Source: an uncultured Myxococcales bacterium (GTDB taxonomy: Bacteria > Myxococcota_A > UBA9042 > DTJE01). From it: DNA of 64,000 bases. How positions within the stretch are numbered: position 1 is the stretch's first letter; every line of letters begins with the position of its first letter. Positions 1 through 64,000 of this stretch are shown here, piece after piece. Location of the stretch: positions 311,883-375,882 of the forward strand of contig CAIZWN010000005.1 in the NCBI GenBank assembly GCA_903936705.1, written 5' to 3'. Both the position numbers and the translations under genes were made by a program. The notes under the pieces were generated by a model. That model searched no databases and was not told where the DNA came from. It was given only the letters and a program-made list of their open reading frames with translations.

Positions 1-1375
1 CGCGGGCTCCGAAGGTCGCTGCCTCGACCGCCTTCCGAAGGCGCTCGGCCACGGCCAGAACCACGCGGTAGGGCACCTTCGAGAGAATCAGGACGAACTC
101 CTCGCCACCGTAGCGCGCAACCACGTCGTTGGATCGCACAGCCCGCCTCAGCAGCGCGGCTACGCCCTGAAGCACAACGTCGCCAATCGGGTGCCCGAAC
201 TGGTCGTTCACCTTTTTGAAAAAATCGATGTCCATCATGATGACGGCCAGCGAATCCTGGCCCACGGCCGCAGCTGACACCAGTTCCTTCAGACGCCGCT
301 GGAAGTGCGCGTGCACGAAGGTCTGCGTCAGGCCATCGGTGACCGAAGCCTGCCACAATTGGTCGTGCAAACGGGCGTTGTCGATAGCGAACGCAGCCTG
401 GTTGGCAAACAACATGATCAGGTTGACGTCCTCGGCCGAGAAATCGCCCTCTCTCTTGTCGTTGACGTTCAAGACACCGATGACCTGACCACGGGACCTG
501 AGAGGCAGGCTGACCAGCGACGGCGACCGGTAACGGTCGGGGTTGCACCCCCTCAGGCCACCGGTGGCATCGGCAATGTTCCGCAAGAAGACCGGTTCCC
601 CGGTCTGCGCGACACGACCGGAAATTCCCTCGCCTATCTTCCGGACAGCAGTCCGGACCACTTCTTCCGGAACCCCGATTGCCATGCGGATTCGAAGCGT
701 TTCACGCGACTCGTCCAGCAGCATGATCGAGCATGCCGTCGCATCCGACAGACGTGCCACACCGTCCACTATCAGCCGTAGGACTCGGTCAAGATCCAGG
801 GTGCTGGCCAGAGTCTGGCCGACCTCGGCCAGCGTGGTGAGTGCTTCCACACGCAGGTTAAGCGCCGTCTGGGCCCTCATCCCGCGGATCAACGTTGTTG
901 CATGGATGGCCGTCAACCGCAGGAACTTCAGCCGCGTCGAGTCCGGAGGCCCGTCCGACAAACCAGCGACCACCAGCCATCCGACGGTCTGCCCGCCCTG
1001 GACCAGCGGGGTCCAGAACGAACCTTTGCGAAAGGCTGCTGGTGCCGTACGTAACTCGACTTCCCCCTCGTCGGCGGTCACGAACCTGGAATCCTCGCTG
1101 GCCAGCCAAGGCACTATGCCAAGTACAAAAACGCTGTTGTCGCCAGCGGCAACGAGACCCAGTCCATGTGAGGCGACCATGCGCATCAGACCAGACTCTT
1201 CTTCGGCCACGAAGACGCCTGCCTCGGTCGCGTCGGTAAGAAGGGAGGCAACCTCCGCCACCGCGCGCAGCGCCGTGGACAGCGATGACACTTCCTGCGC
1301 TTCGCCCAGCAGCCGCAGCAGGCCCATCACATGTTCAACCTGTTCGGCATTATCGGCCGGCCGGATCACTGGCAT
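1..1375 (-). CDS. GAF-GAF-GGDEF diguanylate cyclase (3' end missing)
   Basis: Predicted cytoplasmic sensor enzyme making cyclic di-GMP from two GTP. In-window protein of 458 residues: two GAF-like domains (about 15-155 and 165-315) and then GGDEF. The active-site motif is GGEEF at 423-427. The metal-binding Asp pair lies near 382 in MMDIDFFKK, and an RxxD inhibitory site (414-417) sits five residues before GGEEF, so product inhibition is expected. The ATG at 1375 follows an in-frame TAG four codons upstream, which fixes the N-terminus. No signal peptide or membrane segment is seen, so the GAF domains probably sense a soluble cue. The coding sequence runs off the window start soon after the motif. 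It is divergent from the acyl-CoA operon. Cyclase activity is inferred from intact motifs. Confidence 0.93.
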   Translation of the reverse strand, partial: MPVIRPADNAEQVEHVMGLLRLLGEAQEVSSLSTALRAVAEVASLLTDATEAGVFVAEEESGLMRMVASHGLGLVAAGDNSVFVLGIVPWLASEDSRFVTADEGEVELRTAPAAFRKGSFWTPLVQGGQTVGWLVVAGLSDGPPDSTRLKFLRLTAIHATTLIRGMRAQTALNLRVEALTTLAEVGQTLASTLDLDRVLRLIVDGVARLSDATACSIMLLDESRETLRIRMAIGVPEEVVRTAVRKIGEGISGRVAQTGEPVFLRNIADATGGLRGCNPDRYRSPSLVSLPLRSRGQVIGVLNVNDKREGDFSAEDVNLIMLFANQAAFAIDNARLHDQLWQASVTDGLTQTFVHAHFQRRLKELVSAAAVGQDSLAVIMMDIDFFKKVNDQFGHPIGDVVLQGVAALLRRAVRSNDVVARYGGEEFVLILSKVPYRVVLAVAERLRKAVEAATFGAR

Positions 1376-1534
1376 TGAAGGACCCTATTCCAGACCCGCG
1401 GCAATCTACCAGGAATGTGGGACTTCCGCAAAGCGAGAACACCTGGACGCGCCCCTGCCGATTCCTTGGTATGACAGCTTCAGGATTGGCTTTGATGCGT
1501 CTGGCGCACTGACCGTATCGAGAGCCGAAAACAT

Positions 1535-1564
1535 GCTTACCGCGCAGTTGCCCTGTGCTAGACT
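1535..1564 (+). promoter_or_regulatory. Possible promoter of the acyl-CoA operon
   Basis: A TAGACT -10-like hexamer lies at 1559-1564, with only a weak -35-like CTTACC at 1536-1541 (spacer 17). It would start transcription about 35 bases before the ATG at 1607. The rest of the 231-base divergent gap shows no clear element. Weak support. Confidence 0.3.
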
Positions 1565-1606
1565 TCTTGCGAATCGATTTTCAACTGCAATTCCACGGAG
1601 GATTCC

Positions 1607-2761
1607 ATGGAGTTCGGCCTGACCCCCGACCAGAGTGCGCTGCGCGAGCAGGTCCTGCGCTTTGCGCGCCAGGAGATCGTCCCGCGCGTCCGCGAACATG
1701 ACCTGGCATCCGAGTTCGACTTCGATTCGTGGCGGAAGCTTGGCGAATACGGAGTGCTCGGACTGAACATACCCGAGGCTTATGGGGGCGGCGGGGCCGA
1801 CGTCATGACCTGCGTGGTGGTCGGCGAAGCACTCGGAGAAGCAGGCGTCGATGGAGGTCTGACTTTGGCGTACGGGGCGCACAGCTTCCTTTGCGCCGAC
1901 ACGATCGCGGCCCACGGCAACGAGGAACAGAAGGCGCTGTATCTGCCTAGGCTTGCCACCGGGGAATGGATCGGTTGCATGGGTCTGACCGAGCCAGGCG
2001 CAGGCTCGGACGCTGCGGCGCTGCGGCTGCGCGCCGAGCGTGTGGATGGAGGATGGCGTCTGAACGGAACCAAGATGTTCATCACGAACGGCCCAATCGC
2101 CGACATCGCGGTCATTTTTGCGCGAACCGACGCCGAGGCCGCCCACGCCGGCATCTCCGCGTTCGTGGTCCGGAAGGGCACTCCTGGCTTCTCGGCCGGC
2201 AAGAACCTGCACAAACTGGGAGTTCGGACTTCGTTGACGTCGGAGTTGGTGTTCGACGACTGCATCATTCCCGAGGAGAACCTTCTGGGAATGGAAGGCA
2301 TGGGATTCTTCGTCGCACTGCAAACGCTTGAGTGGGACCGCAGCGCCCTGCTGGCACCGGCGATCGGCACTACCGGGTTCCTGATCGATCGCTGCTGCCG
2401 TTACGCCGGAGAGCGCGAGCAGTTTGGGCGGCCCATCGCCAGCTTCCAGGCTGTCCGGCACAAGATCGCTGACCTGAAGATCTTCCAGGAGGCCGCGCGG
2501 TCGCTGGTCTACCGCATCGCATGGTGCAAGGACCAGGGACAGCCGATGAACCACCTTGAGGCGTCGGTCGCCAAGCTTTTCGTCGGCGATGCGTCCCTGC
2601 AGCCTACGAACGATGCCGTCGTGTTGCACGGTGGCTACGGTTATTGCGCCGAGTACGACGTCGAAAGGGTTTTCCGGGACTTGCGCATCGCAGCCATTGG
2701 CGGCGGGACGTCGGACATCCAGAAGATGATCATCTCCAGGCTTATGGGCGAGGGGGTGTGA
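1607..2761 (+). CDS. Acyl-CoA dehydrogenase, isovaleryl-CoA dehydrogenase-like
   Basis: FAD enzyme predicted to oxidise a short branched acyl-CoA to the 2,3-enoyl-CoA, the step before the carboxylase encoded downstream. 384 residues, a usual length for the family, with the N-terminal helical domain, a beta-domain with the flavin motif TEPGAGSD (128-135), and the C-terminal helical domain ending GGGTSDIQ (365-372). The usual catalytic Glu before GT is Gly366. By hand alignment Asp244 of LEWDR falls where isovaleryl-CoA dehydrogenases carry their helix-G Glu, so the base may be unusual. SD GGAGG precedes the ATG. Its stop shares one base with the next start, which suggests a heteromeric partner. 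The exact substrate is inferred from context. Confidence 0.88.
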   Translation: MEFGLTPDQSALREQVLRFARQEIVPRVREHDLASEFDFDSWRKLGEYGVLGLNIPEAYGGGGADVMTCVVVGEALGEAGVDGGLTLAYGAHSFLCADTIAAHGNEEQKALYLPRLATGEWIGCMGLTEPGAGSDAAALRLRAERVDGGWRLNGTKMFITNGPIADIAVIFARTDAEAAHAGISAFVVRKGTPGFSAGKNLHKLGVRTSLTSELVFDDCIIPEENLLGMEGMGFFVALQTLEWDRSALLAPAIGTTGFLIDRCCRYAGEREQFGRPIASFQAVRHKIADLKIFQEAARSLVYRIAWCKDQGQPMNHLEASVAKLFVGDASLQPTNDAVVLHGGYGYCAEYDVERVFRDLRIAAIGGGTSDIQKMIISRLMGEGV

Positions 2762-3825
2762 TGGACTTCCAGCAGGGAGAACAGGAACGCGAGAATGGCG
2801 CACGGATCGCGAAGATCCTGGCAACCTTCATGGATCGGGTCGAGGCGATGGAACTGGCTGATGTCCCCGCGGCCAGGGGGATATTGTTGCAGATGCAGGC
2901 GGCCCTCGCCGCCGAGGATGTCGGGCGTGCCTTGGACGACCAGGGCGCCTGGCCTCAGGCAATCGCGAACGGCCTCGATGTGGCAAAGGTATCGACGTCG
3001 CTGTTCCTGGCCCTGCAGGCGACACGCCAGTGCGCGATGATCGCTGGGGGCGGGCCGCACGATCGGATCGGGGCGGTTGCACTTACCGAACCCGGCGGAC
3101 CGCGCGCGGCTTCGGTCAGGCTGGCGGGCCCGCCCTGGCGCCTGAACGGCAGGAAGGCGTTCGTGACGAACGGGCCCGTCGCCGACGTCCTGGCTGTATT
3201 CGCGGCGGCTGATGGCCGGGAGGTCGCCTGCGTGATTCCCGCTGATTCACCAGGCGTGACCCGCGGACCTCGGATCGCGATGCCTGGACTGAACGGGCTG
3301 ACCGTGTGCGACATCGAGTTTTCGGATGTCGATGTCCAGCCCGAACACATCATCGAGTTTGCAGGAAAACCGAACCCCAGAGAACGGTACGTACTGGACG
3401 CCGACCTGACCGCGGCCTTCGCCTGCGTCGGCTTGATGCACCGGGTCCTGGGCGCTGCCATGGCCCACGCCTCACAGCACGAGCGCGGGGGGCGCCCCGT
3501 GCTGAAGTACCAGGAGGTCGGATTCAAGCTGGCCGAGATGCTGACGGCAACACACGCCGCCGACCTGCTGGCCATGCGGGCCACATGGATGGCCCTGACC
3601 GGCAACCCCGAGGCGGCGACGCTGGTACGCTGCGCACGGGTCTTCTGCGCCGAGAACGCCGAGCGCGTCGCCATCGGGGCAATGCAGGTTGCGGCCGGCC
3701 AGGGCTATGTGGCAGGGGGGTTGTTCGAGCGCGCCTGGCGGGACGTCCGGGGCCTGGCCGTGGCCGGCACGACACTGGAAGTTGCAAGGATGGCGATCGC
3801 TGACGAGCTGCTGGGACGCGTGTAG
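2761..3825 (+). CDS. Divergent, N-terminally reduced acyl-CoA dehydrogenase homologue
   Basis: 354 residues. The middle beta-domain and C-terminal helical domain are recognisable: TEPGG at 109-113 replaces TEPGAGSD, and AGTTLEV at 335-341 replaces the EGTSEI motif. The roughly 95 N-terminal residues do not resemble an intact helical domain. No Glu is present at either known catalytic-base position, so independent catalysis is doubtful. Its ATG overlaps the stop of the preceding dehydrogenase (TGATG), implying translational coupling. A plausible role is the non-catalytic subunit of an alpha2beta2 dehydrogenase, as known for some actinobacterial steroid-pathway FadE pairs, or a structural relic. 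Start chosen by the overlap; a longer in-frame version would run deep into the upstream gene. Confidence 0.72.
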   Translation: MDFQQGEQERENGARIAKILATFMDRVEAMELADVPAARGILLQMQAALAAEDVGRALDDQGAWPQAIANGLDVAKVSTSLFLALQATRQCAMIAGGGPHDRIGAVALTEPGGPRAASVRLAGPPWRLNGRKAFVTNGPVADVLAVFAAADGREVACVIPADSPGVTRGPRIAMPGLNGLTVCDIEFSDVDVQPEHIIEFAGKPNPRERYVLDADLTAAFACVGLMHRVLGAAMAHASQHERGGRPVLKYQEVGFKLAEMLTATHAADLLAMRATWMALTGNPEAATLVRCARVFCAENAERVAIGAMQVAAGQGYVAGGLFERAWRDVRGLAVAGTTLEVARMAIADELLGRV

Positions 3826-3834
3826 GGGGGGGTA

Positions 3835-5451
3835 ATGGGCATCATCGAGACCGCCGTCGACACAGGCAGCGACGCCTACCGCGAGAACCGCGAGGCAATG
3901 CTGAAGCTGGTCGAGGAGTTGGGCCGCGAGCTGAAGACCGCCCGCGAGGAGCGCAGCGATCGCGCCCGCAAGCGCAACGCTGAACTTGGAAAGTTGTCGG
4001 TACAGCAGCGCCTGGATCGCCTGCTGGACCCTGACTCTCCATGGCTGGAGATTGCACCGCTGGCGGCCCGTGGCATGTACGAGGGCGACGTACACGGCGC
4101 CGGCAGCCGGGCTGGTATCGGGGTCATCCACGGGCGAGAAGTCGTGGTGCTGGCAAACGACCCGATGATAAAGGGCGGCACCGTGTACCCGATGGGCGTC
4201 AAGAAGACACTGCGCATGCAGGCCATCGCGATGGAGAACCACCTCCCGATGGTCACCCTTGTGGACTCGGGGGGGGCATACCTGCCACTGCAGTCCGAGA
4301 TTTTCCCGGACATCGACGACGGAGGCAGGATCTTCTACAACCAGGCGTTGATGTCGAAGGCGAACATCCCGCAAGTAACCGCCGTGATGGGCCTGTGCAC
4401 GGCGGGCGGCGCGTATATTCCGGCAATGTCCGACCACGTGGTGCACGTAAGCGGCACAGGAGCAATCTTTCTGGGCGGACCGCCCCTGGTGAAAGCCGCC
4501 ACTGGCGAAGACGTGACCGCCGAAGACCTGGGCGGTGCAATGGTCCACTGCCGCGATTCGGGGGTTTCCGACTACTTTGCCGAGGACGACGCCGATGCCA
4601 TGCGCATCGTCCGGGACATTTTCCTGACGATCCCAGCAAATTCAAAGGCACGCGTGCCTTGCCGCGCTGCGACGGATCCGCTGTGCGACCCTTCCGAGCT
4701 GTACGGAATCGTCCCGAAAAGCACGACCATCGGCTATGACTGCCGGGAGGTGATCGCCCGCATCGTGGACGGGTCCGAGTTTCACGAGTTCAAGGCGTTG
4801 TACGGGCCGACACTGGTGTGCGGCTGGGCGTGGATCCACGGCTACGAGGTTGGCATCCTTGGAAACAACGGCGTGCTGTTCTCGGACAGCTCGCTGAAGG
4901 CTACGCAGTTCATACAACTGTGCGACCGCATGGGAATCCCGCTGGTATTCCTGCAGAACATCAACGGGTACATCATCGGCCGCGAGTACGAGCAACGCGG
5001 TATCACCAAGGACGGCCACAAGATGGTCAACGCCGTCGCGACCTCGACCGTTCCAAAGTTCACTGTGATCCTTGGCGCGTCCTTCGGAGCGGGCAACTAC
5101 GGCATGTGCGGACGCGCCTACTCGCCGCGCTTCCTGTGGATGTGGCCCAATGCCAAGATCGGCGTCATGGGCGGCGAGCAGGCTGCGCAGGTCCTGATCT
5201 CGGTCAAGAACGACCAGTTCGCACGCGAAGGCCAGGACCCGCTGCCGCCTGAATTCGAGCAGTCCATCAAGGAGACAATCGTCGAACAGGCGGACAAGGA
5301 TGGCAACGCCTACCACAGCACCGCGAACTTATGGGACGACGGAATAATTGACCCGGTGAAGACGCGCGACGTGCTGGGACTGGCGATCTCGGCATCACTG
5401 AACGCGCCTCTGGAGGGTCGCAAAGTCGGCTATGGGACCTTCCGGATGTAG
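3835..5451 (+). CDS. Acyl-CoA carboxylase carboxyltransferase (methylcrotonyl-CoA type, beta)
   Basis: Transfers the carboxyl group from carboxybiotin to an enoyl-CoA; the methylcrotonyl-CoA carboxylase beta subunit is the closest family I recognise. 538 residues, the expected length. Crotonase-type N- and C-halves are present. Landmarks include SGGAYLPLQSEIFPD and CTAGGAYIPAMSDH in the N-half, FLGGPPLVKAATGE, then FLQNINGYIIGREYE and GASFGAGNYGMCGRAYSPRF in the C-half, all typical of MCC beta rather than PccB. It is preceded by a run of G serving as SD and lies nine bases after the dehydrogenase-like gene. It works with the biotin carboxylase and carrier encoded next. Geranyl-CoA carboxylase is the main alternative. 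Confidence 0.92.
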   Translation: MGIIETAVDTGSDAYRENREAMLKLVEELGRELKTAREERSDRARKRNAELGKLSVQQRLDRLLDPDSPWLEIAPLAARGMYEGDVHGAGSRAGIGVIHGREVVVLANDPMIKGGTVYPMGVKKTLRMQAIAMENHLPMVTLVDSGGAYLPLQSEIFPDIDDGGRIFYNQALMSKANIPQVTAVMGLCTAGGAYIPAMSDHVVHVSGTGAIFLGGPPLVKAATGEDVTAEDLGGAMVHCRDSGVSDYFAEDDADAMRIVRDIFLTIPANSKARVPCRAATDPLCDPSELYGIVPKSTTIGYDCREVIARIVDGSEFHEFKALYGPTLVCGWAWIHGYEVGILGNNGVLFSDSSLKATQFIQLCDRMGIPLVFLQNINGYIIGREYEQRGITKDGHKMVNAVATSTVPKFTVILGASFGAGNYGMCGRAYSPRFLWMWPNAKIGVMGGEQAAQVLISVKNDQFAREGQDPLPPEFEQSIKETIVEQADKDGNAYHSTANLWDDGIIDPVKTRDVLGLAISASLNAPLEGRKVGYGTFRM

Positions 5452-5460
5452 GGGGATGTC

Positions 5461-6969
5461 GTGTTCCGAAGCGTACTGGTCGCTAACCGGGGTGAGATCG
5501 CCGTCCGGATCATTCGGACCCTGCGCGAAATGGGCATCCGCAGCGTGGCCGTTTACTCGGAGGCGGACCGTCAATCGCTGCACGTCGCAACAGCCGACGA
5601 AGCTGTTTGCATCGGCAAGGCCCCCCCGGCTGACAGCTACCTGAGCATCGACAGCATCGTCGCGGCCGCCAGACAGTGCGGGGCCGAGGCCGTCCACCCC
5701 GGATACGGTTTTCTTTCCGAGAACCCCAGGTTTGCGCGGGCAGTCGCAGGTGCCGGCCTCGCGTTCATCGGCCCGCCAGCAGACGTGATGGAACGCCTGG
5801 GCGACAAGACAGCTGCACGCCGCTTGATGCACGAAAGGGGGGTGCCCATCATCCCTGGCATGACCCGGCCGTCGGACGACCCGGAACTGTTGGCTGCGTT
5901 CGCCGATGAAATTGGCTACCCGGTACTGGTCAAGGCATCGATGGGCGGCGGCGGCAAGGGGATGCGCGTAGTGGGCTGCGCCCGGGAATTACGCGAGGCT
6001 GCCGCATTGGCCTCGGGTGAGGCACAAGCCGCGTTCGGCGACGGAGCCATCTACCTCGAGAAGTACCTGGATCGTCCACGGCACATCGAGATCCAGGTGC
6101 TGGCTGACGCCCTCGGGAACACGGTGCATTTGTTCGAGCGCGAATGCTCGATCCAGAGACGCCATCAGAAGGTCATCGAGGAGACTCCATCAACGGCACT
6201 GGACGCCGGACTGCGCGATCGGATGGGACGTGCCGCAGTGACAGCCGCGAAGGCAGCCGGTTACGTGAACGCCGGAACAGTCGAGTTCCTGCTGGCGCGG
6301 GATGGTTCGTTCCACTTCCTTGAGGTCAACACGCGCCTGCAGGTCGAGCATCCGATTACCGAGATGACCACCGGGCTGGACCTCGTCCGCTTGCAGGTGG
6401 AAATCGCGGCCGGTGCGACGCTGCCCTTCAGGCAGGAGGATGTTTCGACACGGGGCCACGCCATCGAGTGCCGACTCTATGCCGAGGACCCCGGGGCAGG
6501 CTTCCTGCCGTCGCCAGGAAGGGTGGCCCTGGCGCGGATGCCCGAAGGGCCGGGGGTTCGGCTGGATAGCGGGATTACGACCGGGTCCGACGTGCCGATT
6601 CATTACGACCCGATCCTGGCCAAACTGATCGTGCATGCCTCGGACCGCTCGGCAGCGATCGCGAGAATGCTGCGGGCGCTGGAAGAGTGCGTGATTCTTG
6701 GCGTGCGTACACCTGTCGACTACCTGATGGACGTGCTGCGCCTGGCGCCTTTCGCGGCAGGAGACACCCATACCCAATTCCTGGAAGAACACATGGCCGA
6801 CTGGCGGCCAGCACCCCCGAACCTGGCGCTGGCGGCTGCCGGCTATGTGCTGGAACGACGTGCGATGCAAGCCGGAGGCGTGGTCGGAACTGGCGGCGGT
6901 GCCGAAGGATTGGACGCGAATTCTCCATGGCGGCGACTGGGCGCATGGGACCTGGGAGGTCGCTCGTGA
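5461..6969 (+). CDS. Biotin carboxylase subunit of acyl-CoA carboxylase
   Basis: ATP-dependent carboxylation of carrier-bound biotin. 502 residues from a GTG start with a G-rich SD about nine bases upstream. Order: N-terminal domain (LVANRGEIAVRI), ATP-grasp with KASMGGGGKGM at 158-168, catalytic segment with EVNTRLQVEHPITE, and the C-terminal biotin carboxylase domain. Unlike the fused methylcrotonyl-CoA carboxylase alpha chain (about 650 residues), it stops after the carboxylase domain. The biotin-transfer and carrier parts are a separate gene overlapping by four bases (GTGA). The chain therefore looks split at a domain boundary, with the pieces expected to assemble with the carboxyltransferase. 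Confidence 0.92.
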   Translation: MFRSVLVANRGEIAVRIIRTLREMGIRSVAVYSEADRQSLHVATADEAVCIGKAPPADSYLSIDSIVAAARQCGAEAVHPGYGFLSENPRFARAVAGAGLAFIGPPADVMERLGDKTAARRLMHERGVPIIPGMTRPSDDPELLAAFADEIGYPVLVKASMGGGGKGMRVVGCARELREAAALASGEAQAAFGDGAIYLEKYLDRPRHIEIQVLADALGNTVHLFERECSIQRRHQKVIEETPSTALDAGLRDRMGRAAVTAAKAAGYVNAGTVEFLLARDGSFHFLEVNTRLQVEHPITEMTTGLDLVRLQVEIAAGATLPFRQEDVSTRGHAIECRLYAEDPGAGFLPSPGRVALARMPEGPGVRLDSGITTGSDVPIHYDPILAKLIVHASDRSAAIARMLRALEECVILGVRTPVDYLMDVLRLAPFAAGDTHTQFLEEHMADWRPAPPNLALAAAGYVLERRAMQAGGVVGTGGGAEGLDANSPWRRLGAWDLGGRS

Positions 6970-7496
6970 GGATGAAGCTGCGGGCGGACGATCGTGTGTT
7001 CGAGGTGACCACCGGCGGTGATGGAGCGAACGGTGGGATGGGGCTATCCATCGACGGCCATCCTTCGGAGGTCTGCGTCATAGCCTCGTCGGCAGGGCGC
7101 CATTCGGTGAATGCTGGACAGCGCTCTCACGTGCTGTACACGGCGCCCGCTGGTTCAGGAGGCACGTGGGTCTGGTGCGAAGGACAGGCCTGGCGAGTAT
7201 CCGACGCCGAGTCCGAGGGACGGTCAACAGGCAGGGGACCAAGCGGCCTCGGGGCCGGAGTTACCCCCCCAATGCCCGGCGTGGTCGTCAGGATCCTGGT
7301 TGAGGTAGGCCAACGCGTCACACGCCGGCAGGCACTGGTAGTGGTCTCGGCCATGAAGATGGAGACGTCACTGGTTGCCGCGCACGACGGGGTCGTGACC
7401 GGCATCCGCACCAGCGTTGGAACCAGCGTACGCCCGGGCGAGATCCTGGTCGAGGTTCAGCCTGACGAACCCGGAGGGGACGATGCAAGGCGATGA
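6966..7496 (+). CDS. Biotin carboxyl carrier subunit with biotin-transfer-like N-domain
   Basis: 176 residues. The C-terminal part is a biotinyl domain with AMKMET, biotin attachment predicted at Lys131. The preceding Gly/Pro-containing stretch (about 80-104) is a flexible linker. Residues 1-80 correspond in position to the BT domain that joins BC and carrier regions in fused alpha chains, though they are poorly conserved. The GTG start overlaps the biotin carboxylase stop and has GGAGG six bases upstream; the ATG two codons later is a less well spaced alternative. It carries carboxybiotin between the two catalytic subunits encoded upstream. Confidence 0.87.
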   Translation: MRMKLRADDRVFEVTTGGDGANGGMGLSIDGHPSEVCVIASSAGRHSVNAGQRSHVLYTAPAGSGGTWVWCEGQAWRVSDAESEGRSTGRGPSGLGAGVTPPMPGVVVRILVEVGQRVTRRQALVVVSAMKMETSLVAAHDGVVTGIRTSVGTSVRPGEILVEVQPDEPGGDDARR

Positions 7497-8256
7497 AGTG
7501 CTGTATGAAGTACGGTCGGGGACTGCCCGCCTTACGCTGAACCGCGAAGCCAGCCGGAATTCACTGGACGCCGGGACGATCGGCCTGATGGACGCGGCCC
7601 TGGACAGTGCCCTGGCCGACGACACCGTGCGCGCCGTTTGCATCACAGGGATTGGAGACCGAGTGTTCTGCTCGGGTGCGGACCTCGGGTCGGCGTTGGC
7701 CGGCGGTGATCCGTCCGAGGGACCGCGACGTTACGCGTTGCTGCTGCGCCGGATCCTGGACTTCCCGAAGCCGGTGGTGGCGCGGGTCAACGGACACTGC
7801 ATGGGCGGCGGGCTGGGCCTGATGCTGGCCTGCGACCTGGCTTTCGCCCGCGAGGGGATCCGCATCGGCACGCCTGAAGTCAAAGTCGGCCTGTTTCCAA
7901 TGATGGTAGCGCCACTGCTGCTGCGCGCCGTCCCTCGCCAGCGGGCCATGGAGATGATGCTTACCGGTGAGCCCGTGGACGCAGTTGAGGCCCAGCGCAT
8001 CGGCCTGGTATCGCGGGTCGTCCCCTCGGCCGAGTTCGATACCACCGTGGACTCGGTCCTTGCCGCCATATGTGCAAACGCGCCCGTCGCGATTCGGATG
8101 GGCCGCCAGGCTATTCGCGAAGTCGAGGGCGGCAAGCCAGGCACATTGCTGGAATTGATGTCTGGCAAGCTTCTTGATTTGCTGCAAACCGAGGACGCGG
8201 CCGAAGGCCTGACTGCCTTCCTCGAAAAGCGTCCCCCCAAGTGGAAGGGAAGGTAG
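7483..8256 (+). CDS. Enoyl-CoA hydratase/isomerase family protein
   Basis: 257-residue crotonase-fold enzyme, probably hydrating the carboxylated enoyl-CoA (3-methylglutaconyl-CoA if the pathway is leucine-like). The oxyanion-hole elements CSGADLG and HCMGGGLGLMLACD are visible, followed by the C-terminal trimerisation helices. The ATG at 7483 has GGAGGGG just upstream and overlaps the carrier gene by 14 bases; the longer in-frame version would begin inside the biotinyl domain. Position in the operon, after the carboxylase and before the cleavage enzyme, supports the role. General enoyl-CoA hydratase is the alternative. Confidence 0.88.
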   Translation: MQGDEVLYEVRSGTARLTLNREASRNSLDAGTIGLMDAALDSALADDTVRAVCITGIGDRVFCSGADLGSALAGGDPSEGPRRYALLLRRILDFPKPVVARVNGHCMGGGLGLMLACDLAFAREGIRIGTPEVKVGLFPMMVAPLLLRAVPRQRAMEMMLTGEPVDAVEAQRIGLVSRVVPSAEFDTTVDSVLAAICANAPVAIRMGRQAIREVEGGKPGTLLELMSGKLLDLLQTEDAAEGLTAFLEKRPPKWKGR

Positions 8257-8275
8257 AACAAACGGAGGCATCACG

Positions 8276-9160
8276 ATGTCGATGTGGACCCGCGAGAACC
8301 ATGACTTCACCAGGCCGTGCATGATCACATGCGCGCTGTCTGGTGTGGTGGCCAACCGGAGCCAGTGCCCAGCCATCCCGTACACGCCAGATGAGTACGC
8401 AGCAGAGGCCAAGCGCGCCTATGAATCAGGTGCGGCGGCTGTGCACATCCATGCCCGGTCGCCAGACGGTGCACCCAGCTATGAGGTGGCCGACTACCGC
8501 AACATCTACGAGGCTGTCACGGCCGCCTGCCCGGTGATAATCAACTTTTCGACAGGGGCCGTCGGGATTGACACGACACGCAAGACCGCGCCGATAGTCG
8601 CAATCCGGCCAGCGGTAGGTGCCCTGAACATGGGGTCGATGAACTACGCGAAGTACCACCCAAAGCGCCGGGACTTCGTGTTCGAGTTCGTGTTCGAAAA
8701 CCCGTTCTCCGAGATCATTGCAATCCTGAAGGCCATGCGCGGGGTCGGCACCAAACCCGAGATGGAGTGCTTCGACGTCGGCCACATCGGAAACTCTTTC
8801 CCGCTGATCGACATGGGGCTGCTGGATCCGCCTTTCCAGTACAGCCTGATCCTGGGCGTGCTGGGAGGCGTGCCGCCGACCACTGGGAACCTGATGGCAA
8901 TGGTTGACCAACTGCCCCCCAACAGCGACTGGGAGGTCATCGGGATCGGCCAGGACCAGTGGCGCCTGGTGGCCGCGGCCATCGCAATCGGGGGCAACGT
9001 CCGGGTCGGTCTCGAGGATAACTTCTACCTGTCGGACGGCGTGATGGCTGAATCAAACGGAGATCTTGTGGCAAAGGCGGCCAGGATGGTGCTGGACCAG
9101 GGCCGCACAGTTGCGACCGTTGAGGAATGCCGTGCCCGCCTGGGCCTGCTGCATCCCTGA
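8276..9160 (+). CDS. Beta-keto acid cleavage enzyme (BKACE, DUF849)
   Basis: 294 residues, full length for the family, which condenses a beta-keto acid with acetyl-CoA and releases acetoacetate plus a new CoA ester. The zinc-ligand segment VHIHARSPDG and the family stretches INFSTG and ECFDVGHI are present. SD GGAGG lies nine bases before the ATG, with a 19-base gap from the hydratase gene, so it is the last member of the operon. In known leucine operons this place is held by HMG-CoA lyase, which is not related in sequence. The true substrate is unknown; the family call is firm, the pathway role is inference. Confidence 0.88.
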   Translation: MSMWTRENHDFTRPCMITCALSGVVANRSQCPAIPYTPDEYAAEAKRAYESGAAAVHIHARSPDGAPSYEVADYRNIYEAVTAACPVIINFSTGAVGIDTTRKTAPIVAIRPAVGALNMGSMNYAKYHPKRRDFVFEFVFENPFSEIIAILKAMRGVGTKPEMECFDVGHIGNSFPLIDMGLLDPPFQYSLILGVLGGVPPTTGNLMAMVDQLPPNSDWEVIGIGQDQWRLVAAAIAIGGNVRVGLEDNFYLSDGVMAESNGDLVAKAARMVLDQGRTVATVEECRARLGLLHP

Positions 9161-9184
9161 CCTGTGTCTGGCCTTCGCACAACC

Positions 9185-10075
9185 CTACCCTTCCACGTAC
9201 CTCACCGACGCCAACTGGCGGTGCTGCACGCGGACAAATTTGACCGCCGGGTGGCCCAGGACAATCGCCGACAGGACCACCTGGTTGTCGGCGATACCCC
9301 AGCGCTGCCGCAAGGCACGCGAACGCTCGACGATGGGCGGTACCAGACCAATCATGGTGCTGCCCAGTCCCAACGCATGTGCGGCCAGCATGGCATTCTG
9401 CGTCGCCAGGACGGCGTTCTGATCGTAGGACAGGCCGTTGCGGTCGCCCAGAAAAATGATCACGACCGGAGCCTGGTATATGAATTTGTCCTTGCCCGTC
9501 TTGTCGAACAGGACGTTTGCCTCGCGGGTCAGGTTCAGAATGTAGTCGCGCAGAGCCTTCCAATTGTCGCGCCCGGCCATCAGCCGGAACATTGCACGGC
9601 CGATGAAGTTCCGGGTCATACGATCCATCTGGGAATACCCGCTGCGCATAACGCTCAACAGGCGGCGGATCTCGGCCTTGTCGGTCAGGACAAGGGCCGA
9701 GGTAGTATGTGGCGGCCAGCCCATCGGCGCACTGGCTGCCATCTCCAGCACGCGGTCAAGCAGCGCGCGATCGACAGGACGATCCTGAAAATGACGCACC
9801 GAACGCCGCGACAACATGAAGCGCTCCATCGCGTACGCGTCGAAACCCCACGGCAGTGCCTCCACGAACTCGGCAGGATCCAGGCCCACAACCCTCATGG
9901 CATCAACCGCGCAGACCATCACGCAGTGGCCACAACTGAAGCACTTGTCCTCGCGCCCGGAAACCGCGCGCGCCAGGCCATCGACGACCTCTAGCACCTG
10001 CATCGGGCAGACCGATGCGCACGACCCACAGCCGGTACACTTGACGGGATTCGTTCGTGTGGTCGGATCGTCCAT
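9185..10075 (-). CDS. Ferredoxin-nitroreductase fusion protein
   Basis: 296 residues. The N-terminal 70 residues hold two 4Fe-4S clusters: CTGCGSCASVCP and CFSCGHCVMVC. The rest is a nitroreductase-type FMN domain beginning with MLSRRSVRHFQDRPV and including AAHALGLGSTMIGLVPP. Such fusions are common in anaerobes and reduce quinone-like, nitro or enoate substrates using electrons fed through the iron-sulfur domain; the substrate here cannot be read. The start at 10075 puts the first Cys motif about 10 residues in. ATGs at 10138 and 10176 are possible but give an unusual Cys-rich leader, and no strong SD separates them. It converges with the acyl-CoA operon and diverges from the next lipoprotein gene. 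Confidence 0.88.
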   Translation of the reverse strand: MDDPTTRTNPVKCTGCGSCASVCPMQVLEVVDGLARAVSGREDKCFSCGHCVMVCAVDAMRVVGLDPAEFVEALPWGFDAYAMERFMLSRRSVRHFQDRPVDRALLDRVLEMAASAPMGWPPHTTSALVLTDKAEIRRLLSVMRSGYSQMDRMTRNFIGRAMFRLMAGRDNWKALRDYILNLTREANVLFDKTGKDKFIYQAPVVIIFLGDRNGLSYDQNAVLATQNAMLAAHALGLGSTMIGLVPPIVERSRALRQRWGIADNQVVLSAIVLGHPAVKFVRVQHRQLASVRYVEG

Positions 10076-10168
10076 GCAACACTCGTTTGGGAAGACATGG
10101 CAAGGATAGTCGATTTCGCATGATTTGCGGACGAACATATCAACTGACCGTGCGACGCGATACCCGTC

Positions 10169-10196
10169 TTGACACATGCCAATAATGTTATAGGTT
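10169..10196 (+). promoter_or_regulatory. Candidate promoter of the Cys-rich lipoprotein gene
   Basis: TTGACA (10169-10174), a 16-base spacer and TAGGTT (10191-10196) lie about 50 bases before the chosen GTG. The -35 is a perfect sigma-70 match. The AT-rich stretch between may also contain the divergent promoter. Confidence 0.45.
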
Positions 10197-10243
10197 ATCG
10201 GAACTCGGACGCGAAAATGAACACCAATTTCAAGGGGGGTACC

Positions 10244-10762
10244 GTGCTGAAACCGACCCATACCCGGATTCCGGTTTTGATCGGCTTCGCCATTTGTTTT
10301 GTGGGCTGTCCCACAGATTCCGGCAGCAACAACGGCAATGGCACTGGCGACTGCACCGATGTCTGTGCAGTGCTGATGGCGGCGCAGTGTTACTACGGCG
10401 GCGGCGAGGCAGACTGCAACGCGTCCTGCAGCGGGTGGGACACCATGTATGGCGCCGGCACTGCCCCCTGCCAAGCTGCATGGGCAGAATACAAAGCCTG
10501 CGTTTCATCGGCATCCCTGGACAACTGCGGCGGCGTCTTGACCTGGAACGTGCTGGAATGCAGGGCATCCTGGGATCACACGCAAAACTACTGCGTGAAC
10601 TACATGCAGCCAAGCATTCCGTGCATGACGAACGCTGCGTGGGACCCGTTCTGCTCCGGGGTGGCCGGCAAGACGAATGCCAAGCTTTGCCGCGGCGACG
10701 TACCGGCCGGCTGTGTCGTTGGTGGCACTGCCAGCAACGCCGATCTCTACTGCTGCCCGTAG
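10244..10762 (+). CDS. Cys-rich lipoprotein of unknown function
   Basis: 172 residues from a GTG behind a run of six G. Signal peptide with hydrophobic core and lipobox FVGC, acylated Cys22; the following residue is Pro, so no Asp inner-membrane retention signal. After a short Gly/Asn/Ser linker the mature part carries about 14 Cys residues, spaced as if in disulfide pairs, with small Ala/Gly-rich helices between. No known domain recognised. An ATG at 10217 would add nine residues but would place extra polar residues before the signal peptide. Probably an outer-membrane surface protein. Confidence 0.72.
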   Translation: MLKPTHTRIPVLIGFAICFVGCPTDSGSNNGNGTGDCTDVCAVLMAAQCYYGGGEADCNASCSGWDTMYGAGTAPCQAAWAEYKACVSSASLDNCGGVLTWNVLECRASWDHTQNYCVNYMQPSIPCMTNAAWDPFCSGVAGKTNAKLCRGDVPAGCVVGGTASNADLYCCP

Positions 10763-10912
10763 CCACGCCTCCTGGATAAAATTGCGTTTCTTCCCCTGCT
10801 GACGAACGGATCGTTCCTGTAGACAGGCATCTCCAAGTAAAAGTTGGCACCAGCCCACAAGGAGGCGCCGCAGGCAAATGTGCGCATGTCCTATAACGTC
10901 TACGCCGACGTC

Positions 10913-10960
10913 CGGTTGCACGCCCGGTTGCACGCCCGGTTGCACGCACGGTTGCACGCA
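10913..10960 (+). repeat. Four tandem 12-bp repeats before the ABC-F gene
   Basis: Four consecutive units of CGGTTGCACGCM (M = C in units 1-2, A in units 3-4), followed by a degenerate CGGGTTTC. In one frame the array reads (RLHA)n, in another (GCTP/GCTH)n. It lies between the lipoprotein stop and the ABC-F start, about 60 bases upstream of the latter. The unit length is a multiple of three, so copy-number change would keep frame if translated. Confidence 0.85.
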
Positions 10961-11019
10961 CGGGTTTCAGGGAGTACCTTTCCGTCCCCCGCGAGGGGCG
11001 CGGCTTCAAGGAGTGGAAC

Positions 11020-12870
11020 GTGGCGGACGCCCAGATTGGCCCGATGATAGCGGCACGCGGTCTTGGCAAGGCCTACGGGGCGCAAGGGCTGTTCGAGAAC
11101 GTCAGCCTGGGCATCAACGATGGCGACAGACTGGGCGTCATCGGGCCGAACGGCGCAGGCAAGTCCACGCTGCTGCGCATCCTGGTCGGGGACGAGCGGC
11201 CCGATACGGGAACCGTCGCCACGCGAAAGGGAACGCGCGTAGCATTTGTTCCTCAGGAACACCCTTTCTCTGACCAGGAGACCGTCGAGGACGTCCTGCG
11301 CGCAGAACTGGCACGAACGCCTCCTCATGGACCAGACCCTACCTCGGTGATCGAGGCGCGGCTGGCCGAAACGCTGGGGCGCGTTGGATTTTCGGACCGA
11401 ACGCAGCGGGCAGTGACCTTGTCGGGCGGGTGGCAGAAGCGTCTGGCCATCGCACGGGCTCTGGTTACCGCCCCCGACGTTCTGATGCTGGACGAACCGA
11501 CTAATCACCTGGATCTGCCTGGGCTTGCGTGGCTTGAGGACCTGTTGCGCCGGTCGCGTTTCGTAGCCCTGCTGGTCAGTCATGACCGCTGGTTTCTTCA
11601 GAACGTGGCAACGCGCATAGTTGAACTGAATCGCATTTATCCGTCCGGCACGCTGGCCAATGACGGCCCCTACGGCGCATTCGTCGAGGCCCGGGCTGCA
11701 TATCTGGAGGGCCAGGCGCGCATGCAGGAGACGCTGGCGAACCAGGTGCGACGCGAGACCGAGTGGCTGCGCCGCGGACCCAAGGCACGGGCGACCAAGG
11801 CGCGCTATCGCGTGGATGCGGCCCATCGGCTGATAGATGCCCTGGACGTGGTGTCCGCACGCAACGAAGTGGTCGAGGCCAAATTCGACTTCACCGGAAC
11901 CGAACGTCGAACGCGACGTCTGCTGGTAGCCAAGGACATTGCAAAGGAGATGGGGGGCCGCACGCTTTTCGACGGCGTGTCGTTTGTACTGTCACCCGGA
12001 ACACGCCTGGGCCTGGTCGGGGTCAACGGCAGTGGCAAGACGACGCTGCTGCGGGTGCTGCAGGGGGAACTGCAACCCGATGCAGGCCACGTGGAGACTG
12101 CGCCCGACCTTCGTGTGGTTTACTTCGACCAGCGGCGCGAGACGCTGCCGCCAGGGCTGACGCTGCAGCGCGCGTTCGCGCCCGACGGGGATGCCGTACC
12201 GTACAGGGGACAGGAGATCCACGTCGCATCCTGGGCGCAGCGCTTCGGCTTCAGGAAGGACCAGTTGACGACGCCGGTTGGGGACTTGTCTGGTGGGGAA
12301 CAGGCTCGCGTTCTAATAGCGCGACTGGTGGTGCGGCCGGCGGACGTGCTGCTGCTGGACGAGCCTACGAACGATCTGGACCTGCAGACGCTGGAGGTGC
12401 TGGAGGACAGCCTGCTGGACTTCCCAGGCGCGGTTGTGCTGGTGACGCACGATCGGTACCTGATGGACAGCGTGTCTACCGCGATACTTGGCCTGGACGG
12501 GCAGGGCAAGATTTCGTTCAACGGCGACTACCTACAGTGGGAAGAGGCTTGGAAGGAGGCGCGGCGACGGGAATCAGCGGCAGAGCAGGCTGCTCAGGAG
12601 ACACGACGGGACCTGGCGGCACGGGCCGACAAGCCGAAACCGAAGCGCCTGACATACCTTGAACAGAAGGACTGGGAGACTATAGAGGCCCGCATCCACG
12701 ATGCCGAAGCCGACCTGGCCAGGCAGGAAGCTACGCTGCACGACCCTGTTATCGCCAGCAATGCGGCCCGACTGGGGACGGCAGCCGATGCCACAGACAA
12801 GGCGCGAGGAATTGTCGAGGAACTGTACCAACGCTGGGCCGAACTGGAAGAAAAGCTGCGCGCGCAGTGA
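11020..12870 (+). CDS. uup: ABC-F family ATPase, Uup-like
   Basis: 616 residues, soluble, with two ABC domains and no membrane segments. The first has Walker A GPNGAGKS (42-49) and signature LSGGW; the second has GVNGSGKT and LSGGEQAR with Walker B LLLLDEPTNDLD. A linker of about 70 residues with basic helices joins them, and the C-terminal 80 residues (EAWKEARRRESAAEQAAQ onward) form a predicted coiled coil as in Uup. ABC-F proteins act at the ribosome or, for Uup, are linked to precise excision and ribosome biogenesis. GTG start preceded by AAGGAG. Convergent with the biotin operon. A resistance-type ABC-F cannot be excluded. Confidence 0.88.
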   Translation: MADAQIGPMIAARGLGKAYGAQGLFENVSLGINDGDRLGVIGPNGAGKSTLLRILVGDERPDTGTVATRKGTRVAFVPQEHPFSDQETVEDVLRAELARTPPHGPDPTSVIEARLAETLGRVGFSDRTQRAVTLSGGWQKRLAIARALVTAPDVLMLDEPTNHLDLPGLAWLEDLLRRSRFVALLVSHDRWFLQNVATRIVELNRIYPSGTLANDGPYGAFVEARAAYLEGQARMQETLANQVRRETEWLRRGPKARATKARYRVDAAHRLIDALDVVSARNEVVEAKFDFTGTERRTRRLLVAKDIAKEMGGRTLFDGVSFVLSPGTRLGLVGVNGSGKTTLLRVLQGELQPDAGHVETAPDLRVVYFDQRRETLPPGLTLQRAFAPDGDAVPYRGQEIHVASWAQRFGFRKDQLTTPVGDLSGGEQARVLIARLVVRPADVLLLDEPTNDLDLQTLEVLEDSLLDFPGAVVLVTHDRYLMDSVSTAILGLDGQGKISFNGDYLQWEEAWKEARRRESAAEQAAQETRRDLAARADKPKPKRLTYLEQKDWETIEARIHDAEADLARQEATLHDPVIASNAARLGTAADATDKARGIVEELYQRWAELEEKLRAQ

Positions 12871-12872
12871 AT

Positions 12873-12888
12873 ACTATTCAGTAATAGT
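12873..12888. terminator. Small hairpin between convergent genes
   Basis: ACTATT-CAGT-AATAGT is a perfect 6-bp stem with a 4-base loop, followed by TTCC on the + strand. It lies between the ABC-F stop and the bioD stop. The stem is AT-rich and short, so termination is only possible, not established. Confidence 0.3.
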
Positions 12889-12900
12889 TTCCAGTTGTTA

Positions 12901-13581
12901 CTAGCGACACTGGCCCTTCAACCACTCGATGATGACGTCCAGGGCCGGCTGGGGAAATTCAGGCGACAGTCCATGAGCCAATACCCCAGCGATTCGGGAT
13001 TCGGGGTATCGCGCCAACACACCTGGATTGGTGGTTTCGGCAAGATCCGCAGGCGTTTGGGTGGCCGAAAGAACCGTGGCCAGGTGCGGGATGCCCCTTG
13101 CGGCCAGGTAGCGCGCCGAAAGCAGCACGTGGTTGAGGGTGCCCAGGCCCAGCCGCCCCACCAGAAGAACCGGCAGTCCCGTGCTTTCCAGCCAGTCGGC
13201 GTAGACAATAGTTCCGGCAAGGGGCACCAGAAGCCCACCCGCGCCCTCGCAAACAACCACATCGTGGGAGGACCTGAGTTCCGCCAGCGCAGCGTCCAGA
13301 CGAAGGATGTCCACCGTGCGGCCCTCGCACTCGGCGGCAACGCCGGGCGCCAAGGGATCGGCAAAGCGGTAGGGACACACCAGATCCAGTGGTGCACGGC
13401 AGCCCGATGCCTCGATAAGGGCCAGGGCGTCGGGCGGGGCATCCGAGTGGCATCCCGTCTCTGCGGGTTTCATCACGCCAACGCGCAGCCCTCGACTTCG
13501 AAGCGCCCGGCAAAGGGCCATCGCTACATGAGTCTTGCCCACGCCGGTGTCTGTTCCCGCCACAAAAAGCGCCGGGTTCAC
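12901..13581 (-). CDS. bioD: Dethiobiotin synthetase
   Basis: ATP-dependent closure of the ureido ring of 7,8-diaminopelargonate with CO2. 226 residues, normal length. P-loop GTDTGVGKTH at 9-18, followed by KPAETGC, and a second nucleotide-site region CEGAGGLLVPL. The GTG start overlaps the bioA stop by four bases (GTGA). Last gene of the bioB-F-A-D operon. Confidence 0.96.
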   Translation of the reverse strand: MNPALFVAGTDTGVGKTHVAMALCRALRSRGLRVGVMKPAETGCHSDAPPDALALIEASGCRAPLDLVCPYRFADPLAPGVAAECEGRTVDILRLDAALAELRSSHDVVVCEGAGGLLVPLAGTIVYADWLESTGLPVLLVGRLGLGTLNHVLLSARYLAARGIPHLATVLSATQTPADLAETTNPGVLARYPESRIAGVLAHGLSPEFPQPALDVIIEWLKGQCR

Positions 13582-14960
13582 TGGGCCCTCCCAAGAATGG
13601 CGTCGATGGACCTTGCGGTCACGTCCACCAGAAAGTCGATCTCCTCACCCGTTATCGCCAGCGGCGGCATCAGAACAACGACATCGCCCAACGATCGGAT
13701 CATGACGCCCAACTTCCTGGCTTCCAGGATCACCTGGCGCCCGATGCGGTCTTCCAGCGGCAGGCCGGCCTTGGTAAACCTGTCGGCAACCAGTTCAATC
13801 CCAACCATCAGTCCACACTGGCGCAGGTCTCCAACGTTCGGATGGCTGGCGATTCTTTCGCCCAGCCGATCCCTCAGTCGCTGAACCTTGTCCGGCAGTC
13901 CCTCCAGCACCTTCTCGTTTAAGAAAACGTCCAGGCTTGCGATTGCGGCAGCGCAGGCCAGCGCGTTTCCAGTGTACGAATGGCCGTGATAGAAGGTGCG
14001 ATGTGCCGCATAGGGCCCCCGGAAGACGTCATAGACTTCGTCGGTGGTCACCGTTGCGGCAAGCGGAAGGTAGCCCGCAGAAATCCCCTTGGCCAGACAC
14101 AAAAAATCCGGCACTACGCCTTCCTGCTGGCATGCGAACATGGTACCTGTGCGGCCAAAGCCTGTGGCCACCTCGTCGCATATCAGAAGCACTCCGTGAC
14201 GCTTGCACATGTCGGCCACGCTGCGAAAGTGGCCCGGCGGCGCGGTAATAATCCCGGCCGCCCCCTGCACCAGCGGCTCGATCACCAGGGCAGCCGTCTC
14301 GCTGCCGTGCACTGCCAGTATTTCCTCAAGTCTTTGCAAACAGGCATCCGAGCAAGTCCCTTGCGCCTTTCCCAGGGGGCATCGGTAGCAGTAGGGGTAT
14401 GGGGCGCGAAGCGCGTCGAAAAGAAGCGGTTTGTATATGCCATGGAAAAGGTCGATGCCACCAAGGCTGACAGATCCGACAGTATCGCCGTGGTAAGCGT
14501 CGGTAAACGCGATGAAGCGCGTTCGAGCTGCATCGCCCGGGCGGCCCCGCTGCTGGAAGTACTGGTAAGCCATCTTCAGTGCCACTTCGACGCTGGTTGA
14601 GCCATTGTCGGAGTAGAACACACGCACGAGATCGCCAGGACAAAGTCCGGCCAGCCGCCGCGCAAGTTCGATGGAAGGAGGGCTGCCAAGACCAAGGAGT
14701 GTGGTGTGAGCAATCAGGCCGAGTTGCCTGATTATGGCCTTGTCCACCTCGGGATGCCGGTGGCCATGAACGTTCACCCACAGGCTGGAAATACCGTCCA
14801 GATAGCGGTTTCCATCGGTGTCGAACAGCCAGCGTCCCTCGGCTCGTTCGACTATCAGAGCATCCTCGCTCTCCCACTCACTGGCCTGCGAAAATGGATG
14901 CCACAGGTGGGCGCGGTCCTCTGCAACCAATTCCTGCGTCCGTTGCGATCGGGGATTCAC
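13578..14960 (-). CDS. bioA: Adenosylmethionine-8-amino-7-oxononanoate aminotransferase
   Basis: PLP enzyme converting 7-keto-8-aminopelargonate to 7,8-diaminopelargonate with S-adenosylmethionine as amino donor. 460 residues with class III aminotransferase features: HLWHPFSQ near the N-terminus, [12 protein letters not shown], and the Schiff-base Lys291 in [13 protein letters not shown]. The GTG start is chosen because it has GAGGAG eight bases upstream and overlaps the bioF stop (GTGA); a start 17 codons further upstream lacks this. Third gene of the operon. Confidence 0.95.
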
Positions 14961-16144
14961 GATTTCTCCTCGTCTGGTTCCGTTTCCCGAAGCAATGCGA
15001 TGCTCCGGCAAAGCGCGGCGATGTCATCGGACGTGTGGTCCGCGGAAACGGTCACTCGCAGACGAGCCGATCCCTGCGGTACGGTTGGAGGACGGATGGC
15101 GACGACCCAGATACCCATGTCCCATAAGGCACGGCTCCATGCCAGCGCACGGCGGTTTGAACCCAGGACCAGGGAAATGATGGGCGTGGGGTCGCAAGGC
15201 ACATCGAAGCCCATTTCGCGAAGCCCTCGACGGAGCATGGCCCCATTTTCAGTCAGTCTGGTAACGATTTGAGGCTGTTCGCGAAGAATCTTCAGCGCTG
15301 CCAGCGACGCCCCGACCGCCGACGGAGGCAGCGCCGTCGTGAATATGAAGCTGCGTGCCCGGTTGATCAGGAGGTCGACCAGCTCCCGCGACGTTGCGGC
15401 AAAGGCCCCGAAGCTTCCCAGCGCCTTGCCCAACGTCCCCATATGGATGTGGATTCGGTCGGCCACCCCGAAATGGTGGGCACTGCCCTGCCCTGCCCCC
15501 AGCACCCCGGTGGCGTGGGCGTCGTCCACCATCGCCAGGGCATGATGCAACTGGGCCAGTTCCGCAATCCGCGGCAGCGGCGCCAGGTCACCGTCCATGC
15601 TGAAGACGCCGTCAGTAACGATCAGCTTTCGCGCAGCGTCGGCGTTATTGGCCAGCAACTCGCTCAGGTGGTCCATGTCCCGGTGACGATAGATGCACGT
15701 TCGGGCACCAGCCAGGCGGCAGCCGTCCACCAGCGACGCATGGTTCAATTCGTCGCTGAAAATGGCACCCTCGGGCATCAGCGATTGCAGTATCCCGACG
15801 TTGGCCTGATACCCGGTGGAAAAAAGCACCGCGTCATCGGTCCCCTTCAGGACGGCCAATTCACGTTCCAACTGGCGGTGGATGGCAAGGGTGCCAGTGA
15901 CCAGGCGGCTGCCTCCAGTTCCAGCGCCCCAGATCATGGCAGCCGCCGAGCTTGCCTGCGCCAGTTCAGGGTGGCCGGCCAGCCCAAGGTAGTCGTTGGA
16001 CGAGAAGTTCAGCATCTCCCGCCCTTCGACCTGAAGACGGCGACCCACGTGGCTTTCGACCACGCGCAGCGTTCGCCGGGCGTGCGCCTCGTCGATGTGG
16101 CATAGATCCGCGTGCACCCAGGCTGGAGAGGCAGGTCCCTTCAC
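14957..16144 (-). CDS. bioF: 8-amino-7-oxononanoate synthase
   Basis: Condenses pimeloyl-ACP or -CoA with L-alanine to 7-keto-8-aminopelargonate, PLP-dependent. 395 residues of the alpha-oxoamine synthase family. Visible are NFSSNDYLGL, the VFSMDGDLAPL stretch, DDAHATGVLG, and the PLP Lys240 in HMGTLGKALGSFG. The GTG start overlaps the bioB stop by four bases. KBL and other alpha-oxoamine synthases are excluded by the operon. Confidence 0.95.
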   Translation of the reverse strand: MKGPASPAWVHADLCHIDEAHARRTLRVVESHVGRRLQVEGREMLNFSSNDYLGLAGHPELAQASSAAAMIWGAGTGGSRLVTGTLAIHRQLERELAVLKGTDDAVLFSTGYQANVGILQSLMPEGAIFSDELNHASLVDGCRLAGARTCIYRHRDMDHLSELLANNADAARKLIVTDGVFSMDGDLAPLPRIAELAQLHHALAMVDDAHATGVLGAGQGSAHHFGVADRIHIHMGTLGKALGSFGAFAATSRELVDLLINRARSFIFTTALPPSAVGASLAALKILREQPQIVTRLTENGAMLRRGLREMGFDVPCDPTPIISLVLGSNRRALAWSRALWDMGIWVVAIRPPTVPQGSARLRVTVSADHTSDDIAALCRSIALLRETEPDEEKS

Positions 16145-17130
16145 CTGACCACCTCCGACACCGGGGAAAAGCCCAGTGCGCGGATCATGGCCAGATCCAG
16201 TTCGGGAGTCCGTCCTGCCGTCGTCAGGAAGTTACCTACCATCATGGCATTGGCACCGGCATAAAAAATCCACGATGCCATGTCGCCCAGGTTCCGTTCT
16301 CGTCCTGCGCACACTTTGAGTGTGGCGCGAGGCAGGACAAAGCGAAACACCGCCACGATTTGCAGCGCTTCCAGGGGCGAAAGGGCCGGGCGGCCCTCCA
16401 ATCGTGTCCCGGGCACCGGCACCAGGAAGTTGATCGGGACGCTGTCGGCCCCCAGTTCGCGCAGCGTCAGGGCCAACTCGACCCGCTGGGCGGGTGATTC
16501 TCCAACACCAAATATCCCCCCCGAGCACACTTCAAGTCCGACGTTCCTGGCCGCAACCACGGTAGCCACGTCGTCATCGTACTCGTGGGTGCTGCAGATG
16601 GTCGGAAAGAAACTCCGCGACGTCTCGAGATTATGGTGATAGCGACGCAGTCCAGCCGTTTTCAGCCTGCCAAGGGCGACCGCGTCCAGGATGCCCAGGC
16701 TGGCGCAGGGAATGACCTGACCGGCCGACACTATCCGCCCGATCGCCTCGCACACCACATCCAGTTGGGCCCCGCGAACACGCGTTCCGCTGGTCACAAT
16801 GCCGAAGTGATCGGCACCGTCCGAAGTTGCTACCGCGGCAGCCTTGACCACAGCCGGGACTTCCATCAGATCGTAGACAGGGGTGTCGGTGCGGTGATGG
16901 GCCGACTGGGCGCAGAAGGCGCAGTCCTCGGGACAACGGCCGCTCTTGGCGTTGACGATCCCGCAAAGCTCCACGACCCAGCCCTTGAATCTTCGTGCAA
17001 TGCGGTTGGCCGACGGGAACAGATCATACACATCGCGCCCCGCAAGCGACATCAGCGCCTGCGCTTCCTCACCGGTCACCTCGCCGCCATTCAACACCCG
17101 CTGTTCCAGCGCCTCGATAGGGACCCGCAT
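16141..17130 (-). CDS. bioB: Biotin synthase
   Basis: Radical SAM enzyme inserting sulfur into dethiobiotin. 329 residues. Radical SAM cysteines C66, C70 and C73 in CPEDCAFCAQ, and conserved YHHNLETS. The ATG at 17130 is preferred because AGGA lies seven bases upstream; a GTG six codons earlier is possible. First gene of a four-gene operon in which every junction is a 4-base overlap. bioC and bioH are not in the window, so pimeloyl supply is encoded elsewhere. Confidence 0.96.
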   Translation of the reverse strand: MRVPIEALEQRVLNGGEVTGEEAQALMSLAGRDVYDLFPSANRIARRFKGWVVELCGIVNAKSGRCPEDCAFCAQSAHHRTDTPVYDLMEVPAVVKAAAVATSDGADHFGIVTSGTRVRGAQLDVVCEAIGRIVSAGQVIPCASLGILDAVALGRLKTAGLRRYHHNLETSRSFFPTICSTHEYDDDVATVVAARNVGLEVCSGGIFGVGESPAQRVELALTLRELGADSVPINFLVPVPGTRLEGRPALSPLEALQIVAVFRFVLPRATLKVCAGRERNLGDMASWIFYAGANAMMVGNFLTTAGRTPELDLAMIRALGFSPVSEVVR

Positions 17131-17204
17131 ATTTATTCCTGGTGTCACGCCATTCTTGACCCAGGTGATTCTGCATGCCTGATCGTCCGGTAGTCAACCG
17201 ATCG

Positions 17205-18869
17205 TCAGTTGTCCTCGTAGACGACCGGCTTGTTCGAGGAGTACCAGCGCTCATTGTTGGGCTGGTAGGTCTCCTCGATACACGAACGACGAATCTTCAT
17301 GGTCGGCGTCAGAAAGCCGTTCTCGGGCGACCAGACGCTTTTCGCCACGGCAACGAACTGGAGTTTTTCGTAGCTTGGCAAACCATCGTTTACGCGCCTT
17401 AGGTGATCCGCCAGTTCCTTTTCGACAACAACCGCGTCGGCGTTGCGCGCCGCGTCCGAAAGCTGAACTATTCCGTGCGGCTGTGCAAAGCCGGCCCCAC
17501 TCACGCAGCACAACTCGATGCGCGGGTGATTGACCAGAAGGTTTTCGATCATCGCCGGCGCAATGTACTTGCCCTTTGATGTCTTGAAGATTTCCTTGGT
17601 GCGCCCCACGATTTTCAGGCGGCCCATCTCGTCGATCGACCCGCGGTCTCCCGTGCGCAGGAACCCGTCAGGCAACAGCACCGCCGCAGACTCTTCGGGC
17701 ATCTTGAAATAACCCATCATGCAGCCAGGCGTTCGGACCTGGATCTCGTCGCCCTCCCCCAGCCGACACTGGACCTGGTCGTATGGCTGGCCCACGTAGC
17801 CGGCACGAACCTGACCGGGACGGCACAGGTGCGAGAAGTTGAAATTCTCGGTCATTCCATAGCCTTCCAGCAGTTCGAGCCCGAGAGATCGGTACCAGGC
17901 GCCGACCCCTGCCGGCAGCGGAGCAGATCCCGAGCCGGCGATCCGCACCTGATCAAGGCCCAGCTTCGACAGAATCTTCCGTTTCACGATTCTGCCCAGG
18001 ATTGGGATCTTCAGTATCAGATCGAGCTTCTGCGGCGGCATCTTCTCGAACACGCCTCGCTGGAACTTGACCCACAAACGCGGCACCGACAGGAAGACGG
18101 TTGGACGGGCGCGCTGGAGATCGCAAAGGAACGTGTCCAAGCTTTCGGCAAAGAATACATGGTGGCCCGCTACCAGGGGAAGGCACTCGCCAAGCCAACG
18201 CTCCATGCTGTGCGCGACCGGCAGATAGGACAGATAGCGGTCCTCGGGCCGCACTCTCAGGAACTTCGTCAGGTGAACGCTGCACTCGACCATGGACCGG
18301 AAGCTGATCATTGCTCCCTTCGGCACTCCTGTGCTGCCCGAGGTATAGATGATGGTCGCCATCTCGTCGGGCGACCGATCTACCGGCTGCAGCAGCGGGG
18401 ACTGGCCCGCGACAACCTCGTTCCACCTCAAACTGGCGCCATCCGGACCCAGCGGGAACGAGATGGTTGGCATGTCCGCCGGAACACCCGCCTTCATCTG
18501 CTGCCAGATCGGATCCAGCTTCCCGACAAACAGGAGTCTCGAATCCGAATGTTCAAGAACGTGGCGCACGATCTCGGTCGGCAGGATCGGGAAGACCGGC
18601 ACGCTGACGTGGCCAGCCATCCAGATTGCCAAATCTGCCATCACCCAATGTGCGCAATTCTTCGAGCAGATTGCGATTCTGCTCCGGGCCGGGAGGGCCA
18701 GCCCTTTCAGGTAGTTCGCCATGCGGCGAGCCTGGTCGAGCGTCTCGCGGAAGGTGTAGTTCCGGACATTCCCGTACCCGCCACCAAGAGGTTGGGTCAT
18801 GAACACGCGTTCTGGAAACGCCTGCTCCCAATGGATCGCCCAGTCGACAATGGTCCTGCGTTCAGCCAT
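17205..18869 (-). CDS. AMP-dependent acyl-CoA synthetase (long-chain fatty acid type)
   Basis: Activates a fatty or aromatic acid to the acyl-CoA through an acyl-adenylate. 554 residues. P-loop motif IIYTSGSTGVPKGAM, the GYGMTENF adenylate motif, LRTGDRGSIDEMG, and a final-domain GRTKEIFKTSKGKYIAP. It resembles the FadD15/AMP-forming long-chain ligases. The ATG at 18869 (MAERR) is chosen over one three codons earlier because the AGGAGG directly abuts the earlier ATG. It shares direction with the acyltransferase gene upstream, 217 bases away, so acyl-CoA made here may feed lipid synthesis. Substrate not readable. Confidence 0.9.
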   Translation of the reverse strand: MAERRTIVDWAIHWEQAFPERVFMTQPLGGGYGNVRNYTFRETLDQARRMANYLKGLALPARSRIAICSKNCAHWVMADLAIWMAGHVSVPVFPILPTEIVRHVLEHSDSRLLFVGKLDPIWQQMKAGVPADMPTISFPLGPDGASLRWNEVVAGQSPLLQPVDRSPDEMATIIYTSGSTGVPKGAMISFRSMVECSVHLTKFLRVRPEDRYLSYLPVAHSMERWLGECLPLVAGHHVFFAESLDTFLCDLQRARPTVFLSVPRLWVKFQRGVFEKMPPQKLDLILKIPILGRIVKRKILSKLGLDQVRIAGSGSAPLPAGVGAWYRSLGLELLEGYGMTENFNFSHLCRPGQVRAGYVGQPYDQVQCRLGEGDEIQVRTPGCMMGYFKMPEESAAVLLPDGFLRTGDRGSIDEMGRLKIVGRTKEIFKTSKGKYIAPAMIENLLVNHPRIELCCVSGAGFAQPHGIVQLSDAARNADAVVVEKELADHLRRVNDGLPSYEKLQFVAVAKSVWSPENGFLTPTMKIRRSCIEETYQPNNERWYSSNKPVVYEDN

Positions 18870-18914
18870 GGCTTCCATCCTCCTCGGATCGGGATGATTC
18901 GGCTAATTAAGATA

Positions 18915-18944
18915 ATTGTACTCCTGGTTACCTGGGTGTTGGAA
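18915..18944 (-). promoter_or_regulatory. Possible promoter of the acyl-CoA synthetase gene
   Basis: Read on the minus strand: TTCCAA, an 18-base spacer and TACAAT, about 46 bases before the start. The -10 is good (5 of 6), the -35 moderate. No other element is evident in the gap. Confidence 0.35.
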
Positions 18945-19085
18945 CCGACACCGTAAATCGCCTGTCTTTCCTCAATAATCCTGGGCATTGGTGTGCGATG
19001 ACCACTGGATCGGAGGTTGTCAGGTAGCGGGTACCTTGCCTCAGCATTACAGCCGGGAAGGCCAGCAGCACCTTGGTCCATTTGC

Positions 19086-19979
19086 TCAGATTTGTTTCAA
19101 CACGTCGATCGTCCTGTCCTTTTCGGCCCAAAAAGCCTGCACCCAGTCTCGAAATTTCGCACGCAGTTCCTGGTCCAGGTCATAGTCGCCTTGCATCAAC
19201 TCCTTCGGTATCGGCAGCGAACGCACCTTGACTATTGTCCGAGGCACCCGCCCCGACAGGAACTCCCAGAACGTCGGGGCACCTGACGGGTAGACGATGG
19301 TCACATCAATCAAGGACTCGAACCTTTCGCCCAAAGCCCTCACCGAAAGCGCGATTCCTCCCACCTTCGGCCGCAGGAGGTTCCTGTAGGGCGAGGCCTG
19401 TTGCTGGTGCTTGTCCGCCGAATAGCGGGTGCCCTCCGGAAAATTCATGACGCTGGTCGGCGTGCGTGCGAACCTTCGACAGGCCTGCCGGGTGGTCTGG
19501 ACGTCCTGCCCTCGCTTTTCGGGATGCAAGGCCAACACATCCGAGCCATGGCGTTTCAGAAACGGAAAGTCCAGCGCCCACCAGGCTAGGCCCATCACCG
19601 GCACCCACAACAGTTCCCGCTTCAAAAAGAACTTGAGCAGCGGAATCCGGCGGTTCAGGACTCGCTGCAGCACGAAGATATCAGCCCACGACTGGTGGTT
19701 CGACACCACCAGGTACCATCCGTGTGACTCCAGCGCATCGACTCCCTCCACCTCCCATTTGGTCTCCTGGGTCATCCTCATCCATACGCCGTTGCCACTG
19801 ATCCAGCCCTCGCCGATCAACGACAGCAACCGGTCCATGACAGTCCGAACCCTGGCAATAGGCAGCAGCAACTTCGGCAAGGCAACCGCAATCAGCAGCA
19901 CAAACCAGAACAGGACATTGACGGACAACATCAGGAAGGCCAGGACGCCCTTCAGCGGGGCAGGCAGGAACTGCAGCAC
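19086..19979 (-). CDS. 1-acyl-glycerol-3-phosphate acyltransferase family protein, YihG-like
   Basis: Membrane acyltransferase predicted to acylate lysophospholipid or a related acceptor. 297 residues. N-terminal hydrophobic segment (about 15-42), catalytic NHQSWAD with His95 and Asp100, the FFLKRELLWVPVMGLAWWALDFPFLKR stretch read in part here, and MNFPEGTRYS for acceptor phosphate binding. Overall order and wording follow Escherichia coli YihG more closely than PlsC. It lies upstream of and co-directional with the acyl-CoA ligase gene and divergent from the creatininase-family gene. Confidence 0.9.
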   Translation of the reverse strand: MLQFLPAPLKGVLAFLMLSVNVLFWFVLLIAVALPKLLLPIARVRTVMDRLLSLIGEGWISGNGVWMRMTQETKWEVEGVDALESHGWYLVVSNHQSWADIFVLQRVLNRRIPLLKFFLKRELLWVPVMGLAWWALDFPFLKRHGSDVLALHPEKRGQDVQTTRQACRRFARTPTSVMNFPEGTRYSADKHQQQASPYRNLLRPKVGGIALSVRALGERFESLIDVTIVYPSGAPTFWEFLSGRVPRTIVKVRSLPIPKELMQGDYDLDQELRAKFRDWVQAFWAEKDRTIDVLKQI

Positions 19980-20087
19980 GTTTACCTCGACAGGACCTCT
20001 GGTCCATTTGCGCCCGACAGGATTATAGCGTTGTCTTCGGCCTCGCTGACTGCCATCATCGAGTCCTCCAATGGGAAGGAGGCTTTA

Positions 20088-21035
20088 GTGGTCGAGATCA
20101 ACCTGACGTCCATGCCAATCGGGGAAACCAGAGTCCTCCTGGCCACAGGGGCCCCGGTATATTTGTTCGCAAACCCAGTGGAATATCACGGTCCTCACCT
20201 TTCCCTTGAAAACGACGGGCTAGTCAGCCGTGGCCTGGCCCGGGACCTGCACGCGCGGCTTCAAGAGACCCATCCCGACTGGCCATTCCTGGTCACAGCC
20301 GATCTGGGCATGGGCTGCGCGGTGGTGCCGGGGCCAGGGTCCAGACAGACCAGTTTCATTCACCAGCGCAAACAAGTGCTGGAGACCTGTTATGCCCTGG
20401 CCGCGATGGGCGCCAGTCGGGTGATCCTGATGACCTTCCACGGGGATCCCCTGCACCTGCTGGCATTACAGGCGGGCGTGCGGGCTCTGGCTGCCAGGAA
20501 GATCGCCGCGCTGTCTCCGATGAACCTGCTGGTCCGTCGTATCGTGGGCCTGCAAACCGGCGACCCGCAGATGTCCGAGGTGCTGGGCGCCATTCAGGAC
20601 CCTCAGAACCGGCGAGCCATGGCAGAAGAGATGCACACGGACGTTCATGCCGGCTTCGGCGAGACATCGCTTTCGCTGCACTATGCTCCACTGTCGGTGT
20701 CACCCTGCTACCGAAACCTGCCCCCATGTCCCCGATGGCAGCCCATACCCGCCCTGACGGCCATGTCCAGGGCAGCCAGATTGGCCGGGGCCCAGACCCT
20801 GGCTGACGAGACCGCCTATGTAGCCCAGTTGCTGGGCTGGATGGGGCTGCGACCATTCCCCGGCTACACGGGGCGCCCCTCGCTGGCCAACGCCGAGGCA
20901 GGCGCCCGCCTGGGCAGGATCATCGTGGACGGCATGGTGAAGGCATGCCAGGACGTCTTCGAATTTGGGGCCGCGCCGCCCGAACCAGTGATGCCCTGGC
21001 TGACGACGGTGACGCTTCAAGGCCGCTTCTACTAG
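20088..21035 (+). CDS. Creatininase-family amidohydrolase
   Basis: 315 residues. Metal ligands of the creatininase fold are visible: Glu32, His34 and Asp43 in NPVEYHGPHLSLEND, then the His of MTFHGDP and the Glu-rich EEMHTDVHAGFGET. The family includes creatininase, MftE and archaeal riboflavin-pathway amidohydrolases, so the substrate is open. The GTG start at 20088 has GGAGG five bases upstream; longer in-frame versions have no SD. It is an isolated gene with no operon partner to suggest a role. Confidence 0.8.
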   Translation: MVEINLTSMPIGETRVLLATGAPVYLFANPVEYHGPHLSLENDGLVSRGLARDLHARLQETHPDWPFLVTADLGMGCAVVPGPGSRQTSFIHQRKQVLETCYALAAMGASRVILMTFHGDPLHLLALQAGVRALAARKIAALSPMNLLVRRIVGLQTGDPQMSEVLGAIQDPQNRRAMAEEMHTDVHAGFGETSLSLHYAPLSVSPCYRNLPPCPRWQPIPALTAMSRAARLAGAQTLADETAYVAQLLGWMGLRPFPGYTGRPSLANAEAGARLGRIIVDGMVKACQDVFEFGAAPPEPVMPWLTTVTLQGRFY

Positions 21036-21368
21036 GCTTTTTACAGGTCATTCTGCGGCCGCTTCAACTGCGTATGCCGAATACTTCAATGACCGACCGC
21101 TAGACGCCTCGCCCCGCACAGAAGAGCACCCCGATTGAGCAAGAGTTCAAAGGGCCGCGATGATCCGCAACTGGGTCGTCGACAGGGCAGGATTCGCCCG
21201 AACCCGGCACTGATAACAATTCAATTTCATGAAGGATATCATCCTGCCGACGACCTGGATTTGCGTGATTGATTCCTCCGGCCTGTTGACTGATACTCCA
21301 GCCAGGGCCGGTGGGCAAGGGGGCCCACCGTCTGCTGCTTTTCGTGTCGAACTCTTGGTTAGGGGGGC
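21036..21368. other. 333-base gap with a hairpin and a TTGACT-like element
   Basis: No supported coding region. It contains TTGACT at about 21285 (a possible -35 without a clear -10) and the GC-rich hairpin listed separately. The 3' part directly precedes the SD of the DUF2846-like lipoprotein gene. Nothing else recognised. Confidence 0.5.
21309..21330 (+). terminator. GC-rich hairpin, possible terminator or leader structure
   Basis: Perfect 8-bp stem CGGTGGGC/GCCCACCG with loop AAGGGG, followed after a few bases by GCTTTT. It lies 274 bases after the creatininase-family stop and 39 bases before the next start. That position suits a leader structure at least as well as a terminator. Confidence 0.4.
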
Positions 21369-21815
21369 ATGATGTCAAATTTCAGCAAGGTCACGACTGT
21401 GTTCATTCTGGCAAGTCTGGTTTTTGGAGCGGGATGCGCCACTACGACCACACAACTCTTTACGCCGATGACCGACATTTCGAAAGATGAGGCCGCCGTA
21501 TACGTGTACCGGCAGAAGAACTTCTTCGGGTCCGCCGTGCAGTTCAAGGTGAACATCGACGGCAAGCAGATCAGCTCCCTGCCCGGCGGGCGGTACATTG
21601 CCTACGTCGCAGCGAAGGGGCCACTGGAGGTCGCCGCAAAAACCGAGATCCGTTCGGTCGTGAACATTGACGTCAAGCCGGGAGAAACCTACTACATCAG
21701 GGCCGACATAGTACCTGGCGCCTTCGTGGGGAACGTGATTTTGAACCAGCAGTCCAAGGAGTTGGGCGCCGCCCAGATAGCAAAATGTTCGCTGGTGCCC
21801 GAAAAACGCCAGTAG
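21369..21815 (+). CDS. DUF2846-like small lipoprotein
   Basis: 148 residues. Signal peptide with lipobox FGAGC, acylated Cys23, followed by Ala-Thr-Thr. The mature domain (AAVYVYRQKNFFGSAVQFKVNIDG, read in part, then LPGGRYIAYV and VNIDVKPGETYYIRADIV) has the beta-sandwich wording of DUF2846 lipoproteins. Their function is unknown; they are usually outer-membrane anchored. A run of G just before tandem ATGs supplies the SD; the second ATG, one codon on, is equally possible. Monocistronic by spacing. Confidence 0.8.
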   Translation: MMSNFSKVTTVFILASLVFGAGCATTTTQLFTPMTDISKDEAAVYVYRQKNFFGSAVQFKVNIDGKQISSLPGGRYIAYVAAKGPLEVAAKTEIRSVVNIDVKPGETYYIRADIVPGAFVGNVILNQQSKELGAAQIAKCSLVPEKRQ

Positions 21816-22025
21816 GAACGTTCCAGAATGGTCCGTCCGCAATCGCTCCCGACGCAATTTCCTTGAGATGCTAAACGCCAGGAACATCCACGCCGCTGAA
21901 GTTTCAATCGATGCTACCATCAATGCGAAACAAGGTAGATCAGCCTGTTGCCGGGACGCTCTGGAAATTTGCCACCTGCGCCGACGGTACCAGTGTCCTG
22001 GTTTGACACACGGGAGGAAGCTAGG

Positions 22026-23561
22026 ATGCCCGGAAAGCCAAGCCTGACAGCCAACAGGATTTTCGTCACAACCATTGTGCTGTTGCTTTCCTCCTGCAAC
22101 ACGGACCTGCTGAAGGGAAGAACCTTCCAGTGCGACAATATCGGATCAGCATGCGGAAAAGGATGTTTGTGCGTTGCCGCACAGCCGGGAGCCGGATACC
22201 GAGGCTGGTGCCAGTGTCTTGAGGATAAATCCTGCCAGTCCAGCCAGGATTGCGATGTGGGCCGAACATGCTGGCAAGAGACGTGCCAGGTGCGTGAATG
22301 CATGGGGACTTCGGATTGCCTTCCCTTAGATATTTGTGCGCCCGGTACCACGATCGGGATGGATGCCTCCAAAAACTATTGCACTGCCCGCCAATGCGGA
22401 TTAGGCGCAGCTGACTGTCCCGATGGTGGCGACTGCCGAGAGGGAATCTGTGTGTTCATCGACGGCAGGGATGTCATCCAGCCGGATTCCAATGCCGAAG
22501 ACCAGGGTTTCGATGATTACAGGCCCGACCTGGCTGCCGATATCGGCCAGGACCTGGCGCTGGAAATCGGCCGGGACACCGACAATCCTCCCCCCGATGA
22601 CGTCCCAGCCGAAGCAGGCTGCACCCGGAACTGCACCGGTCGCGAATGCGGCAGCGACGGCTGCGATGGTTTCTGTGGTACCGGCTGTATTGAAGGGACT
22701 TCCACATGCGACATACTGAATGGCACGTGTGTCCCCGTATGCGATTGGACGACTGCCAGGCCCACGTCATGGAGTCCGGTCGGTACCATTTCCTCGCTGC
22801 AAACCCCGTCCGTCACGGGCGACGTCCAGGCCAAGTGCTTCGATTACACCGGCGACGGCCTTGGCGACAATGGACTCAAGGGCCTGGCCACCCAGGTCAA
22901 CGGCCCGCTGAATGATGCAGTGGCCGGCGGCGACATCGCGATCATGCTGGAACTGACTGGCGTGACAGACTTCGCGAACTCGTTCTTCCAACTGAACGGC
23001 CTGCTGGGCAAGTCGACGGCTGCCCCGCCAGCAACAACGGGCGATTTCTACGTCCAGGAAGCCTCGTACAACCAGCAGACATGCCAGCCCATGATCCTCT
23101 TCAAGAACGCAACCATCGCAGCGGGTGTTTTGGCGGCCGGCCCGTCAATTTTCCAACTGTCGATCCCGTTTGAGGCCGAACTGGTCATCGATGTGACCCT
23201 GGTCCAGGCCAGGCTGAAGGGCAACGTCATCAACGGCAGCACCACCGACGGCTTCGAACTGACCGACGGTGTCTTGTCCGGGGTCCTGACCAAGGAGCAA
23301 TTGGTCGCGGCCGTCACCAAGTTGCAGGCTACGTGCGACGCGGCTCCCGACCCGAAGCCATCCTTCTGCTCTTACATAGGCGTCGTAAACTCGGCCATGG
23401 CGATGGTGTTCGACATGCACCAGGAACGCGACGAAGCCGGCGTCGCAACCGGCGTATTCGTGGCAAAGTCCAAGGAACTGCCCGGCGATGCCGCATCGAT
23501 ATGCCTGACGTACGGCATGTCCAAGGCCAAGGTGGTTGGCTTCGAACCGACAATTCCATGA
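22026..23561 (+). CDS. Cys-rich lipoprotein with acidic linker and conserved C-terminal domain
   Basis: 511 residues. Lipobox LSSC, acylated Cys24. Residues about 35-145 are Cys-rich with CxxxxDC-type spacing (CQSSQDCDVGRTCWQETCQ). About 150-200 is an Asp-rich linker. Next comes a short Cys knot (CTGRECGSDGCDGFCGTGC), then a C-terminal domain of about 265 residues. That domain opens with CFDYTGDGLGDNGL, contains LNDAVAGGDIAIMLEL, and ends with a GVLSGVLTKEQLVAAV stretch. The same domain order closes the protein at 55804-58077, so the two are paralogues across 32 kb. ATG with GGGAGG upstream. Function unknown; surface exposed. Confidence 0.85.
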   Translation: MPGKPSLTANRIFVTTIVLLLSSCNTDLLKGRTFQCDNIGSACGKGCLCVAAQPGAGYRGWCQCLEDKSCQSSQDCDVGRTCWQETCQVRECMGTSDCLPLDICAPGTTIGMDASKNYCTARQCGLGAADCPDGGDCREGICVFIDGRDVIQPDSNAEDQGFDDYRPDLAADIGQDLALEIGRDTDNPPPDDVPAEAGCTRNCTGRECGSDGCDGFCGTGCIEGTSTCDILNGTCVPVCDWTTARPTSWSPVGTISSLQTPSVTGDVQAKCFDYTGDGLGDNGLKGLATQVNGPLNDAVAGGDIAIMLELTGVTDFANSFFQLNGLLGKSTAAPPATTGDFYVQEASYNQQTCQPMILFKNATIAAGVLAAGPSIFQLSIPFEAELVIDVTLVQARLKGNVINGSTTDGFELTDGVLSGVLTKEQLVAAVTKLQATCDAAPDPKPSFCSYIGVVNSAMAMVFDMHQERDEAGVATGVFVAKSKELPGDAASICLTYGMSKAKVVGFEPTIP

Positions 23562-23562
23562 G

Positions 23563-23740
23563 CTACCGTATGGGCTTGCAGGACTTGTAGCTTGGATGGC
23601 AAGCCTGGCCATCGGGGCACTGAAGGTCACTGGAGCAACGCACGCTGCACGTGCTTTCACCGGTACTAACGTTCGTCCCGCTGCAAGCAGTCAGTCCGAA
23701 ATTAGGCAAGAAGGATCCGGTTTGCGCCAGCGCAGGCCAT
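23563..23740 (-). pseudogene. Apparent frameshifted mini-lipoprotein, Cys-rich
   Basis: A perfect GGAGG sits six bases before an ATG at 23740, but that frame ends after 12 codons (MACAGANRILLA). The adjacent frame continues with NFGLTAC, a good lipobox, and a compact Cys-rich tail (CSVRCSSDLQCPDGQACHPSYKSCKP) stopping one base from the convergent gene. Joining the frames would give a lipoprotein of about 60 residues. Either a frameshift, a sequencing error in the short gap near 23705, or chance. Low confidence as a functional gene. Confidence 0.35.
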
Positions 23741-23829
23741 GGTTTGCCTCCAGAAAATATGTAGTGCTTGCCACATATTATCCAGGATGCGAGACAGGCC
23801 AAGGGGCAACTGCAAAACAGGCGAACGAC

Positions 23830-25158
23830 TTATAAGTCTGCGGGAACGTCAATAGCCGGCACGTCGGGAGAGGGCTCTGTGGCGTCAGGAACGACTGGTG
23901 CCTTGGCTTCGAACCCCCAGTCCACCAGACGCGAAGCAAAGCAGGCAGCAGCCTCGTCGCCCATGCCAACCGGTACTGCATCGATTCCCATCGCAAGCCG
24001 CAGGTGGGCCAGCGTGTAATGCCTGATAATCGGCCAGGCCTGTACGGCCGGAAGGTCTGCCGGCCGGCACCCATCCATGCCCAGTTCCACCAGGAAATCC
24101 GGCACGCTGACGCCATAGGAAAGTGCCATCTGGATGATGCCTCCCCTGTCGGCGCCAACGAGGCACAGATCCGAGAATGCAAGGTGCCCCGCGCCCAGGA
24201 TCTCCGCAAAGCCCTTGGGCCAGCCGGCCAGCGACGCAAAGGTACCCCGAGCGTCCCCCGGGGGCACTATGCCGTCGATCGAACCGCTGATCTGCATCAA
24301 TGGCTTCGTAACCGTCACGCCCGCTATCGAGGGCAAAGGGCCCGCCCAAGTCACACCCGCCATGACACTGGACTCCTCCATCAACTTCATGACAGCGGCC
24401 CCGCCCAGCGAATGCCCCGTGGCGCCGATTCGGTCAACGTCAATGCGCCCCTCGAACGGGCCGCCAGCCTTCTTGGTCTCGGCCTCCATCAGAGCGATCG
24501 TCGCCCGAAGGTCAACGTCCCCGAACGTGTTGAAGTCGGCGGTCTCGGTCAGGAACGACGCCAGGCCGCGCTCCCAGTGGTCTGGCGCCGCCACGACGAA
24601 TCCCCAGGATGCCAGGTGCGTCGTCAGGGCCGAGGACTGGCTGCGAAACGATGCGACGCCGTGGCTGAACAGTGCCATCGGGAAAGGCCCGTCCGCCACC
24701 GGCAGGTCGCGGTAAGCCTCCATGACATAGTATGAGAGCGCGTCGTTCGGGATCTTCGCGGCCTCAACCGGAGGCAACCACTCCCGCATGTCGTACCGGG
24801 CCTTCGTCTTCCCGACCTCCGATCCGGCCGGTGCGGGGTACCACACCTCGACCTTGCGGTCAGGCAGGTCCAGGGTCCGCACGCCGACCACCCAGGATCC
24901 GTACCCCTCGTACGGGGCACAAGGAGTGACGTCGGGGATATCAGCCGACAAGTCAGTGGCCTCCTGCAATACGTCGATGGGAACGACTGCGTCCTCGACA
25001 TCGGCCTCAAGTGCTGTGTCTGCAACTTCGGACTGAATGGCGTCAGCCGGAAGGTCAGCCAGGTCGCGGCCCGCGTCTGCCGCTTCCTTTGTCCCATCCC
25101 CACCACAAGCCATGAAGGCAAACCCCAGGAAAGTTGCGACGAAAGTTGAACGCAGCAT
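23830..25158 (-). CDS. Secreted alpha/beta hydrolase lipoprotein (PAF-acetylhydrolase/dienelactone-type)
   Basis: 442 residues. Lipobox FMAC, acylated Cys18, followed by Gly-Gly and an acidic linker (about 25-85) rich in Asp, Ala and Val. The catalytic domain contains FPMALFSHGVASFRSQS (oxyanion region), nucleophile Ser250 in GHSLGG, a probable Asp in SGSIDGIVPP and His in GAGHLAFSD. The arrangement is that of secreted esterases or lipases related to platelet-activating-factor acetylhydrolase. An acidic tail rich in Pro/Asp/Ala closes the protein. The ATG at 25158 is chosen because it begins the signal peptide. Divergent from the first GH5 gene and 100 bp from that gene's operator, so possibly co-regulated. 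Confidence 0.85.
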   Translation of the reverse strand: MLRSTFVATFLGFAFMACGGDGTKEAADAGRDLADLPADAIQSEVADTALEADVEDAVVPIDVLQEATDLSADIPDVTPCAPYEGYGSWVVGVRTLDLPDRKVEVWYPAPAGSEVGKTKARYDMREWLPPVEAAKIPNDALSYYVMEAYRDLPVADGPFPMALFSHGVASFRSQSSALTTHLASWGFVVAAPDHWERGLASFLTETADFNTFGDVDLRATIALMEAETKKAGGPFEGRIDVDRIGATGHSLGGAAVMKLMEESSVMAGVTWAGPLPSIAGVTVTKPLMQISGSIDGIVPPGDARGTFASLAGWPKGFAEILGAGHLAFSDLCLVGADRGGIIQMALSYGVSVPDFLVELGMDGCRPADLPAVQAWPIIRHYTLAHLRLAMGIDAVPVGMGDEAAACFASRLVDWGFEAKAPVVPDATEPSPDVPAIDVPADL

Positions 25159-25189
25159 GAATCCCTCGGGAAAGCTTTGGGTCGATGAA

Positions 25190-25218
25190 ATTGTGGGCAT
25201 TGGATGCACTTGCGTCAA
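25190..25218 (-). promoter_or_regulatory. Candidate promoter of the alpha/beta hydrolase gene
   Basis: On the minus strand: TTGACG, exactly 17 bases, then CACAAT, 31 bases before the ATG. Good sigma-70 spacing. The shared palindrome lies about 40 bp upstream of this -35. Confidence 0.5.
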
Positions 25219-25253
25219 CTCCGACAAATACAGATCCTCGAAGCAGCAACGCC

Positions 25254-25281
25254 TTGACTGACAGTCTGTGTCAGATAGACT
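25254..25281 (+). promoter_or_regulatory. Promoter of first GH5 gene with palindromic operator in its spacer
   Basis: -35 TTGACT (25254-25259), 16-base spacer, -10 TAGACT (25276-25281), predicted start about 34 bases before the ATG. The palindrome TGACAGTCTGTGTCA (25259-25273; arms TGACA/TGTCA) fills the spacer, the classic place for a repressor. The identical 15-mer is at the promoter of the paralogous gene at 32959-32973. Confidence 0.65.
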
Positions 25282-25321
25282 CTCCAGCGTGTCTCAAAGC
25301 CGGTTGAACCGGAGGATGCCA

Positions 25322-28288
25322 ATGATCAAGAACACCTTGATTGCGCTGGTCCTGACTGGTTTGGCAGCCTGCGCAGGGGAGGCTCCTGTTCACTCCCCAG
25401 GACCCGCAGAAACCCCGAAAATCGACCGCAACTTCCTGCGCGACGATCAAGGCCGCTACATGAGTCTGCACGGCGTCAATGCATCGGGTGAATCGAAGGT
25501 TCCGGCCTGGCTGACCGTCAATGGTGTTGCCCGTCCATTCGTCCAGGCAGATCTGCGCTCTACCCCGTTGATCGGTGTACCCAGTTTCGTAGGACGGCCG
25601 TTCCCGCTGGACCAGGGATGGAAGCCCGGGGACGGGGTTGTGGCAATGGACGGCAAACTGGGCCGTGTACGGGACGCCGTCCGCGATCTGCGCGACGCGG
25701 GGTTCGACTCGATTCGCCTGGTGATCCTGTGGGAGGGCATCGAACCGGAACGACGAGGCACGTACGACGCGGAATACCTGCACTACCTGCGCCGGGTTGT
25801 CGAGATCTCCAAGGAATACGGGATCTACGTGCTGCTGGACTTTCATCAGGACATGGTCAGCCGCTACCTGACCGTTCGGTTCAATGACCGGCCTACCGTC
25901 GTCACCGAGGACGGCATTGAGATCGCAGTCGACAAGTACAGCGTGGAAAACCAGGTACTGGCGCTGTTCCCCCCATACACCGACGCCGTCCGAGGTGACG
26001 GCATGCCAAAGTGGGCTGTCCAGACGTCGCTGCCTGAAAAGGACATGCGGCCATCGAATCCCTGGTGGGGAACGCCACGAACGATCTCGGGCTTCAATCC
26101 CCTCATGCTGTGCAAGGCCTACTCCGTGTACCAGATGGTATCTGGCGACGAACCTGACGCGCTGGTGCAGGTTGCCTGCAGCAGCCTTGATCCAACCAGC
26201 CCCAACTACGACCCTGTCGACGGACGGGACGCCGTGTGCTCGGCCATTCCGAAATTGTCCGACGACGATCTGGCCCCATGGCTGAAGCGTCTGGCGCAGT
26301 ACGCCTGCCAGGATCCAGACCCGCAGTTCGCCCCATACGAAAGCACTGACCAGCTACCCTTTTCCCAGTGGAGCGTGGTTGCCGTCGTATCGCTGGATGT
26401 GGACCGCACGGCCGCGGCGTTCTTCGGTTCAGACAAGGTACTGCCAGGCTTGTATGCGAAGGAGTGCCGGGATCCTGGCGCGAATCCGCATGACCTGTTC
26501 GGCTGCAAAACCCTGCACTACCCCACCCACATGGTGTGTCGCGACAAGGACCGCGAGACGTGGGACCTTGATGGGGACGGGACCGGAAGGACTCCATGCG
26601 CCGACGTGCGCGAGGAGTACTACTCGGTGAAGGACTACCTTCAGGAGGCTTACGCCGGGTCGTGGCTGGCACTGATCGATGCCCTTAAGGTCGGGAGCAA
26701 GCCGGTCGGCGACCCGGACAATCGGAAGGTCATGCCTAATGTGATCGGGTACGACATCGCTAACGAGCCGGTGGGACACGTGACGGGGCTGCTGCTGGGA
26801 AACCTGCCACTGGTGGCCAGCGTGGATCGCAAGATGATCACCGACCTGGCGAAGTCCCTGGTGGATGATCCCGTCACGGCACAGGCTATCGCCGACCTGG
26901 TGCCAGCATTGTCGCTGGTCCCTGACCTCCCGCCCGTTCCCGAGGAACCCGTGGCTCCGGTTCCACCCGTCGCACCGGATTGCACCGGGCTGGACCAGGA
27001 CGTCTGCGACGTGCAGTGGACGATGTACCGAATCGAGCAGGACAAGTATGACGGCGATAAGGCGGCCTACGACCTTGCCCTGGCCTCGTGGCCTGCAGCC
27101 AAGACAGCCGCCGAGTCTGCCAGGTCGATCCTGTTGCGGCAGTGGGGTCTGGAGTGGGATTCGCCCACCGATCGCGAACCAGCCAAGGCATCCAAGGACG
27201 AAACGACGTCCCAACGAACCGACCTGTTCGGCCTGGTCGACTTCGCTACCCTGTTCGACTACGCCTACCTGCGCCCGTTCCACGGCAGAATCGGGCGGGC
27301 CATCCTGAAGGCTGATCCAAACGCGATCCTCTTCCTTGGGGGGTCGCTCAGCCTTGGCGAGCCGCTTGGAGGCATCGTCGGTCCGGTCCGCGGCGTACCT
27401 ACGCCGGATGGCCTGGAGGGACACGTCGTCTGGGCGCCCCACTATTACGTGGATATCTACCCGTTCCTGGGCTTCAACCAGCCGCCACGCGAGTTCAAGC
27501 TGGAGGAACTGCGTTTCAGGGACTATTCGGAAGGGGTCAAGGCCGGGACACAACTGGCGATTGACTCGATGGGAAACGCGCCGGTCGTGTACGGCGAATT
27601 CGGTTCCTATTTCAACTTCGGCGGCATCCAGCAATCGATGGCACAGGATTACGCGCTGACCTCCAACATACTGGACAACTACTACGAGGCATTCGAGGGC
27701 CAGTTTCTCAGCAGGATGGTCTGGTGCCTGGCCTTCGGGAACGACACCCGCTTTGGCGACGGCTGGAACATGGAAGACTTCAGTATCCGAGGGCCGGCCG
27801 TTCGGGATGCCGACGAGAACGTGACCGACCCCGGCCCCTGGCGCGCAGCCGAGTCCTGGGCGCGCCCCCATGCTAGATCGATGGCTGGCCGTCCAATGTC
27901 GACACACTATTATTCCCCGCTGCACTACTTCAATTCCGACAAGGGCGTACCCGATCCGGTCGGAGAATTCGAGGTCCGCTATCTGGCCAAGGAGGTTGGC
28001 GCCCCAACCGAGATCCAGATACCAGAGATCCGCGTGCCGTCTGTCGACGCGAAGGGGAACACTACCGAACGAGTCCTGCCCTACCCCGACGGTTTCTATG
28101 TGTGGCTGTCGGACGGAATGGCCTACTACGACTCGCAGCGCCACGTTTTGCAGCACTATCCATCGAACGACGCACCGGGTGCCGAGCACTGGATCCGGAT
28201 CCTGCCGCCGCTGCCAGGAAACGTGGCCAAGGGCTGGCAGTACTTCTTCCAGGGCGACAAGGTCATCAAGGGGGCGACAGGGGAGTAA
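25322..28288 (+). CDS. GH5 endoglycoceramidase-like lipoprotein, 988 residues
   Basis: Predicted surface glycosidase. Lipobox LAAC (acylated Cys17), then the opening of an endoglycoceramidase-type (beta/alpha)8 barrel: SLHGVNASGESKVPAW, DSIRLVILWEGIEP, VLLDFHQDMVSRYL. Acid/base Glu482 in IANEPVGH and nucleophile Glu759 in YGEFGSYF. The C-terminal beta-domain (about 890-988) resembles the one following the barrel in that family. It is about twice the usual length because of a Cys-containing insertion (about 285-440) and a helical Lys/Ala/Asp-rich insertion (about 530-620). The ATG at 25322 is taken because GGAGG abuts the earlier ATG. Paralogue of the gene at 30000-32909. Substrate, for example glycosphingolipid or sterol glycoside, not proven. 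Confidence 0.88.
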   Translation: MIKNTLIALVLTGLAACAGEAPVHSPGPAETPKIDRNFLRDDQGRYMSLHGVNASGESKVPAWLTVNGVARPFVQADLRSTPLIGVPSFVGRPFPLDQGWKPGDGVVAMDGKLGRVRDAVRDLRDAGFDSIRLVILWEGIEPERRGTYDAEYLHYLRRVVEISKEYGIYVLLDFHQDMVSRYLTVRFNDRPTVVTEDGIEIAVDKYSVENQVLALFPPYTDAVRGDGMPKWAVQTSLPEKDMRPSNPWWGTPRTISGFNPLMLCKAYSVYQMVSGDEPDALVQVACSSLDPTSPNYDPVDGRDAVCSAIPKLSDDDLAPWLKRLAQYACQDPDPQFAPYESTDQLPFSQWSVVAVVSLDVDRTAAAFFGSDKVLPGLYAKECRDPGANPHDLFGCKTLHYPTHMVCRDKDRETWDLDGDGTGRTPCADVREEYYSVKDYLQEAYAGSWLALIDALKVGSKPVGDPDNRKVMPNVIGYDIANEPVGHVTGLLLGNLPLVASVDRKMITDLAKSLVDDPVTAQAIADLVPALSLVPDLPPVPEEPVAPVPPVAPDCTGLDQDVCDVQWTMYRIEQDKYDGDKAAYDLALASWPAAKTAAESARSILLRQWGLEWDSPTDREPAKASKDETTSQRTDLFGLVDFATLFDYAYLRPFHGRIGRAILKADPNAILFLGGSLSLGEPLGGIVGPVRGVPTPDGLEGHVVWAPHYYVDIYPFLGFNQPPREFKLEELRFRDYSEGVKAGTQLAIDSMGNAPVVYGEFGSYFNFGGIQQSMAQDYALTSNILDNYYEAFEGQFLSRMVWCLAFGNDTRFGDGWNMEDFSIRGPAVRDADENVTDPGPWRAAESWARPHARSMAGRPMSTHYYSPLHYFNSDKGVPDPVGEFEVRYLAKEVGAPTEIQIPEIRVPSVDAKGNTTERVLPYPDGFYVWLSDGMAYYDSQRHVLQHYPSNDAPGAEHWIRILPPLPGNVAKGWQYFFQGDKVIKGATGE

Positions 28289-28313
28289 GAGGTTGTGACC
28301 TCGTGGCAACCTC
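28289..28313. terminator. Hairpin between convergent GH5 genes
   Basis: GAGGTTG (28289-28295) pairs with CAACCTC (28307-28313), starting right after the stop codon. An alternative inner pairing GAGGT/ACCTC exists. No T-run follows, so it could mark an intrinsic or Rho-dependent end or be fortuitous. Confidence 0.3.
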
Positions 28314-28405
28314 CTGGTGAAAGGTCAGCGGAGCGTCATTCCTTTACGAACGTACACGCAAGCAATCAGCTTCGACATCGAAGATCACTGGTGGGAAGGT
28401 TCGGA

Positions 28406-29989
28406 CTATTGCTCAGGACGGGGCTGCGGGTTCTTCAGCTTCGCCAGCAAAGCCTCGTTCGGGTCAACGGTCAGTTCCCGGTAGGCTTCGAACTTTGTCT
28501 TCAGGGTCGCGAAATCATCGACATATGGGTCCGGACGCACAAAATTGCTCTTCAGTCGCCCACGCAGGCCCCATGAAGTCGAGAAGTCGAAGACAGGCAT
28601 GCTGATCGGGTCGTCAAGGCGCTTGTACGTCCAAAGCGACCACGAAAACCCTTGCTGCTGCATCCACCACGCCGCATAACCGGCCGCATCGTACGCCCAT
28701 TCCTGGTCCAGAAAGGTCGAGAAACTACCAATGTAATAGGGAACCTTTTGCCGCGCCTGTGCCTCGGTGAACCTGGGGCCATAGAGTGCATCAAAAAGAA
28801 AGGCATAGGCGTCGTAGTCGGAAGTGGACCACTCGAAAAGGTGGGTGGAGTAGACGACATTATCCCAAAGGTACGTGGCAGGATCCGGCAGCGAGTCCAT
28901 CCCCATGAAGCCATCGTGGATCACACACAGGTGGTCGTCGCCCTTGGCGCGCACGGCCTTCACGATGCGGTCGTACATCTGGTCCCGAGCGTCGGCATCG
29001 GGCGCTCCGTACGGCTCGGCCAGAAGACTGTATGCAGCGACCTCGTCTCTGTCATGCAGCAGGTCCGACAGGTGTTCCCACATCTGCACCGTAAGATCCT
29101 GCATATGCACGTTCGAGTAGAGTCCTGACGTGCCCGAATAGGAGTTCTGGCCGCCCGGCGCCTCCTGGATGTCGACCACCGCGTAAACGCCGTTGCGCCG
29201 GCACCAGTCCAGCAGGTCGGTCAGCCGCTTTTCGGCCATCGGGTTGAAGTCGAGCGCCTCGGGAGCCTCGGCGTCCACACCCCTCACCAGCGACCGGTAG
29301 CCGATCGGAACCCGTACGACGTTGAAGCCCTGAGCAGCCAGCCACGCAATGTCGGCTTCCGTAATCCAGGCTTGCTGGAAGGCATCCAGCAGTTCGTCGC
29401 GACCCTCTGTACCAAAGCGATCGGCCAGGATCTTCCGCAGCGAAAGGTCTGCGTCGTCGCACAAAGGCGGGTACTCGACCAGGCCATCCAGCAGGGTCTT
29501 TGCCGTGTCTGCTCCGACTGCGGTGACCAACCGGTCCTTCAACCTGGCGGTCCACAGATCGCCGTTGCCAGGGCAGACCTTCGTGACGGCAGGATCGGTG
29601 CCGTACTCGGGCCCGATCTCGCGCATCGCCGCGACGACGGCCTCCTGAACGCCCAGTTTCGCCGCCGCCTCGTAAAGCGCGCCATGGCTGGTCTGGCCGA
29701 CCAGCGTTATCCAGGTTTCATGGAACATCCATCCGCCAAGGTTGACGCCTCGCAGAACGACCTCGTTTCCTGCCGGATCCACGATACGGGGTCCGTCTGC
29801 ATGCAATCGGGGCAGTCCGGCCGGAATGACATCAGGCGCTTCCGGAGCATCGGCGACATCCACAGCATCCACCACATCGAAGATGTCGGAAGCATCAGCG
29901 ACATCGGTCAGGTCTGTTCCGTCGCCACCGGACGAGCATCCAGGCATGACGACAAGGATAGCCACCAGAACCGTTTTCCAGCACATCAT
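28406..29989 (-). CDS. GH5-type glycosidase lipoprotein with altered nucleophile position
   Basis: 527 residues. Lipobox MPGC (Cys18), an Asp/Val/Ala linker (about 22-55), then an exo-glucanase-like GH5 barrel starting RGVNLGGWM. FNVVRVPIGYRSLV and VDIQEAPGGQN follow the family. The acid/base is Glu325 in LLAEPYG. At the strand-7 position where GH5 enzymes carry the nucleophile Glu (GEFS/GEWS), the sequence reads IGSFST with Ser422. It may therefore be inactive, a binding protein, or use another residue. The ATG at 29989 has GAGG eight bases upstream and lies 10 bases after the larger GH5 gene stop, so the two are co-transcribed. Confidence 0.83.
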   Translation of the reverse strand: MMCWKTVLVAILVVMPGCSSGGDGTDLTDVADASDIFDVVDAVDVADAPEAPDVIPAGLPRLHADGPRIVDPAGNEVVLRGVNLGGWMFHETWITLVGQTSHGALYEAAAKLGVQEAVVAAMREIGPEYGTDPAVTKVCPGNGDLWTARLKDRLVTAVGADTAKTLLDGLVEYPPLCDDADLSLRKILADRFGTEGRDELLDAFQQAWITEADIAWLAAQGFNVVRVPIGYRSLVRGVDAEAPEALDFNPMAEKRLTDLLDWCRRNGVYAVVDIQEAPGGQNSYSGTSGLYSNVHMQDLTVQMWEHLSDLLHDRDEVAAYSLLAEPYGAPDADARDQMYDRIVKAVRAKGDDHLCVIHDGFMGMDSLPDPATYLWDNVVYSTHLFEWSTSDYDAYAFLFDALYGPRFTEAQARQKVPYYIGSFSTFLDQEWAYDAAGYAAWWMQQQGFSWSLWTYKRLDDPISMPVFDFSTSWGLRGRLKSNFVRPDPYVDDFATLKTKFEAYRELTVDPNEALLAKLKNPQPRPEQ

Positions 29990-29999
29990 TTCATGTACC

Positions 30000-32909
30000 T
30001 CAATCGCCGGTGACGACCTCGTCGCCACGGAAGAAGTATTGCCAGCCAATCGCAGGACGCCCCTCGATTGGCGGCAGCAGCCTCACCCAGTGCTCCACAC
30101 CCGGCTCGTCAACCGACGGCAGGTGGTACAAGGTCCGGTTTCCGTGGTTGTAGTACGCAACCCCATCTGAAATCCAGACGTAGAATCCCTTCGGATACTG
30201 CACGTCGTATGGAATCTGGACCTCCGTCGGCCGGTCAGTTTCCTTGCTGGCGTATCGCACCTCGAACTCGCCAACCGGATCAGGCATGCCCTTGTCCGGC
30301 TGAAAGAAGTGATACGGGCTGTAGAAGTGCGTGGAAATCGGCCGCCCAGCCATCGCGCGGGCGTGCGGCCTGGCCCAGACCTCCTGGGCACGCCAGGGCC
30401 TCGAGGTATTACCCTGGGCGTCCGTCACTTCGAAACTCTGGATGCTGAAGTCCTCCTTGTTCCACAGGTCTCCGTAACGCATGTCGTTGTCCGGGCTATA
30501 GCACCACAGCATCCGGCTGGCGAACAGGGACTCAAAGCCTTCGAAGAAGTTGTCGTAGATCTGCTTCGTGATCTCGTAGTCCTCGGCAATCGACTGCTCG
30601 ACCCCGTTGAAGTTGTAATACGCGCCGAACTCCCCGAACACGACGGGTGCGTTACCCAACGATTCGGTCGCCAGCATTGCCGCATTCTTCATGCCCTCGG
30701 TATAGTCGCGAAACTGGACCTCCTCGACCTTGAAGTACCGCGGGCTGACGTTGAAGCCCAGGAATGGATAGATGTCCTCGTAGTGGTGTGGGGCAAACAC
30801 CACAGCCCCGTCAAGGCCGTCCGGCGTGGGCATACCCAGGTCGTACCCGACGCTGCCCAGGCCCATCGAGCCCTCCATGAAAATCAGCGCCTTCGGATCC
30901 GCCTTCTTTATCGCGTTACCGACGCGCTGATAGAACGGCCGCAGGAATGTCCAATCGAACGATGTGTTCAGGTCGATCAAGCTGAACAAATCAAGCTTGT
31001 TCACGTTCGTCTCAGTGACCTTCGACGGCTCGGCGCTGTCGAACGCGTCCCACATCAGGCCCCACGACTTCAAGATCCGCGTCTTTTCGTCCTCGGCCGC
31101 CTTCTTCCTATCGGGATACGTCGCCATCTCGGTGTCGTATGTCGCCTTGCCTGCGTCGTAACCCTGCTTGGCCTTCTGGTACAAAGCCTTTTCGACCAGA
31201 TAACGGTCCAGGGCATTCTGGTCGGCGGTTGGGCCAGGATCCAGGGGTTCCTGCGGCGCTACCGGAGCCTTCGGTTCTTCCGGAATGGAGGGAACCGACG
31301 GAATCAGGCCCAACGCTGGAATCACCTTCGCAATCGTCTCGGCCACTGCGGCGTCGCTGACAAGGTTCTTCAACAGATCCAGAATCATCGAGTCGTTGAC
31401 ACCCCCCATCTGCACCAGCGCCTGCACGGCCAGCATGATGTTGTAGCCAACCGGCTCGTTCATGATGTCGTAGCCAATGACGTTCGGGAGGTCCTTGACC
31501 TGCTGGACGACCTGAACCCAGGAATTCGCGTAGGCATCCTGCAGGTAGTCCTTGACGGTCCAGTATTCCTCGACGAGTTCCTGGCACCCCTCGATCTGCC
31601 ATGTCTCCTTGTCGTCATCCCGGCAAACCACGTGGGTCGGAAAAACCAGCTTGTCCGGGGGGCACCCGTAGAGTTCGTGACGGTCACCCCCGTTGTCGCA
31701 TTCGCGTGCGTAGAGGCCGGGAAAGGCCACGTCCGACCCGAAAAAGGCCGCGTTGGTACGCTCGGCATCCAGGCTGACGATCGAACCCTGGCTCCAGTCG
31801 GTGAACGGCAGCATGTCCACCGATTTTTCCGGAGGGAACACCGGGTCGCTGCCCGGCACGCCGATCGGGTTTTCGACGTTGCAGGCGTATCTGGCGACCT
31901 GCTTGATCCAGGGGGGCAAGTCCTCGTCCGAGACGTCCAATACGGCGCCGCAAACTGCCGAGCGACCGTCCAGCGGGTCGTAGTTGGGGCTGGCCGGGTC
32001 CAGCGTGCTGCAAGCGAACGTGATCAGCGGATCAGCGTCCTCATCCGACACGAAGCAATAGACGTCGTAGGCCTTGCACAGGAGCGCCGGCGAGAACTGG
32101 CTGACGATCCGAGGCGTCCCCCAGAAAACGTTCTGGGGACTCATGTCCTTTTCGGGAAGGGCCGTCTGGACCGCCCATCGGGGCATGCCGTCACCGCGCA
32201 CTTGATCCGTGTATGGCCCAACCAGCGCCAGAACCATCGCCTCGATGCTGTCGGCTTCCGCCGTTTTAACGGAACCATCCTCCGTCTTGTAGGTCGGCTT
32301 GTCGTTGTAACGTGCGGTAAGGAAGCGGCTGACCATGTCCTGGTGGAAGTCCATCAGCACATAGATGCCTTCCTCGTTTGCGATCCTAGCCACCTGCCCG
32401 ATGTAGTGCAGGTACTCGGTATCGTATTCGGCACGCGACCTGGGCTGGACCGATTCCCACAAGACCATCAGGCGGAACGAATCGAAACCGTTGTCGTGCA
32501 GTTTCCGAATCTCGGCCCTGACATTGGAAAAACCCATCGTCGCCGTGCCGTCGCCCGGTTTCCAGCCCGGGTCCAAAGCAAACGGGCGGCCGACGAACGA
32601 GGCGTCGTAGGCTGTCGGCCGCAGGTTCAGGTCGGCCTTTGTGAAGGGGCGCCACGAGGCGCCGGCTTCCTTCACCCAGAAAGGCACCTTTGAGGACCCG
32701 GCCACGTTGATGCCGTGGAACGAAAGATAACGACCGCTTTCGTCCCGCAGATAGTTGCGGTCGATGACGGGACGCGACAAGGCCTGGCCGGACCGCGGAA
32801 CATCCCCGGTTCCGCATCCAGCCATTGCGAGTGTCACCACAAACGCGAAGGCCAGGGCAAATGGTGCCGATACCGCACGCTTGAAGACCGAAAGTGCCGT
32901 CGCATTCAT
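30000..32909 (-). CDS. GH5 endoglycoceramidase-like lipoprotein, 969 residues
   Basis: Paralogue of the gene at 25322-28288, matching along its full length. Signal peptide, lipobox AMAGC (Cys32), then SFHGINVAGSSKVPFW, VLMDFHQDMVSRFL, acid/base Glu485 in IMNEPVGY and nucleophile Glu760 in FGEFGAYY, with the same C-terminal beta-domain. Both insertions are kept: the Cys-bearing one (FACSTLDPASPNYDPLDG) and the helical Lys/Ala/Tyr-rich one (about 590-650). The ATG has GGGAGGGG upstream. First gene of a two-gene operon with the smaller GH5-type protein. Its promoter contains the shared palindrome. Likely acts on extracellular glycolipid; substrate unproven. Confidence 0.88.
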   Translation of the reverse strand: MNATALSVFKRAVSAPFALAFAFVVTLAMAGCGTGDVPRSGQALSRPVIDRNYLRDESGRYLSFHGINVAGSSKVPFWVKEAGASWRPFTKADLNLRPTAYDASFVGRPFALDPGWKPGDGTATMGFSNVRAEIRKLHDNGFDSFRLMVLWESVQPRSRAEYDTEYLHYIGQVARIANEEGIYVLMDFHQDMVSRFLTARYNDKPTYKTEDGSVKTAEADSIEAMVLALVGPYTDQVRGDGMPRWAVQTALPEKDMSPQNVFWGTPRIVSQFSPALLCKAYDVYCFVSDEDADPLITFACSTLDPASPNYDPLDGRSAVCGAVLDVSDEDLPPWIKQVARYACNVENPIGVPGSDPVFPPEKSVDMLPFTDWSQGSIVSLDAERTNAAFFGSDVAFPGLYARECDNGGDRHELYGCPPDKLVFPTHVVCRDDDKETWQIEGCQELVEEYWTVKDYLQDAYANSWVQVVQQVKDLPNVIGYDIMNEPVGYNIMLAVQALVQMGGVNDSMILDLLKNLVSDAAVAETIAKVIPALGLIPSVPSIPEEPKAPVAPQEPLDPGPTADQNALDRYLVEKALYQKAKQGYDAGKATYDTEMATYPDRKKAAEDEKTRILKSWGLMWDAFDSAEPSKVTETNVNKLDLFSLIDLNTSFDWTFLRPFYQRVGNAIKKADPKALIFMEGSMGLGSVGYDLGMPTPDGLDGAVVFAPHHYEDIYPFLGFNVSPRYFKVEEVQFRDYTEGMKNAAMLATESLGNAPVVFGEFGAYYNFNGVEQSIAEDYEITKQIYDNFFEGFESLFASRMLWCYSPDNDMRYGDLWNKEDFSIQSFEVTDAQGNTSRPWRAQEVWARPHARAMAGRPISTHFYSPYHFFQPDKGMPDPVGEFEVRYASKETDRPTEVQIPYDVQYPKGFYVWISDGVAYYNHGNRTLYHLPSVDEPGVEHWVRLLPPIEGRPAIGWQYFFRGDEVVTGD

Positions 32910-32945
32910 GCCGGTTACCCCTCCCGAAGCCAGCCGTCCAGATGG

Positions 32946-32974
32946 AAGTTACTGTCCGTGACAGTCTGTGTCAA
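32946..32974 (-). promoter_or_regulatory. Promoter of second GH5 operon with two overlapping palindromes
   Basis: On the minus strand: TTGACA, exactly 17 bases, TAACTT, giving a leader of about 30 bases. The shared operator (32959-32973 on +, TGACAGTCTGTGTCA) overlaps the -35 and spacer. A second perfect palindrome, ACTGTC-CGT-GACAGT (32951-32965), overlaps it and reaches the -10. The tight placement predicts repression. Confidence 0.65.
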
Positions 32975-33088
32975 TTCAGAAGTAGCCACTTGTGAAAGGT
33001 TGCGATATCGCCACCGGAAAATGCCATGTCAGGAACTTTCGGGAAGGCATCAACCCAAAGGCAGTCCAGTCGGGCAGGAAGCCATTCC

Positions 33089-33598
33089 CTACCGCTCGGG
33101 TCTGATTGCCTCGCCCGAGATATCCACATCAACCTCGTAGTTTTCGGGCTTGATAGTCAGGACCATGCAGTGGGCGCGGCGAACGACCTTCTCGGTCTGG
33201 CTGCCCAACAGCATGTGCTTGACGCCAGTGTAGCCGTGGGAACCCAGAACTATCAGGTCGGTGCCCCTCTCCCACGCCAAACGGCATATCTGGAGGTACG
33301 GCTTGCCAGCCCTGATCTCGACCTTCACCTTGCGCCTGTCGACCTCGGTCAGGCCGCCTTCCTGGAACAGCTCGTCAACGCGACGGCGCACGCCAGCCTG
33401 GATGCGCTCCATCTCGTCTGCCTGGCGCTCCATGTCCTCGCCCGTGTCGAACGACGCGATCGGCTCGACAACGTGCAGGACATCCACATCGGCATCGTAC
33501 TGCCGAGCCAGTTTCAAGCCTATGTAAAACGCGCGCCTGGAGGTATCGGAGAAATCGACCGGGATGAGGATCCGCTGGACACGGAAGTTGACTTCCAT
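33089..33598 (-). CDS. Universal stress protein (UspA family)
   Basis: 169 residues, single Usp domain. N-terminal RILIPVDFSDTSRRA and C-terminal nucleotide motif GSHGYTGVKHMLLGSQTEKV, which matches G-2x-G-9x-G(S/T), so ATP binding is expected. ATG at 33598 with AGGAG six bases upstream; a start seven codons earlier is possible. It lies 36 bases downstream of the carboxyltransferase gene on the same strand and may be co-transcribed. Confidence 0.92.
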   Translation of the reverse strand: MEVNFRVQRILIPVDFSDTSRRAFYIGLKLARQYDADVDVLHVVEPIASFDTGEDMERQADEMERIQAGVRRRVDELFQEGGLTEVDRRKVKVEIRAGKPYLQICRLAWERGTDLIVLGSHGYTGVKHMLLGSQTEKVVRRAHCMVLTIKPENYEVDVDISGEAIRPER

Positions 33599-33634
33599 CG
33601 CGTTCTCCTGTTGGCGCATTGCCGGGAAATCGGG

Positions 33635-35194
33635 TCAGAGCGGGATGTTACCATGCTTTTTTGGGGGATTGGAATCACGCTTGTCCCCCATCGTAGCCAG
33701 TGCCGACGCAAGGTAGCGGCGCGTGTCGCGTGGCCGTATCACAGCATCGACAAACCCCCACTCGGCAGCCTGGTAGGGATTCGCAAAACGCTCTCGGTAG
33801 GCGTCGATACGATCCTTCCGCTCGGCGCCCGGGTCGGACGACGCATCGATCGCGCGCCGGTCCAGAATATTGACGGCACCTTCCGAACCCATGACAGCGA
33901 TCTCTGCCGTCGGGTAGGCCAGATTGAAGTCGCCTCGCATGTGCCTTGAGGACATGACAATGTACGCACCGCCGTACGCCTTTCTGCAAATCACGGTCAG
34001 CTTCGGCACCGTGGCCTCGGCGTAAGCGTAAACAAGCTTGGCTCCGTGCCGGATTATCCCACCGGACTCCTGGTCCGTCCCGGGAAGGAACCCGGGCGTA
34101 TCGACCAATGTCACCAGCGGGATGCCGAACGCATCGCAAAATCTGACGAATCGCGCAGCCTTGACGGAGGCATCGATGTCGAGGCATCCGGCCAGAACCG
34201 CAGGCTGGTTTGCGACGATACCGATGGTCCGGCCAGTAAGCCGCGCAAAGGCGCAAACGATGTTCTCGGCATGGAACTGATGGACCTCAAGATAACGCCC
34301 GTCATCCACAACACGACTGATGATCTCGCGGATGTCGTAGGGGCAAGAAGATTCGGTTGGAACAATCTCGTCCAGCGCAGGATCAGCCCGGTCCGGCGGG
34401 TCCTGGGTCGGCAGCACCGGCGGTTCCGAAACGTTGTTTTGCGGAAGATACGTCATGAGTTCACGAATCAGCGCAAGCACGCCCTGCTCGTCGGGCGTGA
34501 CAAAATGCGCTACACCGCTTGTGCGGGCGTGCAAGGCTGCACCGCCCAGGGCCTCCTTGGTCACCTCCTCGTGCGTGACCGTACGAATGACGTCGGGCCC
34601 CGTGATGAACATGTGCGAGCCGCGCTCGGCCATCAGGACGAAATCGGTGATTCCGGGCGAATAGACCGCGCCGCCGGCACATGGCCCAAGAATCGCGCTG
34701 ATCTGCGGGATGACACCGGACGCCAGCGTGTTCCGCAGGAATATTTCGGCATATCCCGACAATGCAACGACACCCTCCTGGATCCTGGCCCCACCCGAAT
34801 CGTTCAACCCGATAATCGGAATGCCAACCTTCAACGCCATGTCCTGGACCTTGCAGATTTTGCCTGCGTGAGCAACGCCCAGCGACCCCCCCAGAACGGT
34901 GAAATCCTGAGCATAGACGCAGACGGCCCGTCCGCCGATGCGCCCAAATCCCGTTATCACGCCGTCACCTGGAACGACCTGCGTATCCATGCCGAAGTCG
35001 TCGCACTGGTGCGTGACGAATGCGTCCATTTCCAGGAACGACCCGGGATCCAGCAGAATATCGACCCTCTCCCTGGCCGTCAGTTTTCCGTCCTCGTGCC
35101 TCTTTGCAATACGCTCAGTGCCCCCACCAGCTGCGGCCTGCGCCTCCAGTGCCTCAAGACGCGCCAGCAAACGGTCCCTGTTGTCGAACGCCAT
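33635..35194 (-). CDS. Acyl-CoA carboxylase carboxyltransferase (propionyl-CoA/PccB-MmdA type)
   Basis: 519 residues, the standard length. Transfers carboxyl from biotin to propionyl- or acetyl-CoA, or acts in a decarboxylase complex. Motifs: [60 protein letters not shown] and [12 protein letters not shown]. These are PccB-like and differ from the methylcrotonyl-type subunit in the first operon. No biotin carboxylase or carrier gene is adjacent, so partners are elsewhere or shared with the 5-7 kb genes. SD AGGAGG upstream of the ATG. Lies 27 bases downstream of glgA on the same strand. Confidence 0.93.
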
Positions 35195-35221
35195 TGATCC
35201 TCCTGGATCGGGCCGCCAATC

Positions 35222-36655
35222 TCAGCGTGCCACCCGCTGGTACAACTCACCGTACAGTCGCGCCGATTTCTCCCACGAGAAATCCTGCAGCATCGCGCAT
35301 TGAACAGCCCGCGCCATAGCGTCTCGATCGTCCCACAGCGCCCTGGCCCGCCTGATGGCGCAAGCCAGTTCCGATGATTCGAAGGACCGGAACTTGAGCC
35401 CGGTTCCCCCTGACGGCACTTCGTCGATGTCCCGCACCGTATCCTCAAGACCACCCGTGGCGTGAACTATCGGCAAGGTGCCGTAGCGCATCGAGTAGAT
35501 CTGGTTCAATCCACACGGTTCAAAGCGCGAGGGCATCAGGAAGTAGTCGCTGCCTGCCTCTATAAGGTGAGCCAACCCCTCGTCGTAGGTGAACCGCAAC
35601 CCTACTCGCCCAGGATGCCGCCCAGCCGCGTCCCGGATCGACTCCTCGACCGCGAGGTCCCCCGATCCAAGCACCACCAGCGCGCCGCCAGAGGCCACAA
35701 GGTCATCCAGGCATGCCGCCACCATGTCGTATCCCTTCTGCGCCACCAGCCGGCCAACGATCCCGAACAGCGGCCCATTTGGTTCGCTCAACCCGAACGT
35801 TTCAAGCAGATGGCTCCGGCACACCGACTTCCCGGAAAGATTCGCGCGGTCGTACCTGGCAGGCAGCCACGTATCTATGGATGGATCCCACGCCCCGTAG
35901 TCGGCTCCGTTCAAGATCCCGCTGAACCGATCGCCAAGGTCTCGAAGTATGCCATCCATGCCCATGCCGCCTTCCGGTCCCAGCACCTCGGAAGCATATG
36001 TCGGACTGACCGTCGTTACAGCATCAGCAAAGACCAGGCCGGTCTTCAAAAACGACAGGCGCCCCCAGTACTCGCCCCCTTGGCCGGGGCGGAACATGTC
36101 CCATGGCAAACCGACCTCGGAAACGGCTCCCGAATCGAAGAGTCCCTTGTAGGCCAAATTGTGAACGGTCATGACCACGCCAGCCGACCCGACTGGATTC
36201 AACCGGTTGAACGCAGGAACCAGGCCTGCCTGCCAGTCGTGTCCGTGAATGACATCGGGGCGCAGATCCAATTCCCGCACCAGGCGAAGCGCGGCAGCGG
36301 CAAAGAAGGCAAACCGAAGATGGTTGTCTGGATAGTCCCCCTCACGCGTTCCATATAGTTCGCTTCTACCATACCATTCGTCGCACTCCAGATGGTAGAC
36401 CACTGTGCCAGCGGGAAGCTCAGACTGGAATACGGCAAAATCGCAACTGCGCGTTCCCAGCGACACCGGAAACCGCAGTCCGGTCGGACGAATCCCCTGA
36501 GATGCCCGGTCCACAATCGAATACATCGGCGTCACAACGACAACTCGATGACCCAGTCGCGTCAAAGCCTCGGGAAGAGCTGCCGACACGTCTGCCAAAC
36601 CACCAGTCTTGCTGTATGGAACAACTTCCGACGTCACGTGAACAACGCTTGCCAT
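35222..36655 (-). CDS. glgA: Glycogen synthase (ADP-glucose type)
   Basis: 477-residue GT5 enzyme elongating alpha-1,4-glucan from ADP-glucose. N-terminal KTGGLADV at 16-23 is the nucleotide-sugar-binding motif; HGHDWQAGLVP and, in the second Rossmann domain, the FGIVGRLVAQKGYD and PSRFEPCGLNQIYSMRYG stretches (read in part) are diagnostic. GGGAGG nine bases before the ATG. No other glycogen gene is nearby. Confidence 0.95.
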   Translation of the reverse strand: MASVVHVTSEVVPYSKTGGLADVSAALPEALTRLGHRVVVVTPMYSIVDRASQGIRPTGLRFPVSLGTRSCDFAVFQSELPAGTVVYHLECDEWYGRSELYGTREGDYPDNHLRFAFFAAAALRLVRELDLRPDVIHGHDWQAGLVPAFNRLNPVGSAGVVMTVHNLAYKGLFDSGAVSEVGLPWDMFRPGQGGEYWGRLSFLKTGLVFADAVTTVSPTYASEVLGPEGGMGMDGILRDLGDRFSGILNGADYGAWDPSIDTWLPARYDRANLSGKSVCRSHLLETFGLSEPNGPLFGIVGRLVAQKGYDMVAACLDDLVASGGALVVLGSGDLAVEESIRDAAGRHPGRVGLRFTYDEGLAHLIEAGSDYFLMPSRFEPCGLNQIYSMRYGTLPIVHATGGLEDTVRDIDEVPSGGTGLKFRSFESSELACAIRRARALWDDRDAMARAVQCAMLQDFSWEKSARLYGELYQRVAR

Positions 36656-36713
36656 CCGAAATCGCCTCCCGCACCACTTCAGGCGGGGAGTCTAGCATGA
36701 CAGGCCTGGAAGG

Positions 36714-37028
36714 CTAGCTGACTGGAGACGGTGTCAAGGGGGGGACCGGTTTCCATTCCTCCCAGGCAGCAACGTCGCGCAACCTCAGACGCCTGGGTTC
36801 GAAACCACGCTGGACCAATTCGGCCATGAACTGCGAAAGAAGAGTCTGAAAGTCCGGGGCATCTCTCACCACAAACTGCAGAAGAAAGTGCAACGGGTCC
36901 GAGCACTGTGTCTCGGCGTACAGACGAGTCCGGGCCTTGTCCTGACGGGCAAAGACCGTGACCTGGAAGACCACGGTGCGGGCCAACTTTGTGGCCTCGA
37001 GCTGAAACCGGCTGTGTTCCTGCATCAT
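36714..37028 (-). CDS. Small protein of unknown function
   Basis: 104 residues, no signal peptide, mixed alpha/beta character with a central segment LHFLLQFVVRDAPDFQTLLSQF (read in part) and a Pro-rich end (WKPVPPLTPSPVS). No family recognised. A weak GGTGAG lies 13 bases before the first of two tandem ATGs, and an in-frame stop lies 11 codons upstream. It precedes glgA on the same strand with a 58-base gap. Codon use fits the surroundings and no better ORF competes. Confidence 0.55.
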   Translation of the reverse strand: MMQEHSRFQLEATKLARTVVFQVTVFARQDKARTRLYAETQCSDPLHFLLQFVVRDAPDFQTLLSQFMAELVQRGFEPRRLRLRDVAAWEEWKPVPPLTPSPVS

Positions 37029-37223
37029 CGCGCGGATTGTCTCACCAGCAGCTTCGGTGCGTCAAGGCGCCGGTTCTGCATACCTGACTGCGGTAGCACA
37101 TTGACGCGGAACGGCTCGTATTGTACGGTCCCATCGTAGACGATCGCAGAAGTTTAGCTGGCTATGGCGCCGGAGTTCGAGGAACTCCACTTGGCGGTTT
37201 GATAGTGTCTGGGGGAGGTAGCA

Positions 37224-37907
37224 ATGCTTCATGACAGGTCGAGAACCGGCACTGTACGGCTGCCCGTGACTTTTTCGGCAGTTTTTCAGAACCATGGCAA
37301 GCAGGCCAACGGCGTGGCAGTAAACGTGTCTCCCGAGGGATTGTGCCTGCGCACCGATCAGGAACTGCTCGAAGGGCAGGTTCTTGTGCTGCGCTTGTCG
37401 GCCAAGGGATTTGAAGATGTCGAGACCGAGGTGAACGTCCGCTGGGTCCTGGAAATGTCACCGATGCTCCAGGCCACCTTCCCATGGGAAGCCGGGGTGC
37501 GCATCGAGAATCCGACTCCCGAATATCTTGGGATGTTCCACCGCGAAAACATCCGCTTTGTTGACTACCGGGACGTGCCCCGTTATCCGCACCAGATGCG
37601 GGTCATGCTGGCGGGCCCTGGCACCTGGGAAACGACGTTCGCCCTGAACATTGGACGTCGCGGCTTGTTCATTCGCACGGGCCAGGATCTGGACCTGGGG
37701 GCGCTGGTCGAGGTTCGCGTCCACGTGCCTGGGCTGGGCGATGCGATCCCCATTCGCGCCGAGGTGGTTCACCGCTTGTCCGAGGCACATGCGACCGAGG
37801 TCGGTGCCGAATCCGGGGTCGGGGTGCGTCTGGTGACCCTGCCCACGTGGGCCCGCGAGGCCTGGACAAACTACGTGACCGCCCTCGAGCAACGTTTCAA
37901 CGTCTGA
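37224..37907 (+). CDS. Tandem PilZ-like domain protein
   Basis: 227 residues. Two PilZ-like beta-barrels in tandem. The first starts with RSRTGTVRLPVTFSA and contains VNVSPEGLCLRT; the second begins near 125 (YPHQMRVMLAGPG) with LNIGRRGLFIRTGQDLDLG. The first domain keeps Arg residues and a D/NxSxxG-type turn compatible with cyclic di-GMP binding, the second is less complete. Soluble. GGGGGAGG lies before the ATG. Together with the GGDEF and HD-GYP genes it adds an effector to local cyclic di-GMP signalling, though binding is not shown. Confidence 0.78.
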   Translation: MLHDRSRTGTVRLPVTFSAVFQNHGKQANGVAVNVSPEGLCLRTDQELLEGQVLVLRLSAKGFEDVETEVNVRWVLEMSPMLQATFPWEAGVRIENPTPEYLGMFHRENIRFVDYRDVPRYPHQMRVMLAGPGTWETTFALNIGRRGLFIRTGQDLDLGALVEVRVHVPGLGDAIPIRAEVVHRLSEAHATEVGAESGVGVRLVTLPTWAREAWTNYVTALEQRFNV

Positions 37908-37954
37908 TCAACCTTCATCCCGGTTTGTCGGCATCTGAGGTAGAATCTGCCCCC

Positions 37955-39649
37955 ATGATGCAGCCCCAATACGGTCACCGGGCCTCTGCCATCGTGCTGG
38001 CGGGACTTCTTGTGTACCTTGGTGGCATCGTTGCGTCCCGGTGGGAACCGTACACCTTCCTTTTTCGCGACGGATCGTTCTATGCGCAAACCAACCGCGC
38101 GATTGCAGACGGCTTCACCCTGCGCCAGGAGGCCGTGCAACCAGGATCGTGGTACGACGGAAGCCTGCCCTGGTACGCGAATGTCGATGACGCCTGGTCG
38201 AACATTTCAATCGGCACAGACGGGGAATGGTATCCCAAGCACTCGTACCTGATGCCCGTCTTTTCGACACCGTTCTTCCTGGTTTTTGGCACGTCCGGGC
38301 TGCTGCTTTTCAATCTTATTGCAATGGCCCTGGGGCTTTTCGCGGTCTACCGGATCGCAGCTCGCGCATCGGGGGAGCTGCCCGCAGCGATCTCGGTGCT
38401 TGGCATTGCGAGCTGCCCGCTGATTCCGTATCTTGCCTACTCCTACAGCCATGACGTTTTTTATGCAGCGCTGCTGACTGGCGGCATGTCGGTATTGATG
38501 ACCGGGCGCCACGGGTTTGCGGGCATTCTGCTGGGCCTGTCGATATTCGCAAAGGTTACCAACGCGGTCGCCGTGGTACCAATCGTCCTGTTCCTGTTCC
38601 GAGGTGGACGCAGGGATTTTGCCCGACTGGCGGCTTGCGCGGCGATCCCGGTCATGATCCTGGCCGTGGCCAACTGGTACATGTACGGAGCGCCCTGGAT
38701 AAACTCGTACAACAGGATCCTGACGGTCAGGGGCGGTGTACCTGAAATCGTGTCCTACTTCGGCGCCTTTGGGACCCCTTTGATGGACGGTCTCGCCCGC
38801 TACTTTTCCTCGTCGCCGGAAGGCGAAATCTGGCAGAAGGCGCCCTTGTCGATCGTTGCGTTGCTGGGCATCGTCCCCCTGGCGTTCGCCTCGTGGCGCC
38901 TGGCTTCCGGCATTCTGGCGACCGTCGTTGGATACACACTCCTGTTCGCCTTGTACAACTTCGGCGGGGCACGATTCCTGACGCCCGTGGTGATGCTGGC
39001 GGTCGTGCCAGGGGCGGCTCTGATCGATGCCCTGGGGCGCCTGGCCGTTTCCACGGGCAATCTCTGGAGCGCCGTCACACGGTCTCGCGCGGCAATCCGT
39101 GTATTGCTGGCTATTGGCGCCATCCTGTTGCTGTCACTGGCGATTCGCTGGGGATCTCGCGTGATTGATCCCGGGGAAGCCGATTCGATGGCGGCCGACG
39201 TGCAGCGCCTGATGGTACGGGTCGATCGAACACCGTGCGACTACTTCAACATGGCCCGCCAGAAATGGGAGTGCAGCGGCATCGACCGCGATGACCGCAT
39301 GTACACAGGGACTGCCGTGGCCAACCAGTGCGCGTTTGGACGAGATGCCATGCTGAGAATTCCGGTCGCCCCGGGAGGCAAGAGGCGCACGGTCGAGTGG
39401 CGCCCTTCAAAGGGCGGAGACCATCTCGAAATCGTCTTTGGAATCGATGGGACGACTAAATCGGAAGGCCCGGTTACGTTCTCGATCCGGGTGGGCGACC
39501 GTCAAGCAACCAAGTGGACGGCATCCACTACCGGAGGCGTCACGCACGAGGAAGTCGAGGTGCCAGTGTCCCCTGGTGACCCCGTGGTGCTGGAACTCGA
39601 ACCATCGCAAAAGGGGGCTGCTCTTTGCCTGGACGTGTCTGTGCGATAG
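37955..39649 (+). CDS. Polytopic membrane protein with periplasmic C-terminal domain
   Basis: 564 residues. At least nine hydrophobic segments between residues 10 and 430, with a first loop containing Asp/Arg/Tyr (FLFRDGSFYAQTNRA), a layout resembling GT-C/GT39-like membrane glycosyltransferases. I do not see a decisive catalytic motif. The C-terminal 140 residues form a soluble beta-rich domain. A TAGAAT hexamer (37941-37946) sits only eight bases before the ATG and no good SD is present, so a leaderless transcript is possible. Ends nine bases from the convergent valS gene. Confidence 0.75.
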   Translation: MMQPQYGHRASAIVLAGLLVYLGGIVASRWEPYTFLFRDGSFYAQTNRAIADGFTLRQEAVQPGSWYDGSLPWYANVDDAWSNISIGTDGEWYPKHSYLMPVFSTPFFLVFGTSGLLLFNLIAMALGLFAVYRIAARASGELPAAISVLGIASCPLIPYLAYSYSHDVFYAALLTGGMSVLMTGRHGFAGILLGLSIFAKVTNAVAVVPIVLFLFRGGRRDFARLAACAAIPVMILAVANWYMYGAPWINSYNRILTVRGGVPEIVSYFGAFGTPLMDGLARYFSSSPEGEIWQKAPLSIVALLGIVPLAFASWRLASGILATVVGYTLLFALYNFGGARFLTPVVMLAVVPGAALIDALGRLAVSTGNLWSAVTRSRAAIRVLLAIGAILLLSLAIRWGSRVIDPGEADSMAADVQRLMVRVDRTPCDYFNMARQKWECSGIDRDDRMYTGTAVANQCAFGRDAMLRIPVAPGGKRRTVEWRPSKGGDHLEIVFGIDGTTKSEGPVTFSIRVGDRQATKWTASTTGGVTHEEVEVPVSPGDPVVLELEPSQKGAALCLDVSVR

Positions 39650-39658
39650 GCGATCGCC

Positions 39659-42349
39659 CTATGAAGCAAGCACGGAAAGAGCCTCGTCAATGCGGGCTAT
39701 CGTGGCCAGAAAGTCGATTTCTTTTTCCCGCTCGCCCTCGACGACCTCCTCCTTTGCCCGCGCTATGAAGTCCGGGTTCGTCAACTTGCGCTGAACGACC
39801 TCAAGGTCCTTGCGGGTCTTCTCGCGCTCCTTTTCCAGACGCCGCACCTCGGCAGCCAATCGCTCGTCGCCAATCATCACGTAACAATCAACGGACGACC
39901 CAACCGAAACCGCTGCCCCGGCAGGCCGGGTTGCGTTCGCGTCTATGACCAGATCGCCGGTGCGCCCCAGACGAACAAGGTTGTCTGAATGGGCCTGAAG
40001 GTGCGCCGCCACCTCGGGCGAATGGGGCCGCACCAGCACGTCAACTCGCTCGGACGGCGGCACTCCGGCCTGCGACCGAACCCCGCGGATGGCGCTGATG
40101 ACTTCCAGAACCTCGTCCAGCGCGGCCGCATCGACCGGGAACGTCCGCCGACCCACACCCTTGGGATATTTCGCGATCATGATGCTGTCGGGAGCATCGG
40201 GCAGCATGGGCCGCAGGCGCTGCCACAGTTCCTCGGTCACGTACGGCATGAACGGGTGCATCGCGCGCAGGACGTTGTCCAGGACATGCACCAGAACGGA
40301 CTGCGTGGCCCTGCGCCGTTCGCCGCCCTCGTTCAAGGCACCCTTCGCCAGTTCCAGGTACCAGTCGCAGAAGCGATGCCAGGTGAACTGGTACAGCGCC
40401 GATGCCGCCTCGTTGAACCGGAACTCCTCCAAAGCCTTGTCGCACTCGGCCATCGCCTCGTGCAGGCGCGTCAGGATCCAGCGATCCGCAGGCGACAGAA
40501 GGGCATCGTCGATCACCAGGTCCCCGTCGACCTCCGGCACCTGCCCCTCGAAATCCTCCAGATTCATGAATGCAAACCGCGAAGCGTTCCACAGCTTGTT
40601 GACGAACTCGCGGTAGCCCTTCAGTCGGTCGACCGACAGCTTGATGTCCCGCCCCTGCGCCGTCATCGTCGCCAGCGTGAATCGCAGCGCGTCGGCGCCG
40701 ACTTCGTCGACAACCTCGAGAGGGTCGATGACGTTGCCCTTGGTCTTGGACATCTTCAGACCCTTCTCGTCACGCACCATCGCGTGCAGGAAGACGGTCT
40801 TGAAGGGCACGTCGCCCATGAAGTGCAGGCCCATCATCATCATCCTGGCCACCCAGAAGAAGATGATGTCGAAACCCGTCTCCATGACCGTGTTCGGATA
40901 GAAGGTCTTCAGTGCCTTTGTCTGGTCCGGCCACCCAAGCGTCGAGAACGGCCAGAGACCCGACGAGAACCACGTGTCCAGGACGTCCTCGTCCTGTTTC
41001 CACCCGGTACCGCCACACTTCGGGCACGCCGTGCCGACCGCCGGCTGCTCGACGGCGACGTGCATGTGGTCACACCCCTTGGCGGTGCAGTACCACACAG
41101 GAATCTGGTGCCCCCACCACAACTGGCGACTGATGCACCAGTCACGGATGTTTTCCATCCAATTCATGTAGGTCTTTTCCCAGGCGTTCGGGATGAAGAC
41201 CGTACGGCCGTCCCTGACTGCCGCTATGGCTGGTTCAGCCAGCGGCTTGGTGCGGACATACCATTGCAAGCTGACCGTGGGTTCCACCACGACACCCGAC
41301 CTCTGGCAGTGACCCACGCGGTGGGTGTAGTCCTCGGTCTTGACCAGGTAGCCCTGCGTTTCCAGATCCTCGATCACCTGCCTGCGTGCCGCAGATCGCT
41401 CGAGCCCCCGGTACGCCTGCGGCACGTTGTCGTTCAGGTGCGCATCGGGAGTCAGGATGGTGATGACCGGCAGGTTGTGCCGCAGCCCGGTTTCGAAGTC
41501 CGAGAAGTCGTGACCGGGCGTGATCTTCAAGGCGCCGGTGCCGAAGTTCAAATCCACCGCCACGGCGTCGGCAATGATCGGAATGTGCCGGTCGGTCAGC
41601 GGCAGGGACACCGTCTTGCCGATCAGGTGCTGGTGCCGAGGATCGTCCGGATGCACCGCCACCGCGGTATCGCCGAAAAGAGTCTCGGGACGGGTCGTCG
41701 CCAGCACCAGGCGCTCGTCGCTGCCGTCAACCGGGTAGGCGATGTGCCACAGGTGACTCTTTATTTCCTTTTCTTCGACCTCCAGGTCCGACAGCACCGT
41801 CAGGATCCCCGGGGACCAGTTCACCATGCGCTGCGCGCGGTAGATCAAGCCCTCCTCGAACAGACGAACGAACACGTGGCGCACCGCGCGAGACAGGCCC
41901 TCGTCCAGTGTGAAACGCTCGCGGTCCCAGTCGACGGACACGCCCAGCGCCGTCATCTGTTCGGTGATCCTGGCATGGCAGGCATCCTTCCATTTCCAGA
42001 CCTCTGCCAGGAATGCCTCCCGGCCCAGGTCGTGTCGGCTGATGCCCTTCTTCTGAAGCTCGCGCTCGACAACCATCTGCGTGGCGATTCCGGCGTGGTC
42101 GGTACCTGGCAGCCACAGCGTATTGAAGCCGCTCATGCGCTTGAAGCGAATCAGCAGATCCTGAATGGCAAAGGTAAGGCCATGCCCCATGTGCAGGTGC
42201 CCGGTGACGTTCGGCGGCGGAATCACGATGCAGTACGGAGGCTTGTCACTCTCGTCAGCAGCGCGGAAGTAGCCGGCCTCCCGCCAGACCTTGTACCAAC
42301 GCTCCTCGACCGCCTTGTGTTCGTATCCTTTCGCCAGGGGCTCCATCAA
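39659..42349 (-). CDS. valS: Valyl-tRNA synthetase
   Basis: Charges tRNA-Val and edits threonine. 896 residues, class I. HMGHGLTF is the HIGH motif near residue 55, KMSKT at 532-536. The CP1 editing domain lies between (LATTRPETLFGDTAVAV). Next come the anticodon-binding helical domain and a C-terminal coiled coil ending LATIARIDEALSVLAS. SD GGAGG before the ATG. Followed upstream by ftsY on the same strand with a 39-base gap. Confidence 0.98.
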   Translation of the reverse strand: MMEPLAKGYEHKAVEERWYKVWREAGYFRAADESDKPPYCIVIPPPNVTGHLHMGHGLTFAIQDLLIRFKRMSGFNTLWLPGTDHAGIATQMVVERELQKKGISRHDLGREAFLAEVWKWKDACHARITEQMTALGVSVDWDRERFTLDEGLSRAVRHVFVRLFEEGLIYRAQRMVNWSPGILTVLSDLEVEEKEIKSHLWHIAYPVDGSDERLVLATTRPETLFGDTAVAVHPDDPRHQHLIGKTVSLPLTDRHIPIIADAVAVDLNFGTGALKITPGHDFSDFETGLRHNLPVITILTPDAHLNDNVPQAYRGLERSAARRQVIEDLETQGYLVKTEDYTHRVGHCQRSGVVVEPTVSLQWYVRTKPLAEPAIAAVRDGRTVFIPNAWEKTYMNWMENIRDWCISRQLWWGHQIPVWYCTAKGCDHMHVAVEQPAVGTACPKCGGTGWKQDEDVLDTWFSSGLWPFSTLGWPDQTKALKTFYPNTVMETGFDIIFFWVARMMMMGLHFMGDVPFKTVFLHAMVRDEKGLKMSKTKGNVIDPLEVVDEVGADALRFTLATMTAQGRDIKLSVDRLKGYREFVNKLWNASRFAFMNLEDFEGQVPEVDGDLVIDDALLSPADRWILTRLHEAMAECDKALEEFRFNEAASALYQFTWHRFCDWYLELAKGALNEGGERRRATQSVLVHVLDNVLRAMHPFMPYVTEELWQRLRPMLPDAPDSIMIAKYPKGVGRRTFPVDAAALDEVLEVISAIRGVRSQAGVPPSERVDVLVRPHSPEVAAHLQAHSDNLVRLGRTGDLVIDANATRPAGAAVSVGSSVDCYVMIGDERLAAEVRRLEKEREKTRKDLEVVQRKLTNPDFIARAKEEVVEGEREKEIDFLATIARIDEALSVLAS

Positions 42350-42388
42350 TCCTCCAGATGCGTCGACGGCGCGGGATTATAGACCGGT

Positions 42389-43660
42389 TCAATCCGTGGC
42401 GAACAGCGCCTCGACGAACTCGTTCGCATCGAAAGGACGCAGGTCGTCCAGTCCCTCGCCGACGCCGACGAAGCAGATGGGAAGACCCAGATCGCGCACG
42501 ATCGACAAGACCACGCCACCCTTTGCTGTCCCGTCAAGTTTTGCCAGCACGATGCCGGTCACGTGGACGGCCTGCTGGAAGATGTCAGCCTGGCGCACGG
42601 CGTTCTGCCCCATCGTCGCATCCAGCACCAGCAGGACCTCGTGCGGCGAACCCGCGATTGCCTTGCCCAGCACCTTGTGAACCTTCTTCAACTCGTCGAC
42701 CAGGTTCACGTTCGTATGCAGGCGACCGGCCGTATCAGCTATGACCAGATCCGCGCCATCCGCCAGCGCCTTCTTGCCGGCGTCAAACATCAGCGAGGCA
42801 GGATCCTGGCCGGGGTTGCCGGCAAGAACCGGCACTCCAGTGCGCTGACCCCAGATTACAAGCTGGTCCATGCCCGCGGCCCGATAGGTGTCCCCGGCCG
42901 CCAGCAGCAGATTGCGACCCTTGGCCTTGTAGAAATGCGCCATCTTGCCGATGGTGGTCGTCTTGCCAGTGCCGTTTACGCCTATCACCATGACGACAGC
43001 CGGAGCACCAGCACGGCCTTCCACCTTGGGGGCGCCGTGAGGCTGCGTCTTCAGAAGCTCGAGGGTCTTGGCACGGAAAAACTCCATAACCTGCGGGCCC
43101 AGATCGCCCACCGACGGCTTGAACTCGGACCTCAAGGCCTCGATCAGCAGGCTCGCGGTCTTGACCCCGATGTCTGCCGTCAGCAGGGCCTCCTCGGCTT
43201 CCGCGATCAGCGCATCATCGACAGCGCCTCGCTGGAAAGCGTTCAGCAACCGGGCGACAAAACCTTCCTTGCGCGTCCGTTCAAGACCGGCGCCAAGGGG
43301 CCTGATTGTCGGCAGCGCCACAACCAGTTTCGGCGCGGCCACAGGCTCGGGGATCTGCGGGATCACCTTTCCCTTCGGGCCGATCCTTGGTGCCTCGCGC
43401 AGCGGTGGTTCGACGGGAGCTGTTACCCTTGGCGCCCCAACTTGTCCGGGGCGCTGCAAAGGTCCCCTGGCAGGCCCGGCAGGCCCACGAACCGGCGGTA
43501 CAGCGGGTGCCACGCCCCGCGAGGGCCGAACCACCCCCTCGTCGGACTCGTCAGGAATCTCGTGCAGGGGCTTCTTCTTTGACAGGCGAACCGCGACAGC
43601 ACCGATCAAGGCCGCAAAGCCTATGACCAGCAGAAGGGCAACGATCGATGAGGCGTCCAT
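42389..43660 (-). CDS. ftsY: Signal recognition particle receptor FtsY
   Basis: 423 residues. N-terminal hydrophobic helix (about 5-24), then a Pro/Ala-rich charged linker (30-110) in place of the acidic A domain of enterobacteria. The NG GTPase follows: GVNGTGKT at 226-233, DTAGRLHTN, and TKLDGTAKGG-type KLDGTAKGGVVLS near the end. It docks ribosome-SRP complexes at the membrane. ATG at 43660 chosen with GGAGC upstream; a start five codons earlier is possible. Confidence 0.96.
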   Translation of the reverse strand: MDASSIVALLLVIGFAALIGAVAVRLSKKKPLHEIPDESDEGVVRPSRGVAPAVPPVRGPAGPARGPLQRPGQVGAPRVTAPVEPPLREAPRIGPKGKVIPQIPEPVAAPKLVVALPTIRPLGAGLERTRKEGFVARLLNAFQRGAVDDALIAEAEEALLTADIGVKTASLLIEALRSEFKPSVGDLGPQVMEFFRAKTLELLKTQPHGAPKVEGRAGAPAVVMVIGVNGTGKTTTIGKMAHFYKAKGRNLLLAAGDTYRAAGMDQLVIWGQRTGVPVLAGNPGQDPASLMFDAGKKALADGADLVIADTAGRLHTNVNLVDELKKVHKVLGKAIAGSPHEVLLVLDATMGQNAVRQADIFQQAVHVTGIVLAKLDGTAKGGVVLSIVRDLGLPICFVGVGEGLDDLRPFDANEFVEALFATD

Positions 43661-43768
43661 GGCTGCTCCGGGCATCCAAAAAACCGGGGCGGATACTATT
43701 CGACGAGGGGCCGATCGTCAAGCAATGCCACAGACATGCCAAGGGCGACCAGTGTCGCTGGCGCCCTG

Positions 43769-43798
43769 TTGACATACCAGGCAAATCCCAGCTAGGCT
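43769..43798 (+). promoter_or_regulatory. Candidate promoter of the 43.9 kb lipoprotein gene
   Basis: TTGACA (43769-43774), 18-base spacer, TAGGCT (43793-43798), about 55 bases before the ATG. Perfect -35, fair -10. Confidence 0.45.
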
Positions 43799-43853
43799 GC
43801 TGACCATAAGGCTGCACCAGGTTTTCGCCAGGTTTCATTGCAATGGAGGGAAC

Positions 43854-44522
43854 ATGCGCCTTCTTCACAAGTGGCCGAATGCGTTTCTTCTGCCTCTGGC
43901 CCTAGCGCTTCTGCTGATCGTTCCTGGATGTGCCCGAACGTTCATGAGCATCCCGAAGGACCCTGTCCAACCAGGCGCCAGAATCGGAGTCATCCAGGTA
44001 GGTTCCGGTGGCAGTATGAAGTTCTCATGGGGCACCCACCATCTCTCGAAGGCATTCAACGATCTTGGACTTGTCTACGTCCCGATCCAGGAAGTCGACG
44101 TAACCAGCTTGATGCTGCCTCATCAATCCAGCATTGTCGTCGATGGCAACCCGCCTGCCGCGAAGGCCGGCGAAAAGCCCGGACGCGCTTCCGTCTTCTC
44201 GCTGAACACGCTGCGCGGCCATTTCGCAGAACTTCAACTTGACTACGTGATCCTCATGGATCTGAACGTGTCCAACAACAAGGACTACTCGATCAAGGTG
44301 TCCCTGATTCGCGTTCAGGACATGGCCGTAGTCGGATTTGTGCATCAGAGCTACAACGGCCTGACCGTCGGATGCATCGCCGCATTGCCAGGCTACTTCT
44401 TCGTCACACCGATCGTGTGCCCCGCCGTTGCTTTCGCCGGCTTCGACCGCGAGAAGAAGGAAGTGACTCGGATGACCGAAGTTCTGGTCAAACTGATGTC
44501 ATATGCGCGCGGTTCCCGTTAG
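43854..44522 (+). CDS. Lipoprotein of unknown function
   Basis: 222 residues. Basic N-terminus, hydrophobic core, lipobox VPGC with acylated Cys26. The mature part is alpha/beta (ARIGVIQVGSGG, LDYVILMDLNVSNNKDYSIKV) and includes a hydrophobic stretch near the C-terminus (ALPGYFFVTPIVCPAVAFAG) that could be a membrane segment. No family recognised. GGAGGG upstream of the ATG. Divergent from ftsY, followed by the HD-GYP gene after 174 bases. Confidence 0.75.
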   Translation: MRLLHKWPNAFLLPLALALLLIVPGCARTFMSIPKDPVQPGARIGVIQVGSGGSMKFSWGTHHLSKAFNDLGLVYVPIQEVDVTSLMLPHQSSIVVDGNPPAAKAGEKPGRASVFSLNTLRGHFAELQLDYVILMDLNVSNNKDYSIKVSLIRVQDMAVVGFVHQSYNGLTVGCIAALPGYFFVTPIVCPAVAFAGFDREKKEVTRMTEVLVKLMSYARGSR

Positions 44523-44696
44523 CCGGTGACCCTGGGATTCCTTCGGAACCTACGAACTCCCGCCATGAAGGCACTGCCGAAAACCAGGTAGCAGGGGACT
44601 GCCCACCGGAAGATCATCACCAAAGCCTGTCGTCCCTTTGGCAGGCAGCCGCGTGCGGTGCTAGTGTGACTCACAGTCTGCGAGGCTAGCGCCACC

Positions 44697-46259
44697 ATGC
44701 TCCCTCTTCACCTGATTTCCGCGGCGGGACACGAGTTCGAGTCGGACCACACTGTCGATGGAGTATTGAACAAGGGGCTTTGGTGGGCCGAGCGCATTTT
44801 CGGAATGAACGTCTGTTCGTTCATGCTGATCGACGAGGACGGCGGGTTTCTGAGGGTTTCGAAATCCCGGGGCTTTCTTCCCACCGATGCGGCCTTCCTG
44901 CGCGTCAGACCGGGCGAAGGACCACAGGGACAAGCCTTCGCCAGCGGATGCTCGGTGCAACACGGAACGCCCGACGGAATGGCAGTTTTCGTCCCACTGC
45001 TGAACGAGGAAGGCTCAGCCGGCATCATGACTGGAGTCACGTCACGAAGTTGCGAACTTGACCAGCAGGAAATGCAACTTCTGGAATTGTTCGTGGCCAA
45101 CGTCGCATCTGCCTTGCACAACGCCAGACTGGCCGAGCGGGCCCTTGCAGACGCGGCCAGACTGCAGACGCGGGCCAGCGATCTTGCGATCCTGAACGAG
45201 ATTGGGATGCGAATCGCTACCTTCACCGACCTTGAAAGTCTGATCGTTGGCGCGATGGAACTGGCGCGGCAGTCGCTGTTCTTCCGGTCATGCGCCCTGC
45301 TGCTGCATGAGCAGGACGAACTGGTTGTGCGCGCTCACTATGGATTTGACGACAAGATTGGAATTGGCCTACGGATTCCCCGGAGCAAGTGCGTGTCATG
45401 GAGCTGTTTTGAAAGCGGCGAGCCTATCCTGATCGCTGACGTTCAGCATCAATCGGACAAGCAGGCAACCCTGGCTGCGGCTTGTTGTGAAATGGCTGCC
45501 CCAATCCATGGACCGCATGGGGTCGTGGGCGTGATTGTGGCCGAAAGCCCCAGGGTATGCGCCTTCGACAAGACAAGCATGGGGCTTTTCGCGACCTTCG
45601 CGCACCAGGTGGCGTCCGCACTCGAGAACGCGCGACTGCACGAAACCAACCGCCGTACTTTCTACCAGACTATTCGTGCCCTGGCGCAGGCACTGGAGAT
45701 GAGGGACTCCTGTACCCTGGGTCATTCCGAGCGCGTCCGGGCGTACTCGATCGAGATTGCCGGTCCGCTGGAGGTATCGCCCAGAGATATAGAAATCATC
45801 GAACAGGCGGCGCTGCTGCACGACATCGGAAAGATCGGGGTACGCGACTCGGTGCTTCTGAAGGACGCGAAGTTGAGCGCGGAAGAGAGGGCTATCATCG
45901 AGCGCCACCCGGTCATTGGCGACAACATCCTGCAGCCCGTAGGTTTTCTTCGCGAGGCCCTCGAATCAGTGCTGCACCATCACGAACACTGGGACGGCAG
46001 CGGCTACCCGACCGGCCAGCGGGGCATCGAAATTCCATTGGTGGCACGGATCATCTCGGTCGCAGATGCCTATGACGCGATGACATCCGACAGGCCCTAC
46101 CGCAAAGCCATGAGCCAAAGGCATGCGATCCGGGAGATCGAAAATGGATGCGGAAGCCACTTCGACCCGACGGTAGTTGCCGCGTTCATGGCCACAATCG
46201 GGGTTCGAATCGGCGCGACTGTCAACGTTGCCGGCGATGTCGTCCCGATGGCGGGCTGA
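44697..46259 (+). CDS. GAF-GAF-HD-GYP cyclic di-GMP phosphodiesterase
   Basis: 520 residues. Two GAF-like domains (about 15-150 and 160-310) followed by an HD-GYP domain. The metal-binding His375-Asp376 occur in LLHDIGKIG, and HHEHWDGSGYP places GYP at 436-438; both signature elements are intact, so hydrolysis of cyclic di-GMP to GMP is expected. No membrane segment, so it is a soluble sensor. No convincing SD before the ATG. Its 3' end overlaps the convergent transglycosylase gene by 38 bases. Same sensor layout as the GGDEF protein at the window start, with opposite activity. Confidence 0.92.
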   Translation: MLPLHLISAAGHEFESDHTVDGVLNKGLWWAERIFGMNVCSFMLIDEDGGFLRVSKSRGFLPTDAAFLRVRPGEGPQGQAFASGCSVQHGTPDGMAVFVPLLNEEGSAGIMTGVTSRSCELDQQEMQLLELFVANVASALHNARLAERALADAARLQTRASDLAILNEIGMRIATFTDLESLIVGAMELARQSLFFRSCALLLHEQDELVVRAHYGFDDKIGIGLRIPRSKCVSWSCFESGEPILIADVQHQSDKQATLAAACCEMAAPIHGPHGVVGVIVAESPRVCAFDKTSMGLFATFAHQVASALENARLHETNRRTFYQTIRALAQALEMRDSCTLGHSERVRAYSIEIAGPLEVSPRDIEIIEQAALLHDIGKIGVRDSVLLKDAKLSAEERAIIERHPVIGDNILQPVGFLREALESVLHHHEHWDGSGYPTGQRGIEIPLVARIISVADAYDAMTSDRPYRKAMSQRHAIREIENGCGSHFDPTVVAAFMATIGVRIGATVNVAGDVVPMAG

Positions 46260-48651
46260 CCGCTGGTTTTTGGTCCTTGGCCGCCTTTCCAGGCTCCAGG
46301 CGCACGCGCGGCAGGCGTTCTTCACCTGATCCGTACAGCAGCCGGTAAACCGCCCAGTTCTCGAAAACCTTGCGTGCGTATTCGCGGGTTTCCGTGGCAC
46401 CGATCGACTCGACCAGTTCATCCAGCGAGGCACCCGGCATCTCGGTCAACTTCCGCTGGATCGCGCCTCCGCCTGCGTTGTAGCCCGGTATTGCCAGAAG
46501 GGGTTCGTGAAGGTCGCGAATCAGGCGTGACAGGTATGCGGCACCCAGGCGCACGTTCACGTCGGGGCGGCGCAGGGCATCAGGTGTCGCTTCCAGACGC
46601 AGGATCTTCGCCATCGATTGAGCGGTCGGCAGGATCAATTGCATAAGGCCGATGGCGTTTGCACGGGACTCGACCCCACTCACGAAGGCGCTTTCCTGCC
46701 GTATCACGGCCCAGATCAGCAGGGGATCGATCGACGACTCCAGCGCCGCCCGCTCTACCTCGGTCCTGAAAGGTCTGGGCCAGGCAAGTCGGTAGTATCC
46801 GGCTGTCGGCTGGTCCGGCCAGAAACTTCCGACGGTCTTTATCAGCTTCGTGGCAAGCCGGTGCGACTGCGTGTACATCCCGGCAGTATCCAGCAGCATT
46901 GCGGCAAGCCAATCGGCATCGACGTCACGCTCGGCCGTCAGCGCGGCCTCCTCCCTGGCAAGGTTCGTCAGGCCGGTTTGCGACAGCCATAAAATCCGTG
47001 CCGCCGCCCCCTCGTTCAACGACGCTGGGTTTGATGGGGTGAAGAAGGCTCCCGGCCTGGTCATGCCTGCCGTCAGGATCTTCAATTGCGCATCCGGCGT
47101 GGATTTTCGGATTGCCGCAAGCCTTTGCAGGGACAGGACGGCGTAATAGGTCATCGGATAGGTTCGAACACAATCGCTGTAGACAGCCTCGGCGTCCTTC
47201 CGCTGTCCGGCCTTCTGCAAGGCCCGGGCTTCCCAGTAGGCAAAACGGGACCCCTGATCCGGATCGACGCCTTCGGCACTGCGACCCTCCCGACATCGGG
47301 CGATGGCCTTGTCACGTTTTCCGGAGGTCCAGGCTGCCCATGCCAGCAGCCATCGAGACTCGTCGGCCATGTCGCCTGCGGGCCACGCCTTGACTGACTC
47401 GATCAGAATCCTTTCAGCAGCAGCAGAGTCTCCCCTGCCGATGGCCTGCCTTGCCCTCATGATCGAGACGTCGTCATTGAAGGATGCGGTCGGAAACCCC
47501 TTGGCAAGACGTGACGCGTACGCGTCCCCCTCGGCGCTCTCGCCTGCCCGGTAGGCACTTCTGGTTGCGTTGAACAGCACGCGTGGCGTGTCGGCTCCGT
47601 TGTCACATTCGTTGATGACCCCTCGGTAGTCGACAATTGCCTCCTGATGCCGTCGCAGTTTTGTCAGCGCGCCTGCCCGGACAAGCCTCGCCTCACACTT
47701 GATGCCAGGTTCCGAGCTACCCAGCAACGCGGTAGCCGCCCGGGAAGCCTCCTCGCTGCGTTGTGCGTCAAGGAGGTTGCGGGCGGCCTCAAGGGCATCG
47801 GCATCACCAGAGACTGGGCGGCTTGTTTCAAGAATTCCAATCATCTTGCGCAAGGTGCGCCTTCCGGTCGCAGACGCCTTGCCAAGAGCGTCCTTCATTG
47901 CCTGCTCGGCCCCGTCGACGTCCCCGACCTGTCGCAAGACGTCGGCCAGACGACTTGCCAGCCCGGGATCCCCAGCCGCCTTTTCCGTGGCTTTGCGCAG
48001 CAGTTCCACCGCCTCGATAAACCGACCGCTGCCCACCAGCGCGTCGATCCTGGCATCCCTGGCTTGCGTCGCGATTGGCGACGTACTGGGGACAAGCGCC
48101 AAGGCATCTGCCGCATCGCCCAGTCGGCCGAGGGCAGCCAGCGCCGTCCCTCTGATCAACAGGATTCTGTCGGCCATCAGCGGCAGGTCGGACTCCAATC
48201 CATCCAGCACGGCCACCGCACCCAGCATGTCGCCTGCGTTCAGGCATGACAGGCCCAGCAGAAATCGCAGTCGCAAAGGCTGCTCGGGAAGTCGGCCGCC
48301 GGCGGCCAGGGACAGAAGGGCTTCCCTGGCACCACTCCAGTCCTGCGCGTCCACCTTTGCGACAGCCTTCAGGACCGCCTGGTTCCCGTAGACCGGTGCA
48401 AGGCTCTGCATCGACAAGGGCGCATTCGTGCTCGATGCCTGCGCCGGCACTTTTTGCGATACGGGAACCGGGGCTCGAACCTTTGCGGTTTGACCGGCTC
48501 TCGACGGCGATACCTTTCCTGGTGTCGGGGAGGTCGCGCCGGCAGAGGACGCCCAGGGAAAGAAAATTCCAACGGCAACGATTACAGCGATGATCGGCAG
48601 TTTTCCCCAGCAGTCGAAAACCAGCCGCCGAATTCTTGATGACGCCTTCAT
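46222..48651 (-). CDS. Large soluble lytic murein transglycosylase-like protein with TPR helices
   Basis: 809 residues. N-terminal membrane/signal segment (about 15-38), Pro/Ser/Ala spacer, then about 500 residues of TPR-like helical repeats as in the Slt70 superhelix. The C-terminal SLT domain has catalytic Glu653 in IRQESAFV, NAIGLMQLILPTA and IPGYNAGGGAI. It cleaves peptidoglycan glycan strands to anhydro-muropeptides. The ATG at 48651 is chosen as the start of the signal-like segment; an upstream GTG/ATG region adds 42 poorly structured residues. The end overlaps the convergent HD-GYP gene. Confidence 0.9.
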   Translation of the reverse strand: MKASSRIRRLVFDCWGKLPIIAVIVAVGIFFPWASSAGATSPTPGKVSPSRAGQTAKVRAPVPVSQKVPAQASSTNAPLSMQSLAPVYGNQAVLKAVAKVDAQDWSGAREALLSLAAGGRLPEQPLRLRFLLGLSCLNAGDMLGAVAVLDGLESDLPLMADRILLIRGTALAALGRLGDAADALALVPSTSPIATQARDARIDALVGSGRFIEAVELLRKATEKAAGDPGLASRLADVLRQVGDVDGAEQAMKDALGKASATGRRTLRKMIGILETSRPVSGDADALEAARNLLDAQRSEEASRAATALLGSSEPGIKCEARLVRAGALTKLRRHQEAIVDYRGVINECDNGADTPRVLFNATRSAYRAGESAEGDAYASRLAKGFPTASFNDDVSIMRARQAIGRGDSAAAERILIESVKAWPAGDMADESRWLLAWAAWTSGKRDKAIARCREGRSAEGVDPDQGSRFAYWEARALQKAGQRKDAEAVYSDCVRTYPMTYYAVLSLQRLAAIRKSTPDAQLKILTAGMTRPGAFFTPSNPASLNEGAAARILWLSQTGLTNLAREEAALTAERDVDADWLAAMLLDTAGMYTQSHRLATKLIKTVGSFWPDQPTAGYYRLAWPRPFRTEVERAALESSIDPLLIWAVIRQESAFVSGVESRANAIGLMQLILPTAQSMAKILRLEATPDALRRPDVNVRLGAAYLSRLIRDLHEPLLAIPGYNAGGGAIQRKLTEMPGASLDELVESIGATETREYARKVFENWAVYRLLYGSGEERLPRVRLEPGKAAKDQKPAVSPPSGRHRRQR

Positions 48652-48853
48652 CCCGGTATCGTAGGGCAGGACTGGTCGCAATGCCCAGCCGACGCCGCAA
48701 GCTACTGCCGCAGCCTGATTCCACAAGTCACTGATATTCGAGTTGTGCGAAACTCGCCAATTCCATAGAATCCTCACGGAATACTAGGTACCAGCGTCTT
48801 CAGATTGCTGGTCTCATGCGGGCACTTTTCCGGTTTTGGCCAAGGAGGTCCAG

Positions 48854-51800
48854 ATGCGGCTGCACGTCACCCTCAAGGCTTGCGTGATGTCCGCGTTGGC
48901 GGCAATGGCCATGTCTGGATGCGGGGGCGGCTCGTCATCCTCGCAGGACAATCAATTTGTAGGCGACCTGGGGCCGCTTCTGGATGGTGTCGATTCCAGC
49001 AATGACGGTTCGCTTGACACGATAGGGTCCGATGTCCCGATGGACGGCGAGGTGCCACTGGCACGGGACGCCATTCTGGATGGTCGGCAGGACGATACTG
49101 TGACGCCAGGCGACCACGGGGTCCGTCCGGACGGGTTCGTCGACGACGCTGAATCCGAACTACCACCTCCGCCGCGCTGTGTTCCGGGAACCTCGTGCGA
49201 CGATTTTGATCCGTGCACGATTGACGACATCTGCGATGACGACGAAACGTGTCTTGGAACCGTTGTCGAGGCCTGCGACGACGCCGTTGATTGCACCGAG
49301 GATTCCTGTTCCTCCATTGAGGAATGCTCCCACGTCATCATGCCGGGATGGTGCCTGGTCGAGGGGATTTGCTTCAAGGACGGCGCCTTCGACCCGCTGC
49401 GCCCATGCCTTTCGTGCGTGTCGGCGCTGGTCGTTGACGACCTGATCCCCGACGACAATCTCACGTGCGACGACGGCAACGGCTGCACATCCGGGGACCA
49501 CTGCAAGACCGGCGTCTGCGTCAGCTCCCCCAGGAACTGTGACGACCAGAAAGCCTGCACGATGGACGGTTGCGTGGCCGGCGAATGCACCTACACCTCC
49601 ATCCTGGGGCCTTGCGACGACGGGAACCTTTGCACCGAGAACGACGCCTGCGTGGAAGGTGAATGCGTGGGTGACAAGGTGGGCTGTTTCGACGGCAACC
49701 CGTGCACCCGCGACGACTGCGACCCGCAGATGGGATGCGTCCACCAGTTCAACACCGAACCGTGCGACGACGGGAACGTCTGCACGGTTGGCGACATATG
49801 CAGCCTGGGAGTCTGCCAGTCGGGTGTTGGTCGCCTGGACTGCAACGACAATGAACCGTGTACCGAAGACGGCTGCGTCCCCACGCGCCCGGTCGATGAC
49901 GCCTGCGTTCACATCCCGAACGTAGCCCCGTGCGACGACCTGGACCCGTGCACCGTCGGCGACGCCTGCCGCCTGGGTGGGTGCAGGCCGGGCATCGAGT
50001 CGCTGGCCTGCGATGACCTGAACCCGTGTACCGACGATTCCTGCAAGCCTGGCGTTGGCTGCATCTTCGTGAACAACAGCGCACCTTGTGACGATCTCGA
50101 GCCTTGCTTCCTTGACGATGTCTGCGTCGAGGGCTCCTGCAGTCCGGGCCCGAGGGAATTGTCCTGCGACGACAGCAACGAATGCACCGACGACTCTTGC
50201 CAGGTAGACTACGGGTGCGTCAATCGCCCGAACGACTACCCGTGCGACGACGGCAACGTCTGTACCGCCGGGGACACCTGCACCGCCGGCGTCTGCATCG
50301 GCATGAACCCGGACGGTGTCTGCAACGACGACGACGACTGCACGGGCGACTTCTGCACACCGGAAGGCGGATGCGGCCACAAGGCCCTTCCTGTGTGCCG
50401 CCCACAGATAATCATCGACTATCCACCGCGCGCAGCGACGTTGGCCCAGTACGACTATGCGATCGACACATCTACCGGCCAGCCTATGTTGGACAGGGAC
50501 GGACGGCCCAAATTGGCCGTTCGCGGACACATCGAATACCCGATAGCGAACAGCGGGATCAGGGTTACCGAGGTCAACATCAACGGACGAATCTGCCTGA
50601 TCAACCCGTCTGATCAAACCTTCGCCTGCAGGGCAGACGACGGTTCGACCATGGGCTTCTACCCGTACGGCACTTCACAGGGTTTCAACCCGATTGTCGC
50701 AAGCGCGGAAAGCCTTCCGATTTGCAACTCGGTGTCATGTTCGAACTCGGCCTGCAAACCGGCCGACTGCGATGTCATCAACGACATCTGCCTGGTCTGC
50801 AACACGTTTGCCGATCACGTAGTCCAGTCCTTCTACTACTCGACCGAATGGTACGACTTCTCGAACACCCCTCCGGCCCCTCCGCCCGACATTACGGACG
50901 GTCTGCAGATGTTCCTTGGCAAGGAGGTCTGGGACGACAACGACACATCGACCCCCGATGATATTGCGACCATCCTGACCCTGTACGTCCAAAGCATGGA
51001 CATCGGCAGTTTGATCCAGAACCCGGTTACGCGAGGATCGTTCGGATGGTGCAAGTACAAGGTCAATCTCAACCACATCCGCTTCGGCCAGATTGCGGTG
51101 GACCTGGTCCCGACCTATGGCGGCCTGGACTTCAGCGCTGCCATTCCGAATTTCAGAGTCGATATCGGCATCGATGTCAGCGGGTTCCTTTGCCCGTCCT
51201 TCAGTGGCAATGCGTCTGCATCGTCAATCACGATTGCCGCGACGGCACTGGTTTCGATGAACGGCCAGGGCGAACCACAGGCGTCCATCATCAACCCAGA
51301 TGTCGTCGTAAACGGCCTCAACGTCAGCATCGATGGCATCTGGGGCTTCCTGTTCAACTGGATCATCGACTTCTTCGAGAGCGACTTCGCCACCATGATC
51401 GAAACCCAGTTCGAAGCCACCATTGCCAATGACATAGGCACTGCCATCGCCGGCGCCATCAAGGGTCTTGCCATCGACCAGACATTCCAGTTGCCTGCGT
51501 TCCTTCCCGGTACCGATCCTCTTTCGCTGCGGATTGTGGCCAAGCCTTCGACCCTCGACTTCACCCCCGACGGTGCCGTGATTGGACTGAAGTCCACTAT
51601 TCTGACTCAACGCGGCATCGCCTATGAAAGTCTTGGTTCCATTGGCCGTGCCTCGTGCCTTGGCACCCAGGATCCGCCGCTGGTGATGCCCAAGACCCGG
51701 CCCCTGGCGATCGGCCTGCGCGACGACCTGTTCAACATGATTCCTTTCGCCCTGTACTGGGGCGGTGGCCTGCGGGTGCCGCTGGATCCTTCGCAGCTTG

Positions 51801-52327
51801 GCGGCGCAGCCGTTGATCTTAGTGCCTACGGCATCAGTGAACTGGTACTTATCATCGACTTCCTGCTGCCCCCGATATTGTCGTCATGCAACCAGACCAA
51901 GAAACTGATGCTGCAGGCAGGCGACGTGGGTATCAAGGCGACGATGAAGCTGTTCGGCACGCCGGTGGACATGCAGATGTACGCATCGCTGGACGCCGAG
52001 GCGAAGGTGTTCGTGCAGAAGGGCGTATCTGGCGGGAACGAACTGGCACTGGCCGTCAGCGAACCGGTTTTCATCGACATCGAGATTGCAAGCCTTCACG
52101 GCGGACTGGTAGGCGCCGAGGATTCGCTGGGCAAGCTGATCAAGGACACGGCACTTCCTCTGGTCCTGCAGGCACTGTCTGGCAACACGCTGGTATCGTT
52201 CCCGATCCCTGAAATCGATCTTCACGGAATTGCACCTCAATTGCCGGTTGGCAGCAAGATTGCTATTGATATTGAGGAACTTGTGCGCGTAAACGGGAAC
52301 ACCGTTGTCTCGGGACAGATCAAATAG
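48854..52327 (+). CDS. Giant Cys-repeat surface lipoprotein with TULIP-like C-terminus (copy 1)
   Basis: 1157 residues. Lipobox MSGC (Cys23) followed by Gly/Ser and an acidic linker (24-108). Residues about 109-515 hold about 14 units of the form CDDxNPCTxDxC, with a non-repeat insert (GWCLVEGICFKDG) after the second unit. From about 515 (CRPQIIIDYPPRAATL) an Ig-like segment precedes FYYSTEWYDF near 657. The final 500 residues alternate beta-rich stretches with an amphipathic helix and end in VSFPIPEIDLHGIAPQLP. By character this resembles lipid-binding TULIP/BPI folds (inference). The closest relative is the next gene. AAGGAGG before the ATG. Function unknown; expected outer-membrane surface. 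Confidence 0.88.
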   Translation: MRLHVTLKACVMSALAAMAMSGCGGGSSSSQDNQFVGDLGPLLDGVDSSNDGSLDTIGSDVPMDGEVPLARDAILDGRQDDTVTPGDHGVRPDGFVDDAESELPPPPRCVPGTSCDDFDPCTIDDICDDDETCLGTVVEACDDAVDCTEDSCSSIEECSHVIMPGWCLVEGICFKDGAFDPLRPCLSCVSALVVDDLIPDDNLTCDDGNGCTSGDHCKTGVCVSSPRNCDDQKACTMDGCVAGECTYTSILGPCDDGNLCTENDACVEGECVGDKVGCFDGNPCTRDDCDPQMGCVHQFNTEPCDDGNVCTVGDICSLGVCQSGVGRLDCNDNEPCTEDGCVPTRPVDDACVHIPNVAPCDDLDPCTVGDACRLGGCRPGIESLACDDLNPCTDDSCKPGVGCIFVNNSAPCDDLEPCFLDDVCVEGSCSPGPRELSCDDSNECTDDSCQVDYGCVNRPNDYPCDDGNVCTAGDTCTAGVCIGMNPDGVCNDDDDCTGDFCTPEGGCGHKALPVCRPQIIIDYPPRAATLAQYDYAIDTSTGQPMLDRDGRPKLAVRGHIEYPIANSGIRVTEVNINGRICLINPSDQTFACRADDGSTMGFYPYGTSQGFNPIVASAESLPICNSVSCSNSACKPADCDVINDICLVCNTFADHVVQSFYYSTEWYDFSNTPPAPPPDITDGLQMFLGKEVWDDNDTSTPDDIATILTLYVQSMDIGSLIQNPVTRGSFGWCKYKVNLNHIRFGQIAVDLVPTYGGLDFSAAIPNFRVDIGIDVSGFLCPSFSGNASASSITIAATALVSMNGQGEPQASIINPDVVVNGLNVSIDGIWGFLFNWIIDFFESDFATMIETQFEATIANDIGTAIAGAIKGLAIDQTFQLPAFLPGTDPLSLRIVAKPSTLDFTPDGAVIGLKSTILTQRGIAYESLGSIGRASCLGTQDPPLVMPKTRPLAIGLRDDLFNMIPFALYWGGGLRVPLDPSQLGGAAVDLSAYGISELVLIIDFLLPPILSSCNQTKKLMLQAGDVGIKATMKLFGTPVDMQMYASLDAEAKVFVQKGVSGGNELALAVSEPVFIDIEIASLHGGLVGAEDSLGKLIKDTALPLVLQALSGNTLVSFPIPEIDLHGIAPQLPVGSKIAIDIEELVRVNGNTVVSGQIK

Positions 52328-52355
52328 GGTTCGAGGTTTAGGGCACGCACGCTCT

Positions 52356-52361
52356 TATACT
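52356..52361 (+). promoter_or_regulatory. Possible -10 element before the second repeat lipoprotein
   Basis: TATACT lies 31 bases before the ATG in a 64-base gap; the -35 region is poor. It may give an internal promoter within the gene block. Confidence 0.25.
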
Positions 52362-52391
52362 GGCGGGCGGGTTCAACAAGGAGGAACCAGG

Positions 52392-55300
52392 ATGCGCACG
52401 GGCAGCATTTGGGGAAGCGTGGCGGGGCCGGTATTGCTGGGGTTGGTCGTGTTGTCGTGCGGCGGCGGCGGGGCTCCTGGTTTGGACAGTACGGGCCTGC
52501 CGGACGCCCAGACTGATCTTAAGGATGTCGCAGGTGGCGACTTGCAGACCGATGAAACCTTCCGCCCGGATGCAGGTGTCGATACGGTCGGCGAGACTTT
52601 CGTCGATGTCCCTGTCGATGATGTCATCCCGACCGATATTCCAGTTCAGATCGATACCGGTATCGACAGTCGACCTGCGGACGTTTCGGCTGAGGCAGGC
52701 GATACGCCAGTGCCTCCGGCATGCGTCGAGGGCGAAGGCTGCGACGACCACAACCCGTGCACCATCGACGACAAGTGCGTCGAGGAAACGTGCCAGGGCA
52801 CCCTGGTCGAGGCCTGCGACGACGGGTCCGACTGCACTGATGACGCTTGCACCTCGGGCACCGAGTGTTCCCACGAGATCAAGCCGGGATGGTGCCTGGT
52901 CGACTCGACCTGCTTCGAGGAAGGCGACGTCGATCCGACGAACGCGTGCATGGCCTGCGTCACCGCCGTGGCAAACGATCGCTTCCTGGCTGACGACTCG
53001 CTGCCATGCAGCGACGGCAGTGGCTGCACGAACCCCGACCGATGCGTCAGCGGCCAGTGCAAACCTGGTCCGGTCAATTGCAACGACGACAAGGAATGCA
53101 CGAAGGACGAGTGCGTCAACGACGAGTGCGTCTGGACGCCTCTATCCGGCACCGCATGCAGCGACAACGACTACTGCACGATCAACGACACGTGCAACGC
53201 CGGTGTTTGCACCGGTGCGCAGGTCGACTGCAACGACAACGAAGACTGCACCCAGGATTCGTGCGGCCCCGACGGGGTTTGCATCCACACGCCCAACAGC
53301 AACTCGTGCGATGACCTGAATGAGTGCACGGTCGGCGACCAGTGCGTCGATGGCAAATGCGCCCCGGGCAGCGACAAACTGGTTTGCAACGACTTCGACG
53401 TCTGCACCGACGACGGCTGCGTGCCCGACAAGGGCTGCGTGTACATTCCGAACAGGGCTCCATGCGACGATTCCGATCCATGCACGGTCGGCGACACCTG
53501 CCGCAAGGACTTGTGCGAGCCTGGTCTTCAGGAACTGGCCTGCCCTAACGATAACCCGTGTGCGGACAGCGTCTGCACGAAGGGCGTTGGGTGCGAGTAC
53601 CCGCCCAACAGCGCCCCCTGCGACGACAATGATCCCTGCACCCTGAACGACACCTGCGGCGGAGGAATCTGCCAGCACGGCACTGGGCAGCTGGATTGCG
53701 ACGACCACAATGACTGCACCACCGATTCATGCGTCGAAGGTACCGGGTGCCTGAACGAATACAACACGGCCCCTTGCGACGACAACAACGTCTGCACGCA
53801 CGACGACGTCTGCCAGGGCGACGGCGTCTGCAAAGGCGCACTTTTGGCGGACGAATGCGACGACGGCAGGCAGTGCACCACGGATACGTGCGATCCGGTC
53901 GACGGCTGCTTGAACAAGGTTCAGAATCGCCCCGAGTGCCGCCCCCAGATCGTGATCGAATTCCCGCCGCGCGGCGCTACCCTGGATGAAACCTCGGTCA
54001 CGGTCGGGACTTCCAGGACCATAACTGTTAGCGGTCGCGTGGACACGGGCGTGGACGGCTGGCAGGTGCGCGAGTTCTCGATCAATGGCGTGCTCGTGGC
54101 ACCCAGCCCTCTGGACAGGACCTTCACCTTCGACATCGTGTCGAACCTGGGATTCAACCCGATTGTGGTCGATGCCACCGACGAGATGGGGCTGAAGGAC
54201 CACCTAGTGCAGTCGTACTATTACTCGACCAAGTGGTACCCGATATCCTGGGTACCCAAGGGCGACCCTGTGCCCGCGGCCTCGATGGTCGACCAGGGCC
54301 TGCAGATGTTCCTGGGCCCGAAGGCGTGGGACGATGGCAGCAGGGCGGATCCGGTCAACGACATCGCCGATATTGTGCAACGCTACCTGAAGGGAATGCA
54401 GTTCGCGGTGAATCCGAATGCTCCGATTTCCCAGATTAGCGAGCTTGGTTGCGATTACGACATATACCTACAAAGCGTCGAGTTTGATCGCAACAACATT
54501 GGAGCTGTCATCCAGCCCGTGGAGGGCGGCCTGCATCTTGCGGCTTCCTTGAGTTCCGTCGTTGTGGTCGTCCCCGTCGTCAAGACGGGCGGATTTCTTT
54601 GCCCTGGCAATTTCGTAGCGACCGTCAAGGTCACATCGGTGACCCTCGATACGACCATGTTGATCTCGGTCGATTCGGCAGGCAACGTCACAGTGACTCC
54701 AACCGGAACTGTAGTGAACATGTCCGATCCGACGATCAACACCACCAACCTAATTGCAACGTTGCTGTTGAACCTGATGAAAGGCACTCTGACGACGATG
54801 CTGAAGGACCAACTGGCCGCGCAGGTGAACACCCTGGGAACCACGCTGGCCGATGCTCTGCAGGGCCTTGCCATAAATACGGACTTCACCATCGGGGCGT
54901 TCGTCAGCGGGGCGCCCGACACCACACTTGGCATGCGATCCGGGTTGGAAACCATCGAATGCCACCCGACCGGATGCCTGATGGGGATGAAGGCCGCAAT
55001 CGTGTCCCAGAATGCACAGACGCTGCACCCCGTGCTTGGCTCGATTGGGCGCGCTGCCTGTCTTGCCGCGATCCCCGAGCCCCTGCCCACCTACCCGGCG
55101 GGCACATCGGTTCCGCCGGCGCCTGTTCCGTCCATCGAACTTGGGCTGCACGACGACTTCTTCAACCAGATCCTGTACGGCTTGTTCAACAACGGCGCTC
55201 TGACTTTCGACGTTCCGCCCTCGATGCTGTCGGGAGTCGACCTGACACAATACGGCATCACGGACCTGACGTTGTCGATCGACATGTGGCTGGCTCCGAT

Positions 55301-55748
55301 CTTGTCGGCGTGCAACAGCAGCGAAGCGCTGCATATCCAGATTGGTGACCTTGGAATCCACGCGGTCATGAAGCTGATGGGGACGCCTGTCGACATGGAC
55401 ATTTTCACATCGGTCGAGGCAGACGCTGCGCTGGCAACGCTGGACACGCCGACCGGCAAGGAACTGTCGGTCAGCATCGGCGCCCCGACGTTCCTGGATG
55501 TCGAGATTTCCAGGCTAGATGGAGGACTGGTCGGCGCCGAGGAATCGCTGCGCAATATGATCAAGACCCAGTTGATCCCGCAGCTTCTTTCTTCGCTGAC
55601 CGGCACTACCCTGGGTTCGTTCCCGATCCCGTCGATCGACTTGTCAGGTATGCTTCCTGGCCTGCCGCCCGGGACCAGCATCAGCGTCGATATCCAGCAA
55701 GTACTGCGGTCCCATGCGTACGATATCGTATCCGGTTGGGTGAAGTGA
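52392..55748 (+). CDS. Giant Cys-repeat surface lipoprotein with TULIP-like C-terminus (copy 2)
   Basis: 1118 residues, same architecture as the preceding gene: lipobox VLSC (Cys23), Gly4, a longer acidic linker (about 28-108), about 14 CDDxxPCTxxDxC units from 110 to 515 with the same insert (GWCLVDSTCFEEG) at the same place. The Ig-like segment begins CRPQIVIEFPPRGATL, then SYYYSTKWYP near 605 and the 500-residue C-terminal region ending GSFPIPSIDLSGMLPGLP. The two copies differ widely in residues but keep every landmark, so this is an old duplication. GGAGG before the ATG. Function unknown. Confidence 0.88.
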   Translation: MRTGSIWGSVAGPVLLGLVVLSCGGGGAPGLDSTGLPDAQTDLKDVAGGDLQTDETFRPDAGVDTVGETFVDVPVDDVIPTDIPVQIDTGIDSRPADVSAEAGDTPVPPACVEGEGCDDHNPCTIDDKCVEETCQGTLVEACDDGSDCTDDACTSGTECSHEIKPGWCLVDSTCFEEGDVDPTNACMACVTAVANDRFLADDSLPCSDGSGCTNPDRCVSGQCKPGPVNCNDDKECTKDECVNDECVWTPLSGTACSDNDYCTINDTCNAGVCTGAQVDCNDNEDCTQDSCGPDGVCIHTPNSNSCDDLNECTVGDQCVDGKCAPGSDKLVCNDFDVCTDDGCVPDKGCVYIPNRAPCDDSDPCTVGDTCRKDLCEPGLQELACPNDNPCADSVCTKGVGCEYPPNSAPCDDNDPCTLNDTCGGGICQHGTGQLDCDDHNDCTTDSCVEGTGCLNEYNTAPCDDNNVCTHDDVCQGDGVCKGALLADECDDGRQCTTDTCDPVDGCLNKVQNRPECRPQIVIEFPPRGATLDETSVTVGTSRTITVSGRVDTGVDGWQVREFSINGVLVAPSPLDRTFTFDIVSNLGFNPIVVDATDEMGLKDHLVQSYYYSTKWYPISWVPKGDPVPAASMVDQGLQMFLGPKAWDDGSRADPVNDIADIVQRYLKGMQFAVNPNAPISQISELGCDYDIYLQSVEFDRNNIGAVIQPVEGGLHLAASLSSVVVVVPVVKTGGFLCPGNFVATVKVTSVTLDTTMLISVDSAGNVTVTPTGTVVNMSDPTINTTNLIATLLLNLMKGTLTTMLKDQLAAQVNTLGTTLADALQGLAINTDFTIGAFVSGAPDTTLGMRSGLETIECHPTGCLMGMKAAIVSQNAQTLHPVLGSIGRAACLAAIPEPLPTYPAGTSVPPAPVPSIELGLHDDFFNQILYGLFNNGALTFDVPPSMLSGVDLTQYGITDLTLSIDMWLAPILSACNSSEALHIQIGDLGIHAVMKLMGTPVDMDIFTSVEADAALATLDTPTGKELSVSIGAPTFLDVEISRLDGGLVGAEESLRNMIKTQLIPQLLSSLTGTTLGSFPIPSIDLSGMLPGLPPGTSISVDIQQVLRSHAYDIVSGWVK

Positions 55749-55803
55749 GGCGTTCTCGGGCTGTCGCATCGGTGCGACTGGCCCGCGTTTGGGAGGTGTT
55801 TCA

Positions 55804-58077
55804 ATGCTACGTCTGATGATTTCGGTCGTGACTTTGTCGGCGGCAATGGTCCTGGTTGGCTGCGGAGGCGGATCGAACAACACGTCTTCCGACAATGGAC
55901 CTGGAACAGACCAGGGCGCTGAACTTGCGGACGTCCTGATTGGGGATGTCGAGTCGGAGACGGGTCGAGACACCGTATCGAACGACTCCGCAGACCAGGG
56001 CATCGATACTGCTGGTGACGGCACGACGATCCCGGATGGCGATGACGACACCAAGCCCGCCGACGTGACTGGCGATTTTTCTGCCGTGGACGCCGGTACG
56101 GACGTACAGCACAACGACGTGGCCGCCGGGGATGCGCTGCCGGACGTCAGCACACCATGCCTGGAAGGCGACCCGTGCGATGACGGCAATGCATGCAGCT
56201 ACGGCGAGAAGTGCAGCGCAGCCGGCCAGTGCGTCGGAGGAACGACGTATGCGTGCGACGATGGTCGCGTTTGCACTACCGACACCTGCGACGGCAAGGG
56301 CAACTGTCTGTACGTGGTGAAGTCGGACGCCTGCCTGGTAAACGGCGTCTGCCGCACATCGGGCGAGACGGATCCTGAAAACACCTGCATGGGCTGCGAC
56401 CCGGGGACCGACCAGGGTGCCTTCGTCCAGGCAAACGACAGCGCCGACTGCGATCCTTCGGCCAGCCTTCCCAAGTGCAAGATATCGCTGGGAGGTACCT
56501 GTACGGCGGGCGTGTGCGTGACCGGTCCGACCGGCGACAACCCTTGTGATGACAAGAACACGTGCACCCAGGATTCCTGCGATCTCGAAACCGGTTTGTG
56601 CGTTCACCTGGGTTCGACAGGCCAGCCGTGCGTCCTCGAGGACCGCTGCAAGGCAGGCACATGCAACCAGGGGCGCTGCATCATCCCCGTCGACGCCTCG
56701 TGCGACGACGACAATCCCTGCACGCGGGATTCCTGCGACCCGGCCAACGGATGCCTTCACGAGAATCAGTCGGACGTATCCTGTGACGACAACAACGCCT
56801 GCACTGTCGATGACACCTGCTTTGCCGGTTCCTGCCAGGGCATGGTGCTGAATTGCGACGACGGCAACATCTGTACCCTGGACGGCTGCAACGCCATTAC
56901 GGCGTGCTGGCACGACGTCGCCAGCAACCCTTGTTGCGAGGGTGGCGTCAGCAAGTGTGATGACAACAACCCATGCACGAACGACGACTGTACTGCCGAC
57001 GGTTTGGGGTGCATCAACACGGCCAACACGGCGGCATGCAACGACGGTAATCCATGCACACTCAACGATTCATGCCTGGACAAGTTCTGTTCTGGCGTCG
57101 AGAAGAACTGCAACGACGGCAACTCGTGCACGCTGGACAAGTGCGAGGCCGGCAAGTGCATCCACACGCCCCTTAATGCGGTCCCCTGCGATGACGGACG
57201 CGATTGTTCGACTGGGGATCAGTGCACACTGGGCCAGTGCGTCGCCGACACCACGCTGTGCGACGTCTGCACCTACACGTTCTTCCCCACGGCCGACAAG
57301 TTGGTGGCGATGACGATTTCGCCGGACGGTCTGACCGGCGCGACACCTGCGGACCTGAACCATGGATTGAACCTGGACGATAACGCCAGCACCTGTGCGC
57401 CATCATCCAGTTGCTGCTGCGGGATCGACAACTCGCTTGGTATGGTGGCAGGCCTCCAGATTGCCACGGATGCGATCACCAAGGCGATCGTTGATGGCGA
57501 CCTGATCATGCTGTTCGAGCATCGCGGTCTGCGGACCGATGGCGGGCCGTACACACTTGCGTTCTATACCGGCAAACTTGATCCGGCCAACGCCGCCTGT
57601 GACTACCAGAATTCAGATTGCCAGTACTTTGTGTCCGAGGCCGTCTTTGCCGACTGGCCGAAGTGCAACCCGCTGGTCAGCCTGGACAACGCCAAGATCG
57701 TCGGCAACCGGCTGACGGCCGGCGGCAAGTCCTACAAGTTCCCGTTCGACCTTCCCTTGGCTGGAATCCCTCTGCACGTCGATCTCTACAACACGAAGGT
57801 CGACGCCACTGTTGAAGTTACAGGCGGCAAGATCACGCGCATGAGGGGCATTCTGGGCGGCGCGATCCCGAAGCAGCAGATCATTGATGCCATAAACGCC
57901 ATTGATCCGTGGACGATCACCCAAATCGACAAGGAGACCGTACTGGCACTGATTGGCGAAGGCGATGACGGGCTGGTTTATCCAGACCTTGACGCCGACG
58001 GCGACGGCGTGCGCGAATCGGCGTCCATCGGCATCCAGTTCGACTCGATCGACAGCACGATCACGGGCGTCTTCTGA
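55804..58077 (+). CDS. Cys-repeat lipoprotein with the conserved C-terminal domain of the 22 kb gene
   Basis: 757 residues. Lipobox LVGC (Cys20), Gly-Gly-Gly, then an acidic linker to about 118 with DxxDxG-like phrases. About 10 canonical CDDGNPCTxDxC units and several irregular Cys modules run to about 485. The C-terminal 270 residues lack the TULIP-like region of the two preceding proteins. They instead match the end of the 22026-23561 product: ITKAIVDGDLIMLFEH and MRGILGGAIPKQQIIDAI align with that protein's LNDAVAGGDIAIMLEL and LSGVLTKEQLVAAV stretches. GGGAGG before the ATG, 55 bases after the preceding gene. Confidence 0.86.
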   Translation: MLRLMISVVTLSAAMVLVGCGGGSNNTSSDNGPGTDQGAELADVLIGDVESETGRDTVSNDSADQGIDTAGDGTTIPDGDDDTKPADVTGDFSAVDAGTDVQHNDVAAGDALPDVSTPCLEGDPCDDGNACSYGEKCSAAGQCVGGTTYACDDGRVCTTDTCDGKGNCLYVVKSDACLVNGVCRTSGETDPENTCMGCDPGTDQGAFVQANDSADCDPSASLPKCKISLGGTCTAGVCVTGPTGDNPCDDKNTCTQDSCDLETGLCVHLGSTGQPCVLEDRCKAGTCNQGRCIIPVDASCDDDNPCTRDSCDPANGCLHENQSDVSCDDNNACTVDDTCFAGSCQGMVLNCDDGNICTLDGCNAITACWHDVASNPCCEGGVSKCDDNNPCTNDDCTADGLGCINTANTAACNDGNPCTLNDSCLDKFCSGVEKNCNDGNSCTLDKCEAGKCIHTPLNAVPCDDGRDCSTGDQCTLGQCVADTTLCDVCTYTFFPTADKLVAMTISPDGLTGATPADLNHGLNLDDNASTCAPSSSCCCGIDNSLGMVAGLQIATDAITKAIVDGDLIMLFEHRGLRTDGGPYTLAFYTGKLDPANAACDYQNSDCQYFVSEAVFADWPKCNPLVSLDNAKIVGNRLTAGGKSYKFPFDLPLAGIPLHVDLYNTKVDATVEVTGGKITRMRGILGGAIPKQQIIDAINAIDPWTITQIDKETVLALIGEGDDGLVYPDLDADGDGVRESASIGIQFDSIDSTITGVF

Positions 58078-58152
58078 CGCTTGATTGACCGGGTCTGCCA
58101 CTGTGATGGCGACTTCCTGCCGACATCCGACCGCAACTTTGGAGGCATCACA

Positions 58153-58599
58153 ATGCCGAAATCTTCCGTCTTCAAACGGTGCGGCAACTGGCTGACGGTT
58201 CTTTCCGGATGCGCGCTGACCATTGGCGTCGTTCTGCTGCAGCCCGCCCTGGCTGAGGCCGGGTCCAACATCCGAAAGGACGGGTCCATCGTTGCCGAGA
58301 TCGACGGGCGCTATCTGCGGCAGCGCGGGTCGATCGTGGCGGAATTCGACGGGGACAACGTGCGAAGATCAGGATCGATCGTGCTGACCTTCGACGGGCG
58401 TTACGTACGCGAACGGGGGTCAATTATCGCCGAGATCGACGGTCGCAACATCAGGCGCAAGGGGTCGATCGAGTGGCAGATAGATGGGAACGGCAACGTG
58501 CGTCGGCACGGTTCGATATCCTACTCTGTGGACGGATACACGGACAGCGAATCCATGAAACGCAAAATCGTGACGTTCCTGCTGCTGTTCGCCGAGTAG
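58153..58599 (+). CDS. Exported protein of six 15-residue repeats
   Basis: 148 residues. Signal peptide ending PALAEAG, cleaved near 36. Residues 40-129 are six units of consensus (V/I)RRxGSIxAEIDGRx, lengths 15,15,15,15,16,14, for example LRQRGSIVAEFDGDN. The alternating pattern with fixed Gly, Ile and Asp-Gly turns suggests a small beta-solenoid or beta-flower fold. A short tail with a hydrophobic end (KRKIVTFLLLFAE) could associate with membrane. GGAGG nine bases before the ATG, 75 bases after the Cys-repeat gene, same direction, so possibly the last gene of that block. Function unknown. Confidence 0.8.
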   Translation: MPKSSVFKRCGNWLTVLSGCALTIGVVLLQPALAEAGSNIRKDGSIVAEIDGRYLRQRGSIVAEFDGDNVRRSGSIVLTFDGRYVRERGSIIAEIDGRNIRRKGSIEWQIDGNGNVRRHGSISYSVDGYTDSESMKRKIVTFLLLFAE

Positions 58600-58617
58600 G
58601 GGCCGGTAGGCCATCGT

Positions 58618-59175
58618 CTAGAATTTGCACCCATGGTTCAGAAAACGCGACCTTCCCCACAAAACCGATTCCACATAGTCGGTGTTTGCCGGCAGACCCT
58701 TCTTGCGGGCCGCGCGGTCGGGCATTCCATGGCCGGCGTTGTATCCCGACAGTGAAAGGTAAACGTCGCCCTTGTACCAGGCCAGGAACGCCTGCAGGAC
58801 GCGCACGCCGCAGCGCAGGTTTTCCATCGGGTCACGCAGATTCCCGCATTTCTTGGCCCGGCCAGTCAAAGGCATGACCTGGGTCAGGCCCAAAGCGCCG
58901 ACCGGGCTGCGGGCCTCGGGCCGGAAATTACTTTCGGTGCGAACCAGGCCAACCAACAAAGCCGGTTCCATTTTCGCCTCTGATGCCGCCTGCCGAATCA
59001 TCGGCAGCAGGTCCTGGCAGCGGTCCGACGCGCCTGGCGATGAAACTGGCTGCTTGATCTTTGGCGCCCGGGCATGTGACGACGTTCCTGATTCGGGCCC
59101 ACGTGACTTGACCGTTGTGGCGCAACCATGCGACAGCAGCGCCAAAGACAGCAGCAACGCGGTTTTGGCCTTCAT
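58618..59175 (-). CDS. Small lytic transglycosylase lipoprotein
   Basis: 185 residues. Lipobox LSHGC (Cys18), linker rich in Ser/Pro/Lys to about 48, then an SLT domain with catalytic Glu81 in VRTESNFRPEA, SPVGALGLTQVMP and SGYNAGHGM. It lacks the helical superdomain of the larger enzyme at 46 kb and resembles the MltC/EmtA-type catalytic core. Predicted to cleave peptidoglycan from the outer membrane. Convergent with the repeat-protein gene. SD weak. Confidence 0.9.
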   Translation of the reverse strand: MKAKTALLLSLALLSHGCATTVKSRGPESGTSSHARAPKIKQPVSSPGASDRCQDLLPMIRQAASEAKMEPALLVGLVRTESNFRPEARSPVGALGLTQVMPLTGRAKKCGNLRDPMENLRCGVRVLQAFLAWYKGDVYLSLSGYNAGHGMPDRAARKKGLPANTDYVESVLWGRSRFLNHGCKF

Positions 59176-59362
59176 TCCCGTTTCCCTTGTGCGTGGCCGG
59201 ACGGAGGTTCATTTGGGCGCCCAAAAAAGCAGATCAAGCGGACCCCCAAAATCGACCTTTGCCACGACACCGCTGCGATCGTAGGATCTGTGGGCCCGGT
59301 GCGCCAAGTTGGCGACGCCAGGACAAGTTGGTCAAGGTACCCGCACCGGCCGGAGGAAACGA

Positions 59363-60535
59363 ATGGCTCTCCCGATTATTCGATTGCGTCATGGCCGTGC
59401 AAGGCCGTTCTGGCACGGAAATCCTTTGGTTTTTTCAGGCGCCGTGCAGGGTTCGGAGGGCGACCCAAAGGCTGCCGACTGGGTCGAGGTACGCGACTCG
59501 GAGGATCGGGTCATCGGGACAGGCTGGTATCATCCTGGGTCGCTGTACCAGGTCCGGATCACACGATTAGCCCGCGAGACGGACCTTCCCGACGATCCGG
59601 AGGGAGTGATTGGCGCCAGGATCAAGGCATCGGCGACACGACGTCTGGGAATGGGGCTGCCCGCCGAGGGTACGAACACCTGGCGTTTGATCAACAGCGA
59701 AGGCGACGGACTATCGGGACTGACGGTGGACGTTCTTGCAGGCGTTGCAGTCGCGTCCGAGACGGCGTTATGGACCGAACGTCACCGCCCGGCAATCGAG
59801 AGTGCCATCAGGGCCGCAGTTGGCGACGTCGAGATCGTCCACCGCGTGCCAATCGCGTTGAAACGCGAGGAGGGGATGGCGACCCTGCCGGTTCCCGAAC
59901 CGCATGATCCGATCGAGGTCATCGAGGGCGGCCTGAGGTTTCCGGCTGACCCCTGGCGTGGCCAGAAGACAGGCTTCTATTGCGACCAGCGCGAAAATCG
60001 AGCCTTGCTGCGGTCGATTTCAGCGGGAAAAAGGGTCCTGGACCTGTTCTGCTATTCCGGAGGGTTTGCGCTGAACGCAGCTGCGGGTGGGGCGACCGAG
60101 GTCCTTGGCCTGGATTCGTCTGGCCCGTCCATTGCTATGGCGATCGATGCGGCGCAACGCAACGGTCTGGAGGCCAGATTCGAGGAGGCCGACGTGCGCG
60201 AACGGCTGTCGAATTGCGGTCGCTGGGACGTGGTGGTCTGCGATCCACCCAAGCTTGCAGGCGGACGGGCCGACCTCGCGGCTGCGGCCCAGCGATACCT
60301 GTACCTGAACCGCGATGCCATAGGCGCGGTAGCGCCGGGCGGTATGTTGCTGACCTGTTCGTGCAGCGCCGCGGTGCGCCGTGAGGTGTTCGTGGAAATC
60401 CTTAGGGATGCCGCCGCGCAGGCAGGGCGGCGCGTGACAATGCTGGCGGTGCGTGGAGCAGCAATGGACCACCCGGTGCACCCGGCGTTCCCGGAAGGAG
60501 AGTATCTGAAGTGCCTGGTGGCCGCGCTGGATTAG
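59363..60535 (+). CDS. rlmI: 23S rRNA m5C methyltransferase, RlmI family
   Basis: 390 residues, close to RlmI length. N-terminal PUA domain (about 1-75, with HPWVFSGAV-like GNPLVFSGAV). A middle EEHD-like region and a Rossmann methyltransferase follow: VLDLFCYSGGFALNAA (SAM loop), VVVCDPPKLAGG (motif IV) and LLTCSCSAAV (motif VI). RlmI methylates C1962 of 23S rRNA in Escherichia coli. The ATG at 59363 is chosen with GGAGG upstream. Confidence 0.9.
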   Translation: MALPIIRLRHGRARPFWHGNPLVFSGAVQGSEGDPKAADWVEVRDSEDRVIGTGWYHPGSLYQVRITRLARETDLPDDPEGVIGARIKASATRRLGMGLPAEGTNTWRLINSEGDGLSGLTVDVLAGVAVASETALWTERHRPAIESAIRAAVGDVEIVHRVPIALKREEGMATLPVPEPHDPIEVIEGGLRFPADPWRGQKTGFYCDQRENRALLRSISAGKRVLDLFCYSGGFALNAAAGGATEVLGLDSSGPSIAMAIDAAQRNGLEARFEEADVRERLSNCGRWDVVVCDPPKLAGGRADLAAAAQRYLYLNRDAIGAVAPGGMLLTCSCSAAVRREVFVEILRDAAAQAGRRVTMLAVRGAAMDHPVHPAFPEGEYLKCLVAALD

Positions 60536-60557
60536 GAAATACCGATCGCGCCTGAAA

Positions 60558-61523
60558 CTACTGGGCCGCAGCCGGAGGAACGGCAGCCGGGGGAACCGAC
60601 GCCGGCAGAACAACCGCCGGGGCCGCAACCGGGAAAACGATCCGTTCTGCCAGGCTGTGCGGGTAGGATGCCGAATCGATGTGGACGCCGATCACGTCCA
60701 GCCACTCGGATGCTCCAACGGTAGCAGCAAGCACGTTCAACCATTCGCCGTCGGGAGGCACGAGCCCCTGGTTGAAACCATCAGAAATCAGGTACAGGGC
60801 GATCCGCTCGCTGGTAGCTTCGGGAAACCAGTTCCTGCGCAGGTGCGTACGGAACTCGCGACAGAACACCGCACAGTCGAGGCCCAGCGCGAACGAATTC
60901 ATCGTCAGCGGGCCAGCAGGATTCAAGCGGACTACCGACAGACGCCCCTCCTTGTCGGCACCCAGCAAATCGATGAACAGCTTGGACGTCGCGCGATTGC
61001 GTTCGGCCAGCGACGTCTTGAAGACGTTGGCCGGGAATTGCTTTACCAGACGATGCGGGAACGCTGCCAGAAGGAACTTGCGACCGTGTTCCACGATCCA
61101 CGACGCAAACTTTGATTCGGTCGTCGGCTTGGCGCTGCTGTCTCCACGGTGCACGTTCGAGCGATCATAGGTGAACAGAAGTCCGCTGCGAATATCGCCC
61201 CGGATCTCCGTGGTCTCCCTGAGGTAGTCGGTCGTCCCATCCAGAAGGAACTCGAAACCGGCAACGCACTCCTGAAGCAAGGCCAGGCGCAGAACCAGCG
61301 AGCGCCGGCGTGCCAGGCTGAGGCCCCTTGGCGGCCGTACATCGATGATTCTTTCGGGTGCGTCGTTGCCAAGAATCCAGGCTATGCCCCACAAGTCCAG
61401 GGGATCGGCCAGCACAGCAGCCTCGTCCCTGGGCGACGTATGCGGCTGCAGGTATCCCACCTTCAAGGTACCCGGACGACTGACCTTGTCGAACCGGATG
61501 TTACGTGGCAGTTCAAGCTTCAC
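60558..61523 (-). CDS. Unknown conserved-looking protein downstream of rpoD
   Basis: 321 residues from a GTG with GGGAGG eight bases upstream. No signal peptide, membrane segment or motif I recognise. The core (1-295) looks globular and alpha/beta with many Arg/Leu helices (RGLSLARRRSLVLRLALLQE) and an Asp/Gly turn GVHIDSASYPHSLAERI near the end. The last 25 residues are a low-complexity Val/Pro/Ala tail. It lies 72 bases after the rpoD stop on the same strand, so it may share its transcript. Function not assignable. Confidence 0.7.
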   Translation of the reverse strand: MKLELPRNIRFDKVSRPGTLKVGYLQPHTSPRDEAAVLADPLDLWGIAWILGNDAPERIIDVRPPRGLSLARRRSLVLRLALLQECVAGFEFLLDGTTDYLRETTEIRGDIRSGLLFTYDRSNVHRGDSSAKPTTESKFASWIVEHGRKFLLAAFPHRLVKQFPANVFKTSLAERNRATSKLFIDLLGADKEGRLSVVRLNPAGPLTMNSFALGLDCAVFCREFRTHLRRNWFPEATSERIALYLISDGFNQGLVPPDGEWLNVLAATVGASEWLDVIGVHIDSASYPHSLAERIVFPVAAPAVVLPASVPPAAVPPAAAQ

Positions 61524-61595
61524 GTTGGTCCTCCCGGCGGCAAGGCGCCGCGCTCGTGCAATGGTCCGACCATCCGGATTGCCGCCCCGTGGGGC

Positions 61596-62870
61596 TCACT
61601 CCCAGAAGGTCTTCAGCTTCCTGGAACGAGACGGGTGCCGCAGCTTGTCAAGCGCCTTTGCCTCGATCTGGCGGATGCGCTCGCGGGTGACATTGAACTC
61701 CTGGCCGACCTCTTCCAGGGTATGGTCGTTCGATTCGCCGATGCCGAAACGCATGCGCAGGATCTTTTCTTCCCGCACCGGAAGGCCACTAAGTACCTTC
61801 CTGGTCTGTTGCGACAGGTCTGCGTTCGTCACCGATTCGGTCGGGTTCATGGCGTCGCGGTCCTCGACAAAATCGCCAAGGCGTCCGTCGTCCTCTTCCC
61901 CGACCGGCATGTCCAGGGAGAGTGTCATACGGGCGGCCTTCAAAATCAGGCGGACCTTCTCGACAGGCATCTCCATCCGCTCGCCAATCTCCTCGGTGGT
62001 CGGCTCCCGTCCCAGTTCCTGGACCAGCATGCGACTGGTTCGAACCAGGCGACTGAGGCTTTCGAAGATGTGCACGGGCAGACGGATGGTACGCGCCTGG
62101 TCGGCCACAGCCCGGGTAATGGCCTGCCGAATCCACCACGTTGCGTAGGTGCTGAACTTGTACCCGCGCTCGTGCTCGAATTTTTCGACAGCCTTGATCA
62201 GGCCGATGTTGCCCTCCTGGATCAAATCCAGGAATTGCAATCCGCGATTCGCATACTTCTTCGCGATTGAAACAACCAGCCGCAAGTTCGCCTCGATCAT
62301 CTCGGTTCGGGCCCGGTCAGCGCGCCGCTCGACTGCAAGGATGCAGTCACACAGCGCGCACAGCGCACGGGCATCGACCGACGCTGGACCACTGGCCCGC
62401 TGATCCGGTTCCGAATCCCGGATCTCGGCCACACGCGTCTTCAGGCGAACCACTACCGACTGGATGAGGGGGCGGTTCAGGCGAAGGATCGATATGGGTT
62501 CGCAAGGAAGGTCATCGGCCGGAAGAACCATGGCGTCCAGGGCGGGATCCGTCCCGCGCAGCAGGTCCAGGATCTCCAGCTCGGCAGCCTCGATCCGCTT
62601 CGCGATCGCGACCTCGTGCTCGCGCGTCAGCAGCGGCACGTGGCTCATGCGTCGCAGGTACAGTTGCACCGGGTCAATCGAGGTCGATGACCCCCGCATG
62701 TCCAGCGAGAGTTCCTTGCCATTCGTCTTGTTGTGATGAGCCTCTTCGGCCTCCTCAGAGAACGAAGAACCGGCGTCCCGCGACAGGGCGTCAAGTAGAT
62801 CTTCGATCGCCAGACGCCCGCCGCTACTCGGCTCGGGTTCGTTCTGGCGCCTGCTGTCCGTAGCACCCAT
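61596..62870 (-). CDS. rpoD: RNA polymerase primary sigma factor (RpoD-type)
   Basis: 424 residues. Region 1.2 ([21 protein letters not shown]), region 2 ([29 protein letters not shown] with [17 protein letters not shown] for core and -10 binding), region 3 ([14 protein letters not shown]) and region 4 helix-turn-helix ([20 protein letters not shown]), each quoted in part. Region 1.1 is short and unlike enterobacterial RpoD, and the non-conserved insert is small. A G-rich SD lies four bases before the ATG. A structured 180-base leader separates it from the RRM gene. Confidence 0.95.
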
Positions 62871-62949
62871 CCGCTCCCCCCGCGACAGCCACCGGAACGC
62901 CGACTACACCCAGGCGCGCCCGCGGTTCCTCACGGGCTCCGGTTGCGAC

Positions 62950-62984
62950 GGGTCCGGACCGCGACATCGCCGCGATCCGGACCC
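62950..62984 (-). other. Long RNA hairpin before rpoD
   Basis: Outer 9-bp stem GGGTCCGGA/TCCGGACCC encloses a 7-bp inner stem with loop GAT. Read as minus-strand RNA all 16 positions pair (two as G-U); on the plus strand the same two positions are A-C mismatches. So the fold fits a minus-strand transcript, either the 3' end of the RRM gene or the rpoD leader. No U-run follows. Confidence 0.6.
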
Positions 62985-63051
62985 TAACGCGCCCCGGTCC
63001 GGACGGTTAGTTCAACACTGGAAACCGGGGGACAACTTCAAGCAGCAGGAA

Positions 63052-63384
63052 TCAGTAGCGCCGGGGACCGCGATCGTAACCGCCGCCGCCGCCACCACCG
63101 CCGCCGCGGTCGTAGCCACCACCACCGCCACGCTCTTCGCGCTCGCGGGGGAAGTCAACCTTCACCGCGCGACCGTCGATGACCTGGCCGTCCATCTCGG
63201 CTTTGCACTTGGCAGCAGCCTCGTCGGACGAGAACGTAACAAAACCGAAGCCCTTCGAGCGCCCGGTGTCACGATCCATGATCACCTTGACGTCCTCGAT
63301 CTGGCCGTAGCGCTCGCACGCCTCGCGCAGTACCGAATCCGTCGTTCCCCATGCCAGTCCACCCATGAACAACTTGTTCTTCAT
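63052..63384 (-). CDS. Glycine-rich RRM RNA-binding protein
   Basis: 110 residues. One RNA recognition motif (about 2-80): RNP2 LFMGGL, RNP1 KGFGFVTF, both intact. A Gly-rich tail with two YDRG motifs ends the protein. Similar small proteins act as cold-shock or RNA-chaperone factors in cyanobacteria and myxobacteria. The ATG at 63384 has GGGGAG seven bases upstream; an earlier in-frame start has no SD. Confidence 0.93.
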   Translation of the reverse strand: MKNKLFMGGLAWGTTDSVLREACERYGQIEDVKVIMDRDTGRSKGFGFVTFSSDEAAAKCKAEMDGQVIDGRAVKVDFPREREERGGGGGYDRGGGGGGGGGYDRGPRRY

Positions 63385-63683
63385 CCGAAACTCCCCGTTG
63401 GCGAGCCGACGGCCCGCACACAAACACAACGCCCGATGACCGGGCACGAGAGGCCACCGCCAGGCGGCGTTTGGCTTGTCTCCTGAGGTCCGATGCGCAC
63501 CAAACGCATCGCTCGTTCAAACCGTGTCAGCGGGGCTCTTTACGAACCGGGTAGACTCGGGTGCGGAACGATCACGGCAGGAGGACCACCTCCGTTCCCG
63601 AGCACAGTACTTGTTTCCTGCAGAAAAAGCAAGTAATACATTCGCGAGTTACGGCAGCTTGCATGCCGGTGACTTTTGTCCCG
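63385..63683. other. Non-coding gap before the RRM gene
   Basis: 299 bases between the RRM start and the RND gene end, both minus strand. It includes an imperfect inverted repeat TACTTG/CAAGTA at 63608-63635. No supported CDS or clear promoter. Confidence 0.4.
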
Positions 63684-64000
63684 CTACCGGGCCATGGAAT
63701 CTGGAGGCTCCTTGCGACCTCCCCACAGGCGTTTACCGATCGCGTCGAGATAGGTGTACACAACAGGCGTTACATAAAGCGTCATCAACTGGCTGAAGAT
63801 CAGGCCGCCGACGACGGCGATACCCATGCCTCGGCGGGCCTCGGCACCTGCGCCGATGCCGATCGCAATCGGGAGTGTGCCTACCAGCGCCGCCATGGTC
63901 GTCATCATGATTGGCCGGAACCGGATGACACAGCCCTTGAAGATTGCTTCTGCCGGAGTCATCCCGTCCCGTCGCTCGGCCTCGAGGGCGAAGTCAATTT
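63684..64000 (-). CDS. RND efflux transporter, C-terminal part (5' end outside window)
   Basis: About 105 residues of the carboxy end of an AcrB/MdtB/CusA-type inner-membrane pump. Recognisable RND phrases are IDFALEAERRDGMTPAEA, RFRPIMMTT, GTLPIAIGIGAGAE and GMGIAVVGGLIFSQ, followed by the last membrane helix LMTLYVTPVVYTYLD. The exact subclass (multidrug HAE or metal) cannot be told from this part; GAGAEARRGMG favours HAE-type drug exporters. The gene continues beyond the window end. Confidence 0.92.
   Translation of the reverse strand, partial: IDFALEAERRDGMTPAEAIFKGCVIRFRPIMMTTMAALVGTLPIAIGIGAGAEARRGMGIAVVGGLIFSQLMTLYVTPVVYTYLDAIGKRLWGGRKEPPDSMAR

Follow-up and report, generated by a model that had tools for sequence, protein, structure and literature searches.

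MftR, the TetR-type regulator of the mycofactocin genes in mycobacteria, has long-chain acyl-CoAs as its effectors, and its footprinted operator, TCCATTCTGGCACTCGATGCCATATAT, contains the palindrome T-N2-GGCA-N5-TGCC-N2-A (PMC8728441). In Pseudomonas aeruginosa, SphR is an AraC-family activator that acts through direct repeats and responds to sphingosine; its small regulon includes neutral ceramidase and is thought to serve sphingolipid use (PMC3900636). A literature search for an operator with TGACA/TGTCA arms returned nothing useful.

Here, we present an analysis of a 64,000-nt stretch of DNA ("the window") from the genome of an uncultured Myxococcales bacterium (4.85 Mb, designated G000). 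A first-pass annotation of this stretch had reported an identical 15-mer palindrome upstream of two genes of glycoside hydrolase family 5 (GH5) and had predicted a single repressor for a surface glycolipid-degrading set of genes. The palindrome was searched in the window, in its own genome and in relatives, and the regulatory genes associated with it were compared with described families.

Results

GH5 genes and palindromes of the window

The features relevant to the analysis are the following.

25254..25281, plus strand: sigma-70-like promoter of GH5a, TTGACT-16-TAGACT (promoter scan; both hexamers identical in relative G009)
25259..25273, plus strand: palindrome 1, TGACA-GTCTG-TGTCA, within the GH5a promoter, putative TetR operator; orthologous site in G009, TGGCAGTTTGTGTCA
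25322..28288, plus strand: GH5a, lipoprotein glycoside hydrolase family 5, endoglycoceramidase-like (PF00150; weak match to the endoglycoceramidase I model)
28406..29989, minus strand: GH5c, third lipoprotein GH5, placed immediately behind GH5b (PF00150)
30000..32909, minus strand: GH5b, lipoprotein GH5 with GH5 C-terminal domain (PF00150 and PF18564; PDB matches)
32951..32965, no strand: overlapping perfect palindrome ACTGTC-CGT-GACAGT
32959..32973, minus strand: palindrome 2, second copy of the 15-mer, putative operator within the GH5b-GH5c promoter; a possible -35 hexamer, TTGACA, overlaps it

The GH5 identity of the genes behind the palindromes was confirmed by PF00150; the start codon of GH5a was inferred from its ribosome-binding site. 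GH5b and GH5c probably form one operon, and their order is kept in the relatives G001 and G009. By PDB comparison, the nearest solved relatives of GH5b are the sterylglucosidase SglA and endoglycoceramidase II. Against the NCBIfam model for endoglycoceramidase I, with a cut-off of 700 bits, GH5a and GH5b fall short with 55 and 45 bits, respectively.

Exact copies of TGACAGTCTGTGTCA are present at 25259-25273 and 32959-32973, as the first-pass annotation had it, and this is the sole palindrome of the type 5-N5-5 with two copies inside the window. Any repeated palindrome of this type was found in 6 of 200 Markov windows, which corresponds to a chance of about 3% for the window alone. In the complete genome G000, TGACAGTCTGTGTCA occurs in these two places only, even if one mismatch is allowed. 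The general form TGACA-N5-TGTCA was found genome-wide in three places, as was its reversed control, and the degenerate form TGRCA-N5-TGYCA in 23 places against 18 for the control, so that the genome-wide enrichment proposed earlier as a check fails in G000. Without enrichment of the degenerate form, the case from this genome alone is modest, and the regulon in G000 would consist of two promoters only, those of GH5a and GH5b-GH5c. By itself, the window thus gives a hint of an operator, short of proof. The second palindrome described as overlapping site 2, ACTGTC-CGT-GACAGT, is real; none of its type was seen at other GH5 or ceramidase sites.

Good sigma-70 promoters had been annotated at both sites. 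This holds for TTGACT-16-TAGACT, which was detected by the promoter scan and is conserved in G009, whereas TTGACA-17-TAACTT on the GH5b side lies below the threshold of the scan, so that "good" is too strong for this second promoter. The scan also found the divergent esterase promoter described about 40 bp from the first site, as a weak one at 25218-25190 on the minus strand. The esterase gene is not a neighbor of the GH5 genes in any relative fetched, and its membership in the regulon is without support. A sigma-54 site, considered for TGGCAC, was ruled out by its wrong spacing on inspection of the sequence, and the spacer of 16-17 bp offers no reason to assume a MerR-type activator.

Conservation of the sites in relatives

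The three GH5 genes stay together across relatives, while their surroundings and order vary. In G009, which belongs to another genus, the palindrome is kept at both orthologous promoters, TTGACTGGCAGTTTGTGTCAGCTAGACT for GH5a and TGGCACTCTGTGCCA for GH5b. Compared with G000, G009 has G-C instead of A-T in both arms, a compensatory change that turns TGACA/TGTCA into TGGCA/TGCCA. In the window, the sequence of the GH5a promoter is CTTGACTGACAGTCTGTGTCAGATAGACTCTCC, and its counterpart in G009 is CTTGACTGGCAGTTTGTGTCAGCTAGACTGTCC, with TTGACT-16-TAGACT nearly unchanged. At the four sites of both genomes, the gap between palindrome and ATG amounts to 48, 49, 52 and 55 bp.

In G001, the GH5 genes form a single tandem run headed by TGGCAGAGTGTGCCA. 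This one site lies 123 bp before the first gene, which counts against an operator function. A second GH5 operon of this genome carries TGACACGGACTGCCA. A GH5 operon in G001 is headed, under a palindrome, by a gene (L117:5200-6843) for a 547-aa protein without Pfam match, which by eye resembles an outer-membrane beta-barrel.

Predicted sites upstream of ceramidase-like genes

The six sites of G000, G009 and G001 (two each) were used to build the pattern TGRCASNNNSTGYCA, which was loosened by eye from these training sites and searched in 13 genomes of the same family, yielding 55 sites. Six new sites with zero mismatches are located upstream of ceramidase-like genes, some of which are joined to GH5c; the genomes concerned are G001, G005 and G011. 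Across the 59 genes (35 kb) covered, 0.037 such sites were expected (P ~3e-12). This value is only a guide in view of the loosening by eye and because the list of ceramidase-like genes was compiled in part with site-bearing genes as queries. Not counted was a match in G002 (C18:4925) which falls inside a lipoprotein signal sequence, and a match in G005 (C32:23389), situated before lysC-lysA and a ceramidase-like gene, was excluded from the statistics. The reversed pattern gave 36 sites in the 13 genomes, and comparison of coordinates identified the only one in a GH5 or ceramidase promoter as the palindrome overlapping site 2.

Scanned as proteins, the products of the site-bearing genes score 16.9 to 31.8 bits against PF04734 (neutral ceramidase), just or well under the curated cut-off of 32.1, so that "ceramidase-like" is a statement of homology only. 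Numerous GH5 and ceramidase-like genes of these genomes lack a site, a finding that weighs against the operator reading. The motif was not found in the promoters of the GH5b orthologues of G007, G005 and G011; in these genomes, ceramidase-like genes seem to make up the regulon in their place.

Further observations concern the surroundings of individual matches. In G005, an aspartate kinase gene is preceded at about 60 bp by TGACAGTCTGTGCCA (L107:6390) and followed by a lysA-like and a ceramidase-like gene; these gene names come from sequence inspection. In G001, TGACACGGCGTGTCA (L129:6810) immediately precedes two genes whose products have cyclic-nucleotide-binding domains. Downstream of the operator, the leaders of G011 (L110:7033-7110) and G005 (L134:4480-4580) are alike and include a possible small hairpin (CCTTTCGGGCGAAAGG in G005).

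TetR genes linked to the sites

A regular-expression scan, not an exhaustive one, found no TetR-type helix-turn-helix signature in the window, in line with the earlier remark that it contains no regulator gene. In the loci of G009, G011 and G005, a six-frame signature scan detected TetR genes, and TetR_N is over cut-off in all three. These genes are divergent from GH5b (G009) or from ceramidase-GH5c (G005, G011), with the palindrome in the shared gap. In G004, a homologue of the ceramidase-like protein of G009 is encoded divergently from a TetR gene with a one-mismatch site between them, and the TetR gene of G007 has a ceramidase-like gene behind it on the same strand.

The search of 53 genomes revealed single TetR homologues in G000, G001, G002 and G007 and more distantly related ones in G004 and G010. 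Homologues were absent from G003, G006, G008 and G012, and in these four genomes no site was found at any GH5 or ceramidase promoter. The TetRs of G000, G001, G002, G005, G009 and G011 form a supported clade (96/96), of which G000 has one member:

C20:16022-16576, minus strand: TetR homologue, only clade member in G000 (homology search and tree)

This protein is only 43% identical to the TetR of G009, which counts against its assignment as the regulator, and no site is visible in its own promoter. The regulator gene carrying its own copy of the palindrome, which the first-pass annotation had suggested looking for, was found in three relatives (G009, G005 and G011) and not in the C20 gene of G000.

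The closest named family of this TetR type is MftR (best NCBIfam match TIGR03968), with scores of only 81 and 75.6 bits against a cut-off of 224.9. The mycofactocin maturase (TIGR03962) was not found over cut-off in seven genomes, the best match having 152 of 265 bits. An identity with MftR itself was ruled out by these two results.

Two kinds of neighboring genes were also noted. An iron-containing alcohol dehydrogenase-like gene adjoins GH5/ceramidase/TetR loci (L183:4668-5696; L226:936-1982; L077:4587-5621; L207:2268-3058); PF13685 is over cut-off in G002 and just below it in G004, and those of G001 and G009 are similar by eye. A gene for a PIG-L type de-N-acetylase (L110:4336-5133) lies near the TetR gene in G011.

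Discussion

The palindrome, with the consensus TGRCA-S-N3-S-TGYCA, is very probably the operator of a TetR-family repressor of an MftR-like subgroup which controls the GH5a and GH5b-GH5c promoters. The case is strong because the relatives conserve the known sites and allowed others to be predicted. On the basis of sequence comparison, the system is best read as a small conserved TetR-repressed regulon for the breakdown of surface glycolipids, probably glycosphingolipids, with ceramides as perhaps a further target of its enzymes. The prediction of one repressor for a surface glycolipid-degrading set thus gains support from the conserved sites, their recurrence before GH5 and ceramidase-like genes of other genera and the divergent TetR genes.

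Among the alternatives, a conserved operator of another protein fares best, the linked TetRs being bystanders or the C20 TetR not acting in G000. The C20 gene, unlinked to the targets and lacking a site of its own, would fit this explanation, as would the limited search for other regulators. We nevertheless regard it as unlikely, as a divergent TetR gene with the site in between is present in three genomes, TetR genes are linked in two more, and the operator core is that of MftR, the closest named family. Far less probable is that the two copies are direct repeats around a 7.7-kb block, for instance a target-site duplication or an attachment site belonging to a mobile GH5 module. Both copies do have the same orientation on the plus strand and flank the three GH5 genes, and the module has differing surroundings in the relatives; but the comparison with G009, where the sites differ in sequence yet retain the palindromic form and the spacing to the start codon, largely refutes this idea, and single sites occur before other genes. 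Chance repetition of a short palindrome, for which the frequency in Markov windows and the lack of enrichment in G000 might speak, is refuted by the conservation in another genus and the six independent predicted sites, and we give it hardly any weight.

If the palindrome is a TetR operator, a repressor dimer bound to it would occupy the -35 and -10 hexamers or the stretch between them and would block RNA polymerase. The repressor could be released by a lipophilic compound arising from glycolipid degradation; as with MftR, this may be a long-chain acyl-CoA. In G009, G005 and G011, the position of the repressor gene, divergent beside its targets with the site between, implies autoregulation. 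In G000, the C20 TetR may act on the GH5a and GH5b-GH5c sites from its unlinked position. Only tentatively do we propose that an MftR-like lineage has kept the operator, and perhaps the sensing of acyl-CoA, and controls surface endoglycoceramidase-like and ceramidase-like lipoproteins in Myxococcota; a fatty acid freed from ceramide could then, as acyl-CoA, induce more degradation.

For the degradation of glycolipids in an uncultured family of Myxococcota known from metagenomes, the analysis provides a candidate for the regulator, a consensus for its operator and a set of targets. The results further suggest that MftR-type operators reach beyond mycofactocin.

Compared with the known enzymes, GH5a and GH5b share the NEP and GEFG motifs with endoglycoceramidase II and the fungal sterylglucosidases Sgl1/SglA (GH5), the nearest solved relatives of GH5b, from which they differ as lipoproteins of about 970-990 aa with large insertions. 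SphR resembles the proposed system in its small regulon with a (neutral) ceramidase among the targets, whereas a TetR protein, an inverted repeat and presumed repression are found here. The likeness to MftR extends to the TetR family, a related recognition helix RT-[LF]-FRY (alignment with 8x0a) and the operator core TGGCA-N5-TGCCA, placed upstream of the target operon; the core described here was derived from promoters, independently of MftR, and the sites have up to 13 of 15 bases in common with the MftR operator. In contrast to MftR, the targets are GH5 and ceramidase-like lipoproteins, the arms permit A/T at position 3, and the effector is a putative one.

Follow-up and report, generated by a model that had tools for sequence, protein, structure and literature searches.

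Giant paired lipoproteins of an uncultured Myxococcales bacterium carry a predicted LBP/BPI-type TULIP module on Cys-repeat stalks

Two adjacent genes, A and B, lying in a window of 64,000 nucleotides (the whole stretch of DNA that was analysed) from an uncultured Myxococcales bacterium, encode giant lipoproteins that join a lipobox, an acidic tether, a stalk of Cys repeats and an Ig-like segment to a large C-terminal module. A TULIP fold for this module, with homology to the animal proteins LBP and BPI, is well supported by profile searches and by a predicted structure. With slightly better than even confidence, A and B are read here as outer-membrane lipoproteins whose stalk-held head carries lipid, most likely capturing it at the cell surface. 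The usual view of BPI-type proteins is of an animal means to deal with bacterial lipids, and to our knowledge the sequence match between them and previously known bacterial TULIPs is only weak; here a large bacterial family, which no sampled genome of its class lacks, is tied directly to LBP/BPI by sequence profiles. The same two-lobed fold with which animals capture lipids of bacteria would be displayed on stalks in organisms seemingly without LPS, which opens to test both how LPS-free outer membranes get and arrange their lipids and the origin of the animal BPI/LBP fold. No description of the architecture and envelope context of these stalked TULIPs was found in the literature searched.

The two genes are followed by two further co-directional genes, C and D, and the gaps A-B, B-C and C-D measure 64, 55 and 75 bases. 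The features of the cluster are as follows.

48842..48849, plus strand: Shine-Dalgarno sequence of gene A, aaggaggt, read directly
48854..52327, plus strand: gene A, 1157-aa lipoprotein with lipobox, acidic tether, Cys-repeat stalk, Ig-like domain and predicted two-domain BPI-type TULIP module
48911..48922, plus strand: lipobox of gene A, MSGC, with lipidated Cys23 and Gly at +2, read directly
49178..50398, plus strand: Cys-repeat stalk of gene A, residues 109-515
50393..50842, plus strand: Ig-like domain of gene A, Glucodextran_B/Big_7 type
50891..51604, plus strand: predicted N-terminal TULIP domain of gene A, approximately residues 680-917, the section with the LBP/BPI sequence match
51605..52324, plus strand: linker and predicted C-terminal TULIP domain of gene A, residues 918-1157, with Cys935, Cys1012 and FPIPEIDL inside
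52392..55748, plus strand: gene B, 1118 aa, a paralogue that repeats the architecture of A
52449..52460, plus strand: lipobox of gene B, VLSC, with Gly at +2, read directly
52722..53939, plus strand: Cys-repeat stalk of gene B, residues 111-516
53934..54245, plus strand: Ig-like domain of gene B, end approximate
54297..55745, plus strand: predicted two-domain TULIP region of gene B
55804..58077, plus strand: gene C, 757-aa lipoprotein with tether and Cys stalk like those of A and B and an unrelated C-terminal domain
57268..58074, plus strand: C-terminal domain of gene C, no known family, low-confidence model
58153..58599, plus strand: gene D, for a small exported protein in which an RxGSI unit recurs

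The initial annotation, made from the sequence, had described two adjacent paralogues of these lengths sharing a lipobox, an acidic linker, about 14 Cys units, an Ig-like segment and a C-terminus of roughly 500 residues. This account stands throughout: coordinates and lengths are exact, and the proteins are 39% identical in an end-to-end alignment. A strong Shine-Dalgarno sequence, aaggagga, also precedes gene B at 52378. A strict pattern counts 13 Cys units in one stalk and 14 in the other, all at regular spacing, about 14 each overall, and the Pfam family that scores on them is Dicty_CTDC (1.4e-10 in A, under the cut-off in B); in A as in B, stalk and tether together span about 500 residues. 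The Ig-like segment is recognised by Pfam as Glucodextran_B in 18 and as Big_7 in 13 of 26 family members. As expected of outer-membrane lipoproteins, no Asp stands at +2 after the lipobox Cys of A, B or C (MSGC-G, VLSC-G and LVGC-G). The region contains no RNA families or tRNAs, promoter and terminator scans of it stayed at or under chance level, and a tblastn search against plasmids gave no match.

The relation to LBP and BPI was established with a profile built from an alignment of 26 C-terminal modules, namely those of A and B and 24 from public genomes. In a PDB search this profile singled out LBP (4m4d, E 2e-13) and BPI (1bp1/1ewf, E 4e-8) with no other noteworthy match, and a further, weak stretch of similarity runs collinear to the C-terminal lobe; gene A as a single sequence found no PDB match, so that LBP and BPI emerge by the alignment profile only. 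The Pfam family of these animal proteins, PF01273, likewise gave a sub-threshold score for gene A alone (E 0.005, 17-18.8 bits against a curated cut-off of 28.8) and no match for gene B, while matching 20 of the 26 modules. Additionally, a genome search with PF01273, separate from the 26-module alignment, matched in 26 of 29 relatives, nine of these 29 past the curated cut-off, and in none of 14 control genomes. No model dedicated to the stalked family was found in Pfam or NCBIfam.

The predicted structure agrees with the profiles. An AlphaFold2 model of the module (pLDDT 82, pTM 0.76) ranked BPI first in a Foldseek search of the PDB (2.7e-20, probability 1.00), followed by CETP (4e-18) and LBP (1e-17), with OrfX3/P47 (about 1e-8), SPLUNC1 (about 1e-4) and YceB (about 2e-2) lower down. 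The alignment to BPI 1ewf spans both domains over about 516 columns with a target TM of 0.64, and two TULIP domains and a linker are accordingly predicted in one chain, as is characteristic of the LBP/BPI/CETP family. The predicted fold is that of the TULIP superfamily, a superhelical beta sheet coiled about a long helix. The BPI/LBP-type TULIP module that the initial annotation had proposed is thereby supported at the level of profile and predicted fold, and no confident unrelated fold emerged. These two lines of support share one alignment. The predicted strands alternate hydrophobic and polar residues at 1.88 against 1.18 in shuffled sequences, a sequence proxy for a lipid-binding cavity that only 3 of 2000 shuffles reach, and this is what sheets with one greasy face should show. 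Other expectations fared less well: the FPIPxIDL motif is present as FPIPEIDL/FPIPSIDL, but with tens of residues still to follow, and the helix presumed to be amphipathic and to follow a LAID/LAIN phrase instead precedes LAID in the model (module residues 322-357) and has no simple hydrophobic moment. A sequence relation between the N- and C-lobes within the module is unconvincing (hhalign, best probability 10%).

The module belongs to an expanded family. It occurs in 36 of the 36 nearest genomes searched, and 134 of 286 genomes sampled across the phylum match it with E values no higher than 1e-10, the window's class contributing 43 of 43; matches outside the class weaker than about E 1e-80 may in some cases rest mainly on the Ig-like domain. 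Genomes of this Myxococcota class usually hold 3 or more copies, and the window's own genome holds five intact copies and fragments of one more. These fragments (G000:C35:44035-45221), one of them with an internal TGA, are probably a decayed copy. The Ig-stalk copy on contig 51 (L003 3031-4446) adjoins a convergent gene that by eye resembles one for a caspase-like peptidase of C25 type. Two stalk types, Cys repeats or Ig repeats, exist in the family, and the Cys type is a single change on a quick module tree made without bootstrap; the existence of two alternative extended stalks suggests selection for reach. In the same tree the orthologues of A and those of B from other genomes form two separately supported clades, which places the pairing of A and B beyond chance and indicates that the tandem pair predates the genera carrying it. 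Tandem pairs of TULIP lipoproteins that are shorter and divergent also exist beyond the class, in complete genomes (L089, L090, L091 and L092). A FIST-domain gene lies near the pair at L089, and a homologue of that gene is present at L090.

Among the Cys-stalk loci with enough downstream sequence, one of them in another class, a gene of the C type lies directly 3' of the Cys-stalk TULIP gene or tandem pair in 17 of 17 distinct loci (L011 and L102 are the same locus and were counted once); the flanks retrieved for members with Ig stalks showed none. This kept gene order suggests that the TULIP proteins and C work as a pair or complex. The C-terminal domain of C is conserved, and fold, Pfam, NCBIfam and PDB searches with it, the first from a weak model, returned nothing significant. 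Gene D, beta-flower-like (Bflower_3) under the Pfam cut-off, is well conserved, comes next in line in relatives and probably closes the cluster. At L093 5367-14070 of genome G108, which belongs to a different class, a TonB-dependent receptor and a cytochrome-D1-like protein are followed on one strand by a Cys-stalk TULIP gene with its partner of the C type. The TonB-dependent receptor was not used as a partner, a crude motif scan being blank at all loci, even this one.

The envelope of the host bears on what such proteins might do. Its genome, 96% complete, encodes Omp85 and has no detectable LpxC or LptD, and the organism is therefore probably an LPS-free diderm; LpxC is absent from 42 of the 43 sampled genomes of the class. 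Strong module matches occur in 53 genomes of the phylum sample, and 51 of these lack LpxC, against 89 of 233 others, a figure uncorrected for relatedness in which 42 of the 51 come from the window's class and the strength cut-off favours the window's relatives; among genomes with weaker matches LpxC is present in 48 of 81. The association between module and LpxC absence is a lead, confounded by shared ancestry. As evidence for LPS binding it was held back, on account of the uncorrected relatedness and of a strength cut-off tied to nearness to the window's class. We take the Bradymonabacteria to belong to the same phylum as the window's lineage. These predators are reported to be without FabB/F and FabI and capable of acquiring external fatty acids (PMC7460792).

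In the favoured reading, the lipid anchor, the acidic tether and the rigid disulfide-rich stalk would hold the BPI/LBP-type head off the membrane with the Ig-like segment as a collar, each TULIP lobe would most likely take lipid acyl chains into a hydrophobic groove, and the head would pass lipid to or from the outer membrane. Lipid would most likely be captured at the cell surface, jointly with the Cys-stalk lipoprotein C. This reading draws on the LBP/BPI profile matches, the PF01273 counts, the model with its Foldseek ranking and the strand alternation; it further draws on the lipobox with its +2 Gly, the acidic tether, the two alternative stalks and the presence in 43 of 43 class genomes, and on Omp85 without LpxC or LptD in the own genome together with fatty-acid gathering in Bradymonabacteria (PMC7460792). 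The location assigned to A and B depends on signs in the sequence. Counting against this reading are the helix without a simple moment, the unconvincing sequence relation between the lobes and the lack of a transporter or lipid enzyme consistently adjacent in the window's family.

Alternatively, the stalk may reach through the periplasm, from the outer towards the inner membrane, with the head delivering phospholipid, or some other lipid, to the outer membrane in place of LPS export. Such a shuttle would suit a genome with Omp85 and neither LpxC nor LptD, the strong matches in LpxC-less genomes (51/53) and the length of stalk and tether in A and B, about 500 residues against a linker of 20-25 aa in DUF4403 proteins (PMC6791001). 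However, the acidic tether and adhesin-like stalks fit the surface better, weaker matches are widespread in LpxC-positive genomes (48/81) and the LpxC link may come from shared ancestry; we regard this alternative as rather unlikely.

The nearest relatives in sequence and fold being LBP and BPI, the head could instead bind LPS or lipids of other bacteria, for recognition or extraction from a prey envelope; an owner without LPS would not be bound by its own receptor, LpxC is mostly missing in the lineage, and the related Bradymonabacteria are predatory (PMC7460792). Set against this, every module is acidic, with a net charge of -3 to -82, the loop aligned to the lysine-rich LPS loop of BPI carries 0-3 K/R across the 26 members, so that the cationic loop is absent, and no predation genes were seen adjoining the TULIP genes. 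Acidic modules and no basic loop describe a protein of BPI fold for which electrostatic LPS binding in the manner of BPI is unsupported, and a receptor for foreign LPS is judged improbable. The wider picture, in which LPS-free diderms extract foreign envelope lipids with stalked LBP-like heads as a bacterial counterpart of animal LPS sensors, possibly from the same ancestor, has an equally low standing. Least probable is that the TULIP scaffold has become an adhesin or structural surface spike without lipid binding, as Ig and Cys stalks typical of adhesins and the weak helix moment might suggest, since the strands keep their hydrophobic alternation, and two Cys residues as well as other positions show no variation across the 26 members, diverse as these are.

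Those two residues, Cys935 and Cys1012 in gene A numbering, are probably a disulfide pair of the family's own. The N-domain disulfide of BPI joins Cys135 and Cys175; the modules have no equivalent, their conserved Cys columns lying elsewhere, at module positions 220, 267, 422 and 499. The PROSITE signature of the LBP/BPI/CETP family, PS00400, in the form used here, matches none of the modules.

Among known bacterial systems, TraA of myxobacteria, whose Cys-rich repeat stalk has been proposed to display a binding head on the cell surface (PMC3325183), offers a works-like comparison only, with no homology shown: it has a PA14 head, a MYXO-CTERM anchor and a different Cys-repeat family (TIGR04201). 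The clostridial P47/OrfX proteins and YceB share the TULIP fold by Foldseek, whereas their fold match is weaker than that of BPI, CETP and LBP, they have no sequence match and their architecture is different. DUF4403 (PF14356) proteins are bacterial pseudo-dimeric TULIPs with two domains, often outer-membrane lipoproteins, and resemble the present family in these respects, but their linker is short, where stalks of hundreds of residues occur here (PMC6791001). Membership in DUF4403 was rejected (hhalign probability 2%; best of 26 modules E 0.0082), and PF14356 is absent from the own genome and from 18 of 19 relatives. By the searches made here, the stalked family is nearer to animal BPI/LBP than to the other bacterial TULIPs compared. 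With animal LBP, BPI and CETP (PF01273) it shares the predicted two-domain TULIP fold with a linker and similarity at the level of sequence profiles; unlike theirs, its modules are bacterial, acidic, lipid-anchored and carried on giant stalks.
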